Below are positions 1-41,007 of a DNA stretch of 41,007 nt, piece after piece. Origin of the DNA: Flavobacteriales bacterium (lineage in GTDB: Bacteria; Bacteroidota; Bacteroidia; Flavobacteriales_D; Sanyastnellaceae). A model generated the notes under the pieces. That model did not search any database, was not told where the DNA came from, and was given only the letters and a program-made list of their open reading frames with translations. The DNA is taken from contig CANHSF010000005.1 of the NCBI GenBank assembly GCA_947463065.1, positions 1 to 41,007 of the forward strand, in the 5' to 3' direction. The position numbers and the translations under genes are program-made. The first letter of the stretch is position 1, and each line of letters opens with the position of its first letter.

Positions 1-779
1 ACACGGCCGGCCCCCAACAACAAACGCGGCAAAGTGACTTCCAGTCCATTCGTTGGGATCTCATTGCCCGTGGCTGCAAATACTTGTTTGGTGCGTTCGT
101 CCAAGGAATAGCTCCATGCGTTGAATGTGCTGGTGACATCGCGCAAGACAGCCCCAAAGCGCCATTTCTCAGAAAAATACTGCGCCCCGGCATCGATTCC
201 AAATCCCCAAGCATTGGCAAAGCTGCCCACCTGGCGATAAATGATTTTGGCATTCACGCCCCAGGAAAATCCACTGCGTTGTGCGGAGTTAGCTGTTGCT
301 GTGGAACCCTTTAAGCCTGGAAGTCCATTGCGCCCGTATGAAAGGATAAAAGCGTAGTCGGCTGCACTGAAGGTGGTGATTCGGTCATAGTCGATGTTGC
401 CACCGGCATCAATGAGTTCAGTGGTATTGGGAATGTCATCCACCCCAAAACGAATGAACGACAACGCAGCCACACTGGATGAGTCGATTCGTTTTGCGAT
501 GGCAGCATAGTCGTATTTGGCAATGCCTGCGAAATATTCGCTGTGCATACCCGCCAATTGAAGGTCGCAACGCACACCTACCAAACCAGCGGGATTCCAA
601 TAGCCGGAGGTGACATCGTCCACTTGTGCCACTTGTGCCAGCGACATACCTTGAGCACGAGCGCCCACACCAATGTTCAAAAACTCATTGGAGTATTTTG
701 GCGCAACGGTTTGAGCCCACCCCTGCGAGGCGAAACAAAGCCCCTGCACAAGGAGCAAGAATGGAATAATTTGCTTCAT
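1..779 (-). CDS. PorV/PorQ-family outer-membrane protein (partial, C-terminus off window)
   Basis: I translated this directly. An open frame runs without a stop from ATG at 779-777 to the left edge, giving about 259 residues. It begins with a signal peptide (MKQIIPFLLLVQGLCFASQGWAQ) and continues into 'EFLNIGVGARAQGMSLAQVA' and 'DDVTSGYWNPAGL', the N-terminal signature of the PorV/PorQ (FadL-like) barrels of Bacteroidota. Family members with this motif include T9SS components, but many genomes carry several paralogues, so a specific PorV or PorQ role cannot be assigned. The remaining C-terminal barrel strands (roughly 80-120 residues) lie outside the window. It follows hemD by 52 bases but appears to have its own promoter inside the 3' end of hemD. 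Family assignment is fairly firm; exact function is open. Confidence 0.8.
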   Translation of the reverse strand, partial: MKQIIPFLLLVQGLCFASQGWAQTVAPKYSNEFLNIGVGARAQGMSLAQVAQVDDVTSGYWNPAGLVGVRCDLQLAGMHSEYFAGIAKYDYAAIAKRIDSSSVAALSFIRFGVDDIPNTTELIDAGGNIDYDRITTFSAADYAFILSYGRNGLPGLKGSTATANSAQRSGFSWGVNAKIIYRQVGSFANAWGFGIDAGAQYFSEKWRFGAVLRDVTSTFNAWSYSLDERTKQVFAATGNEIPTNGLEVTLPRLLLGAGR

Positions 780-811
780 ATTGAAAGGTGCACCGATAAT
801 GGCGTTATTGG

Positions 812-840
812 CAAAAATACGCACGGCCTCTTCAACGCAA
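812..840 (-). promoter_or_regulatory. Bacteroidota-type promoter for the PorV/PorQ-like gene
   Basis: On the minus strand TTG (840-838) is followed after 18 bases by TATTTTTG (819-812), a full match to the TTG-N17-23-TAnnTTTG pattern known for Bacteroidota housekeeping sigma factor. The box ends 32 bases before the ATG at 779 and overlaps the 3' end of hemD, suggesting independent transcription of the downstream gene. Confidence 0.6.
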
Positions 841-1491
841 GAAGATTTGTTTTATTGCCGTTGCAATGGAATTCACATCCAATTGGTCCAATACGAGTGC
901 AGATTGGTCGGTGAATTCAGTTAGCTTTTGTGCTGTTTTGGCGCCGAATGCCATGGCCTTAGCTTGTTGCGGAATGGTGTTGGTGCTGAAAAAGGCGACG
1001 ACATTGCTTGGACTGCTGAAGATGTACAGATCGCAAATGGGAATCGGTATGGTGCGCAATTGGGTCCGATATACCACTACATCGATGACTTGTGCTGGTG
1101 GCAAATGAGATTGAACGGTGCGCAAACTGATATCCGAAACGGGAAAAAGCACAGCGCTTGTGCCAGCGATCTTTCGAAAGGACTCGGCAGTTTGTTCGGT
1201 GTTGTTGTTGTGGCCGATGAATGCAGGCGTGGTGTGCTTGCTCAGAGCGCGGGCTGTGCCTTCACCGATGGCGCCATAGCGCAGGTGGTTTTGTGGTTTT
1301 TGCCGATCAAAGAAGGCGTGAACCGCTTCTTGACTGGAAAAAAAGACCCAATCGAATGAGCGTTCGGGTAAATCGAAATTGACCGTCGATTTGTGGATCA
1401 GCGATTGACAAATCCACTGCACATCCATTGGTGAACATGCCGCGGCTATGGGTTGCCAATCTTTTTCTTCGCGGCTGACAAAACACTTCAT
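832..1491 (-). CDS. hemD: uroporphyrinogen-III synthase
   Basis: HemD closes linear hydroxymethylbilane with inversion of ring D to give uroporphyrinogen III, in the cytoplasm. The 219-residue length is slightly below the usual 240-260. Overall similarity in this family is low, but the pattern is right: 'DWVFFSSQEAVHAFF' early, 'IGEGTARAL' mid-protein, 'VVVYRT' at the interdomain crossover and 'IFSSPSNVVAFF' in the second half-domain. Its ATG overlaps the hemC stop by four bases (ATGA at 1491-1488), implying translational coupling. Position directly after hemC is the strongest support for the assignment. Confidence 0.88.
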   Translation of the reverse strand: MKCFVSREEKDWQPIAAACSPMDVQWICQSLIHKSTVNFDLPERSFDWVFFSSQEAVHAFFDRQKPQNHLRYGAIGEGTARALSKHTTPAFIGHNNNTEQTAESFRKIAGTSAVLFPVSDISLRTVQSHLPPAQVIDVVVYRTQLRTIPIPICDLYIFSSPSNVVAFFSTNTIPQQAKAMAFGAKTAQKLTEFTDQSALVLDQLDVNSIATAIKQIFLR

Positions 1492-2393
1492 GATCGATCA
1501 ATGACCAAGGTTTCCAACGTTTTTTGAATGAGTTCGCTGGGCGATGGGCCGGCCACATGGATGCGCTGCATGGGCTGATCCAACCCGTTTGTAAAGGAGG
1601 TAAACACTTGCCAAAGACCATCGTGTTGAATGGCGTGAGCAGCCAGCGGGACCTGACAGCCTCCACCAACGCCGCGCAGTATCGCACGTTCGATCTGGAC
1701 TGCTGCTGCTGTTTGCTCGTGATTGAGTGCTGCGAGTATGGTTTGCAGGCGTGTATCGTTGGAACGGCATTCCAAGGCTAGAGCGCCTTGAGCCGGTGCG
1801 GGTACAAAATCATGCGGTTCCAAAGCCAAAAGATGCAATCCGCTCAAATCCGGTGCGATGCGATTCAATCCGGCTTTGGCCAACACAATGGCCTGCCATG
1901 AACCGTCTCTCAGTTTTTGAATGCGGGTAGGGACATTTCCTCGAAGATCCTCGAATTTCAAATCGGGACGTATGTTTCCCAGGATCATTTTTCTGCGGAT
2001 GGAGGATGTGCCCACAACGGCGTGCTCTGGCAATTCGAGAGGTTGAGACGGCTCGCGCACTTCTTCCTTGATGAGTATGACCTCATGGGGTTCTTCCCGT
2101 TCGGTGACTGCTGCAATCATGAGGCCATCGGGTTGTTGGGTTTCAAGATCCTTGTGGGAATGCACGGCCATATCGATTTCACCGGTGAGCAGCGCATCTT
2201 GCAGTTCCTTGGTGAAGAAGCCCTTTCCTTCGATTTTGTCGAAACTGAGGTGTTGGATTTTGTCGCCTTTGGTTTTGATGATTTTGATAATCACGTCATG
2301 ACCAGCAGCGATGAGCCGCTGCTCGATGTAATGGGCCTGCCACAGGGCGAGTTCGCTTCCGCGGGTGCCGATGATGATGGGGAGTTGTGCCAT
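1488..2393 (-). CDS. hemC: hydroxymethylbilane synthase (porphobilinogen deaminase)
   Basis: HemC polymerises four porphobilinogen units into hydroxymethylbilane. The 301-residue protein has the full family pattern: 'GTRGSELALWQA' at 9-20, 'AVHSHKDLE' at 77-85 with the catalytic Asp82, 'VGTSSIRR' at 127-134, 'LRGNVPTRIQKL' at 150-161, and 'VGGGCQVP' at 242-249. Cys246 in the last motif is expected to carry the dipyrromethane cofactor. The middle motif reads HSHKDLE where many homologues have HSLKDVP, a mild variation. It lies 24 bases after hemA and overlaps hemD by four bases, so hemA-hemC-hemD is very probably one operon. Confidence 0.96.
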   Translation of the reverse strand: MAQLPIIIGTRGSELALWQAHYIEQRLIAAGHDVIIKIIKTKGDKIQHLSFDKIEGKGFFTKELQDALLTGEIDMAVHSHKDLETQQPDGLMIAAVTEREEPHEVILIKEEVREPSQPLELPEHAVVGTSSIRRKMILGNIRPDLKFEDLRGNVPTRIQKLRDGSWQAIVLAKAGLNRIAPDLSGLHLLALEPHDFVPAPAQGALALECRSNDTRLQTILAALNHEQTAAAVQIERAILRGVGGGCQVPLAAHAIQHDGLWQVFTSFTNGLDQPMQRIHVAGPSPSELIQKTLETLVIDRS

Positions 2394-2417
2394 AGATTGG
2401 TGAGAGAATGGAGTCGG

Positions 2418-3659
2418 TTAATTTTTACCGACTTCTTGCAAGAGCACCTCCTTGGCCATTTTCATGGGCACCGAGATGTATTTTTTTTCCATGTAAGCGA
2501 CCACTTTTTCCAAAACGGCGCGCGATTGTTCGTCAAGTTGCTCGAGATCTTTGGCAAAGACGCTGCCGATGGCTGTTTCGCGAATGTTTTTGATCACTTG
2601 TGGAATCTCTTGCATGGCCAATTCCACTTGGCGTTCTTGTTGCATCTTATCGAACTCCTTCATGCCTTTGGCGATAATTGCCTCGCATGCTGCAATGGCT
2701 TGTTCGCGGAATGCGATGTTGTTTTTGGCAATCTCTTGGATGGTGGTCATGTCGGTATAATGCACATGAGCCAGTTGAGCAACGGCCTGATCGATGTCTG
2801 CGGGCAGAGCCAAATCGATCACCGGTAATTTTTTGCTACTGCCGTTGGTAATGGTCAGGAACAATTCGTGTGCAATGATGGCCTGTTCGGAGGCTGTGCA
2901 ACTGATCAATGCATCCACACCTGCGTTGTAATAAGGCAATTCATCGAGCAACAAAAAATCGCTATTGAATTGACGTGCCAATTCCTCGCCGCGTTCTGCA
3001 CTGCGATTGACCACGATGACATTGTGGTAGTTGTTTTCAAAAAGAAATTTGTGCAAGTTGCGAATGATTTGCCCTGCGCCAACCAGCATGATGCGCGCAT
3101 CGTGAGGAAGTCCGGCCTCTTGAAAGCGTTGCCAGGCAAGCGAAGCAACACTCACTGGTTTTTTGGCCAAGTCCGTGTGCGTGTAAATTTCTTTCGACGT
3201 TTTTAAAATTTGTTTCCAAATCAAGCGCAAATGGTCGCCGCTCCAATTGTTTTTTTCGGCTTCTTCATAGCTGAGACGCATTTGGGTGATAATCTCGCGC
3301 TCACCGATCACCATGCTTTCTAGGCTGCTCGACACCTTCAACAAGTGTTCGAGGGCTTCATTTTCGTTGTAGCGTTCGCAACTTGAGGCAATGTTTTGCA
3401 CGGTCTCGGCCTCCAGCGAAGGAAAAAGTGTTGCGATGAATCGGCCTGTGAAGCCTGGACATACGTAGTGATCGAGCGTAAAAACAAATTCCACACGATT
3501 GCATGTGCTGATATAGACCAACTCGTGAATCTGCAGGACTTCTTTTAGGTGTTCGATGCGCGCAGCGCGGGTTTCAGGCGCTATATGCAGCGAACCGATG
3601 AGGTCCAGAGGAAAGTTTTTATGGGTAATTGCGATTGTTCGCAAAGGATTGTTCGTCAT
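2418..3659 (-). CDS. hemA: glutamyl-tRNA reductase
   Basis: GluTR reduces glutamyl-tRNA(Glu) to glutamate-1-semialdehyde with NADPH, the first committed step of C5 tetrapyrrole synthesis. The reading frame can be extended to a TTG at 3680, but the ATG at 3659 gives the usual N-terminus (MTNNPLRTIAITHK) and 413 residues, the normal family length, so I chose it. The signature 'ISTCNRVEF' sits at 50-58 with the thioester-forming Cys53. 'ESMVIGEREIITQM' follows, then a Rossmann segment with 'RIMLVGAGQIIRNL' and a helical C-terminal dimerisation part. It leads the hemA-hemC-hemD run, with a plausible promoter just upstream. Confidence 0.96.
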   Translation of the reverse strand: MTNNPLRTIAITHKNFPLDLIGSLHIAPETRAARIEHLKEVLQIHELVYISTCNRVEFVFTLDHYVCPGFTGRFIATLFPSLEAETVQNIASSCERYNENEALEHLLKVSSSLESMVIGEREIITQMRLSYEEAEKNNWSGDHLRLIWKQILKTSKEIYTHTDLAKKPVSVASLAWQRFQEAGLPHDARIMLVGAGQIIRNLHKFLFENNYHNVIVVNRSAERGEELARQFNSDFLLLDELPYYNAGVDALISCTASEQAIIAHELFLTITNGSSKKLPVIDLALPADIDQAVAQLAHVHYTDMTTIQEIAKNNIAFREQAIAACEAIIAKGMKEFDKMQQERQVELAMQEIPQVIKNIRETAIGSVFAKDLEQLDEQSRAVLEKVVAYMEKKYISVPMKMAKEVLLQEVGKN

Positions 3660-3677
3660 ACGCACTTGTAGTGAACA

Positions 3678-3705
3678 CAAAAATGGCCCTTTGTGTTGCC
3701 TGCAA
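3678..3705 (-). promoter_or_regulatory. probable hemA promoter
   Basis: Minus-strand TTG (3705-3703), 17 bases, then CATTTTTG (3685-3678), one mismatch from TAnnTTTG. The box ends 18 bases before the chosen hemA ATG and overlaps the alternative TTG start, which supports the ATG at 3659. Confidence 0.45.
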
Positions 3706-3802
3706 ATGTCATGATTTTGTCATAAAGCATCGAATTGATATGGATCAGAGCCGAACGGGAAAAAGACTGATTTAGGTCATTTTTTGACAAACCGAGAGGA
3801 GC

Positions 3803-3829
3803 AAAAAAAAACAACGACTAGCGTTGTTT
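3803..3829 (-). terminator. intrinsic terminator overlapping the end of the DUF4290 gene
   Basis: Eight-base-pair stem (3809-3816 with 3822-3829), five-base loop, then six T residues on the minus strand (3808-3803). The TAG stop codon of the DUF4290 gene (3820-3818) lies inside the loop, so the 5' arm of the hairpin is made of the last codons. Confidence 0.75.
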
Positions 3830-4504
3830 CTTTTTGAATTTTTTATTCTTGTTTTTGTTGTTCCCGAACTTTTTCTTTTTGCTCATCATGGTGTCCGATT
3901 CGAAATCCTTGAATTTATTGATTGGATTGACCTTGACGCCGCTCAGTACCGATGGGTCGTCGATGACGATTTGACCTTTGGACAGGTGTTGGAGGTCTTT
4001 GATAATGACTTCGTCGTAAACAATGTTGCGGTTCCAGTTGCTGGCTTGGTACTTCATGAGTTGAGCGATGGCGACGCTGAACGCCTTTTTTTCATCTCCC
4101 TCTGGCATCGCAGCACATTTCTCAACGAGTTTTTCTACGTAGTGACCATAGTGTCCAAAGGTGATTTTGTTTTGCGGGTATCGCAGGCGCTCGGGTTTGC
4201 TTTCCAAATGCTCGGGATCCGGCACTGGATATGGGCTATCGACATCCAATTTGAATTTGGACATGATGTGCAAATGATCCCAAAGCTTGTGATTGAAATC
4301 CTCGATGTCACGCAGATGCGGAAAAAGCTGGCCCATTACGCTTAGGATCGCACGAACACATTTGTTGCGCTCCTCGCGATCTTCTAAAGTTAGGGCGTGG
4401 TTGACCATGCGTTGCACATTGCGGCCGTATTCGCGAATAATCAGATCGGTACGTCGGCTATTGTATGGCTCAAAAATGAGGCTTGAATTGATGATTTCAG
4501 ACAT
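3818..4504 (-). CDS. DUF4290 domain-containing protein
   Basis: A 228-residue protein of a family restricted to Bacteroidota and without known function. Visible signatures are 'IREYGRNVQRMVNHAL' near residue 23, 'REERNKCVRAIL', 'LFPHLRDIEDFNHKLWDHL' around 60-78, and 'NKITFGHYGHYVEKLV' in the second half. The last 20 or so residues are almost all Lys, Asn and Phe (a tail built from KKKKFGNN and KNKNKK), strongly basic and probably disordered, which could contact nucleic acid. There is no signal peptide or membrane segment, so it is presumably cytoplasmic. It is transcribed alone, divergent from ftsZ, with a promoter box upstream and a terminator overlapping its end. Confidence 0.88.
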   Translation of the reverse strand: MSEIINSSLIFEPYNSRRTDLIIREYGRNVQRMVNHALTLEDREERNKCVRAILSVMGQLFPHLRDIEDFNHKLWDHLHIMSKFKLDVDSPYPVPDPEHLESKPERLRYPQNKITFGHYGHYVEKLVEKCAAMPEGDEKKAFSVAIAQLMKYQASNWNRNIVYDEVIIKDLQHLSKGQIVIDDPSVLSGVKVNPINKFKDFESDTMMSKKKKFGNNKNKNKKFKKKQR

Positions 4505-4535
4505 CGAAAGTCGTTAACTGGAAAAAAGTTGAGGT

Positions 4536-4543
4536 CAAAAATA
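4536..4543 (-). promoter_or_regulatory. -7 box for the DUF4290 gene
   Basis: TATTTTTG on the minus strand, an exact TAnnTTTG match ending 31 bases before the ATG at 4504. No TTG at the ideal spacing was found; the nearest is only 13 bases upstream. Confidence 0.45.
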
Positions 4544-4791
4544 CAACACGCCAAGGCAAATTGGTAGATTTTGTGAAATGCCGATGGAACTTGACCAGCA
4601 TGAATAGAGGATAGCGGGCGCCATTGGAGCGGATTGAGCCATCGAGTTTATAAACAAACCCCGGTTCACTTTTTTGATAACTCGCGTTGTATCTAGGGTA
4701 GAACTTGTGTTTTCTTAGGCCTTGAATTACCGGACATTTTCTTTGAAGCCTAAGTCATTGATTTTGTTCATATAAAACCATATCAACCAAA

Positions 4792-6435
4792 ATGGAGAAC
4801 TCACTCAGATTCGATTTGCCGACCAATAATTCTTCGATCATCAAGGTGATCGGTGTAGGCGGCGGAGGCAGCAACGCTGTAAATTACATGTACGAGATGG
4901 GCATTAAGGGCGTCGATTTTATCGTATGCAATACCGATGCACAATCGTTGGAAAAAAGTCCAGTACCAACTAAAATTCAACTTGGCAAAACATTGACAGA
5001 AGGCCGCGGCGCTGGATCTATCCCTGATATGGGCCGCAAGGCAGCCATTGAAAGTCTGAATGAAGTACATGAACTGCTTTCCGATAAAACCAACATGGTC
5101 TTCATTACCGCCGGTATGGGTGGTGGAACCGGTACGGGTGCAGCCCCCATCATTGCCAAGGCTGCCAAAGAAATGGGAATCCTTACGGTAGGTATCGTTA
5201 CCATTCCCTTCATGTTCGAAGGCCGCAAACGTTCCACGCAAGCTGATCTTGGTTTAAAAGAAATGCGCGAGGCCGTGGATACGCTATTGGTGATTCGCAA
5301 CGATAAATTGCGTGAACTCTACGGCAATTTGTCCCTCAAGCAAGCTTTTGCACACGCCGACGAGGTACTTTGCACTGCTGCCAAGGGAATCGCCGAGGTG
5401 ATCACGCTAATCGGTACGGTGAACGTGGACATGAACGACGTCAATACCGTGATGAAAAACAGCGGCGTGGCCATCATGGGCTCAGGCCGTGCCAGCGGTG
5501 AAGGTCGCGCAAAACGCGCCATCCAAAGCGCTCTCGAATCTCCATTGCTCAACGACAACGATATCAACGGTGCAAACTTCATTTTGTTGAACGTAACTTT
5601 TGGCAACGAAGAGTTGTTGATGGACGAAATCAGTGAAATCACAGACTATATCCAAGAACAAGCAGGTCAAGAAGCCGAAGTAATCTGGGGATATGGACAC
5701 GATGAGACACTTGGAGACGATATCTGTGCAACGGTAATCGCTACCGGATTTGCAGCAAAGACAGTGGATCATGCATTGCCCGCTCCTTCTGCCGAACCCA
5801 AGCGCATGTGGTTGGAGACTCAGGGTGCAAAGGAAATTACTCAGAAGATCGAAAAACCGCTTCCGCACGTTTCGGATGAGCCAGTTGCCGAGAATGTACA
5901 GCCCGAGCAGCCTTTTGTAAAAACCACTTTGGAAACACCAATTGAATTCGAATTCGAGGTGCACAACAATATCGCTCAAGATGTTATCACACAAGCTGAA
6001 TTGTTTCCAACTGATGAAATGCCTGAGCTTTCGACCATGAAGTTTGAAGCGAATGAGGTTAGTCCAATCGAAACGCCAAAAGTGGATTTGACCCAAGCCA
6101 AAGTAGCTAGCGTTGCCAATGTTCAAGCGGATGCCAGTTTGAGCCATCGTGAAGATGTCTTGACCGATCGTCCTACACGCAGCGAGGTCAACATCCGCAA
6201 TAAGGAGCGCGAAATGCGCATCAAAGAATTCACGATTAAGCTCAAAACACCAAGCGGATTGAGCGATCTTGAAGAGGAGCCCGCTTATTTGCGCAGAAAA
6301 GTGAATTTGGAATCGGTAAAGAACAGCAATGAAAGCACCGTTTCTCGATTCTCACTCAACGAAACAGTAGATGAAAATGGACAAAAGCGTGTAGAATTGC
6401 GCGACAATCCATTTTTGCATGACAATGTAGATTGA
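4792..6435 (+). CDS. ftsZ: cell division GTPase FtsZ
   Basis: FtsZ is the tubulin-like GTPase that polymerises at midcell and organises division. The globular domain begins near residue 15 with 'VIGVGGGGSNAVNYM' (nucleotide binding), has the tubulin signature GGGTGTG at 110-116, and the T7-loop 'NVDMNDVNTVM' near 210. It is followed by a long, acidic, low-complexity linker of about 200 residues (roughly 320-525). The last residues, 'NPFLHDNVD', resemble the C-terminal tail of flavobacterial FtsZ rather than the IPAFLR type of E. coli. At 547 residues it is longer than enterobacterial FtsZ (about 383) because of the linker. The usual upstream ftsQ-ftsA are absent: the preceding gene is DUF4290 on the opposite strand. 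Confidence 0.98.
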   Translation: MENSLRFDLPTNNSSIIKVIGVGGGGSNAVNYMYEMGIKGVDFIVCNTDAQSLEKSPVPTKIQLGKTLTEGRGAGSIPDMGRKAAIESLNEVHELLSDKTNMVFITAGMGGGTGTGAAPIIAKAAKEMGILTVGIVTIPFMFEGRKRSTQADLGLKEMREAVDTLLVIRNDKLRELYGNLSLKQAFAHADEVLCTAAKGIAEVITLIGTVNVDMNDVNTVMKNSGVAIMGSGRASGEGRAKRAIQSALESPLLNDNDINGANFILLNVTFGNEELLMDEISEITDYIQEQAGQEAEVIWGYGHDETLGDDICATVIATGFAAKTVDHALPAPSAEPKRMWLETQGAKEITQKIEKPLPHVSDEPVAENVQPEQPFVKTTLETPIEFEFEVHNNIAQDVITQAELFPTDEMPELSTMKFEANEVSPIETPKVDLTQAKVASVANVQADASLSHREDVLTDRPTRSEVNIRNKEREMRIKEFTIKLKTPSGLSDLEEEPAYLRRKVNLESVKNSNESTVSRFSLNETVDENGQKRVELRDNPFLHDNVD

Positions 6436-6458
6436 TCTATACATCCGAGCACAATAGA

Positions 6459-6488
6459 GCCGATCCAAACCAGGATCGGCTTTTTTTT
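6459..6488 (+). terminator. intrinsic terminator of ftsZ
   Basis: Perfect eight-base-pair stem GCCGATCC (6459-6466) / GGATCGGC (6473-6480), six-base loop, then eight T residues (6481-6488). It starts 23 bases after the ftsZ stop and separates ftsZ from the terC-type gene. Confidence 0.92.
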
Positions 6489-6557
6489 GATCAAAAAAAA
6501 CGTTATTTATTGACGGTTAATTCTATGTTGCATCAACGGAGGTCGGTGAATTCGGAT

Positions 6558-6565
6558 TATCTTCG
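6558..6565 (+). promoter_or_regulatory. -7 box (TTCG variant) for the TerC-family gene
   Basis: TATCTTCG, one base from TAnnTTTG, located between the ftsZ terminator and the TerC ATG, ending 32 bases upstream of it. The same eight bases recur before uvrD and the kynurenine monooxygenase gene. The nearest TTG (6528-6530) is 27 bases upstream, wider than usual. Confidence 0.4.
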
Positions 6566-6597
6566 AACCCGATTTTAAAGTCAAAAAAATCCTTGTT

Positions 6598-7383
6598 ATG
6601 GAAGCTTATTTGGAGGTCTTTTCCTCACTGCCTGGCGTAGTTAGTCTGTTCACCTTGGTGATTTTGGAGTTGGTGTTGGGAATCGACAACATCATCTTCA
6701 TTGCGATTATATGTGGGTATATTCCAAACAAGAACGAGCGCAAAAAGGCGCGCACCATTGGTTTGATGCTCGCCTTGGTGGTGAGGGTCATTCTTTTGTC
6801 TTTTATTTCGTTTATCACTAAAATGACTGCGCCTTTGTTCATGATAGGCGATAGTCCAGTCACTGGGCGGGGATTGATCCTTTTCGGAGGTGGAGCTTTT
6901 TTGATTGTAAAGACAATCAGCGAAATTTATCACAAGTTCAAAATATCGGATAAAGAAGAGTCTGCCAAGTCAAGAGAGATGACTTGGGCTGCTGCAATCA
7001 TGCAAATTACCTTGATCGATATCGTGTTTTCTTTTGATAGCATCATTACAGCAGTGGGAGTAACGGCAGACAATCCCAATCCAGCGTTGGCCTTGGCAAC
7101 CATGATCATGGCCGTGGTGATCTCTATGTTCGGCATGTTGTTTTTTGCGCCCTACGTCAGCGATTTTATCGAAAAATACCCGACCATCAAAATGTTGGCC
7201 CTTACATTTCTTATTGTTATTGGAATCATTCTCGTTGTGGAAGCATTGGAAGACGCGCACATGCTGCACCTTCCAGAAGGCATTAATGTCAAAACTTACG
7301 CCTACATTGCGCTGGCCTTCTCCATCATCGTGGAAACACTCAACATTCGTCTCCGCAATGTGAAAGCCCGTGGCGGCGTGTAA
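6598..7383 (+). CDS. TerC family integral membrane protein
   Basis: A 261-residue inner-membrane protein with about seven hydrophobic segments. Two acidic intramembrane motifs define the family: 'ELVLGIDN' at 24-31 and 'DIVFSFDS' at 141-148. TerC-type proteins are linked to metal (notably manganese) export and to tellurite resistance. This one has no ter partners nearby, so a metal-homeostasis role is more likely than tellurite resistance. It begins after the ftsZ terminator and so is probably its own transcription unit. A TonB receptor follows 152 bases later on the same strand. Confidence 0.92.
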   Translation: MEAYLEVFSSLPGVVSLFTLVILELVLGIDNIIFIAIICGYIPNKNERKKARTIGLMLALVVRVILLSFISFITKMTAPLFMIGDSPVTGRGLILFGGGAFLIVKTISEIYHKFKISDKEESAKSREMTWAAAIMQITLIDIVFSFDSIITAVGVTADNPNPALALATMIMAVVISMFGMLFFAPYVSDFIEKYPTIKMLALTFLIVIGIILVVEALEDAHMLHLPEGINVKTYAYIALAFSIIVETLNIRLRNVKARGGV

Positions 7384-7455
7384 TGCACTGTATTGCTTGA
7401 TGTTGACCAACTAAAAGAGGGCCGCTTATTCAATGGCAGGCTACTTTTATGTGCA

Positions 7456-7475
7456 AATACCAATTTAATGGTATT
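7456..7475. promoter_or_regulatory. inverted repeat upstream of the FecA-like receptor (possible operator)
   Basis: AATACCA (7456-7462) and TGGTATT (7469-7475) form a seven-base inverted repeat with a six-base spacer. There is no following T tract, so it is not a terminator. It lies just before the candidate -7 box and the receptor start. It does not resemble a Fur box. Confidence 0.3.
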
Positions 7476-7491
7476 GCAATGGACCAAGAAA

Positions 7492-7499
7492 TATGTTCG
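7492..7499 (+). promoter_or_regulatory. -7 box (TTCG variant) for the FecA-like receptor
   Basis: TATGTTCG ends 36 bases before the ATG at 7536. A TTG at 7474-7476 is 15 bases upstream, slightly short of the usual spacing, and overlaps the inverted repeat at 7456-7475, so a bound repressor would block it. Confidence 0.35.
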
Positions 7500-7535
7500 T
7501 TTTGCAAACACATTTCAAACGAAGCATGCGAACCT

Positions 7536-9764
7536 ATGAAACCATATACTTTGTTGATGGCCCTTATCATTTCGGCCATTCAAACCCAAGCACAACAACA
7601 AGATACCACCTACCAAACCTGCGAGGTTTCCATTGTTGCTCAGCGCGGCAATCGTTTGCCAGGTTCAGCGGAATACATCGATGCTAAAAAGTTGGCGTTG
7701 TTCAATCAGCCCGATATCAACAAGGTGCTTCGCACAGTGCCTGGGGTTCAGATTCGCGATGAGGAAGGATTTGGTTTGCGCCCGAATATTGGCTTGCGTG
7801 CCACCTCAGTGAATCGCAGTGCCAAGATTACCCTGATGGAGGATGGCGTTTTAGCGGCACCAGCGCCCTATTCCGATCCGTCCGCTTATTATTTTCCAAC
7901 ATTTGCCCGCATGGAAGGCGTGGAGGTGCTCAAAGGAAGCAGCCAAATCAAGTATGGACCTTATACCATAGGCGGTGCAATCAATTTGATCTCAACCTCT
8001 ATTCCAGAGCAGTTTCGTGGCTTGATCAGCGCTTCGTATGGTCGTTTTGGAACCAATCAAGAACGCTTTTGGGTAGGCGATAGTGGTGAGCGCTTGGATT
8101 ATGTTTTTGATGTCAACCGCATAGCCAGCAATGGTTTCAAACAATTGGACAATGGCGGCAGAACGGGCTTCGATCGTCGCGATGTGATGGGCAAGATTCG
8201 CTGGCACAATGCTGCTGGGGCCAAAGTAAAACAATCGCTGACCTTCAAGTTTATCCATATGTCGGAGGATGCAAATGAAAGTTACCTCGGCCTGACCTAT
8301 ACCGATTTTATGCAGACTCCCTATCGCCGCTACGCTGCCACGCAATTGGATTACCTCAATATGGAGCATCAAGACATCAGTTTGACTTACCGAGGCGATT
8401 TGAGCGAGCACATCAAGGTGGTTGTAACAGGCTATTATGGCACCACTTACCGCGATTGGTCGAGAGTGAGCAATGTGGAAGGAGTATCGCTCAATACCTT
8501 GTTGGCAGGCCCAGGCAGCAATGCACATGCGTTTGATGTGATGCGAGGAGAGGCCGATGGTTTGGTCAATTACCAAAGTGCTGCACGTACCTTCACATCG
8601 CAGGGTGTGCAGGCATCGGTGCACGTGCGCAAGAACGTTCGCAATGTGCAAATCGAGTGGGAGACCGGCGCCAGAAAACACATGGACAATGCAGACCGCT
8701 GGGCCACACAGTCGCAGTATCGGATGGTATCGGGTTGGATGCGGCTCGAAACGGCTGGTGTAAGAGGCAACGCGGAAAATCAAATTCGCAGTGCAGACAC
8801 GTGGTCGGCCTATACCCAAGCTGCTCTACAATGGAGGGCCTTGACCTTGACGCCAGGGGTGCGCTACGAGCAAATTGAATTGACCAACGACAATTATGGG
8901 GTCAATGACAATGCGCGTTGGGGAGTAGATCGGGTGGTCGTGAACAATGCTTTATCGATGTGGTTGCCCGGTTTGGGATGGACCGTTCAAATGGAAAAGG
9001 GAACTTTATTTGGTGGTGTGCACAGTGGATTCTCGCCACCTGGAACTCCAGTCAATAACACCACAAATACACAAGCAAAAGCAGAACACGCCGTGAATTA
9101 TGAATTCGGGTACCGCGTGCGCCACAAGTACATAAAAGCCCAAGGAGTGGTGTTTTATTCCGATTATTCCAATATTCTTGGCTCTGATAATATCTCTGGC
9201 GGTGGTGCTGGTACTGGCGATACCTTCAATGCTGGAGAAGCAGAGGTGTTTGGTGCAGAGTTGAATACGGAAGTGCAATTGTTTCGTCTATTAAAAATGA
9301 AATCGCCGCACGATTTGAATTTTCAGTTGGCGTATACCTACACCGATGCGCGCTTTGCCAACACGTTTGTGAACGGAGGAGGAGATTGGGGCAGCGGTTT
9401 GATCGAGCGCGGCGATCGTATTCCCTTTATTACTCCGCATACAGCAACCGCATCGTTGACCTACGAAACCAAGCGTTGGAATGCAACTGCTGTTGCACGA
9501 TTTATTGGACTAACCCGCACGAAGCCAGGTACAGAAACAACCGTTGTTCCCGATCTTGAAGTGGCCTATGGCGATGTGAATGCCATTGCAGCGAGTTGCA
9601 TTGTTGATGTGAGTTTCAATTATGTGGTAAAAAAGAATTGGAGCGTCTTCGGTATGGTCAACAATGTGTTGGATCAGGCCTACATTGTGGCCAATCTTCC
9701 ACAAGGTTATCGCCCGGGATTGCCGCTGTCCTTTATGGCTGGTTTTAAGTATCAATTGAATTGA
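7536..9764 (+). CDS. FecA-like TonB-dependent outer-membrane receptor
   Basis: I place the start at ATG 7536 because it begins a signal peptide (MKPYTLLMALIISAIQTQA); the frame is open further upstream, but that part is not leader-like. The 742-residue protein has a plug domain starting near residue 40 with 'LRTVPGVQIRDEEGFGLRPN' and 'VEVLKGSSQIKYGPYTIGGA', then a 22-strand-type barrel ending in 'GFKYQLN'. The plug resembles bacteroidete FecA (ferric dicitrate receptor) more than SusC, since the N-terminal carboxypeptidase-like domain is missing. TonB/ExbBD energises such receptors. No fecR or anti-sigma signalling gene is present, and the N-terminus is too short for a signalling domain. Substrate, iron citrate or another siderophore, is inferred from family likeness only. 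Confidence 0.9.
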   Translation: MKPYTLLMALIISAIQTQAQQQDTTYQTCEVSIVAQRGNRLPGSAEYIDAKKLALFNQPDINKVLRTVPGVQIRDEEGFGLRPNIGLRATSVNRSAKITLMEDGVLAAPAPYSDPSAYYFPTFARMEGVEVLKGSSQIKYGPYTIGGAINLISTSIPEQFRGLISASYGRFGTNQERFWVGDSGERLDYVFDVNRIASNGFKQLDNGGRTGFDRRDVMGKIRWHNAAGAKVKQSLTFKFIHMSEDANESYLGLTYTDFMQTPYRRYAATQLDYLNMEHQDISLTYRGDLSEHIKVVVTGYYGTTYRDWSRVSNVEGVSLNTLLAGPGSNAHAFDVMRGEADGLVNYQSAARTFTSQGVQASVHVRKNVRNVQIEWETGARKHMDNADRWATQSQYRMVSGWMRLETAGVRGNAENQIRSADTWSAYTQAALQWRALTLTPGVRYEQIELTNDNYGVNDNARWGVDRVVVNNALSMWLPGLGWTVQMEKGTLFGGVHSGFSPPGTPVNNTTNTQAKAEHAVNYEFGYRVRHKYIKAQGVVFYSDYSNILGSDNISGGGAGTGDTFNAGEAEVFGAELNTEVQLFRLLKMKSPHDLNFQLAYTYTDARFANTFVNGGGDWGSGLIERGDRIPFITPHTATASLTYETKRWNATAVARFIGLTRTKPGTETTVVPDLEVAYGDVNAIAASCIVDVSFNYVVKKNWSVFGMVNNVLDQAYIVANLPQGYRPGLPLSFMAGFKYQLN

Positions 9765-10030
9765 TATTTGTAGCAGCAAGCGATCATTCTACGATTTAGC
9801 CCATCGGCACACCAAAATGCCAAAGGCGCATTCAGCGGTAGTCTGCTGATTGGATACGCTGGTTGTAACAGTCATTTTTCTGGCCTTTTATCATCAGCGT
9901 AACGTTGGCATTGCAGGCTAGCTGAATTGGATCCGTTGCGCGACTGTCAATCTTGGCAAACAAAACTGAGATGGCAAGCACATTTCACATCGATATAACC
10001 CATTCGCCGCATGTGTTGAATTTGGATGAA
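9765..10030. other. intergenic stretch with no recognisable gene
   Basis: Convergent gap between the TonB receptor and the DUF2723 gene. I found no credible reading frame, tRNA arm motif or repeat. The only structure is the minus-strand terminator beginning just after it. No terminator for the plus-strand receptor gene was seen. Confidence 0.6.
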
Positions 10031-10060
10031 AACAAAAAGGCCGTCTCCTATGGGACGGCC
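10031..10060 (-). terminator. intrinsic terminator of the DUF2723 gene
   Basis: Nine-pair stem (10039-10047 with 10052-10060, one G-U pair), four-base loop, then TTTTTGTT on the minus strand (10038-10031). It lies 20 bases beyond the minus-strand stop codon. Confidence 0.88.
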
Positions 10061-10080
10061 TTATGAATTTAACGATGGTG

Positions 10081-13000
10081 TTATTGACCAATCGAGGGTG
10101 GAACAGCAATTGTTTTTTTCTTGTTTGCTGAATCCTGTTGCCTCATCATCTCTTCGCGCATTTTTTCTTGTTTGAGCATTTCGCGATAGCTGGGAACTCC
10201 AAACTCCTCAAGGAATTTGGTTACACTTTCGTTCATTTCTAAAACAGAGGGATCGTTCGGTTTGAATTCCGAAGCCATGATGGCCAAGCGATCGATGATT
10301 TGAACCTGGGTGCGCACATCGCGTTCAATAGCGCCTTGTCGCTCTGGATCGAGGCTATTGTAAAAGGCCACCTCTTGTTTGGCGATATCAAATAGTCGTT
10401 TGCTCAAATCCAATGCGGCTGTGCTATCTCCGGCCTGATACAGCATGTCAGCCACCTGCCACATGATTTGAGGTTGTTCGTAAGGAACATTTTTCTCGGG
10501 CATCACTTCCAACGATTTTTTGAGAACATTTTGTGCGAGGTCAAGTTTGCCTTCTGCAATCAGTTGTTCTGCCAAATGGTTGAATTGGAGGCGCAGGTTG
10601 GTGGTCATTCTGCGATTGTTCTCGTCCATGTTGATCGGAATATCTGTGCGGTCCATGTTGCCCCATTGGAATTTGGTCATCATGTTTTCGTACATGATTT
10701 GTGAAGCAACACCGCCGTCGAGATTGGGGTTGGAGTTGCGCTTGTGTTTGATGGGGGTGAGGCGGTAGGCCAGACCTTCCAATTGGAAATATTCCTCCAG
10801 TCCCATATAGGCATCGCCTCCGGTGGTCACGGCAAAGTAAACCGGTCTGTTCCAATCCATATTGCTCAATAGGTCGAGCACCATCAATTGTGCTTTGGTG
10901 ATGTAGGTTTTCGGACGGCCATTGGCGTTGACCAATTGCCAAGTGATTTGATCCACCAACGAGTCCCCTTCATTGAGGTAAGGGCGGAAACGTTCCTTGG
11001 CGGCAGCATCTACTGGCATGGAGAATTTGTAAGTTGGCAGATAGGCGATTTTGCTTTTTCCATTTTCTTTGAATTTAGCATCGTCCAGCGCATAGGTCAT
11101 GGCTTCACTCACGGGCATGAAGTCTTTGGTTTGGTTGTCGGGATCGAGGAACAACACATCGCGCGTGCCCTGACGGTATTTTTGTTCGGGCATTTTGAAT
11201 GGGACGGGTGCTCCATCGTATGCGCGGCGTTTCATCTGATCGATATACCAGTCGGTATTCAGCAAAGACAAATTGACCACACGCACATCGGTACGAATGC
11301 CTTCAACCTCTTGTGCATACCACAGCGGGAAGGTATCGTTGTCGCCGTTGGTAAATATGATGGCGTCTTGTTGCAAGCTTTGCAGGTAGTTGATCGCCAT
11401 GGCAATACCTGTTCGGCGATTGGCGCGGCTGTGGTCGTCCCAGTTGGCGCTGCACAAGATGATCACCACAGGGAAGGCCAATGCAACTGGAATAATGCCT
11501 TTGAGAATGCTGTCGCCTTGAAGAGCTTTGCCAATCACCAGCATTAGAGCCATCAAAGCTGTAGCAACAAAAGCAATAAGCAACAAAGAAAGACCAAAGG
11601 CATTGGTGTCGCTAGCTACGAACTCCACTGCAGCGACAATACCAGCACCGCCAATGCTCATGCTTGCAATGGTGCTAAGTTGTTTGTGGGTCAGCGACAC
11701 GATGGCATGGTAAAGAGCGAACACACTCAATCCAATCCAAATGGTAAAGGCGTAGAATGAACCGGCAAAGGCATAATCGCGTTCCCTTGGCTGCAAGGGG
11801 GTTTGGTTCAAGTAAACCACAATGGCTGCTCCGGTTAGCAAGAACAATAAGGTAATTACAAAGAAATCTTTGGGTTTGTAGACCAACTGAAAAACCAAAC
11901 CAATAAGACCAAGAATCAAAGGCAAGTAATAGTATTTGTTCGCGCCTTTGTTGCTTTTCTCCATGTCGGTGAGTTGTTCGCGGTTGCCTATGCGCTCCTC
12001 GTCGATGGCATCAATACCACTGATCCAGTTGCCGTTTTGGAATTCACCGTGACTTTGATTGTCATTTTGACGTCCTGCAAAATTCCACATGAAGTAGCGC
12101 AAATACATCCAGCCAATCTGGTAATTGGAGAAGAATTGGAGCTCTTCGCTTTTGGATGGAACCATTTTTTCATAGTAGCGGTCCAATTTTTTGATCACGC
12201 TACGGATATCGGTCTCTTCGATTTCTTTGGGCAATTGACCGCCTGATTTGGAGTAATAATTGAGCGCGTATTCGTACAGCGCGATTTGTTGTTCATTGGC
12301 AGTGACTTTCTCTCTGCCGCGCTCGGTATTGTAGTCTTGGTAATTGCTCCATTCTTTGTATTCTGCAATGTGGCTGTCTTGGCTGCTGTGCATGCGCGGA
12401 AACCAACCGCTGAACTCGCTGCGGTAGTTTGGAATGGAGGCTTTTTTCTCTCCACTCTCGACGTACTCTTGCTCCAGACGAAGACTCTGATCGCTGTGTG
12501 TTGCAATGTATTGCTGAGCTTCATATTCGGTGCGGCACGAGATCACTCGTTTGTCGCGTTTGCCGTTCTCAATCACACTGAATGACTTCACATAAACCGG
12601 AGCGCCGTCCAAGTAAGGTTTTTCGAGATCGGTTGGCGTGTTGAAATAATTGCCGTGCAACAAAGGACGATCGCCATATTGTTCGCGGCTGAGATAGCTC
12701 AACAGTGCAAAGAGGTTCTCGGGATTGTTTTCATCCATTGGAGGATTGGCTTGCGAACGAACAATGACTGTGGCAAACGTGGTGTAACCGATAATGGCAA
12801 CAGCAATGGATAAAAGCGCGGTGTTGATCCAAGCCTTGCCTGCTCGATGACTGTACCAAATACCAAAGGTCAAAAGGGCGACAACAAGCACCGCATAGGT
12901 AATGGCCCCCGAATTGAAGGGCAAGTTGAACGAGTTCACGAACAGCAATTCAAAGTAGCCGGCCAATTTCACGAAATAGATGATGATACCCATTTGGAAC

Positions 13001-13683
13001 GCTCCAAGGATGAGCAAGGAGAGGATACCCGTAAGGACAATGCCCCATTTGGTGACCTCATGCTTTTTGAAATAGTAAACAAAACAGATGGCGGGGATGG
13101 CCAACAAATTCAAGAGATGGACACCGATAGAAAGCCCCATCAGATAAAAGATGAAAATGATCCATCTCAAGTCACCGCCTTGATCGGTGCTGCTTTCCCA
13201 TTTCAGGATGGCCCAAAATACTACAGCAGTAAATAAACTCGACATCGCGTAAACCTCTGCTTCAACGGCTGAAAACCAAAAGGTATCGGAGAATGTGTAC
13301 ACCAATCCACCGATCAATCCACTGCCGATAACAGCAGCAATTTGACCTGCAGAATATTTGGATTCATCCACGGAAATGAATTTTTTGGCAAAATGCGTAA
13401 TGGTCCAAAAGAGGAACATTATGGTGAGACCAGAACAGACTGCCGAGAGCAAATTGATCATGTACGCTACATTGGAAGGGTCTGCTCCAGCAGAAAAAAG
13501 GCGTCCGACCAACATGAAGAAGGGCGCTCCGGGCGGGTGGCCTACTTCCAATTTATACACCGATGAAATGAACTCGCCACAATCCCAAAAAGGCATCGTG
13601 GGTTCAAGAGTAAGAATGTAAACAATGGTCGACACGATGGCTAAGGCCCACCCCGTGATGACATTAATTTTTGAAAATTGCAT
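10081..13683 (-). CDS. DUF2723 family multispanning membrane protein (GT-C glycosyltransferase-like)
   Basis: A 1200-residue protein opening with 'ITGWALAIVSTIVYILTLEP' and 'FWDCGEFISSVYKLEVGHPP', the DUF2723 hallmark. The first 300 or so residues are a block of transmembrane helices. A hydrophilic loop of about 230 residues follows, then a second helical block near 580-770, then a long soluble C-terminal part ending in Lys/Gln-rich sequence with helical-repeat character ('LAQNVLKKSLEVMPEKN', TPR-like). DUF2723 proteins resemble protein O-mannosyltransferases of the GT-C fold; the Asp-Glu motif in the first periplasmic loop fits lipid-linked sugar transfer. Bacteroidota O-glycosylate exported proteins, so a role there is an inference, not shown. 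It is transcribed alone and ends in a strong terminator. Confidence 0.88.
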   Translation of the reverse strand: MQFSKINVITGWALAIVSTIVYILTLEPTMPFWDCGEFISSVYKLEVGHPPGAPFFMLVGRLFSAGADPSNVAYMINLLSAVCSGLTIMFLFWTITHFAKKFISVDESKYSAGQIAAVIGSGLIGGLVYTFSDTFWFSAVEAEVYAMSSLFTAVVFWAILKWESSTDQGGDLRWIIFIFYLMGLSIGVHLLNLLAIPAICFVYYFKKHEVTKWGIVLTGILSLLILGAFQMGIIIYFVKLAGYFELLFVNSFNLPFNSGAITYAVLVVALLTFGIWYSHRAGKAWINTALLSIAVAIIGYTTFATVIVRSQANPPMDENNPENLFALLSYLSREQYGDRPLLHGNYFNTPTDLEKPYLDGAPVYVKSFSVIENGKRDKRVISCRTEYEAQQYIATHSDQSLRLEQEYVESGEKKASIPNYRSEFSGWFPRMHSSQDSHIAEYKEWSNYQDYNTERGREKVTANEQQIALYEYALNYYSKSGGQLPKEIEETDIRSVIKKLDRYYEKMVPSKSEELQFFSNYQIGWMYLRYFMWNFAGRQNDNQSHGEFQNGNWISGIDAIDEERIGNREQLTDMEKSNKGANKYYYLPLILGLIGLVFQLVYKPKDFFVITLLFLLTGAAIVVYLNQTPLQPRERDYAFAGSFYAFTIWIGLSVFALYHAIVSLTHKQLSTIASMSIGGAGIVAAVEFVASDTNAFGLSLLLIAFVATALMALMLVIGKALQGDSILKGIIPVALAFPVVIILCSANWDDHSRANRRTGIAMAINYLQSLQQDAIIFTNGDNDTFPLWYAQEVEGIRTDVRVVNLSLLNTDWYIDQMKRRAYDGAPVPFKMPEQKYRQGTRDVLFLDPDNQTKDFMPVSEAMTYALDDAKFKENGKSKIAYLPTYKFSMPVDAAAKERFRPYLNEGDSLVDQITWQLVNANGRPKTYITKAQLMVLDLLSNMDWNRPVYFAVTTGGDAYMGLEEYFQLEGLAYRLTPIKHKRNSNPNLDGGVASQIMYENMMTKFQWGNMDRTDIPINMDENNRRMTTNLRLQFNHLAEQLIAEGKLDLAQNVLKKSLEVMPEKNVPYEQPQIMWQVADMLYQAGDSTAALDLSKRLFDIAKQEVAFYNSLDPERQGAIERDVRTQVQIIDRLAIMASEFKPNDPSVLEMNESVTKFLEEFGVPSYREMLKQEKMREEMMRQQDSANKKKTIAVPPSIGQ

Positions 13684-13930
13684 ATTTCAGTAACTTTTGT
13701 TGATCCAAAGACCATCCTGCAAATGGGCAGTTTATCTTCGATGAAGCGCGAATTTATTGCAATGCGCCACCATTTTGTGACAATCCTTCCATAAATATCC
13801 AAAAAGGTGTTAACATCCTGATTCACAGAAGGTATCTGCCTGTCTTGCGGGTGCATGAAGCAATTGATCCTACAAAGCATACTGCATATTTCGTCGGCGT
13901 TGGTTAAATTGCCCAACAAATACAAGCCGA
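13684..13930. other. divergent intergenic region, DUF2723 / oxygenase
   Basis: Contains the promoters for the two divergent units. A plus-strand TATCTTCG at 13733-13740 is the only clear box match, but it is nearly 200 bases before the oxygenase start with no TTG at correct spacing. No gene was seen. Confidence 0.45.
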
Positions 13931-14770
13931 ATGAGTCGATCCTTTTTAAAATTCCCTACTCAAGAGTTGCCCGAACGAGGCAGACAGTTGAGCGAGAAAT
14001 ACCGAAACGCACATCCATTTCCACACATTTATTTCGATGATTTTTTTGATGCAGATGCGCTTCGTCCGGTAGTGGAAGAGTTTCCAGAACTTGGCAAGGA
14101 GAAGGCTGACATCAATTACGTCAACCCCAACGAAGATAAATTCGCATCCAAGGGCGAGGCACGCTTGGGACCTGCAGCCAAAGACTTGGTGCACTTGCTC
14201 AATTCCGAGCCGTTTTTGCAGTTTTTGCAAGAGATGACCGGAATTCAAGAAACCCTTATTCCTGACCCCTATCTCGAAGGTGGAGGATATCATCAGATAA
14301 AACCGGGCGGTTTCCTCAAGGTGCATGTGGATTTTCATAAGCACCGTGCGATGCAACTCGATCGCCGCATCAATGTTTTGGTTTATCTCAACGAGGATTG
14401 GCATGAGGAATATGGCGGTCATTTCGAATTGTGGGAAAGGGACATGAGCAAGTGTGCGGTGCGCATAGCTCCTCTGTTCAATCGAATGGCTATTTTTTCG
14501 ACCACCGATTACAGTTGGCACGGACATCCCGATCCACTGACGTGTCCGCCAGATCGAAGTCGTCGCAGCTTGGCTTTGTATTACTATACCAATGGCCGAC
14601 CCAACGATGAGATCAAGGCAGAAAACAGAAGCCGCATCACAACCACCTTCGTGGCACGCGATGGGCAAGATTCTTCCAAGATGAAGGTATTCAACGGTGT
14701 GGTGAATTTTGCAAACGATGTTATGCCGCCATTTCTCGTGCGTTGGATCAAAAAATTTAGAAATACCTGA
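13931..14770 (+). CDS. 2-oxoglutarate/Fe(II)-dependent oxygenase
   Basis: A 279-residue cytoplasmic protein of the prolyl-4-hydroxylase-like oxygenase superfamily. The N-terminal 'FPHIYFDDFFDADAL' is typical of these enzymes. The core has 'GGFLKVHVDFHKH' with the iron-binding His132-x-Asp134, then 'RRINVLVYLNEDW' and 'YGGHFELW'. A distal His (197 or 199) in 'SWHGHP' and Arg211/212 in 'RRSLALYYYT' complete the metal and 2-oxoglutarate sites. All catalytic elements are present, so it should be active. Its stop overlaps the methyltransferase start by one base (TGATG, 14768-14772), indicating translational coupling and probably a shared substrate. The substrate is unknown; related enzymes act on amino acid side chains, lipids or sugars. 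Confidence 0.87.
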   Translation: MSRSFLKFPTQELPERGRQLSEKYRNAHPFPHIYFDDFFDADALRPVVEEFPELGKEKADINYVNPNEDKFASKGEARLGPAAKDLVHLLNSEPFLQFLQEMTGIQETLIPDPYLEGGGYHQIKPGGFLKVHVDFHKHRAMQLDRRINVLVYLNEDWHEEYGGHFELWERDMSKCAVRIAPLFNRMAIFSTTDYSWHGHPDPLTCPPDRSRRSLALYYYTNGRPNDEIKAENRSRITTTFVARDGQDSSKMKVFNGVVNFANDVMPPFLVRWIKKFRNT

Positions 14771-15555
14771 TGGGACGTATTCCGACTTTGTATCCCCACG
14801 CCATCGATGTGGAACCGCACACCGAGTACAACCACTATCCGGTTCATTTGGAGCGGTTGCGGTGGCTGATCAAAACCATCGACGAGGAACGCCCTGCGGG
14901 AACAGTGCGCATCTTGGACGTGGGTTGCGGCACAGGCAACATCACTTTGCCTTTGGGATTGATTCCGCAAGCGCAGGTAGTGGGCATTGACATGTACCAG
15001 CCCAACATCGACGAGTGCAATCGCAAAAACACATATCCCAATGTGCGGCTTGAATTCGCCCGCCTCAATGATTTTGCGGTCGAGGATTTTGATTTCATCA
15101 TTTTCACCGAAGTACTCGAACATATTCCTCAATACGATACGATTCTTTTGGATTTGTCCCAACGCATGAAGCCCGGTGCTCAGATTCTGGTGACCATTCC
15201 CAACGGATGGGGGCCTTTTGAGTGGGCCATGACTCCAATGTATGTCATGCGACGAATGGGGTTGAACGGCTTCATCGCTAAGGTCAAACAATGGGTAGGT
15301 AAGAAGGAACCCTACGCACTTAATCAAGAGATCGATCCCCACGTCAATTTTTTCACGTGCAGGCAAATCCGAAGAGACAATCAACGACTCGGATTCACCA
15401 TGTTGGAATTTCGTAAGTCGTTTGTTTTGGCTCCAATTTTCGAAACCTATTTGCCATTTGTTCCGCTCACGCGTTTAGCCTATTGGGACAATCGATTGGC
15501 GCAAGTGCTTCCTGCTGCTTTGGCCAGCGGATGGTACTACCGCATCCGCAAGTAA
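14770..15555 (+). CDS. class I SAM-dependent methyltransferase
   Basis: A 261-residue protein with motif I 'ILDVGCGTGN' (48-57), an acidic residue after strand 2 in 'VVGIDMYQPN', and 'FIIFTEVLEHIP' as the post-motif. These place it in the Methyltransf_11/25-type class I fold. The C-terminal 60 residues are rich in aromatic and hydrophobic residues ('FETYLPFVPLTRLAYWDNRL'), which could sit against a membrane or a lipid-linked substrate. It starts on the last base of the oxygenase stop codon. With no recognisable pathway gene next to the pair, the substrate cannot be named. Methylation and hydroxylation of the same glycan, lipid or peptide is the simplest reading. Confidence 0.88.
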   Translation: MGRIPTLYPHAIDVEPHTEYNHYPVHLERLRWLIKTIDEERPAGTVRILDVGCGTGNITLPLGLIPQAQVVGIDMYQPNIDECNRKNTYPNVRLEFARLNDFAVEDFDFIIFTEVLEHIPQYDTILLDLSQRMKPGAQILVTIPNGWGPFEWAMTPMYVMRRMGLNGFIAKVKQWVGKKEPYALNQEIDPHVNFFTCRQIRRDNQRLGFTMLEFRKSFVLAPIFETYLPFVPLTRLAYWDNRLAQVLPAALASGWYYRIRK

Positions 15556-15592
15556 CACGTGTTGAGATAAATGCGCCTGTGAATTGCGCCAC

Positions 15593-15623
15593 AAAAAAAA
15601 ACTTGGACACGGGGTCCAAGTTT
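15593..15623 (-). terminator. terminator between convergent methyltransferase and T9SS cargo genes
   Basis: Ten-pair stem (15599-15608 with 15614-15623), five-base loop. On the minus strand it runs into an unbroken T tract (complement of 15593-15600), so it ends the T9SS cargo gene efficiently. On the plus strand only three T residues follow, so it may also serve the methyltransferase, but weakly. Confidence 0.85.
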
Positions 15624-15666
15624 ATGGTGTTGTTTTGGCATGCTGCCAGCAATCAATGTTTTTTCA

Positions 15667-18600
15667 TCAATGTGTGACCTGTACTTTTTGCTGAGTCCAT
15701 CCGCGATCGGTCGTGATATGCAAATAATACATGCCTGAAGAAAGTTCGGACAGATCGACCGATCGTTCATTCGGTGGGATGATGCGCACCACTTGACCGA
15801 GATGATTGCACAATGCCATGCCTTTGACTTGCACCGAAAGGGGAATATTCCATTGCAAGAGATCATCAGCCGGGTTGGGGTATACGGTTATGGCAGCCGA
15901 TGCGTGCTCGTTTACAGAATCGGTGCAATCGTCATTGATGCCAAATTGATCCCCTCCATAAAAAGAGCCACTGAGAATTTCAACTTGTCCCACAAGGGCG
16001 TTGTTGCTCATAATCTCCGCGAAAATGCCAAGGGCCTCCAGAGGCTCGTTGGACACCAACTCAAGATTGTAGCATCCATCCGGAATGCACACGGGAATCG
16101 AATACGTATTGAACGGTGCAACGGCTTGCTCAAATTCCAAGAGGATTTCATCGCCCTGTGTAATGAGAATGTTCAGAACATCGCTCATATTGTCCAGTTG
16201 AAAGTCGGCGTTGAGGGTTATGATTGCTCCTGTATCATCGCAGTCGGTGTTGTCGATTGCAATGGTTTGGCAATAGGTGTTTTCGCACAAATTGGTGGCA
16301 ATTTCCAAACAAACTTCGTACGTGCCATTTTGCAAATATGTGTATTGGTTCAAGTCGGAAGCGGTTTCAAATGAATTGCCCAGACTCCACATGTAAGCGG
16401 CCACTCCGCCGCCGGTGTAACTCAGATTGTTCAATACTACTTGCCCGGGCAGTTCTGTGGTTTCGTACTCGAAATAGGCTTCGCACGTGCCATCAAAACA
16501 AGTGCTGTTGATGCCGAAGGCTAGTGTAAGGGAATAGGCATCTTGGTAGGTGATGAGCGCATTGTTCAATACCGACGAGCCATTCATCAATAGATCATAG
16601 GATAAACCAGCGCCAGCTAGAATGGGCAAGCACGAGTCAAAACTCAGGGTGTAGCAACCATCAGCCAGGCATTGAACCCACTCGTGGGTCATGAGATTCT
16701 CATCGAAAGATAGAATCTCAGTTAGTGTTTCATTGGTTTCAGTGTTGGTCAACACCACACCGATACAGTTGGTTCCACCGCTATTTATATCGCTCACCAG
16801 AACAAGTCCCACGTTGGTGCACACATTGCATTCGGGCACGATTACTTCAATGTTCAACTCAACATTCGGGCATTCTGCACTGGATGCATTTGCTGTTACC
16901 GCATATACACCGGCTTCATCGAAATGATGCATAATCGATTGATTATCGGTTACCACCTCGTTGCCGAATTGCCATACAATTGGACCCAATGCTGATCCTC
17001 CTGGTATTTCGAATAGGATGTCGCCGCATGTTTGGCCTGGTCCTGACCAAATCGAAAAATTGCAAGGCGTTTCGGCCTCCACAACGATGGTGGTGCAAGC
17101 TTCCAAAACACCGCAAGCATCGGTTTGAATATGACTGCACACCACGTAATCACCAGGTTCGGTGTAGTTGTGCAAGGCGACCCAAGTGGCTTCTAGGGTT
17201 GTTCCGTCACCGAAATCCCAGAACATGGGATATACTTCGGGATTGCCAATGGCAGTGAATTCGAACCACCCTGGCTCAATTTCCACGGCGTTCAGAGCTA
17301 GCGTGCAATCAACACCTTGGCAGTTGCTATTCAGGTTGAATTGCAGTTCCATGGTATAACCGTCGCCGTTACTGCCATAGGTTGTGCCTTCGAGGTTCCA
17401 GTTGCCGCTGGCAGTGTGAGCGAAGTAGGTATTGCCGTCAAACGATTGATTGCCCTGGAATACAAGCGTGTAGCAGTCTTCGGGCAGGCAATGCGAGTAA
17501 TACTGTGCGAACTCTGCACCCACAAAGTTGTATCCTCCCGATGCAACGGCTGAATTGCTGCTATTGTAAAGTGTCCATTCCACTTGATCCATTCCGCCAT
17601 AGCTCGGGTAGGAGGTGAAACTGAATGCGACCATGTCACAATCCAAGGTACAATCGCCATTTACCGAAATCAATATTTCATAGCCATAGTTGCCCGCGTT
17701 GTTAATTGCGTCGATGCTGATGATGTCGGCTTGGCTACCAATGATAGGTGTTACAGCATTCAGATCAAAAGGCGAGTTGGTCATGGCGGTAATCAGGTAA
17801 CAGCCATTTTCGAGGCATACGTTGTGGTCATAATACGGATCATTGACGCTGTATTGTGCCATGCCCGATTCGATTGCTTCCATATCTGAGGCATTGTAGA
17901 TATTCCAGGCCAAAAAGCTTGGTCCGCCCTCGTTGATGAAACTGTCGAAACCGAATGAGAGTTCGGTACAGGTGGTGCAGTTGTTGATCTCAACTTCCTC
18001 GCAAACCTCGACGGGGTTTTCGCAGCCCTCGCCCTCATACCAGGCGCAAATGGGATACACCCCGTTTTGCAATTCTAATGTAATGACATGGCCGATCATA
18101 CCGGTCTCAACACCTCCGATGGACCAGTGGATTTCGGCATTGGGCGAAGAGGATGAGGCCTGCAATATGGCCAGTCCGCAGACGGTGGGTATTTGCTCGA
18201 TGTTTAAGCTGCAGGTTTCAGGACAGTTGACCAATATGGTTTCGCACAGCTCTACGGCTTCGGGACAATAATCTGAACTGTAAAGAGCGCACACCTCGTA
18301 TTCACCGCTCGCAGCATATTCGTGCGAGCTGAAGTGGCCGCCATCTGCAATGGTGCCATCCCCGTAATTCCATAATACCGATTCTCCAGGAGTTAATTCG
18401 CCGACCTCAAAATTCCAAGTTGAACAGGCGTTGCTTTCAGCGGCATACATGGAAGTTGGGCACACAATGGTGTTGAAACAGTCTTCAATCGTTACCACTG
18501 CGTAAAGCGTGATGTTATTGGGACACGTTCCATCGCTGATCAAGGCTGTTACCGTATACACGCCCGGTGTATCATAGTAGTGATCGGCTACTGTGGTTGC

Positions 18601-19914
18601 CGTTGTGGTGGATGGGCCATCGCCAAAATTCCAACTCACCGGCGCATTGTTTGGGTTGTTGCCGCCTTCGAAATGGACATGTCCGCATTGCGATTCATAG
18701 GTCAAATAGAGTTCGCCAACACAATCCCCATTGCCTGTTCCCCCGCATGGAGCAACAGCGATGGTGGTGCACAATTCGATACCGTCTTGACAGTAGGCGT
18801 TCCATGCTTGCACACAAACTTGGTAAACACCCAACGAGTCGTAAACATGCGATACATTGTTTTGACCCACTGCACCGGCGCCATCACCAAAGTCCCATAC
18901 GATATTGCCAAATGCACCCATGTTGTTGACATGAAAAACATAGCCGTGACAACCGTTAGGCTCAACGGAAATAATATCTGGGCAGTTGCTGTTTGAACAA
19001 TCGGGAGCCTCAAGTTCGATGCAAATGGTGGTGGAGCTTTCGCACGTGGCGCTTGCATGGGCCAAGCATATTTGATGCGGACCGGGCGTTTCGAATACCA
19101 CAGACCAATCTGCAGAAGTGCTTTCTATGGCATCGTCAACAAACCAATAATTGGCACCGGACTCTTGTCCATTGTGCGATAGGCTGTAATGCCCGCAAAG
19201 GTCTCCCGGAGCAATGATAATCTCGTTGGGACAACCGCTGTTGTTGGGCACCGTATTCATTTCAATAGCAATGCAGGTATCGGATACACATACGGGAATG
19301 TCACCGTCGTAAAGGGCTTGAAACAAACATACCTCGTATGTGCCATTGGCGGTATAGGTGTGTGCGGGAGCAAAGCCTTGGGTGTTGGTGTTATCGCCAT
19401 AATCCCAAGCAAACAAGCTAGTGAATCCAGTGGTGGGTGTGCTGTTGTTGGTCACGGCAAGCACGCCATCATCTTGAACAGTAGGAATAAAAGAAGCTTG
19501 GCATGCGATGCTTTCCAAAGAAACACAGAAGCCAAAGGAGAAGGGAATGTTTTGCGAGGTTTGGAAGATGTTGAAGCTGGAGGTGTTCTCGCCAATCACC
19601 TCGAAAGATTGAAGGTGCTGGGCTGTTCCAAATCCTGCGGTATAACTGAATGTGGTAAAATAACATCCTTCGGGCAAGCACAGTTCATGGGTGAGTGTGC
19701 TGGGCGCTCCGTTGAGCGAAATGGTGCCTTGCGATTGTATTTCCTCCATTTCATTGTATATCGTATAATTCACGGTATTGACAATTTGGGCAACACAGCA
19801 AGTGGTGAATTGAAATGCAGCGGGCAGTGAGCCATCTGGACATTGAGCAGAAGCCGGACGATGGAGGCCACACAAAAATGCAATGCTCAGAAGAGATAGG
19901 AGGAGGTGTTTCAT
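15667..19914 (-). CDS. giant PKD-repeat secreted protein with T9SS type A sorting domain
   Basis: I chose ATG 19914, which starts a signal peptide (MKHLLLSLLSIAFLCG..ASAQ); the frame extends to a TTG at 19971 without leader character. The 1415-residue protein is a T9SS cargo: the final 75 residues (from 'ITVYPNPADD', 1342) are a type A sorting domain with 'LSSGMYYLHI'. PKD-type sandwiches are marked by 'DYGD' (171), 'DFGDG' (341), 'NFGDG' (429), 'NYGDG' (516), 'DFGDG' (900) and weaker copies near 257, 598, 982 and 1177. Between them are five copies of a different Cys-containing module. Cys is unusually frequent, mostly paired, suggesting disulfides outside the cell. No catalytic domain is visible. 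Likely a surface-attached or secreted adhesin or matrix protein; the ligand is unknown. Confidence 0.9.
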   Translation of the reverse strand: MKHLLLSLLSIAFLCGLHRPASAQCPDGSLPAAFQFTTCCVAQIVNTVNYTIYNEMEEIQSQGTISLNGAPSTLTHELCLPEGCYFTTFSYTAGFGTAQHLQSFEVIGENTSSFNIFQTSQNIPFSFGFCVSLESIACQASFIPTVQDDGVLAVTNNSTPTTGFTSLFAWDYGDNTNTQGFAPAHTYTANGTYEVCLFQALYDGDIPVCVSDTCIAIEMNTVPNNSGCPNEIIIAPGDLCGHYSLSHNGQESGANYWFVDDAIESTSADWSVVFETPGPHQICLAHASATCESSTTICIELEAPDCSNSNCPDIISVEPNGCHGYVFHVNNMGAFGNIVWDFGDGAGAVGQNNVSHVYDSLGVYQVCVQAWNAYCQDGIELCTTIAVAPCGGTGNGDCVGELYLTYESQCGHVHFEGGNNPNNAPVSWNFGDGPSTTTATTVADHYYDTPGVYTVTALISDGTCPNNITLYAVVTIEDCFNTIVCPTSMYAAESNACSTWNFEVGELTPGESVLWNYGDGTIADGGHFSSHEYAASGEYEVCALYSSDYCPEAVELCETILVNCPETCSLNIEQIPTVCGLAILQASSSSPNAEIHWSIGGVETGMIGHVITLELQNGVYPICAWYEGEGCENPVEVCEEVEINNCTTCTELSFGFDSFINEGGPSFLAWNIYNASDMEAIESGMAQYSVNDPYYDHNVCLENGCYLITAMTNSPFDLNAVTPIIGSQADIISIDAINNAGNYGYEILISVNGDCTLDCDMVAFSFTSYPSYGGMDQVEWTLYNSSNSAVASGGYNFVGAEFAQYYSHCLPEDCYTLVFQGNQSFDGNTYFAHTASGNWNLEGTTYGSNGDGYTMELQFNLNSNCQGVDCTLALNAVEIEPGWFEFTAIGNPEVYPMFWDFGDGTTLEATWVALHNYTEPGDYVVCSHIQTDACGVLEACTTIVVEAETPCNFSIWSGPGQTCGDILFEIPGGSALGPIVWQFGNEVVTDNQSIMHHFDEAGVYAVTANASSAECPNVELNIEVIVPECNVCTNVGLVLVSDINSGGTNCIGVVLTNTETNETLTEILSFDENLMTHEWVQCLADGCYTLSFDSCLPILAGAGLSYDLLMNGSSVLNNALITYQDAYSLTLAFGINSTCFDGTCEAYFEYETTELPGQVVLNNLSYTGGGVAAYMWSLGNSFETASDLNQYTYLQNGTYEVCLEIATNLCENTYCQTIAIDNTDCDDTGAIITLNADFQLDNMSDVLNILITQGDEILLEFEQAVAPFNTYSIPVCIPDGCYNLELVSNEPLEALGIFAEIMSNNALVGQVEILSGSFYGGDQFGINDDCTDSVNEHASAAITVYPNPADDLLQWNIPLSVQVKGMALCNHLGQVVRIIPPNERSVDLSELSSGMYYLHITTDRGWTQQKVQVTH
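15916..19797 (-). repeat. five copies of a Cys-bearing ~100-residue module within the T9SS cargo
   Basis: Each copy contains a C-[LI]-x-x-[GD]-C-Y core preceded by 'W-x-[IL]-Y-N' or an equivalent strand and followed by a second Cys about 45-60 residues later. Cores are at protein residues 79-85 (CLPEGCY), 700-706 (CLENGCY), 809-815 (CLPEDCY), 1082-1088 (CLADGCY) and 1276-1282 (CIPDGCY). Approximate module spans on DNA are 19797-19525, 17964-17641, 17640-17311, 16827-16483 and 16233-15916. The copies are diverged in DNA, so this is an old protein-level duplication. Confidence 0.75.
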
Positions 19915-20058
19915 TGGTTTTGGTCTTGGTAAAGTAAGGACGCAACACTGGTTTAAATGGTTGCAATCCAATTTTATAGTGCATTTCGAAACGTCGATCG
20001 AGGACGAATGGAAAGAAGCCTTTTCTGTCTTTGGTCAACGCAGAATAGAGGGCCTCGC

Positions 20059-20586
20059 TCAAACAAAGCGTGGATCAATCTCCATAATGTGGCCACAATT
20101 TTTGCACGTTCGCATTGCTTCACTACCATAAAAGGCCTTGAATTTGGGCAAAAAATCCTTTTCCACATCGTGCAATTCAAAGCGATAATCTTGCAATTGG
20201 TGATTGCATTTTTCACAATACCACTGCAAGCCATCGATCATGCCGGTGCCCTTGCGCTTGCGTTCGATCACCAAGCCCACCGTGTCTGGGCCTCTGCGCG
20301 GTTGATGTGGAGTATTTGCGGGCAATAAAAACATTTCTCCTTCGCGTATGGTTATGGTCACCGCTTTGCCATCTTCCTGAATACCGACTTCGATGTCACC
20401 TTTGATTTGGTAAAAAAGCTCTTCGGACTCGTTGAAGTGGTAATCCTTGCGGGCATTGGGGCCGCCCACAATCATCACCAAATAGTCGCCGCTCTCTTTG
20501 TAAAGATTTTTATTGCCTACAGGTGGTTTGAGCAAATCGCTGTTTTCTTCGATCCATTTGTGGAGGTTAAAGGGACGTGTGATCAT
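20059..20586 (-). CDS. 3-hydroxyanthranilate 3,4-dioxygenase
   Basis: This cupin enzyme opens the ring of 3-hydroxyanthranilate with O2 to the precursor of quinolinate, in the kynurenine route to NAD. All functional residues known from the bacterial enzyme are visible, each one position lower than in the Cupriavidus numbering: iron ligands His50, Glu56, His94; substrate Arg46 and Arg98; and the second rubredoxin-like iron site Cys124, Cys127, Cys161, Cys164 (CEKC and CKNC). The 175-residue length is typical of bacterial members. It lies 15 bases after the GGGP synthase gene in the same direction, an unrelated pathway, so the two are probably just co-transcribed. Kynurenine 3-monooxygenase is encoded 17 kb away in this window. 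Confidence 0.96.
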   Translation of the reverse strand: MITRPFNLHKWIEENSDLLKPPVGNKNLYKESGDYLVMIVGGPNARKDYHFNESEELFYQIKGDIEVGIQEDGKAVTITIREGEMFLLPANTPHQPRRGPDTVGLVIERKRKGTGMIDGLQWYCEKCNHQLQDYRFELHDVEKDFLPKFKAFYGSEAMRTCKNCGHIMEIDPRFV

Positions 20587-20601
20587 GTCAGAAGAATGTA
20601 T

Positions 20602-21366
20602 TTATGCATTGAGTAAACTATCTTTTTTGGCTTTGCTGAGGTCGAATAGGACATCGGTATTTTGCTCTGCTGCCGTGCCTACAACAAGCACATCAGCACC
20701 CGCGGCGTAGGCCCGTTGCGCATCTTCGTAGGTTCTGATGCCACCACCTACAATGATAGGGAGATCTGTGATTTTTCTGACCGCTTCGATCATGGCGGGG
20801 TTGACTTGTACATCGGCACCGCTTCCGCCGTCCAAATAGAACAATCTAAGCCCAAGCATTTCGCCAGCCATTACAGTCACTGCCGCGATCTCCGGTTTAT
20901 TGTTGGGAATGGGCATCGTTTGACTGATGTAAGAGGCTGTTGTGGGTGTGCCGCAATCGACCAACAAATAGCCCGTAGGCAATGTTTCCAATCCGCAGGC
21001 ACGTATGCGCGGTGCTGCACTGACCTGCTGACCAATCAAAAGTTCAGCATTTCGCCCAGAAATCAAAGACAACATCAACAAGGCATCGGCCTGTGCGGAC
21101 ACTTGTTGTGCACTGCCGGGAAAAAGCACGATCGGCAATTGAGATGCCGCGCGGATGGAGCTCAGCGTGTTTTCAAGTTGATCAGAAGAGAGCAAGCTGC
21201 CGCCAACAAATAGAAAATCCACTGCGCAGGAGGCCGCAACATCCAAAGTCATTTTCAATTGCCGCGAGTCGGTACATTTATCGGGGTCCAATAGCAGCGC
21301 CAGTGCCTTTTGCTGGTGGCTGCGAATGTGATGGATATGTCGCTCAACGGGCTTCAATGCCTCCAA
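20602..21366 (-). CDS. geranylgeranylglyceryl/heptaprenylglyceryl phosphate synthase, group II
   Basis: GGGPS joins a polyprenyl diphosphate to glycerol-1-phosphate, an ether-lipid step better known from archaea; group II members are regular in Bacteroidota. The 254-residue TIM barrel has 'ALALLLDPDK' (21-30) with the essential DPDK, 'VDFLFVGGSLLS', 'FYLDGGSGA' and the phosphate-binding 'IIVGGGIRTYEDA' and 'ADVLVVGTA'. There is no ATG in frame between the upstream TAA and the conserved region, so a non-ATG start is needed: TTG at 21366 (used here) or TTG at 21357. It follows the uvrD-like gene by 122 bases and precedes the dioxygenase by 15. The lipid product in this lineage is not established. 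Confidence 0.93.
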   Translation of the reverse strand: MEALKPVERHIHHIRSHQQKALALLLDPDKCTDSRQLKMTLDVAASCAVDFLFVGGSLLSSDQLENTLSSIRAASQLPIVLFPGSAQQVSAQADALLMLSLISGRNAELLIGQQVSAAPRIRACGLETLPTGYLLVDCGTPTTASYISQTMPIPNNKPEIAAVTVMAGEMLGLRLFYLDGGSGADVQVNPAMIEAVRKITDLPIIVGGGIRTYEDAQRAYAAGADVLVVGTAAEQNTDVLFDLSKAKKDSLLNA

Positions 21367-21371
21367 AGATA
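21364..21371 (-). promoter_or_regulatory. -7 box overlapping the GGGP synthase start
   Basis: TATCTTTG on the minus strand is an exact TAnnTTTG match. Its last three bases are the TTG codon at 21366. If it is a working promoter, transcription would begin near 21358, making TTG 21357 the first codon of a leaderless message. Confidence 0.35.
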
Positions 21372-21488
21372 AGGGAGATATTGAAACAATCGAGTGGGTT
21401 TACCACCGCTGAAGGCAGCAGACAAAACCAACCGGTTGTTTCGTGTTTTCCTATGGCCAAGATCTGCCAGAACATTTTCAAACAAGAT

Positions 21489-23846
21489 TTAGCCCATGAC
21501 CTTGAGCTTAGCAAATCGCAACAGAAGTTGTTTTTGCCCCTCTTTTGGGAAGAATATGGTTGCCTTAACATCGGGAGCTTGGCCATCCAAAGCGATGACC
21601 TTGCCTTTTCCAAACTTGTCGTGCATCACTTCGGCACCCACGATTATTTCCTCAGCACTCGAGTATTCACCAGAAGGAATTGCTGGTGCTGACGTGGATA
21701 CTTTTTTGAAGTTGCGCGGAGGAGCAATCGGCGAAGGAGGTGGCTCGTTGCGGGCACTTGGAGCTGAAGCGGCAGCTGGGGATGTTGTTGGTTTTTGCGA
21801 AAAGCGGTTGTTGACACCAAAGAAATGCGAGCGCTCTTGGTCAAAACGAGTTGAGCTAGGGCGCTGTGTTTCTTCGGGCATTTCGAGGAAGCGTTCGTCG
21901 ATTTCCTCGATGAATCGGCTGGGTTCGCAGTGGCTGATTTGTCCCCAACGATAGCGGGTTAAAGCGTACGAAAGTGTGGCTTTTTTCTCGGCTCTTGTCA
22001 ATGCCACATAGAACAGACGTCTTTCTTCCTCCATTTCTTCCCGCGAATTGAGCGACAGTTGGGAGGGAAATAGGTTTTCTTCAAGTCCAACAATATTGAC
22101 ATACGGGAACTCCAGGCCTTTGCTGGCATGAATGGTCATGAGACTCACACGATCGTTGTCTTCGCCTTTGTCTTGATCTGCATCGGTGAGCAAAGCCACG
22201 TCGATGAGGAAATCACTCAGGGTGTGAATTTGCAGCGGGTTGGCGTCATCCAGTCGGTCACTGAACTCTTTCATACCATTGAGCAACTCTTGAATGTTTT
22301 CGTAACGGGCTACTCCTTCGGGGGTGCGATCGCTGTATAGTTCCTTCAAGAGGCCACTTTCCGATGCAATTTGATGGCCGAGATCATAGGCATTGCGCAC
22401 ATCCAGCGCAACACGGAAACTCTTAATGAGGGTGATGAATTCTTGAATCTTATTCCATGTAGCTCCATTGATGCCCAACTCGGGCGAACGTTCCAACATG
22501 TCCCAAATGCCCAAGTTCTTCTCAGTTGCACCGACCACAATCTTTTGCACTGTGGTATCGCCAATGCCGCGCTTGGGATAGTTGATAACCCGTTTCATGG
22601 CCTCCTCATCATTTGGGTTGCAAGCCAATCTGAAATACGAAATCAAATCTTTGATCTCTTTGCGTTGGTAAAAACTGAGCCCACCATAAATGCGGTAAGG
22701 GATATTCAGTTTGCGCAGCGCTTCCTCGAAGGAACGGCTCTGGGCATTGGTGCGATATAGAATGGCGAAATCGGAGGGTGCTGCTCCATTTTGTTGACGC
22801 AAGTAGAAGATTTGATTGGCCACAAATTGGCCTTCATCGTTGTCTGTTGCGGCTTTATGCACTTTGATTTTGTCCCCTTCGTCGTTGGAAGTCCAAACGT
22901 CTTTTTTGATCTGTTCCTTGTTGTTGGATATGATCGAGTTAGCGGCATTAACTATTGTCTTTGTGCTGCGGTAATTCTGCTCGAGTTTGTAAATGCTGAA
23001 CTCGTCGTAAATGCCATATTCCTTCTGAAAATTCAGAATGTTTTGAATATTGGCGCCGCGGAAAGCGTAGATACTTTGCGCGTCATCGCCTACAACACAA
23101 ATGTTGGCGTGGCGGGCAGCAAGTTGCTTGACAATCAGGTATTGCGCAAAATTGGTATCCTGATACTCATCCACCAATATGTACTGGAATTTTTCCTGAT
23201 ACTTGAGCAGAATCGAAGGGAAGTCACGCAGCAGCACGTTGGTTTTGAACAGCAGGTCATCAAAATCCATGGCTCCTGCTTTGAATAGTCGCAAGTCGTA
23301 TTGTGCAAAAATCTCACCCAATCGCGGTTTTCCACTCATGCGATCTTCCGCCATGAGGTCGGAATTGTTGATGTAATCTTGAGAGGAGATGAGGTTGTTT
23401 TTTGCGCTGGAAATGCGGTTGTAAACGATACCGGGTTTGTAGGTTTTATCGTCGAGATTAAATTCTTTGATGATGTCCTTGACCAGATTCTTGGCGTCTG
23501 CGGTGTCGTAAATGGTGAAATTACGCGGATAGTTGATGTGCTCAGACTCGATTCGAAGAATACGCGCGAAGATGGAGTGGAAGGTCCCCATCCAAATGTC
23601 TTTGGAATGCGTTTCACCGATCAGATCTCCGATGCGGTGCTTCATCTCTTTGGCGGCTTTATTGGTAAAAGTCAGCGAAAGAATATTGAAGGGATCCACA
23701 CCATTTTGGATGAGGTGAGCAATGCGAAAAGTGAGGACCCTTGTTTTACCAGATCCTGCACCAGCGATCACCATCATGGGGCCGTTGATTTGTGCGGCAG
23801 CAGCGCGCTGTGCGTCGTTGAGTTGAGATAATAAGTCGTGTACCAT
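21489..23846 (-). CDS. UvrD/PcrA-type ATP-dependent DNA helicase (SF1)
   Basis: A 785-residue 3'-5' superfamily 1A helicase acting in repair and replication-fork upkeep. It has the Q-motif region 'LSQLNDAQRAAAA', Walker A GAGSGKT (29-35), 'LTFTNKAAKEMKHR' (motif Ia), 'ILVDEYQDTN' (motif II), 'GDDAQSIYAFRGA' (motif III), 'LEQNYRST' (motif IV), 'VSLMTIHASKGLEF' (motif V) and 'RRLFYVALTRAEKK' (motif VI). The C-terminal 120 residues are Pro/Ser-rich and then form a small domain with 'GAEVMHDKFGKGKVIAL', the Tudor-like end of PcrA that contacts RNA polymerase. It heads a minus-strand run with GGGP synthase and the dioxygenase. Confidence 0.96.
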   Translation of the reverse strand: MVHDLLSQLNDAQRAAAAQINGPMMVIAGAGSGKTRVLTFRIAHLIQNGVDPFNILSLTFTNKAAKEMKHRIGDLIGETHSKDIWMGTFHSIFARILRIESEHINYPRNFTIYDTADAKNLVKDIIKEFNLDDKTYKPGIVYNRISSAKNNLISSQDYINNSDLMAEDRMSGKPRLGEIFAQYDLRLFKAGAMDFDDLLFKTNVLLRDFPSILLKYQEKFQYILVDEYQDTNFAQYLIVKQLAARHANICVVGDDAQSIYAFRGANIQNILNFQKEYGIYDEFSIYKLEQNYRSTKTIVNAANSIISNNKEQIKKDVWTSNDEGDKIKVHKAATDNDEGQFVANQIFYLRQQNGAAPSDFAILYRTNAQSRSFEEALRKLNIPYRIYGGLSFYQRKEIKDLISYFRLACNPNDEEAMKRVINYPKRGIGDTTVQKIVVGATEKNLGIWDMLERSPELGINGATWNKIQEFITLIKSFRVALDVRNAYDLGHQIASESGLLKELYSDRTPEGVARYENIQELLNGMKEFSDRLDDANPLQIHTLSDFLIDVALLTDADQDKGEDNDRVSLMTIHASKGLEFPYVNIVGLEENLFPSQLSLNSREEMEEERRLFYVALTRAEKKATLSYALTRYRWGQISHCEPSRFIEEIDERFLEMPEETQRPSSTRFDQERSHFFGVNNRFSQKPTTSPAAASAPSARNEPPPSPIAPPRNFKKVSTSAPAIPSGEYSSAEEIIVGAEVMHDKFGKGKVIALDGQAPDVKATIFFPKEGQKQLLLRFAKLKVMG

Positions 23847-23862
23847 TGGTCAATTGCGGCCA

Positions 23863-23890
23863 CGAAGATATATCGCTTTACACGCGCTAA
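23863..23890 (-). promoter_or_regulatory. probable promoter of the uvrD-like gene
   Basis: TTA (23890-23888), 17 bases, TATCTTCG (23870-23863) on the minus strand; each element is one base from TTG-N17-TAnnTTTG. It ends 16 bases before the ATG at 23846. Confidence 0.45.
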
Positions 23891-23932
23891 GTTCTATTGT
23901 CAGTAAGATTAGAAAAAACTTCCTGCGACGTT

Positions 23933-25000
23933 CTATTGGGCATTGCCCAATTGTTTGAGGTGCACCACATGCGATCGAACTGCTTGCAAAACGGTACGAT
24001 GTGCATTGTACTGCACACCAAACTGGGTACACATTTCTTGAACAATTTTACTCAATTCGGGATAGTGGATGTGAGAAATCCGAGGAAACAAATGATGCTC
24101 CACTTGAAAGTTGAGGCCTCCAGTGAACCAAGAAACAATTTTGTTGTTCATAGCAAAATTGCTCGTGGTGTTGATTTGCTGCACGGCCCAGTCGCTATCC
24201 AAATGTTGTCGGCTTTTGAGATTGTCGTAAAAAGTAGTTTCTTCCACAACATGTGCGAGTTGAAACACAACAGCAATCACAATTCCACACACCAACAGGG
24301 TGGTGACGTAACCAATGAGCATCGGCACCAAACCCACCATGTAGATGGGCAATGCCACAAATACTCCAAGATAACCCACTTTGGTCAACCAAAAACTGAT
24401 GTGCTGCCCAACCGTGTATTTTTTGATTTTTGTGACACCGATTTTGCCGGAAAAGTATTTTTTGTAGTCGAAGTAATAGACCCAAAAGAAATAATTGGTG
24501 GCGTACAACAAAAAGGCGTAGATGTGCTGGTATTTGTGGAACGAGCGCTTTTCTTGCTGCGGCGATACACGAAGCACTGGAGTGATGTCGATGTCATCGT
24601 CTACGCCAACTACATTCGTGAAATTGTGATGCACCATATTGTGCTTTGTTTTCCACAAATGCACATCACCGCCCATTACATTGAGGCTGTGTCCCATCAA
24701 GTTGTTTAGCCAAGGGTAACGCGAATAACTGCCATGCGCACTATCGTGCATGACATTGAATCCGATGCCGGCCAAAGTCAATCCCAAAACGGCGCAAAGA
24801 ACGATGCTCACATACCAAACCGGTGTAAAAAACACTAGGGTGACATAAGATGCAATGAGTGCACTGATTAGAACAGCCGATTTGATGTGAATGCGCCAAT
24901 CGCCCCAACGGTTTTTGCCTGATTTTTCGAAGTATTGGTCAACTCTGTTGGTGAGTTCATTGAAAAAACTAAATTCTTTTTCCGTGGTTGTTTGTGCCAT
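23933..25000 (-). CDS. membrane fatty acid desaturase (acyl-CoA/front-end type)
   Basis: A 355-residue integral membrane di-iron desaturase. The three histidine boxes are HDSAH (85-89), HNMVHH (120-125) and QVEHH (near 307), with four membrane segments between. The Gln-initiated third box is typical of front-end (delta-5/6, linoleoyl-CoA-like) desaturases; no fused cytochrome b5 domain is present, as usual for bacterial forms. It would introduce a cis double bond into membrane fatty acids using an external ferredoxin or cytochrome. It stands alone between the helicase and the peroxidase gene. Regiospecificity cannot be read from the sequence. Confidence 0.92.
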   Translation of the reverse strand: MAQTTTEKEFSFFNELTNRVDQYFEKSGKNRWGDWRIHIKSAVLISALIASYVTLVFFTPVWYVSIVLCAVLGLTLAGIGFNVMHDSAHGSYSRYPWLNNLMGHSLNVMGGDVHLWKTKHNMVHHNFTNVVGVDDDIDITPVLRVSPQQEKRSFHKYQHIYAFLLYATNYFFWVYYFDYKKYFSGKIGVTKIKKYTVGQHISFWLTKVGYLGVFVALPIYMVGLVPMLIGYVTTLLVCGIVIAVVFQLAHVVEETTFYDNLKSRQHLDSDWAVQQINTTSNFAMNNKIVSWFTGGLNFQVEHHLFPRISHIHYPELSKIVQEMCTQFGVQYNAHRTVLQAVRSHVVHLKQLGNAQ

Positions 25001-25133
25001 TTTTGACGATTATCTGCTGAACAAAATTTTCCTACCAATCATTATGGTGCTGCAATTTACAACACTTTTGTCTTTGACAGTGCTTTTTTATTCTCAACAA
25101 ACACGCGCTGAAACCAAAATCGATCGGAATTTT

Positions 25134-26315
25134 CTATTGCCCCTTTGCCACGAAAGGGTCGGAGAACTTGGGGTCTTGCATGAGTTCATAGTCCGTCAAG
25201 GTGCGCATAAATGCAATAAGTGCATTTTTTTCTGCATCGGTCATAAACATGCGCAGCGGCATGGTGCCATTGATCACTACATGATGTTCGGGGGGGATAC
25301 TGGGTCCAAGGTTAAATAATCCGCCGTTGTCATGAGTGCGCAGCGTTTGCGACAATTGAGGATGGTATTGAATTCCGCTGTTGTAAAATTCCACCACTTC
25401 TTCCAAAGTTTGGAATCGCCCGTCATGCATGTATGGGGCGGTTAGTGCGATGTTGCGCAATGGCGGTGTCTTGAACCATCCATTGAGCGGGGTTGTTTCG
25501 TTGAACATGCCGATTACCCCTGGGTCCGAATAATGCTCGTCGAGTCCAATGTTTTGTGCAAAGGTCAAACTTCCGTCCAAATTGGGTCCGCCATGGCAAG
25601 TCGAGCAAGGAAATTTAAAAAAGAACAGGTGGCGCCCTAAGTTTTCCTCCTCCGTGTAGTTGGGGAAAGTCATGGTCGGGTGGGATACTTGCGATCGGCC
25701 TTCATCAAATTTGGTTCGGTATGAAATGATCGATCGAACAAATTGCGCCATCGCGATGCCCATGCGGTGCGAGGTCACTTCTTCCGATCCAAAGGCATTT
25801 GTGAAAAGGGGTTTGTAATACGCAGCATCCTCGACTTTTGAAATCATATATGCTTCATCGTCGATGCCCATTTCAATGTGGTTGGCGATAGGCTGCAGCA
25901 CCATATGATCGAGCAGTTGCTCACGCAGATCCCAGAAAAATCCGATTTGTGTACCGGTGTTGACGATCCCTTGCGTGTTGCGTTCCGCAGGCAAGAACTC
26001 AAATCCCAAACTGTGCACAAAATTATCGGTGAAGCCAGTGGCTTGTCGGTGGCAAGTTCCGCAACTTACTCGGTTGTTGCGCGATAGTCGTGTGTCGTAA
26101 AACAATACCCGCCCCAAAGTGGCAATGTGATCATTGATCACGCTGTCGTTGTATGGATCGAAGAAAAGTCCTTGGATAGCGGTGGTATCGTAATAGCGGT
26201 ATACCTCTGCAGGCAAATGAGGCACGCGTTCTTCACCAATCACTTCATCGGGCTTGCAAGTCCAAAGAAGGGATACGGCAAAAAGCGACGCCAATATGGT
26301 ATACACTACTTTCAT
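25134..26315 (-). CDS. di-heme cytochrome c peroxidase (CcpA/MauG family)
   Basis: A 393-residue exported protein with two c-type heme motifs, CGTCH (85-89) and CSTCH (237-241), in the layout of bacterial di-heme peroxidases, which reduce H2O2 in the periplasm with electrons from small cytochromes. The N-terminus is a hydrophobic leader ending in 'LLWTC' at residue 20, a plausible but imperfect lipobox, so it may be a lipoprotein. 'DLREQLLDHMVLQPI' and 'KTPPLRNIALTAPYMHDGRF' are family signatures. MauG-like enzymes that oxidise other substrates share this fold, so peroxidase activity is likely, not certain. It lies 16 bases after a small barrel-protein gene in the same direction, probably in one transcript. 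Confidence 0.92.
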   Translation of the reverse strand: MKVVYTILASLFAVSLLWTCKPDEVIGEERVPHLPAEVYRYYDTTAIQGLFFDPYNDSVINDHIATLGRVLFYDTRLSRNNRVSCGTCHRQATGFTDNFVHSLGFEFLPAERNTQGIVNTGTQIGFFWDLREQLLDHMVLQPIANHIEMGIDDEAYMISKVEDAAYYKPLFTNAFGSEEVTSHRMGIAMAQFVRSIISYRTKFDEGRSQVSHPTMTFPNYTEEENLGRHLFFFKFPCSTCHGGPNLDGSLTFAQNIGLDEHYSDPGVIGMFNETTPLNGWFKTPPLRNIALTAPYMHDGRFQTLEEVVEFYNSGIQYHPQLSQTLRTHDNGGLFNLGPSIPPEHHVVINGTMPLRMFMTDAEKNALIAFMRTLTDYELMQDPKFSDPFVAKGQ

Positions 26316-26331
26316 AACGTAAAGATCGAAA

Positions 26332-26988
26332 TCACAGGGTTAAACAAACAAAAATTGCGGTTGGAGCAATGAGCGTAGTTCGATTTCCTTCTGTAATCTG
26401 CTCAGTATCAAACTGAGGAAGCAGATTGCTGGAGGAGGTTTCCGTCAAAGTGTGCTGACCAAATCGAAACAACAATTCCGTTCCAATGGCTACTCTGGGG
26501 TGGGGTTTGTAATCGATACGGACATAGGGCGAAATACCCGACTCGCTATATTCTTTGAGGTTGTCATTGGTGACTTGTTCGCTGTTTTCGTTTGTGAACT
26601 CGATGGCGTTGAGCATACTGGATGCCGCGCTGTAATAATCCACCCCAAGATTCAATTTCCATCGTGAGCTGACATGGAAGGAGTAGTAAGCCCCAATGCG
26701 CCAATCGGTTTGTGAACTGTCGCGTTGCGTTTTTACGTTGCCATTGACCGGCGAAGGAAGAGCAGTGGAGGTATGTTTATCCATGCCCAATCCAAAACGA
26801 AAACCGAAATTTTTCCGATTATAGCCGGCTTCGAACAAATACGGGTTCAATGTGGTCGAAGGCGAGGGGTCACCCGCCAAGCGGATGAGTTGTACGGTGT
26901 TGATGCCCAGATACACACCCGTGCTGTCGCTTTGTGCTTTTGCAAAGAATACCGATAGGATCAATGCGATGGAAATAATGTATTTCAT
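26332..26988 (-). CDS. unknown exported protein, probable small outer-membrane beta-barrel
   Basis: I do not recognise this 218-residue protein at family level. It has a clear signal peptide (MKYIISIALILSVFFAKAQ). Alternating strands follow, such as 'KNFGFRFGLGMD', 'WRIGAYYSFHVS', 'KLNLGVDYYSA', 'ISPYVRIDYKP' and 'VAIGTELLFRFG', the pattern of an 8- to 10-stranded barrel. It ends 'TAIFVCLTL', without the usual terminal aromatic. It is the first gene of a pair with the cytochrome c peroxidase, which may point to a shared envelope role. Confidence 0.7.
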   Translation of the reverse strand: MKYIISIALILSVFFAKAQSDSTGVYLGINTVQLIRLAGDPSPSTTLNPYLFEAGYNRKNFGFRFGLGMDKHTSTALPSPVNGNVKTQRDSSQTDWRIGAYYSFHVSSRWKLNLGVDYYSAASSMLNAIEFTNENSEQVTNDNLKEYSESGISPYVRIDYKPHPRVAIGTELLFRFGQHTLTETSSSNLLPQFDTEQITEGNRTTLIAPTAIFVCLTL

Positions 26989-27174
26989 GATGGCTGAATA
27001 AATGCTATTGTTTGGACCGAATTTCGGCTATCGAACCCTTCTTACGGCTTGAGCCAAAATAAGTTTGCCCCCACTCAGGTGTTGATTGCGCCGTTTCGCC
27101 ATATCGATTTTACGAACCCCGGAGGCGATGGCTCCCAGTTTCAATGTTCGTTCCAGCGATTTCTACGTTTACTG

Positions 27175-27182
27175 TAATTTTG
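27175..27182 (+). promoter_or_regulatory. -7 box for the NlpC/P60 gene
   Basis: TAATTTTG, an exact TAnnTTTG match ending six bases before the ATG at 27189. A TTC at 27151-27153 is 21 bases upstream. At this distance the transcript would start at or next to the ATG. Confidence 0.45.
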
Positions 27183-27188
27183 CAGAAT

Positions 27189-27725
27189 ATGATGAAGCCA
27201 CTTTTTACTGTGCTGTGTTTCTTGATCGTGCTGCTCGGACGTGCGCAAATCAAGCCCATGGCAGATAGCCTTGCCACCGATAGCATAGCGCCTTCGCTGG
27301 TGGATAGCCTATTGCAATACGCCGAGAAGTACTTGGGTCGTCCTTACGGTTTTGGTGCTACAGGTCCCAATAGCTTCGATTGCTCGGGGTTTGTTCAGCA
27401 CGTTTATGGACATTTTGGCGTGCCATTGCCCCACGGAAGCACCACGCAAAGCGGATTTTGCGAAACCGTAGATCTCAGAACCGCACGACCTGGCGATCTT
27501 ATCTTTTTCAACGGAAGAAAACGAAACGGTCAAATTGGCCACGTTGCCATTGTGCACCATTGGGAGAAGGAAGAGTTGTTCATCATTCACGCTACCGTGC
27601 AGGCGGGCGTGCTCCTTGAGAACATGCACAAGTCGGCGTATTTTTTGCCGCGTTTTGTGCGCGTGGGCCGATTGATCAAAGGTTTGCCTACCAATGTCCA
27701 AACTATTCAAGAGAAAAAGCCATAA
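27189..27725 (+). CDS. NlpC/P60 (C40) cell-wall peptidase
   Basis: The family hydrolyses gamma-D-glutamyl-meso-diaminopimelate bonds in peptidoglycan peptides. I start at ATG 27189, which opens a signal peptide (MMKPLFTVLCFLIVLLGRAQ); an upstream in-frame start adds a non-leader stretch. The 178-residue protein has 'GATGPNSFDCSGFVQHVYG' with Cys65, 'RPGDLIFFNG', 'GQIGHVAIVHH' with His118, and 'IIHATVQAG' with His134 as third catalytic residue. No SH3 or LysM targeting domain is present, so it is a minimal periplasmic enzyme. A response-regulator gene follows after 48 bases on the same strand but has its own candidate -7 box. Confidence 0.93.
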   Translation: MMKPLFTVLCFLIVLLGRAQIKPMADSLATDSIAPSLVDSLLQYAEKYLGRPYGFGATGPNSFDCSGFVQHVYGHFGVPLPHGSTTQSGFCETVDLRTARPGDLIFFNGRKRNGQIGHVAIVHHWEKEELFIIHATVQAGVLLENMHKSAYFLPRFVRVGRLIKGLPTNVQTIQEKKP

Positions 27726-27730
27726 CCTTG

Positions 27731-27738
27731 TATTTTCG
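27731..27738 (+). promoter_or_regulatory. -7 box (TTCG variant) for the response-regulator gene
   Basis: TATTTTCG, one base off TAnnTTTG, ends 35 bases before the ATG at 27774; a TTC at 27706-27708 lies 22 bases upstream, inside the end of the peptidase gene. Confidence 0.35.
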
Positions 27739-27773
27739 CATTCCATTATATCAATAGCCCTAAAAAATTCAAT

Positions 27774-28946
27774 ATGCCCAAAGTACTTATCATCGATGAT
27801 GAACCCACCATCCGACGCGCCCTCAAAGAGATTTTGGAATACGAACAGTGCGAGGTAGCCGAGGCGGAAGATGGTCCTACTGGAATTAAACTCGCTGAAA
27901 AGGAAGTGTTTGATCTGATTTTCTGTGACATCAAGATGCCGCGCATGGACGGTATGGAGGTGTTGGATAAACTCAAGGAGAAGGAAGTCGAATCGCCCAT
28001 CGTCATCATCACCGGGCATGCCAACGTCGAAACGGCTGTGGAGGCTATCAAAAAGGGGGCTTATGACTTTATCCAAAAACCACTCGATCTCAATCGAATT
28101 TTGGTGATCTTGCGCAATGCCACAGACAAGTCGGCCTTGGTCAAGGAAACCAAAACCTTGCGCAAGAAAGTTGGTCGAATTGTAGGAACCACCATTGTAG
28201 GGGAGAGCAAGGCCATTCAAGAAGTCAAAGACATGATAGGCAAAGTTGCCCCAACCGAAGCCCGCGTCTTGATTTTGGGCGGCAATGGCTCAGGCAAGGA
28301 GTTGGTTGCGCGTCAAATGCATGAACAAAGCGAACGGGCCTCAGCACCATTTATTGAGGTCAATTGTGCTGCCATTCCCGGAGAGCTTATAGAGAGCGAA
28401 TTGTTTGGCCACGAGAAAGGGGCATTTACCTCTGCAATCAAAACGCGACAGGGAAAATTTGAATTGGCCGACAATGGCACCCTTTTTCTCGATGAAATAG
28501 GCGATATGGCTCTAAGCGCACAAGCCAAAGTGCTAAGGGCATTGCAGGAAAACAAGATTACACGCGTCGGCGGGGATAAAGATTTTAAGGTCAATGTGCG
28601 TGTCATAGCAGCAACCAACAAGGATTTGAGAAAAGAGATCGAGGCAGGCAATTTCCGCGAAGACCTTTACCACCGCTTGTCGGTTATAGTGATCCGAGTT
28701 CCTGGGTTGAGCGAGCGCAAAGAGGACATTCCGCTCTTGGCCGATCATTTTTTGGAATTGATATCTACGGACTACGGTCAACCCAAGAAAGGCATCACAG
28801 ATGGAGCTTTAAAGGCGTTGAAAGAACTGGATTGGACGGGAAATGTCCGAGAATTCCGAAACGTAATGGAGCGTTTGGTCATTTTGTCGCCCAAAGATAT
28901 CGATGAGAAAATGGTGCGTGCCTACGCAGTACCGAATTACAAGTAG
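27774..28946 (+). CDS. NtrC-type response regulator (receiver + AAA+) without DNA-binding domain
   Basis: A 390-residue protein. The receiver domain (1-120) has Asp9-Asp10, phosphoacceptor Asp52 in 'CDIKMPRMDG', Thr80 and Lys102. The AAA+ domain (140-375) has Walker A as GGNGSGKE (169-176), 'FIEVNCAAIP', 'ESELFGHEKGAFTSA' (207-221), Walker B 'LFLDEIGD' (237-244), and 'FREDLYHRLSV' for sensor contacts. The sigma-54-contacting loop reads GAFTSA rather than GAFTGA. The protein stops 15 residues after the AAA+ fold, without the Fis-type helix-turn-helix that tethers such activators to DNA; a terminator follows at once. It could activate sigma-54 RNA polymerase from solution, or have another partner. 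No histidine kinase is adjacent. Confidence 0.93.
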   Translation: MPKVLIIDDEPTIRRALKEILEYEQCEVAEAEDGPTGIKLAEKEVFDLIFCDIKMPRMDGMEVLDKLKEKEVESPIVIITGHANVETAVEAIKKGAYDFIQKPLDLNRILVILRNATDKSALVKETKTLRKKVGRIVGTTIVGESKAIQEVKDMIGKVAPTEARVLILGGNGSGKELVARQMHEQSERASAPFIEVNCAAIPGELIESELFGHEKGAFTSAIKTRQGKFELADNGTLFLDEIGDMALSAQAKVLRALQENKITRVGGDKDFKVNVRVIAATNKDLRKEIEAGNFREDLYHRLSVIVIRVPGLSERKEDIPLLADHFLELISTDYGQPKKGITDGALKALKELDWTGNVREFRNVMERLVILSPKDIDEKMVRAYAVPNYK

Positions 28947-28963
28947 GATAGTCTGAATGGAAT

Positions 28964-28990
28964 AAAACCGATTGAATGATCGGTTTTTTT
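28964..28990. terminator. bidirectional terminator between convergent genes
   Basis: Nine-pair stem (28964-28972 with 28979-28987), six-base loop, seven T residues on the plus strand (28984-28990). On the minus strand the hairpin runs into a shorter T-rich sequence. It closes the response-regulator gene and probably the WecA-like gene. Confidence 0.88.
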
Positions 28991-29013
28991 GTGGCTATGT
29001 CCACGGATCAAAT

Positions 29014-30156
29014 TTATGCTGTCTTGGCGACGGCTTCGCCATTCTTTTTCTCGATCGCTTCTGGACGCGATTTGCGCTTGAGAAGAAAAATGCTATTGAG
29101 GATCAAAAAGGCGGATCCGCCTACAATAGCAAAACTGATGTTAGGCGAATAGGCGGGCATGGCAAGGGTCAATGCAATGATTGCAATGGTGAAGACATAT
29201 AAAAACAGCGAGGTTTGACGGTGCGAAAACCCAAGGGACAGCAGTTTGTGATGTATGTGATTTTTATCAGCGGAGAAGGGCGATCTGCCTTGAAACATTC
29301 GGATTGTAAACACCCTAAGCGTATCGATCAAAGGGTAACACAGAATGGCCATGGCCAATACCGGCTTACTCACTTGCTTCATGGTGGGCAATATTCTGCG
29401 CACAGGGAATTCAATCATTTTTACGGCAAGAACAAAGATGATCAAGCCGATAACCAGCGAGCCCGAGTCGCCCATAAACAATTTGGCAGGTTGGAAATTG
29501 AAAATCAAAAATCCACAAAGTGAACCGCCCAAAGCAATGGCCAAAAGCGCCAAGGGTATATCGTCGGTTTTATAAAACCAATAGGCGAATGTCAATGTGG
29601 CAATGGTACCCACACCGGCTGCCAATCCATCTACGCCGTCAATCAAGTTCATCGCGTTCACGATCACTATGTAAACAAAAATGGAAAACACAACACTAAC
29701 GGGTTTGGGCAATTCACCTTCCAATCGAAACAGGCCCCAGAATTCGGTAATGCGGATGTCGGCCACCACGACGATGATCAAACCAACAAGAATATGCACC
29801 AGCAATTTTTTTGATGGACTCACACCAATGATGTCGTCTTTCAAACCTAAGAAAAACAGAATAAAGAGCGAAGTGAGTATGTATTTGAATTCGGAGAGCG
29901 CTACAATGGCGTCATAGTTTCGACCCATCCAATCTTCGCGAGCAGGAAACCACATGCAATAAGCCATGATGGTCCCGGCAAAGATCATTACTCCTCCGAG
30001 CGTGGGAACGGACCGACGGTGCAATTTGCGGGCCTCGCCAGGTTCGTCCACCAAATGCTTCATTTTTGCAACCTTAATCAAGGAGGGTGTAGCAATCAGC
30101 ACCACCAAAAAGGAGGTGATAAAGGCTATGCCCATATCCATAAAAATGCCGCTCAT
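29014..30156 (-). CDS. WecA/MraY-family undecaprenyl-phosphate sugar-1-phosphate transferase
   Basis: Polytopic enzyme of 380 residues that moves a sugar-1-phosphate (usually N-acetylglucosamine-1-phosphate) from UDP-sugar to undecaprenyl phosphate, the first membrane step of surface glycan synthesis. Visible signatures are 'LVDEPGEARKLHRRSVPTLG' (the conserved DxP and HxxxxPxxGG-like loop), 'NAMNLIDGVDGLAAG', 'LFMGDSGSL' and 'KNHIHHKLLSLGFSHRQ' (the HIHH motif separating WecA-like from true MraY). About ten membrane helices are seen. It ends with a short Lys/Arg-rich cytoplasmic tail. It sits at the end of a wzi-like and fucose-synthase run but has its own well-formed promoter. Confidence 0.93.
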   Translation of the reverse strand: MSGIFMDMGIAFITSFLVVLIATPSLIKVAKMKHLVDEPGEARKLHRRSVPTLGGVMIFAGTIMAYCMWFPAREDWMGRNYDAIVALSEFKYILTSLFILFFLGLKDDIIGVSPSKKLLVHILVGLIIVVVADIRITEFWGLFRLEGELPKPVSVVFSIFVYIVIVNAMNLIDGVDGLAAGVGTIATLTFAYWFYKTDDIPLALLAIALGGSLCGFLIFNFQPAKLFMGDSGSLVIGLIIFVLAVKMIEFPVRRILPTMKQVSKPVLAMAILCYPLIDTLRVFTIRMFQGRSPFSADKNHIHHKLLSLGFSHRQTSLFLYVFTIAIIALTLAMPAYSPNISFAIVGGSAFLILNSIFLLKRKSRPEAIEKKNGEAVAKTA

Positions 30157-30213
30157 GACTTGCTCTTGTAAGTGTTAAGGTACTTGCTGGGGGAACACTC
30201 CTCAGAAAGCGCC

Positions 30214-30245
30214 CAAAGGTATCTTAAAAAAGTTTAGGACCTCAA
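30214..30245 (-). promoter_or_regulatory. promoter of the WecA-like gene
   Basis: TTG (30245-30243), 21 bases, TACCTTTG (30221-30214) on the minus strand: a full match to the Bacteroidota consensus in both elements, in the gap after the Wzi-like gene. The predicted leader is about 50 bases. Confidence 0.65.
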
Positions 30246-30249
30246 AAAT

Positions 30250-31815
30250 TTAGAAATCGTTATATAAATTGTGTAAGTTCGTGCGGATGCTCATTCCGAA
30301 AATTTGCGATTTAAGGAACGTGTTATTGGCGCCTTGCAATTCCGTGCGTTGTTCGCGCCACAACCAATGTAAAAGAACTTCCAGGTTGTATTTCACATTC
30401 ACCCGAATTCCGATGGAATTGTCCACTTGTTGGATGAGTTGATCTTGCATCGCGGTTTCAGTGGCATAATCCGAAGTGTACCAAGCTGAACCCGCACGTG
30501 CCGTCGAAGCGATGCGATTGTATTGGCTTCGGGCAATCCAGCGGCGGTATCGGTATTCGATAATTCCCACCACCTCATCCGAACCGGGCAAAACAGGGCT
30601 TCCTAAACTTTGGTTGAAGTGGCTGTACGATTCAAAGCCTTGGGGATGGGTGTACAGCAGCGAACCGCTGTGGTTGTATTCCAGTTGAATGTCCAAATGC
30701 GGAATGGCGTCGAACCATTGTACGCCAGCCTGCCAGCCCATTTGACTCTCTTCAACGCCATCCACAACCCATTGACCGTAAATTTTCAAATCCGATCGCG
30801 GAGAAACACGGGCATTTAAGCCTGCGATAACATTGTTGGCATTGTCCCAGCCCAATGCTGCAGTATTGATACCCAAAACCGGCACATACGCTCCCCACGA
30901 TGGCATGTGGGTGCCTGTTGATCCGAACCGATTCCACACAATGCCTTCAAAAAGCCCAAGCTCCAATTTGGGATGAGGCGACCACGATAGGTAGTGCATT
31001 GTCATGGCTTTGCGCTTGAACAGGGCTTCGGGTACTTCGCCAAGGGGCATGCGCTCCAATGTTTGCAAGGCGAAATAACGCGTGGTGTACTGCCATTTGC
31101 CATTTGGACTGGTGAGTTCTGCCGACAAATAAGGGTAATTGAAGGCTGCATCACTCAGAAGCAGGCTCCGATAGCCGTGTCCCACAAAATGTTTGCCTTG
31201 ACCCGCGCGAAGGGTAAGCCAGCGTTTGAAGCTGTAATGCATTTGAGCATAACTCATGCTGTAATCGAATCCATGGAATCGATATCGTTTCCATCGCCCC
31301 ATGCCAGGTGCTACGCCGTTGGCTTCGGCTTGGCGGCGCATGAATTCGGGCCATTGGCCTTGGTTTTCATAAAACCCTGTTACAAAACCAAACCGCGCTC
31401 CGAGTGTTCCCTGCAACTGAATCCCACGTGTATTTTGAAAAAACCAGGTGGTGTCGGCATATGGTGTCTGGTCGGCTTGGTCCTGCCAATAGGCAAGATT
31501 CATCAAAGGGTCGATGGCGATCCAAACGTCATCGTGTTTTAGTTCGACCGCATGCTTGCGGTAGAGGTAATTGGTCAAAGGCAGATAAACCTTGGTACTG
31601 TCATTGAAAAGCGAGCGCACACCAAGGCCATGAAGATTTTGTGTGATCAAGGGTTTGCTTCCCGTGTGCACGATGATGCTGTCCCGAATGACCGCTCGGT
31701 CGATATCTTGGGTGTGCCAGCGTGTCAGCGGGATGGCCTTGTTTTGGGCCTGCAATGGCGCCGCTATCAGAAGCCAAAGCAAGGCAATTATCCAGAGGGG
31801 TGTGGAGTGGATCAT
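30250..31815 (-). CDS. Wzi/RemB-like outer-membrane beta-barrel protein
   Basis: I use ATG 31815: it overlaps the stop of the upstream fucose synthase as ATGA (31815-31812) and opens a signal peptide ([24 protein letters not shown]). The resulting protein has 521 residues. Mid-protein motifs '[13 protein letters not shown]' and '[16 protein letters not shown]' with 'NYPYL' match the capsule-assembly Wzi family and the bacteroidete gliding protein RemB, both outer-membrane barrels. The rest is amphipathic strands up to the C-terminal 'LHNLYNDF', ending in Phe as barrels often do. Coupling to GDP-fucose synthase favours a role in attaching or organising surface polysaccharide. Whether it acts in capsule or in gliding cannot be decided here. 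Confidence 0.75.
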
Positions 31816-32759
31816 TTGGCGCGCAATTCGGACAGTGCCTTGGATTGATAATCGGCATAAACTGCTGAGATGCCCTCCTGCAATGCGATACGGTGTTTCC
31901 AACCAAACGAGTGGATGCGCGAAACATCCATCAGTTTGCGGGGGGTTCCATCCGGCTTATCTATATTCCACGATATCGTGCCATTGAAGCCTACAATGCC
32001 TTGGATCATTTCAGCGAGGGCCTTAATGCTCAGATCTTCTCCTGAGCCGATATTGACGAACAATTTTTCATTGTAATGTACCATGAGATGGTAACATGCT
32101 TCGGCCAAATCATCCACGTGCAAAAATTCACGCAACGGTGATCCCGTGCCCCACACTTCAACGGTGCTCTCGCCATTTTCTTTGGCTGCATGAAACTTGC
32201 GGATCAAAGCGGGCAACACATGGGAGTTGTTCAAATCATAGTTGTCGTTGGGGCCATATAAATTGGTGGGCATCGCCGAGATGAAATTGCACCCATATTG
32301 GTCGCGGTAGGCCTCGCACAATTTTATGCCTGCAATCTTGGCAATGGCGTATGGTTCGTTGGTCGGCTCGAGCAATCCGGTCAATAGGCTTTCTTCCTTC
32401 AGCGGCTGAGGAGCTAGCTTTGGATAAATGCAACTGCTTCCCAAAAAAAGGAGCTTGTGCACTTTTGCCCGGTAGGCCGCATGGATGATGTTGGCCTCAA
32501 GGATCAAATTGTCATAGAGAAACTCCGCGCGGTAGGTGTTGTTGGCATGAATACCGCCCACTTTTGCTGCGGCAAGAAACACATATTCAGGCCGCTCTTG
32601 CTCAAAAAAATCATCAACTGCGGCTTGATTGCGCAAGTCTAACTCTGCTGATGTTCTCACCAGAATGTGGTCATGACCTTCGGCTTTGAGTTTGCGAACC
32701 AAAGCGCTGCCCACCATTCCGCGGTGACCGGCAACATAAATACGGGCATTCTTCTCCAT
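31812..32759 (-). CDS. fcl: GDP-L-fucose synthase
   Basis: Short-chain dehydrogenase of 315 residues that epimerises and reduces GDP-4-keto-6-deoxymannose to GDP-L-fucose with NADPH. The Rossmann motif is 'GHRGMVGSA' (11-19), the catalytic Ser is in '[10 protein letters not shown]' (Ser108 or 109), and Tyr137-x-x-x-Lys141 is in 'EPYAIAK'. '[13 protein letters not shown]' near 64-76 is the fucose-synthase hallmark that separates it from other epimerases. The preceding step (GDP-mannose dehydratase, gmd) is not in the window. It is translationally coupled to the Wzi-like gene and is the best evidence here for a fucosylated surface glycan. Confidence 0.96.
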
Positions 32760-32764
32760 GCCTG

Positions 32765-32772
32765 CGAAGGTA
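32765..32772 (-). promoter_or_regulatory. -7 box (TTCG variant) for fcl
   Basis: TACCTTCG on the minus strand, ending five bases before the ATG at 32759, so the message would begin at or very near the start codon. No TTG at the proper spacing was found. Confidence 0.35.
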
Positions 32773-33020
32773 ATATACTCCGCTCAAATCAGCGCGATAG
32801 TAGCCCCATCCATTTGCGAAACGCCATTTCGGTAGCGCGGTTCATGCGTGTTTTTAATGCGCCCTTGGTAAGTGTGGACAAGCCGACATGCGCATGAAGT
32901 GCTTGTCAGCGAAGACAGATGATAGATGAAGACATTTACGCGAGGTTTAGCGCTACAACTGATGCAGAATATGCCGGTCGAGCCCATGGTTGGACACCTC
33001 GGTCAGGTTTCGATTTCGCG

Positions 33021-34115
33021 CTAACCTTTGACGTCCAAAGCATCGCGAAGTCCGTTGCCCACAAGCATGAAGGCCAAGACCAAGAGCATAATGCAAATCC
33101 CAGGAGCCAGCGCTAGGAACGCCATATCCGTAGTGATAAAGCTGTAATGCTCACGAATCATATTGCCCCAACTGGGAACGGGAATTTGTGCACCAAGTCC
33201 CAAAAAACTCAACCCTGCTTCAATCAAGATGGCCGATGCAAAATTCGCCGCGCTGATCACAATGATGGGCGAAGTCACATTGGGCAGAATGTGGCGCCAC
33301 ATGATTCTTGTATCGCTAAACCCAAGTGCCCGTGCTGCCTCGATGTATTCTTTTTCACGGATACTCAGGACTTGACCGCGTGTAATCCGCGCCACTTCTA
33401 CCCACATGGTGAGGCCTACGGCCAGAAATACTTTCCAAAATCCTGCACCAAATACAACTGCAATGGCCATAACCAAAAGCAAGGTGGGAATGCTCCAAAT
33501 GACATTGGTGATCCACATCAAAATGGTATCGATGCGTCCTCGATAATATCCCGCCAACAGTCCAATCGTGACCCCCAAAAGCAACGAGATGATCACCGCA
33601 ATTGCTCCGACCGCCAACGAAATATAGGCGCCTGCCATCAAGCGCGAAAGAACATCGCGGCCGTATTTGTCGGTTCCAAGCCAAAAGGTTTTGACAACGA
33701 TTTTTTCCGGTTGAAGTTGGCGCTGTTCATTCAATGGAGTTGATTGGCCTTGCTCTGCATTGAAGTTCAGCGGATACACATTGTCCTTATAAAAAAGAAT
33801 TACCGAGCTGTCTTGGCAAGCATAGCGATCAAAGGGAATAGCAACAGCAGCGCGCTCCAATCCGCCTTGCCACCACATTCGCCATAAAGGCTCGTGTGCA
33901 ATTCTATCAGGGCAAAAGAATTGCACTTTGGATCCCGGCTTTAAACAAGCCAGCTCTAGATGTTGATCATTGGCGTTTATGCTTGGATCGGGTCGAACAA
34001 GTGCACCCAGCATCACCACAATGCAGCAACCCAAGATCCAAAACAGTCCAGCCATGGCGGCTTTGTTTTGGCGGAACTTGGTCCATTTGGTGGGAAGGGT
34101 ATAGTCAACCTGCAT
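33021..34115 (-). CDS. OppC/DppC-type ABC transporter permease (orphan)
   Basis: Inner-membrane permease of peptide/nickel-type importers, 364 residues. One helix near 18-40 is followed by an extracytoplasmic stretch of about 100 residues ('SINANDQHLELACL' to 'QLQPEKIVVKTFW'), about twice the common length, before the conserved 'WLGTDKYGRDVLSRLMAGA'. Five helices follow, with the EAA loop 'EYIEAARALGFSDTRIMWRH' that docks the ATPase. The partner permease (OppB), binding protein and ATPases are not in the window; scattered genes for this system are common in Bacteroidota. Transport substrate is therefore unknown. It appears to be a single-gene unit. Confidence 0.92.
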   Translation of the reverse strand: MQVDYTLPTKWTKFRQNKAAMAGLFWILGCCIVVMLGALVRPDPSINANDQHLELACLKPGSKVQFFCPDRIAHEPLWRMWWQGGLERAAVAIPFDRYACQDSSVILFYKDNVYPLNFNAEQGQSTPLNEQRQLQPEKIVVKTFWLGTDKYGRDVLSRLMAGAYISLAVGAIAVIISLLLGVTIGLLAGYYRGRIDTILMWITNVIWSIPTLLLVMAIAVVFGAGFWKVFLAVGLTMWVEVARITRGQVLSIREKEYIEAARALGFSDTRIMWRHILPNVTSPIIVISAANFASAILIEAGLSFLGLGAQIPVPSWGNMIREHYSFITTDMAFLALAPGICIMLLVLAFMLVGNGLRDALDVKG

Positions 34116-34119
34116 AGCA

Positions 34120-34150
34120 CGAACTTAAGCATTCCGGAGCGCGCCTTGAA
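34120..34150 (-). promoter_or_regulatory. probable promoter of the ABC permease gene
   Basis: TTC (34150-34148), 20 bases, TAAGTTCG (34127-34120) on the minus strand. The box ends four bases before the ATG at 34115. A six-base inverted repeat GCATTC/GAATGC (34129-34134, 34148-34153) spans the same region and could be an operator or chance. Confidence 0.35.
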
Positions 34151-34225
34151 TGCGCTGCGGTAAAGTTTACAACGCTTGGCATTTCATTTCTATGCACAGG
34201 TATGGGGTCCTTCATCCGCGGCGCA

Positions 34226-35386
34226 CTAATCTGTTTTGACAATGCCGTGTTTCCAAATTGGTCGATAGATTTTCCCCACCAAAAGGACCACCATAAGGTA
34301 AAGCGGGTACACCATGTTCAAAGCGATCAGGTCCAATTCGTAAACCGGTTGTTTTCGTCGCTGAGCCACCAGTTGCATTGTGCGGTAATCGGCAATGCAT
34401 TTGATGCCGATCAGCATGAAAAACAAGTGGGTGGTGTAAGGTACAAATGGCGAGCAAATGGCGCAGAACAACAAGGCCAGATTCGCTCCTGTAATTATCA
34501 GTCCACTTATGAGCACATCGCTGTCCCAGCCCAATTGTTTTTTAGAGGCCCAGCGCAATCGTTGTTTGATCCATGGTCCCCATTCGGAAATGGGCTGAAT
34601 AAGCACGGCTGAATCGGTGTTTTCTTGAAGCGCAATCACGTTTTCATCCAATTGCTTCATGGCCAATAGCGTGTAGGTGTCATCGCCACTTGCGACATGC
34701 TGGTGCCATCGATAACCGCCGATGGCATCAAAGCTTTTTCGCTCAATCAAAAGGTTTGCGCCATTGCACATCACAGCTTTTTTTAGCCGAACAGAGCTGG
34801 CGGTTAGTCCTTGCAAAAGAAGCCATTCTGTGTACTGAAAACGACCAATAAATGAATCGATATAGTCCATTTTAACCTGACCAACCACCATAGCGGTTTC
34901 TGTGGTGCGATAGGTCGCCATCATGTTGCGAAGCCAATTCGAAGGCAGTCGAACATCGGCATCCAGGGTGCAAAAGACAGTAGTGCTGAATTCCTCCAAC
35001 GCCAATGCAATGGCGGATTTTTTTCCTGGCGCATGCGTATTGTTGATGAAGTGAAATCGATGATCTTGGGGCAAATGCTCTTGGGCGTAAACATCGCTGC
35101 CATCGGAACTGTAATCATTTACCAGAACAAAACGTACATCGATGTTTTTAATGTCCAAGGCCTGTAGATCGTGCAAGAGATGGGGCAAATGAAGCAATTC
35201 GTTGCAGAAGGGAACAATCACCGTTGCACTGATTTGTGACAAATCGGCCTCCAATGGACTGTGTACATTGGGTTGCAGCGCGCGCTGATGAATGTAGGCC
35301 AAGCGCCAATACATCAGCACGAGCAATACAGGTACAATATAAATCAGCCAATCGAGCGAGAAATCCATGCAACAATAATAGTTCAT
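34226..35386 (-). CDS. membrane-bound family 2 glycosyltransferase
   Basis: A 386-residue enzyme with an N-terminal anchor ('WLIYIVPVLLVLMYW'), a GT-A catalytic domain and two or three C-terminal helices. Motifs are 'SATVIVPFCNE', 'FVLVNDYSSDGS', 'FCTLDADVRLP' (the metal-binding DxD), 'GDDTYTLLAM' (acceptor-site ED equivalent) and 'QRLRWASKK' (the Q-x-x-R-W of processive, BcsA/hyaluronan-synthase-like enzymes). The frame extends about 100 residues upstream without family resemblance; I start at ATG 35386, preceded by an A-rich stretch, though ATG 35368 is possible. It likely elongates a surface polysaccharide or glycolipid; sugar and acceptor are unknown. Confidence 0.85.
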   Translation of the reverse strand: MNYYCCMDFSLDWLIYIVPVLLVLMYWRLAYIHQRALQPNVHSPLEADLSQISATVIVPFCNELLHLPHLLHDLQALDIKNIDVRFVLVNDYSSDGSDVYAQEHLPQDHRFHFINNTHAPGKKSAIALALEEFSTTVFCTLDADVRLPSNWLRNMMATYRTTETAMVVGQVKMDYIDSFIGRFQYTEWLLLQGLTASSVRLKKAVMCNGANLLIERKSFDAIGGYRWHQHVASGDDTYTLLAMKQLDENVIALQENTDSAVLIQPISEWGPWIKQRLRWASKKQLGWDSDVLISGLIITGANLALLFCAICSPFVPYTTHLFFMLIGIKCIADYRTMQLVAQRRKQPVYELDLIALNMVYPLYLMVVLLVGKIYRPIWKHGIVKTD

Positions 35387-35685
35387 ACAAGGCTTTTTTA
35401 CCCACTCGATTGTGTTCTTTGGCGCACTTCGCCATAATGTCGGTAACCTATCGCATACAATGCGGGCTTCGTGAAAGCGTGATGCCCATCGAGAAAAAAT
35501 TCTGCACCATTCCTTGGACTGGCTATGCGCACCTGTTTTGGAAAAACTACAACTTGGAGGATGCATTTCCGCCACCAAGAAGGCCATCGATTCAAACCCA
35601 CGCTCTAATGGCTTGTTGTATTGTTGTTTCACCTTTACCTGGCTTTCTTTTGAACGACGCTGTGCTGTGGACAACCGATCCTGGT
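35387..35685. other. intergenic stretch with no supported gene
   Basis: Gap between the divergent glycosyltransferase and ruvC. Several frames are open on both strands (for example a GTG-started 67-residue frame on the minus strand at 35601-35398), but none has family resemblance or a start signal. It may contain decayed coding sequence; the only structured element is the ruvC box at its right end. Confidence 0.45.
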
Positions 35686-35693
35686 TATCTTTG
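35686..35693 (+). promoter_or_regulatory. -7 box for ruvC
   Basis: TATCTTTG, an exact TAnnTTTG match ending seven bases before the ruvC ATG; implies a leaderless or nearly leaderless transcript. No good TTG at standard spacing. Confidence 0.4.
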
Positions 35694-35700
35694 ATACCAC

Positions 35701-36279
35701 ATGAGCAAAGCCAAGGAGCGAATCATATTGGGCATCGACCCGGGAACAACAATTTTGGGGTATGGCATCATCGAAGTGCGTGAAAAGAAAATGCATCTCG
35801 TTACCTTGGGGGTCCTGCATTTGGAAAAAATCGAAGATCATCATTTGAAGTTGCAAAAAATATTCGAGCGAACGGTCCAGTTGATCGATGGTTTTCATCC
35901 CGATGAACTGGCGATCGAAGCGCCTTTCTTTGGCAAAAACGTTCAAAGCATGCTCAAGTTGGGACGGGCACAAGGGGTTGCTATAGCCGCCGCATTGAGC
36001 CGCCAGCTTCCCGTAACGGAGTATGCTCCGCGCAAAATAAAACAGAGCATCACTGGAAATGGAGCCGCCAGCAAAGAACAGGTTGCAGCGATGTTGCAAC
36101 GCGAACTGCGCATTCCAGAGGCCGACATGCCCGCCAAGCTCGATGCAACCGATGGCCTAGCCGCTGCGGTGTGTCATTTTTATCAGACATCAACTGCTGC
36201 AGCCACCAATGGAAAGTCGTTTACAGGGTGGAAGTCCTTTTTAGCGGCCAACAGCGACAGGGTCATTCGCCCGAAATAA
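35701..36279 (+). CDS. ruvC: Holliday junction resolvase RuvC
   Basis: RuvC is the dimeric, Mg-dependent nuclease that cuts Holliday junctions after RuvAB branch migration. The 192-residue protein has all four acidic catalytic residues: Asp13 in '[12 protein letters not shown]', Glu73 in '[12 protein letters not shown]', and Asp148 and Asp151 in '[14 protein letters not shown]'. '[19 protein letters not shown]' is the typical DNA-contact segment. ruvA and ruvB are elsewhere, as is common in this phylum. The N-terminus at ATG 35701 matches the family. Confidence 0.97.
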
Positions 36280-36305
36280 TGCATTCGCACAAAGCAGTCC
36301 TGACG

Positions 36306-36313
36306 TACTTTTG
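36306..36313 (+). promoter_or_regulatory. -7 box for the cystathionine synthase/lyase gene
   Basis: TACTTTTG, an exact TAnnTTTG match, lying in the 59-base gap after ruvC and ending 25 bases before the ATG. Suggests the gene has its own promoter. Confidence 0.45.
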
Positions 36314-36338
36314 ACCCCGCTTAAATAGCATTATAACT

Positions 36339-37499
36339 ATGAGTACAGGCAAATACGGTTTTGGCACCAAAGCCATTCATGCGGGTCAGAGCCCAGATCC
36401 TACAACAGGAGCTATTATGACCCCGATCTATCAGACGTCCACGTATGTGCAGGAAGCTCCTGCTGTGCATAAAGGCTATGCGTATGCCCGTGGTAAAAAT
36501 CCAACCCGAGTGGCATTGGAGTCTTGTCTTGCAGCCCTGGAGAATGCGGCTTATTGCCTCTGTTTCAGTTCTGGCATGGGAGCGGCAGATACCATTATCA
36601 AAATGTTGCAGCCTGGCGATGAAGTCATTGCCACCGACGATTTATATGGCGGTACGTACCGCATGTTCACCAAGGTTTTTGCCAAGTATGGCATTGTCTT
36701 TCATTTTGTAGACATGCACGATGCCGAATTGGTTAAATCCAAAATCAATGCGAAAACCAAAATGATTTGGATCGAAACACCGACCAATCCGATGATGAAA
36801 ATCATCGACGTGGCATTGTACACCGCATTGGCCAAAGAGAAGGGGTTGATATCCGTGGTGGACAATACATTCGCCTCTCCTTATCTGCAAAACCCCTTGG
36901 ACCAGGGCGCCGATATTGTAATGCACAGCGCAACCAAGTACTTGGGCGGACACAGCGATGTGGTGATGGGTACTTTGATGACCAACAACAAGGCCTATTA
37001 CGATGAGTTGGCATTCATTACCAATTCCTGCGGTCCTGTCCCCGGTCCACAAGATTCTTTTTTGGTCTTGAGGGGAGTCAAAACCTTGCATTTGCGCATG
37101 CGAGCGCATTGCGAAAACGGAAGAGCAGTAGCCTTGTTTTTGCGCAACCATCCCAAGGTGGGCAAGGTGTATTGGCCCGGCTTCGAGGATCACCCCAACC
37201 ATGAAGTCGCCAAGCGCCAAATGCGTGATTTTGGCGGAATGATTTCTTTCACCCTCAAGAGCGACTCATTTGAAGAGGCTTCTCAACTGGCACAGCGACT
37301 GAAGGTCTTTTCATTGGCCGAATCGCTCGGTGGTGTGGAGTCTTTGGTGGGTCACCCGGCATCCATGACGCATGCATCGATCCCCAAAGAGGAGCGCATG
37401 AAGACCGGCTTGGTGGATTCCTTGTTGCGTTTAAGTGTTGGTGTAGAAGACGGCGAGGATTTGATTGGAGATTTGAAACAAGCACTGGATTCGATTTGA
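36339..37499 (+). CDS. cystathionine gamma-synthase/lyase (PLP, Cys/Met metabolism)
   Basis: A 386-residue fold-type I PLP enzyme of the Cys/Met family. 'FGTKAIHAGQSPDPTTGAI' opens it; 'YAYARGKNPTR' supplies the phosphate-binding Tyr and Arg from the neighbouring subunit; 'SSGMGA' and 'DDLYGGTYR' contact PLP; Lys200 in 'HSATKYLGGHSD' is the Schiff-base lysine; 'ESLGGVESLVGHPA' binds the substrate carboxylate. Cystathionine gamma-synthase and gamma-lyase are hard to separate by sequence; in Bacteroidota genes of this type are usually annotated as the synthase. No other methionine gene is adjacent, so the direction of transsulfuration is open. Confidence 0.93.
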   Translation: MSTGKYGFGTKAIHAGQSPDPTTGAIMTPIYQTSTYVQEAPAVHKGYAYARGKNPTRVALESCLAALENAAYCLCFSSGMGAADTIIKMLQPGDEVIATDDLYGGTYRMFTKVFAKYGIVFHFVDMHDAELVKSKINAKTKMIWIETPTNPMMKIIDVALYTALAKEKGLISVVDNTFASPYLQNPLDQGADIVMHSATKYLGGHSDVVMGTLMTNNKAYYDELAFITNSCGPVPGPQDSFLVLRGVKTLHLRMRAHCENGRAVALFLRNHPKVGKVYWPGFEDHPNHEVAKRQMRDFGGMISFTLKSDSFEEASQLAQRLKVFSLAESLGGVESLVGHPASMTHASIPKEERMKTGLVDSLLRLSVGVEDGEDLIGDLKQALDSI

Positions 37500-37602
37500 T
37501 CATGCCCGCGGCAATGCGAGAGGCATGGCCCAAAAAAATTGAAAATTCGATTTCGAAGTCTGCCGATGGGCGGGAGCATGGTGGTATGACAAAAATCCTC
37601 TT

Positions 37603-37630
37603 TTGTAGAGGCGGTGAAGAACTATCTTCG
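37603..37630 (+). promoter_or_regulatory. probable promoter of the kynurenine monooxygenase gene
   Basis: TTG (37603-37605), 17 bases, TATCTTCG (37623-37630). The first element is exact and the second one base off TAnnTTTG. The predicted start near 37637 leaves a leader of about 60 bases before the ATG at 37696. Confidence 0.5.
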
Positions 37631-37695
37631 TCGGAGTAAACGTGGGCATTTTCTCACGAACGGGTATTCGGTTTTCAAACAATTATTTCGAAGGT

Positions 37696-39054
37696 ATGGA
37701 GAAAAAGATAGCCATTGTTGGGGCAGGTTTGGTGGGTAGTTTGTGGGCGGTATATATGGCCAAGCGCGGCTATAAGGTGGATGTCTACGACCGCCGACCC
37801 GATATCCGCCAACTTAAAATTGTGCAGGGAAAAAGCATCAACTTGGCACTGAGCGATAGAGGTTGGCGTGGCTTGGAAGGCGCCGGTATCCGCGAGGCAA
37901 TCGAAAAGGTAGCGCTGCCCATGTCTGGACGCCTGATGCATTCGGTTGATGGTACGCTGACCTACCAACCCTATGGCAAAGAGGAGCAAGCCATTTACAG
38001 TGTTTCGCGGGGATTGCTCAATCAAACATTGATGCAATGTGCCGATGCATCGCCTTTGGTGAATCTGTATTTTGAACACCGTTGCACCGATGTCAACCTC
38101 AAGACCAATACCATTGAATTTGTGGAAGATGCCACTGGGCAAAATGTTTCGCGCACGTACGATCATATCTTCGGCACCGATGGGGCTTTCAGCGCGGTTC
38201 GAACCCGTTTGACCAAGGTCGATCGCTACGATTTTTCGCAATCGTATTTGGACCATGGATATAAAGAATTGGAGATTCCGGCTGCCGCAGATGGCACACA
38301 TCAATTGCGTGTGGACTGTTTGCATATTTGGCCGCGAGGCGAGTTCATGATGATTGCATTGCCCAATGTTGACGGCAGTTTTACTTGCACTTTGTTTATC
38401 CCATTCGAGGGCAAAAATGCGTTGGAGCATTTGATCACACCAGAGGCGGTCAACGACTTCTTCGAGCGCCATTTTCCTGATGCCCGAGCGCTCATGCCCG
38501 AATTAACAGATGACTTTTTCGCCAACCCCAATGCCAGTTTGGTCATGACCAAGTGCTATCCATGGCATTACCAAGACAAAGTGTGCTTGATGGGTGACGC
38601 GGCGCATGCCATTGTGCCTTTTTACGGTCAAGGCATGAATGCAGGATTTGAAGATTGCACTGCAATGAATCGATTGCTCGACGAATGCGGTGATGACTTT
38701 GTCAAAGCATTTGAAGCCTTCACCAAAGAGCGCAAGCCCTGCGGAGATGCAATATTGGAGTTGGCACTGCGCAATTACATTGAAATGCGAGATAAAACAG
38801 GCGATCCGGTTTTTCTATTGCAAAAGAAAATCGAGGGTCGTTTTTCGGCAAAGTACCCTGAAAAATGGGTGCCACTTTATTCACAAGTCACCTTTTCCCA
38901 CGTTCCCTACCACGCGGCTTTGCGCAATGGCGACGAGCAGCAAAAAATAATGGATCGCATCATGGCGATTCCCGATATTGAGACCTTGTGGGATAGCGAA
39001 ATGGTGGAGCAGAAGATGCTGCAATACCTCGCCGATGAGGCGCTGTATGCATAA
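37696..39054 (+). CDS. kmo: kynurenine 3-monooxygenase
   Basis: FAD enzyme hydroxylating L-kynurenine to 3-hydroxykynurenine with NADPH and O2. I start at ATG 37696, placing the dinucleotide-binding 'IAIVGAGLVGSLWA' at residues 5-18; an upstream GTG would add 18 atypical residues. The 452-residue protein contains 'GKSINLALSDRGWRGLEGAG', diagnostic for this enzyme, 'DHIFGTDGAFSAVR' as the second FAD motif, and 'VCLMGDAAHAIVPFYGQGMN' as the DG/GD motif. The C-terminal part carries hydrophobic segments less marked than in the mitochondrial protein. With the dioxygenase at 20.1 kb it supports tryptophan-to-quinolinate NAD synthesis; kynureninase and tryptophan dioxygenase are not in the window. 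Confidence 0.94.
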   Translation: MEKKIAIVGAGLVGSLWAVYMAKRGYKVDVYDRRPDIRQLKIVQGKSINLALSDRGWRGLEGAGIREAIEKVALPMSGRLMHSVDGTLTYQPYGKEEQAIYSVSRGLLNQTLMQCADASPLVNLYFEHRCTDVNLKTNTIEFVEDATGQNVSRTYDHIFGTDGAFSAVRTRLTKVDRYDFSQSYLDHGYKELEIPAAADGTHQLRVDCLHIWPRGEFMMIALPNVDGSFTCTLFIPFEGKNALEHLITPEAVNDFFERHFPDARALMPELTDDFFANPNASLVMTKCYPWHYQDKVCLMGDAAHAIVPFYGQGMNAGFEDCTAMNRLLDECGDDFVKAFEAFTKERKPCGDAILELALRNYIEMRDKTGDPVFLLQKKIEGRFSAKYPEKWVPLYSQVTFSHVPYHAALRNGDEQQKIMDRIMAIPDIETLWDSEMVEQKMLQYLADEALYA

Positions 39055-39119
39055 TCTATCGTTGATAAGACAATCTTAAAGTCTGATTTGCGTTGTTCCT
39101 TACATCTAAATTAGGAGCC

Positions 39120-40070
39120 ATGAAAGGGATGCTATACACATTCGTTATGTGTTGTATTTTTTCAACACTTACGGCCCAAAGAGGTGTTCGCCAGCGCAGT
39201 CCGATCTATACCGAAGGTACGGCATTTCGAAATAGCGGATGGCTCATCGGTGGCGGCATTACCTATATGTTGCCCGAACAGCGCAAGCAATCGCTTACGG
39301 CATATTTCAATGATCGCGAGGGTGGAGACACCTTGTTCGATGGCGATTACACCCGAGCCGGCCGCATAGGCGCATATCTCGAATTCGGCAGGCATCACTT
39401 TATAACGAATCGCATGCTCTTGCATCATTTGGACTATGGGGTGCACGGAAAATTGTTCAGGGGTCGCGAGCAGTTTGTAGGCACAACGGCTGGCAGCACC
39501 CAACTGATCGAGTCCAAATCGACTTTTGGAGATCTGTATGTTGGAGCATTTGGCAATGCCAGCAATGTGATCACCCTCGCTGATCGGCATTATTTGATGA
39601 ATGGAATTGGCATCAATGCGGACTTTAAGGTGTTGCAGCGCCACAACGAGGGTGCCAACTACGGCGCGACTTACAACTACCCTGGCTTTTTTACCGCTCA
39701 ATTGCACTACAAATTGTCTTATGTATGGCGCCCTGAAGCGGGTATCTATGTCATTCCTTCCATTGAAACGCCATTGATTACAGCTTATCCCTGGGACAAT
39801 ACGAAAGCCACTTTGCAGTATTTTACTGACCGCTCCCGTCCATTTATCATTTGCTTGCGCGTGCAATGGCTCAGCAAACATCCCGATCGTTCGTGCGAAG
39901 GACAACCCGGAAAGGGGCCTTCATTGGACAAGGGAAGTCGACATGCCAAAAACGATCTTTTTGGTGAAGATGCACGGTCGATGAAAAAGTCGAAGAAAAA
40001 AGCAAACAAACGCCAAGAACGTTCAGAGCGAAAAGGTTTGCGCAAAAAGAAAAAGGGAGAAAAGGAATAG
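39120..40070 (+). CDS. unknown exported protein with a lysine-rich tail
   Basis: Not recognised. The likely start, ATG 39120, opens a signal peptide (MKGMLYTFVMCCIFSTLTAQ); an AGGAG at 39113-39117 is better spaced to a second ATG at 39129, which would give the same leader shortened by three residues. The body (about 20-260) has amphipathic strands such as 'GRIGAYLEFGRHHF', 'HYLMNGIGINADFKV' and 'QLHYKLSYVW', suggesting a beta-barrel or beta-rich periplasmic protein. The last 30 residues are almost all Lys, Arg and Glu (SKKKANKRQERSERK and KKKKGEKE), unusual for an outer-membrane protein. It follows the monooxygenase by 65 bases but has no evident metabolic link to it. Confidence 0.7.
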   Translation: MKGMLYTFVMCCIFSTLTAQRGVRQRSPIYTEGTAFRNSGWLIGGGITYMLPEQRKQSLTAYFNDREGGDTLFDGDYTRAGRIGAYLEFGRHHFITNRMLLHHLDYGVHGKLFRGREQFVGTTAGSTQLIESKSTFGDLYVGAFGNASNVITLADRHYLMNGIGINADFKVLQRHNEGANYGATYNYPGFFTAQLHYKLSYVWRPEAGIYVIPSIETPLITAYPWDNTKATLQYFTDRSRPFIICLRVQWLSKHPDRSCEGQPGKGPSLDKGSRHAKNDLFGEDARSMKKSKKKANKRQERSERKGLRKKKKGEKE

Positions 40071-40083
40071 CAGCATTGTTCCT

Positions 40084-40488
40084 TTATGGCCTGTCCTGAC
40101 ACAACTCAATTAGCACTCCGTTGGTGGATTTTGGATGCAAAAAAGCGATGATCTTGTTGTCGGCTCCATCTTTTGGTTCGGCATGGATCATTTGATATCC
40201 CAATGCGGTCAGCCTTTTTATTTCAGCATGAATATCGGTGACATCGAACGCGATATGATGAATGCCTTCTTTGTTTTTATCTAAAAACTTGGCGATTGCG
40301 CTATCGGGTGAGGTGGCTTGCAGCAATTCGATTTTGCTCTCACCGATACGGAAAAAGGATGTCAAAACATGTTCCGATGGAACCTCCTCTTGTTTGTAAG
40401 GCTCAACCCCGAGCAGTTCAGCAAAAATTTTGTTCGATGCTTGAATGTCTTTGACTGCAATGCCGAGGTGTTCGATTTTATTGAGCAT
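40084..40488 (-). CDS. mce: methylmalonyl-CoA epimerase
   Basis: Glyoxalase-fold enzyme that interconverts (R)- and (S)-methylmalonyl-CoA on the propionate/succinyl-CoA route. The start at ATG 40488 gives the usual 134 residues ('MLNKIEHLGIAVKDI'); the frame is open 48 bases further but without family likeness. Metal ligands are expected at His7, His77 or His78 in 'GIHHIAFDV' and Glu128 in 'GVLIELC'. 'KIELLQATSPDSAIAKFL' and 'FLHPKSTNGVLIEL' are diagnostic. Methylmalonyl-CoA mutase is not in the window. It converges with the unknown exported-protein gene, separated by only 13 bases. Confidence 0.95.
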   Translation of the reverse strand: MLNKIEHLGIAVKDIQASNKIFAELLGVEPYKQEEVPSEHVLTSFFRIGESKIELLQATSPDSAIAKFLDKNKEGIHHIAFDVTDIHAEIKRLTALGYQMIHAEPKDGADNKIIAFLHPKSTNGVLIELCQDRP

Positions 40489-40512
40489 ATGGGGATATTT
40501 GGAACGAATAAA

Positions 40513-40540
40513 CAAAAAAAAACCTTGCCGAAGCAAGGTT
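40513..40540 (-). terminator. intrinsic terminator of the gene entering from the right edge
   Basis: Eight-pair stem AACCTTGC (40521-40528) / GCAAGGTT (40533-40540) with a four-base loop, followed on the minus strand by eight T residues (complement of 40513-40520). It lies 22 bases past the stop at 40562 and insulates the epimerase gene. Confidence 0.92.
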
Positions 40541-40561
40541 CCTTTTGAAACTTCGAAAAGT

Positions 40562-41007
40562 TTATTTCTTTTCTATGATTTGTCCGCCCTTGTTGTCAAA
40601 GCTGACATAGTATTTTCCTTTAAAGAATTTGGTGGCATCAACCTTTTGTCCTCGACCGGCCTTAACCAAAGATCCGTATTCGCTGTAGATTTCGTAGTCG
40701 GTCTCAGCGCTGAATTCAAGGGTATTGGTGATGGTGGTTTTGGCAATGGTAACAGGAGCTGCGCTATGATCGATTTTGACTTCTTGTGAGGTACGTTGTC
40801 CTTTATGGTCAATTTGATACACGCGGAAAGTATTGGTGCCAGAGTGCAAGCTTGCCTGAAAACTGTATTCATTGAAATCCGATTTGCCGCTTCCCATGGT
40901 TTCACCGATTTTGATCCATCTGTTCCATTTGAATTGTTCGATGACGTAGGGCAATGTAGCACTTTCACCTTTCGTGGCCCATTTCAGCAATCCTGCGGGA
41001 CTTACCT
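40562..41007 (-). CDS. C-terminal part of a secreted protein with FN3-like and T9SS-like sorting domain (partial)
   Basis: The frame is open from the stop at 40562 to the right edge, about 148 residues; the start is outside the window. The visible part reads 'LLKWATKGESATLPYVIEQF', 'WIKIGETMGSGKSDFNEYSF' and 'NTFRVYQIDHKGQRTS', the bacteroidete beta-sandwich that commonly precedes a sorting tail. The last 55 residues ('YEIYSEYGSLVKAG', then 'FFKGKYYVSFDNKGGQIIEK') look like a T9SS C-terminal domain, but lack a clear 'YPNP' opening. The N-terminal functional domain is unseen, so its role is unknown. Confidence 0.65.
   Translation of the reverse strand, partial: VSPAGLLKWATKGESATLPYVIEQFKWNRWIKIGETMGSGKSDFNEYSFQASLHSGTNTFRVYQIDHKGQRTSQEVKIDHSAAPVTIAKTTITNTLEFSAETDYEIYSEYGSLVKAGRGQKVDATKFFKGKYYVSFDNKGGQIIEKK

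Follow-up and report, generated by a model that had tools for sequence, protein, structure and literature searches.

The window, by which we mean the whole stretch of 41,007 nucleotides analysed here, carries a genuine pair of intact genes encoding a 2-oxoglutarate (2OG)/Fe(II) oxygenase (OX) and a SAM methyltransferase (MT). With confidence evenly balanced for and against, we propose that the pair is a glycan-tailoring module, hydroxylating and then O-methylating a sugar, lipid-linked or part of a nascent glycan, on which the neighbouring GT-C protein acts. This proposal builds on the observed structure and motifs of the two genes, on the conservation of the pair and its site of insertion, and on the recurrence of glycosyltransferase genes and of DUF2723 near OX. 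The features concerned are as follows.

10081 to 13683, minus strand: DUF2723/TMEM260-like GT-C gene, 1200 aa, divergent from the pair and its proposed functional partner (PF11028; match to 9rql; adjoins OX in four lineages)
13931 to 14770, plus strand: OX, 2OG/Fe(II) oxygenase, 279 aa, ATG start (PF13640; HxD..H..RxS; fold model)
14768 to 14772, plus strand: TGATG, overlap of the OX stop with the MT start, read from the sequence
14770 to 15555, plus strand: MT, class I SAM methyltransferase, 261 aa, ATG start (Methyltransf_23; class I fold)
15599 to 15623, minus strand: terminator-like stem in the MT-cargo intergenic region (pattern scan)
15667 to 19971, minus strand: PKD-rich T9SS cargo gene, convergent with the pair (PKD_4 and Por_Secre_tail, the T9SS type A sorting domain)

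The TGA stop codon of OX (14768-14770) and the ATG start codon of MT (14770-14772) have one base in common, and the translational coupling that a sequence-only reading had deduced from this overlap is borne out by the sequence and by the tight junction of the pair in all eight genomes that hold it. The same reading had described the metal, 2OG and SAM motifs as intact, and rightly so: H132 and D134 (HxD), H197, and R211 and S213 (RxS) of OX are invariant in 31 of 31 aligned OX sequences, the window included, and MT displays motif I, LDVGCGTG, at residues 49-56. As in these families generally, HxD...H would be the iron triad and the Arg of RxS would bind 2OG; in the phmmer alignment, a His of the oxygenase PolD aligns with H197. 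Pfam assigns OX to PF13640 (2OG-FeII_Oxy_3; E 6.4e-20, 72.4 bits for a cut-off of 27) and MT to Methyltransf_23 (E 6.4e-18, 65.5 bits, cut-off 27). The NCBIfam oxygenase models score below their cut-offs for OX (YhhC, 23.7 bits of 150; FlmC, 19.6 of 240), as do the named methyltransferase families for MT (UbiG, TIGR01983, 61.3 bits versus 102.95, and MetW). No signal peptide is evident in OX on inspection by eye, no site exceeds chance in a promoter search near the pair, and the terminator-like sites detected by pattern scan in this region are no commoner than in shuffled sequences. The MT of genome G057 (L018:3805-4788) bears an insert of about 65 residues ahead of motif I that is not found in close relatives.

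On both sides of the pair, Pfam and NCBIfam matches confirm the flanks as first described, a divergent DUF2723 gene and a convergent T9SS cargo gene. The DUF2723 protein matches PF11028 with 249.7 bits for a cut-off of 24.2 and, over residues 15-211, the TMEM260 structure 9rql (E 1.4e-16). PF11028 is present in 393 of 395 genomes of the phylum and in 171/171 genera, as well as in one of 14 control genomes (a Bacteroides), and usually occurs once per genome (28 copies counted across 20 genomes). The cargo ORF is listed from a TTG codon and its real start is probably a Met located 20 codons further in. According to PMC11292533, TMEM260 attaches O-mannose to Ig-like IPT domains and belongs to CAZy family GT117; as it glycosylates Ig-like domains, the PKD-type T9SS cargo encoded upstream of DUF2723 may be a substrate of the DUF2723 protein. 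The known D-S/T-x O-glycosylation motif is not enriched in the cargo protein (2 sites versus 4.5 expected), and the idea of this protein as a target of that motif was set aside. In the searchable literature, we found no paper on DUF2723 and none connecting TMEM260 with the search term Bacteroid.

The survey of 150 genomes, own genome included, recovered OX at E 1e-20 in 13 of them and MT in 8, the latter belonging to two genera and every one of them also encoding OX. The adjacency of the two genes is therefore not a peculiarity of this genome. In all eight, the pair lies between DUF2723 and the T9SS cargo gene, the two genes overlapping by one base (TRATG) in four genomes and standing 4-8 bases apart in the remaining four. 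These genomes are part of family f1, where OX is present in nine genomes and MT in eight of the nine. Across the phylum, 17 of 395 genomes carry OX; leaving aside the genome of the window, MT has relatives of only 31-34% identity, in 8 of 395; in the methyltransferase tree, MT forms a clade of its own (8 rows, support 99/100). Comparison of two genome pairs shows both genes to be under purifying selection, with pN of 0.04-0.08 for OX and 0.08-0.15 for MT and with pS of 0.75-0.78, near saturation, for both.

The f1 genomes devoid of OX inform on the origin of the pair. A cargo-like gene is found upstream of DUF2723 in 10 of 12 such regions (L241-L252), the exceptions being G003, where a 175-aa gene adjoins DUF2723, and G020, which has no cargo match. 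Since the OX-less genomes mostly keep the order cargo then DUF2723, OX-MT was gained at that junction, in one clade. The OX-bearing f1 genomes group as a single clade in the DUF2723 tree (SH-aLRT 99), including the ninth genome, G008, where OX stands alone at the same junction, in the opposite orientation and without MT. The OX of G008 is 62-65% identical to the other f1 OX proteins and groups elsewhere in the OX tree. We considered an independent second insertion in this genome and rejected it: the AU test does not reject a single group of f1 OX proteins (p 0.287), and given the single OX-bearing clade of the DUF2723 tree, G008 can be explained by one gain, with MT lost and OX inverted later.

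The genes that recur beside OX in other genomes lend support to a glycan-related role. In a tree of 77 OX proteins, from which 12 duplicate or overlapping loci were left out, DUF2723 lies at most two genes from OX in 16 rows, which fall in four separated lineages as counted by eye, the tree itself requiring at least five changes of that label among the 77 rows. These lineages are the clade of the window, L039, L136/L138, and the group L084, L085, L160 and L168; three of the four come from the genome surveys and L039 from a pattern scan. In L039, OX is followed by a different methyltransferase and by DUF2723; in the last group, the order is DUF2723, OX and a hexapeptide-type gene overlapping or abutting OX, this gene being lpxA in L085 (NCBIfam, 354 bits).

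A second context is found in Chitinophagaceae, where OX relatives of 50-55% identity belong to clusters ordered UbiA, FAD oxidase, SDR, HAD, OX, GT4, methyltransferase or PMT_2, and T9SS PKD cargo. The FAD oxidase resembles DprE1 (E 9.5e-90) and UbiA decaprenyl-phosphate phosphoribosyltransferase (DPPR synthase; E 1.6e-42), and the SDR reaches 188 bits against the DprE2 model, below its cut-off of 250. This DprE-type cluster, recognisable as a polyprenyl-phosphate-pentose cluster of mycobacterial type and accompanied by phosphatase, oxygenase, GT4 and T9SS PKD cargo, can be seen at L033:4243-11245 and also in L031, L038, L143, L145, L146, L148 and L149; the OX of Terrimonas ginsenosidimutans NA20 (L035) is likewise within a DprE-type cluster. 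Our literature search returned nothing connecting DprE1 and decaprenyl with Bacteroidetes. Furthermore, PMT_2 proteins adjoin OX in L150, L151 and L152, and OX occurs in polysaccharide loci of several Bacteroidota, of Nitrospina and of a Methylococcaceae record. In the Streptomyces phage Zuko (MN204493.1; L217:3823-6315), an operon of overlapping or abutting genes encodes OX, a glycosyltransferase, a methyltransferase and another glycosyltransferase; the OX homologue of this phage is annotated as hypothetical. In the OX tree, the sequences of L014 (titled Chryseobacterium gleum MAG) and L029 (titled Alphaproteobacteria MAG) group with other Bacteroidota, and these labels may be wrong.

The pair had initially been presented as not part of a known pathway. 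This holds for the locus of the window, which lacks the DprE1 and DPPR synthase genes met beside OX in Chitinophagaceae (e.g. L033), but not for the OX family, whose relatives sit in this cluster and in polysaccharide loci. Nor are OX homologues consistently embedded in a characterised pathway, many of them having housekeeping neighbours, and for a sizeable part of the family housekeeping neighbours only. The statement that no substrate can be read from the sequence was too pessimistic, the recurring third genes being glycosyltransferases, among them GT-C proteins of the type using polyprenyl-phosphate sugars.

The association was quantified on the genes located at most two genes from OX in 41 loci, hand-picked at about one per genus (157 ORFs, of which 4 below 110 aa were dropped, leaving 153; L080 and L154, where OX was missed by ORF calling, were left out). 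The controls were 160 ORFs from 20 regions at hand-picked coordinates in 20 OX-holding genomes, of which 150 were used and 10 dropped. Proteins above 420 aa were trimmed to their first 420 residues for the Pfam scan of neighbours. Control families outside the 25 commonest listed have a count of at most 2, so 2 was taken as the worst case. Glycos_transf_1 accounts for 14/153 neighbours of OX versus at most 2/150 random genes (Fisher p 0.002). Glycos_transf_2 (7/153, p 0.09) and TMEM260-like proteins (6/153, p 0.15) are not significant on their own against the worst-case control of 2. The 153 neighbours also include at least four Acyl_transf_3, at least three Wzy_C and at least three UbiA proteins, and no glycosyltransferase family is among the 25 commonest listed in the 150 random genes. 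From the copy number of DUF2723 (28 in 20 genomes), the chance of its lying near a given OX is about 0.15%, which yields p ~5e-7 for four lineages among 41 loci, the p values being approximate since the loci are related and one DUF2723 lineage comes from the pattern scan.

Methyltransferases are not enriched near OX (7/153 versus 4/150, Fisher p 0.28), so that their enrichment was discarded as support for the pair across the OX family. MTa/MTb-type methyltransferases are same-strand neighbours of OX in 15 of the 77 rows, with at least four changes on the tree, and distant relatives of MT (28-34% identity) adjoin glycosyltransferase-like genes in several genomes. In the deep family f40, a methyltransferase gene lies upstream of an OX paralogue (L086:8743-9555, L087:2379-3191 and L166:8756-9583), and these loci adjoin an unannotated protein of 400 aa without Pfam or NCBIfam match.

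We therefore envisage the following scheme, in conditional terms throughout. OX would be a cytoplasmic 2OG/Fe(II) hydroxylase that hydroxylates or otherwise oxidises a sugar, which would most likely be borne at this step by a polyprenyl-phosphate carrier or a growing lipid-linked glycan; its cosubstrate 2OG is cytosolic. MT would then O-methylate the product of OX, and a GT-C, here the adjacent TMEM260-like DUF2723 protein, would transfer the modified sugar to proteins destined for export or to glycans of the surface. We infer the sugar substrate, its lipid linkage, the order of hydroxylation before methylation and the use of the product by DUF2723. The sequence-only reading had suggested a tailoring step on a surface glycan, a lipid or an exported peptide, and it is the glycan that the neighbourhoods in other genomes back, the lipid and the peptide being possible with less support. 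Several points count against glycan tailoring, namely the housekeeping neighbours, the lack of methyltransferase enrichment, the Glycos_transf_2 and TMEM260-like counts that fall short of significance, the fold matches to protein hydroxylases and the absence of MT from G008.

The chief rival, which we hold to be unlikely though still to be reckoned with, is that OX hydroxylates a protein, either cytosolic, as do OGFOD1/Tpa1, or exported and modified prior to secretion, with MT acting on the same protein; in the exported case, OX would create an acceptor hydroxyl open to glycosylation by DUF2723. OGFOD1/Tpa1 are 2OG enzymes that hydroxylate proline in a ribosomal protein, and PHD2 also hydroxylates a protein. 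These are the best structural matches of the OX model (pLDDT 86), with OGFOD1/Tpa1 at Z 21.7 (rmsd 2.6-2.8 over 213-217 residues) and PHD2 at Z ~19, ahead of PasI/PolD at Z 18.6-18.8. In addition, the DUF2723 protein has a relative that O-mannosylates proteins, and its gene adjoins one for an exported protein. However, the patchy occurrence of OX across the phylum would be odd for the modification of a translation protein, and the OX relatives of polysaccharide and lipid-linked-sugar loci and of the phage glycosyltransferase operon have no evident protein substrate. Moreover, OX is a single-domain protein of 279 aa, whereas OGFOD1/Tpa1 (457-563 aa) possess a second, C-terminal domain, which OX lacks. 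Sequence comparison with the PDB ranks PolD (E 1e-5) and PasI (E 0.003) first for OX, and the latter was solved, according to the title of the structure, with a sugar-like nucleoside acid phosphate. The modelled fold of OX is compatible with protein and sugar substrates alike, and gene context favours sugars.

Two further explanations come next. OX and MT may be independent enzymes sharing an operon by history and acting on different target molecules, which we regard as doubtful. The background-level frequency of methyltransferase neighbours across the OX family, the dispersal of OX-adjacent methyltransferases over separate clades and the retention of OX alone in G008 speak in its favour. Against it, the close MT always has OX directly upstream, at most 8 bases apart, in 8/8 genomes; OX also pairs with a different methyltransferase, in one gene order in L092 and in the other in L021, L028 and L039; and a methyltransferase gene is part of the phage operon together with OX. 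Slightly more doubtful still is a role in which the pair would hydroxylate and methylate a lipid, for instance lipid A or a unit of the LPS core, as could be surmised from the hexapeptide-type gene that follows OX in L084, L085, L160 and L168, and from titles in a reference list on 2OG dioxygenases acting on the Kdo of LPS. The lpxA link is limited to one family, f40, while the other loci indicate glycosyltransferases. The aromatic, membrane-friendly C-terminus attributed to MT finds no support in the model (pLDDT 79), where it forms the last beta strand (254-260; final pLDDT blocks of 88 and 95); the fold search with MT returned generic class I methyltransferases only.

Glycan tailoring would provide OX-MT, otherwise an anonymous pair, with a role open to testing, and would connect a 2OG oxygenase family of patchy occurrence with glycosyltransferase loci, among them those of GT-C proteins of the polyprenyl-phosphate-sugar type. 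It also draws attention to DUF2723. As described in a 2025 review (PMC12871550), the common part of Bacteroidota O-glycans starts with mannose, the enzymes of its synthesis and transfer are undiscovered, and the pathway resembles eukaryotic O-mannosylation; methyl groups are common on these glycans, and the review states as a gap where and when they are added. DUF2723 may thus be a candidate for the core O-mannosylation enzyme of Bacteroidota, within the gap that this review delineates around the machinery making and attaching the mannose-containing core. A bolder conjecture, which we deem rather improbable, is that DUF2723 is the missing starter of the mannose-based protein O-glycosylation of the phylum and OX-MT a lineage-specific module that hydroxylates and O-methylates either the polyprenyl-phosphate sugar used by DUF2723 as donor or the sugar first bound to the protein; if true, this would define a 2OG-oxygenase branch of bacterial protein O-mannosylation. 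The absence of D-S/T-x excess in the adjacent cargo argues against a simple version of DUF2723 as the core enzyme.

Our search of the literature, at the level of titles and abstract openings, found no link of 2OG-Fe oxygenases with glycosyltransferases, polysaccharides or methyltransferases. The DUF2723 protein has in common with the human protein O-mannosyltransferase TMEM260 the N-terminal GT-C module (PF11028), but is bacterial and longer (1200 versus 729 aa), and its glycosyltransferase role is predicted. OX shares the double-stranded beta-helix fold of OGFOD1/Tpa1, with 18-20% identity, and differs from them by its shorter chain and its glycan gene contexts. PolD and PasI (9blq and 9ei6), although the best sequence matches among solved 2OG oxygenases, are only weakly similar (16-23% identity), and their pathway, presumably that of nucleoside antibiotics, is not evident here. 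MT belongs to the same Pfam family as the Methyltransf_23 enzymes of polysaccharide loci, from which it is set apart by its own clade and its pairing with OX. Counterparts of the mycobacterial decaprenyl-phosphate-arabinose pathway (DprE1, DprE2 and DPPR synthase) cluster with OX homologues in Chitinophagaceae, where OX and GT4 are additions to it, whereas the window has no such genes at its locus. Glycan methyltransferases are common. NCBIfam gave no family match for OX. Kdo hydroxylase, compared here by analogy from titles in a reference list, provides a precedent for a 2OG dioxygenase acting on a sugar of a lipid-linked glycan, the Kdo of LPS, alike to OX in principle.
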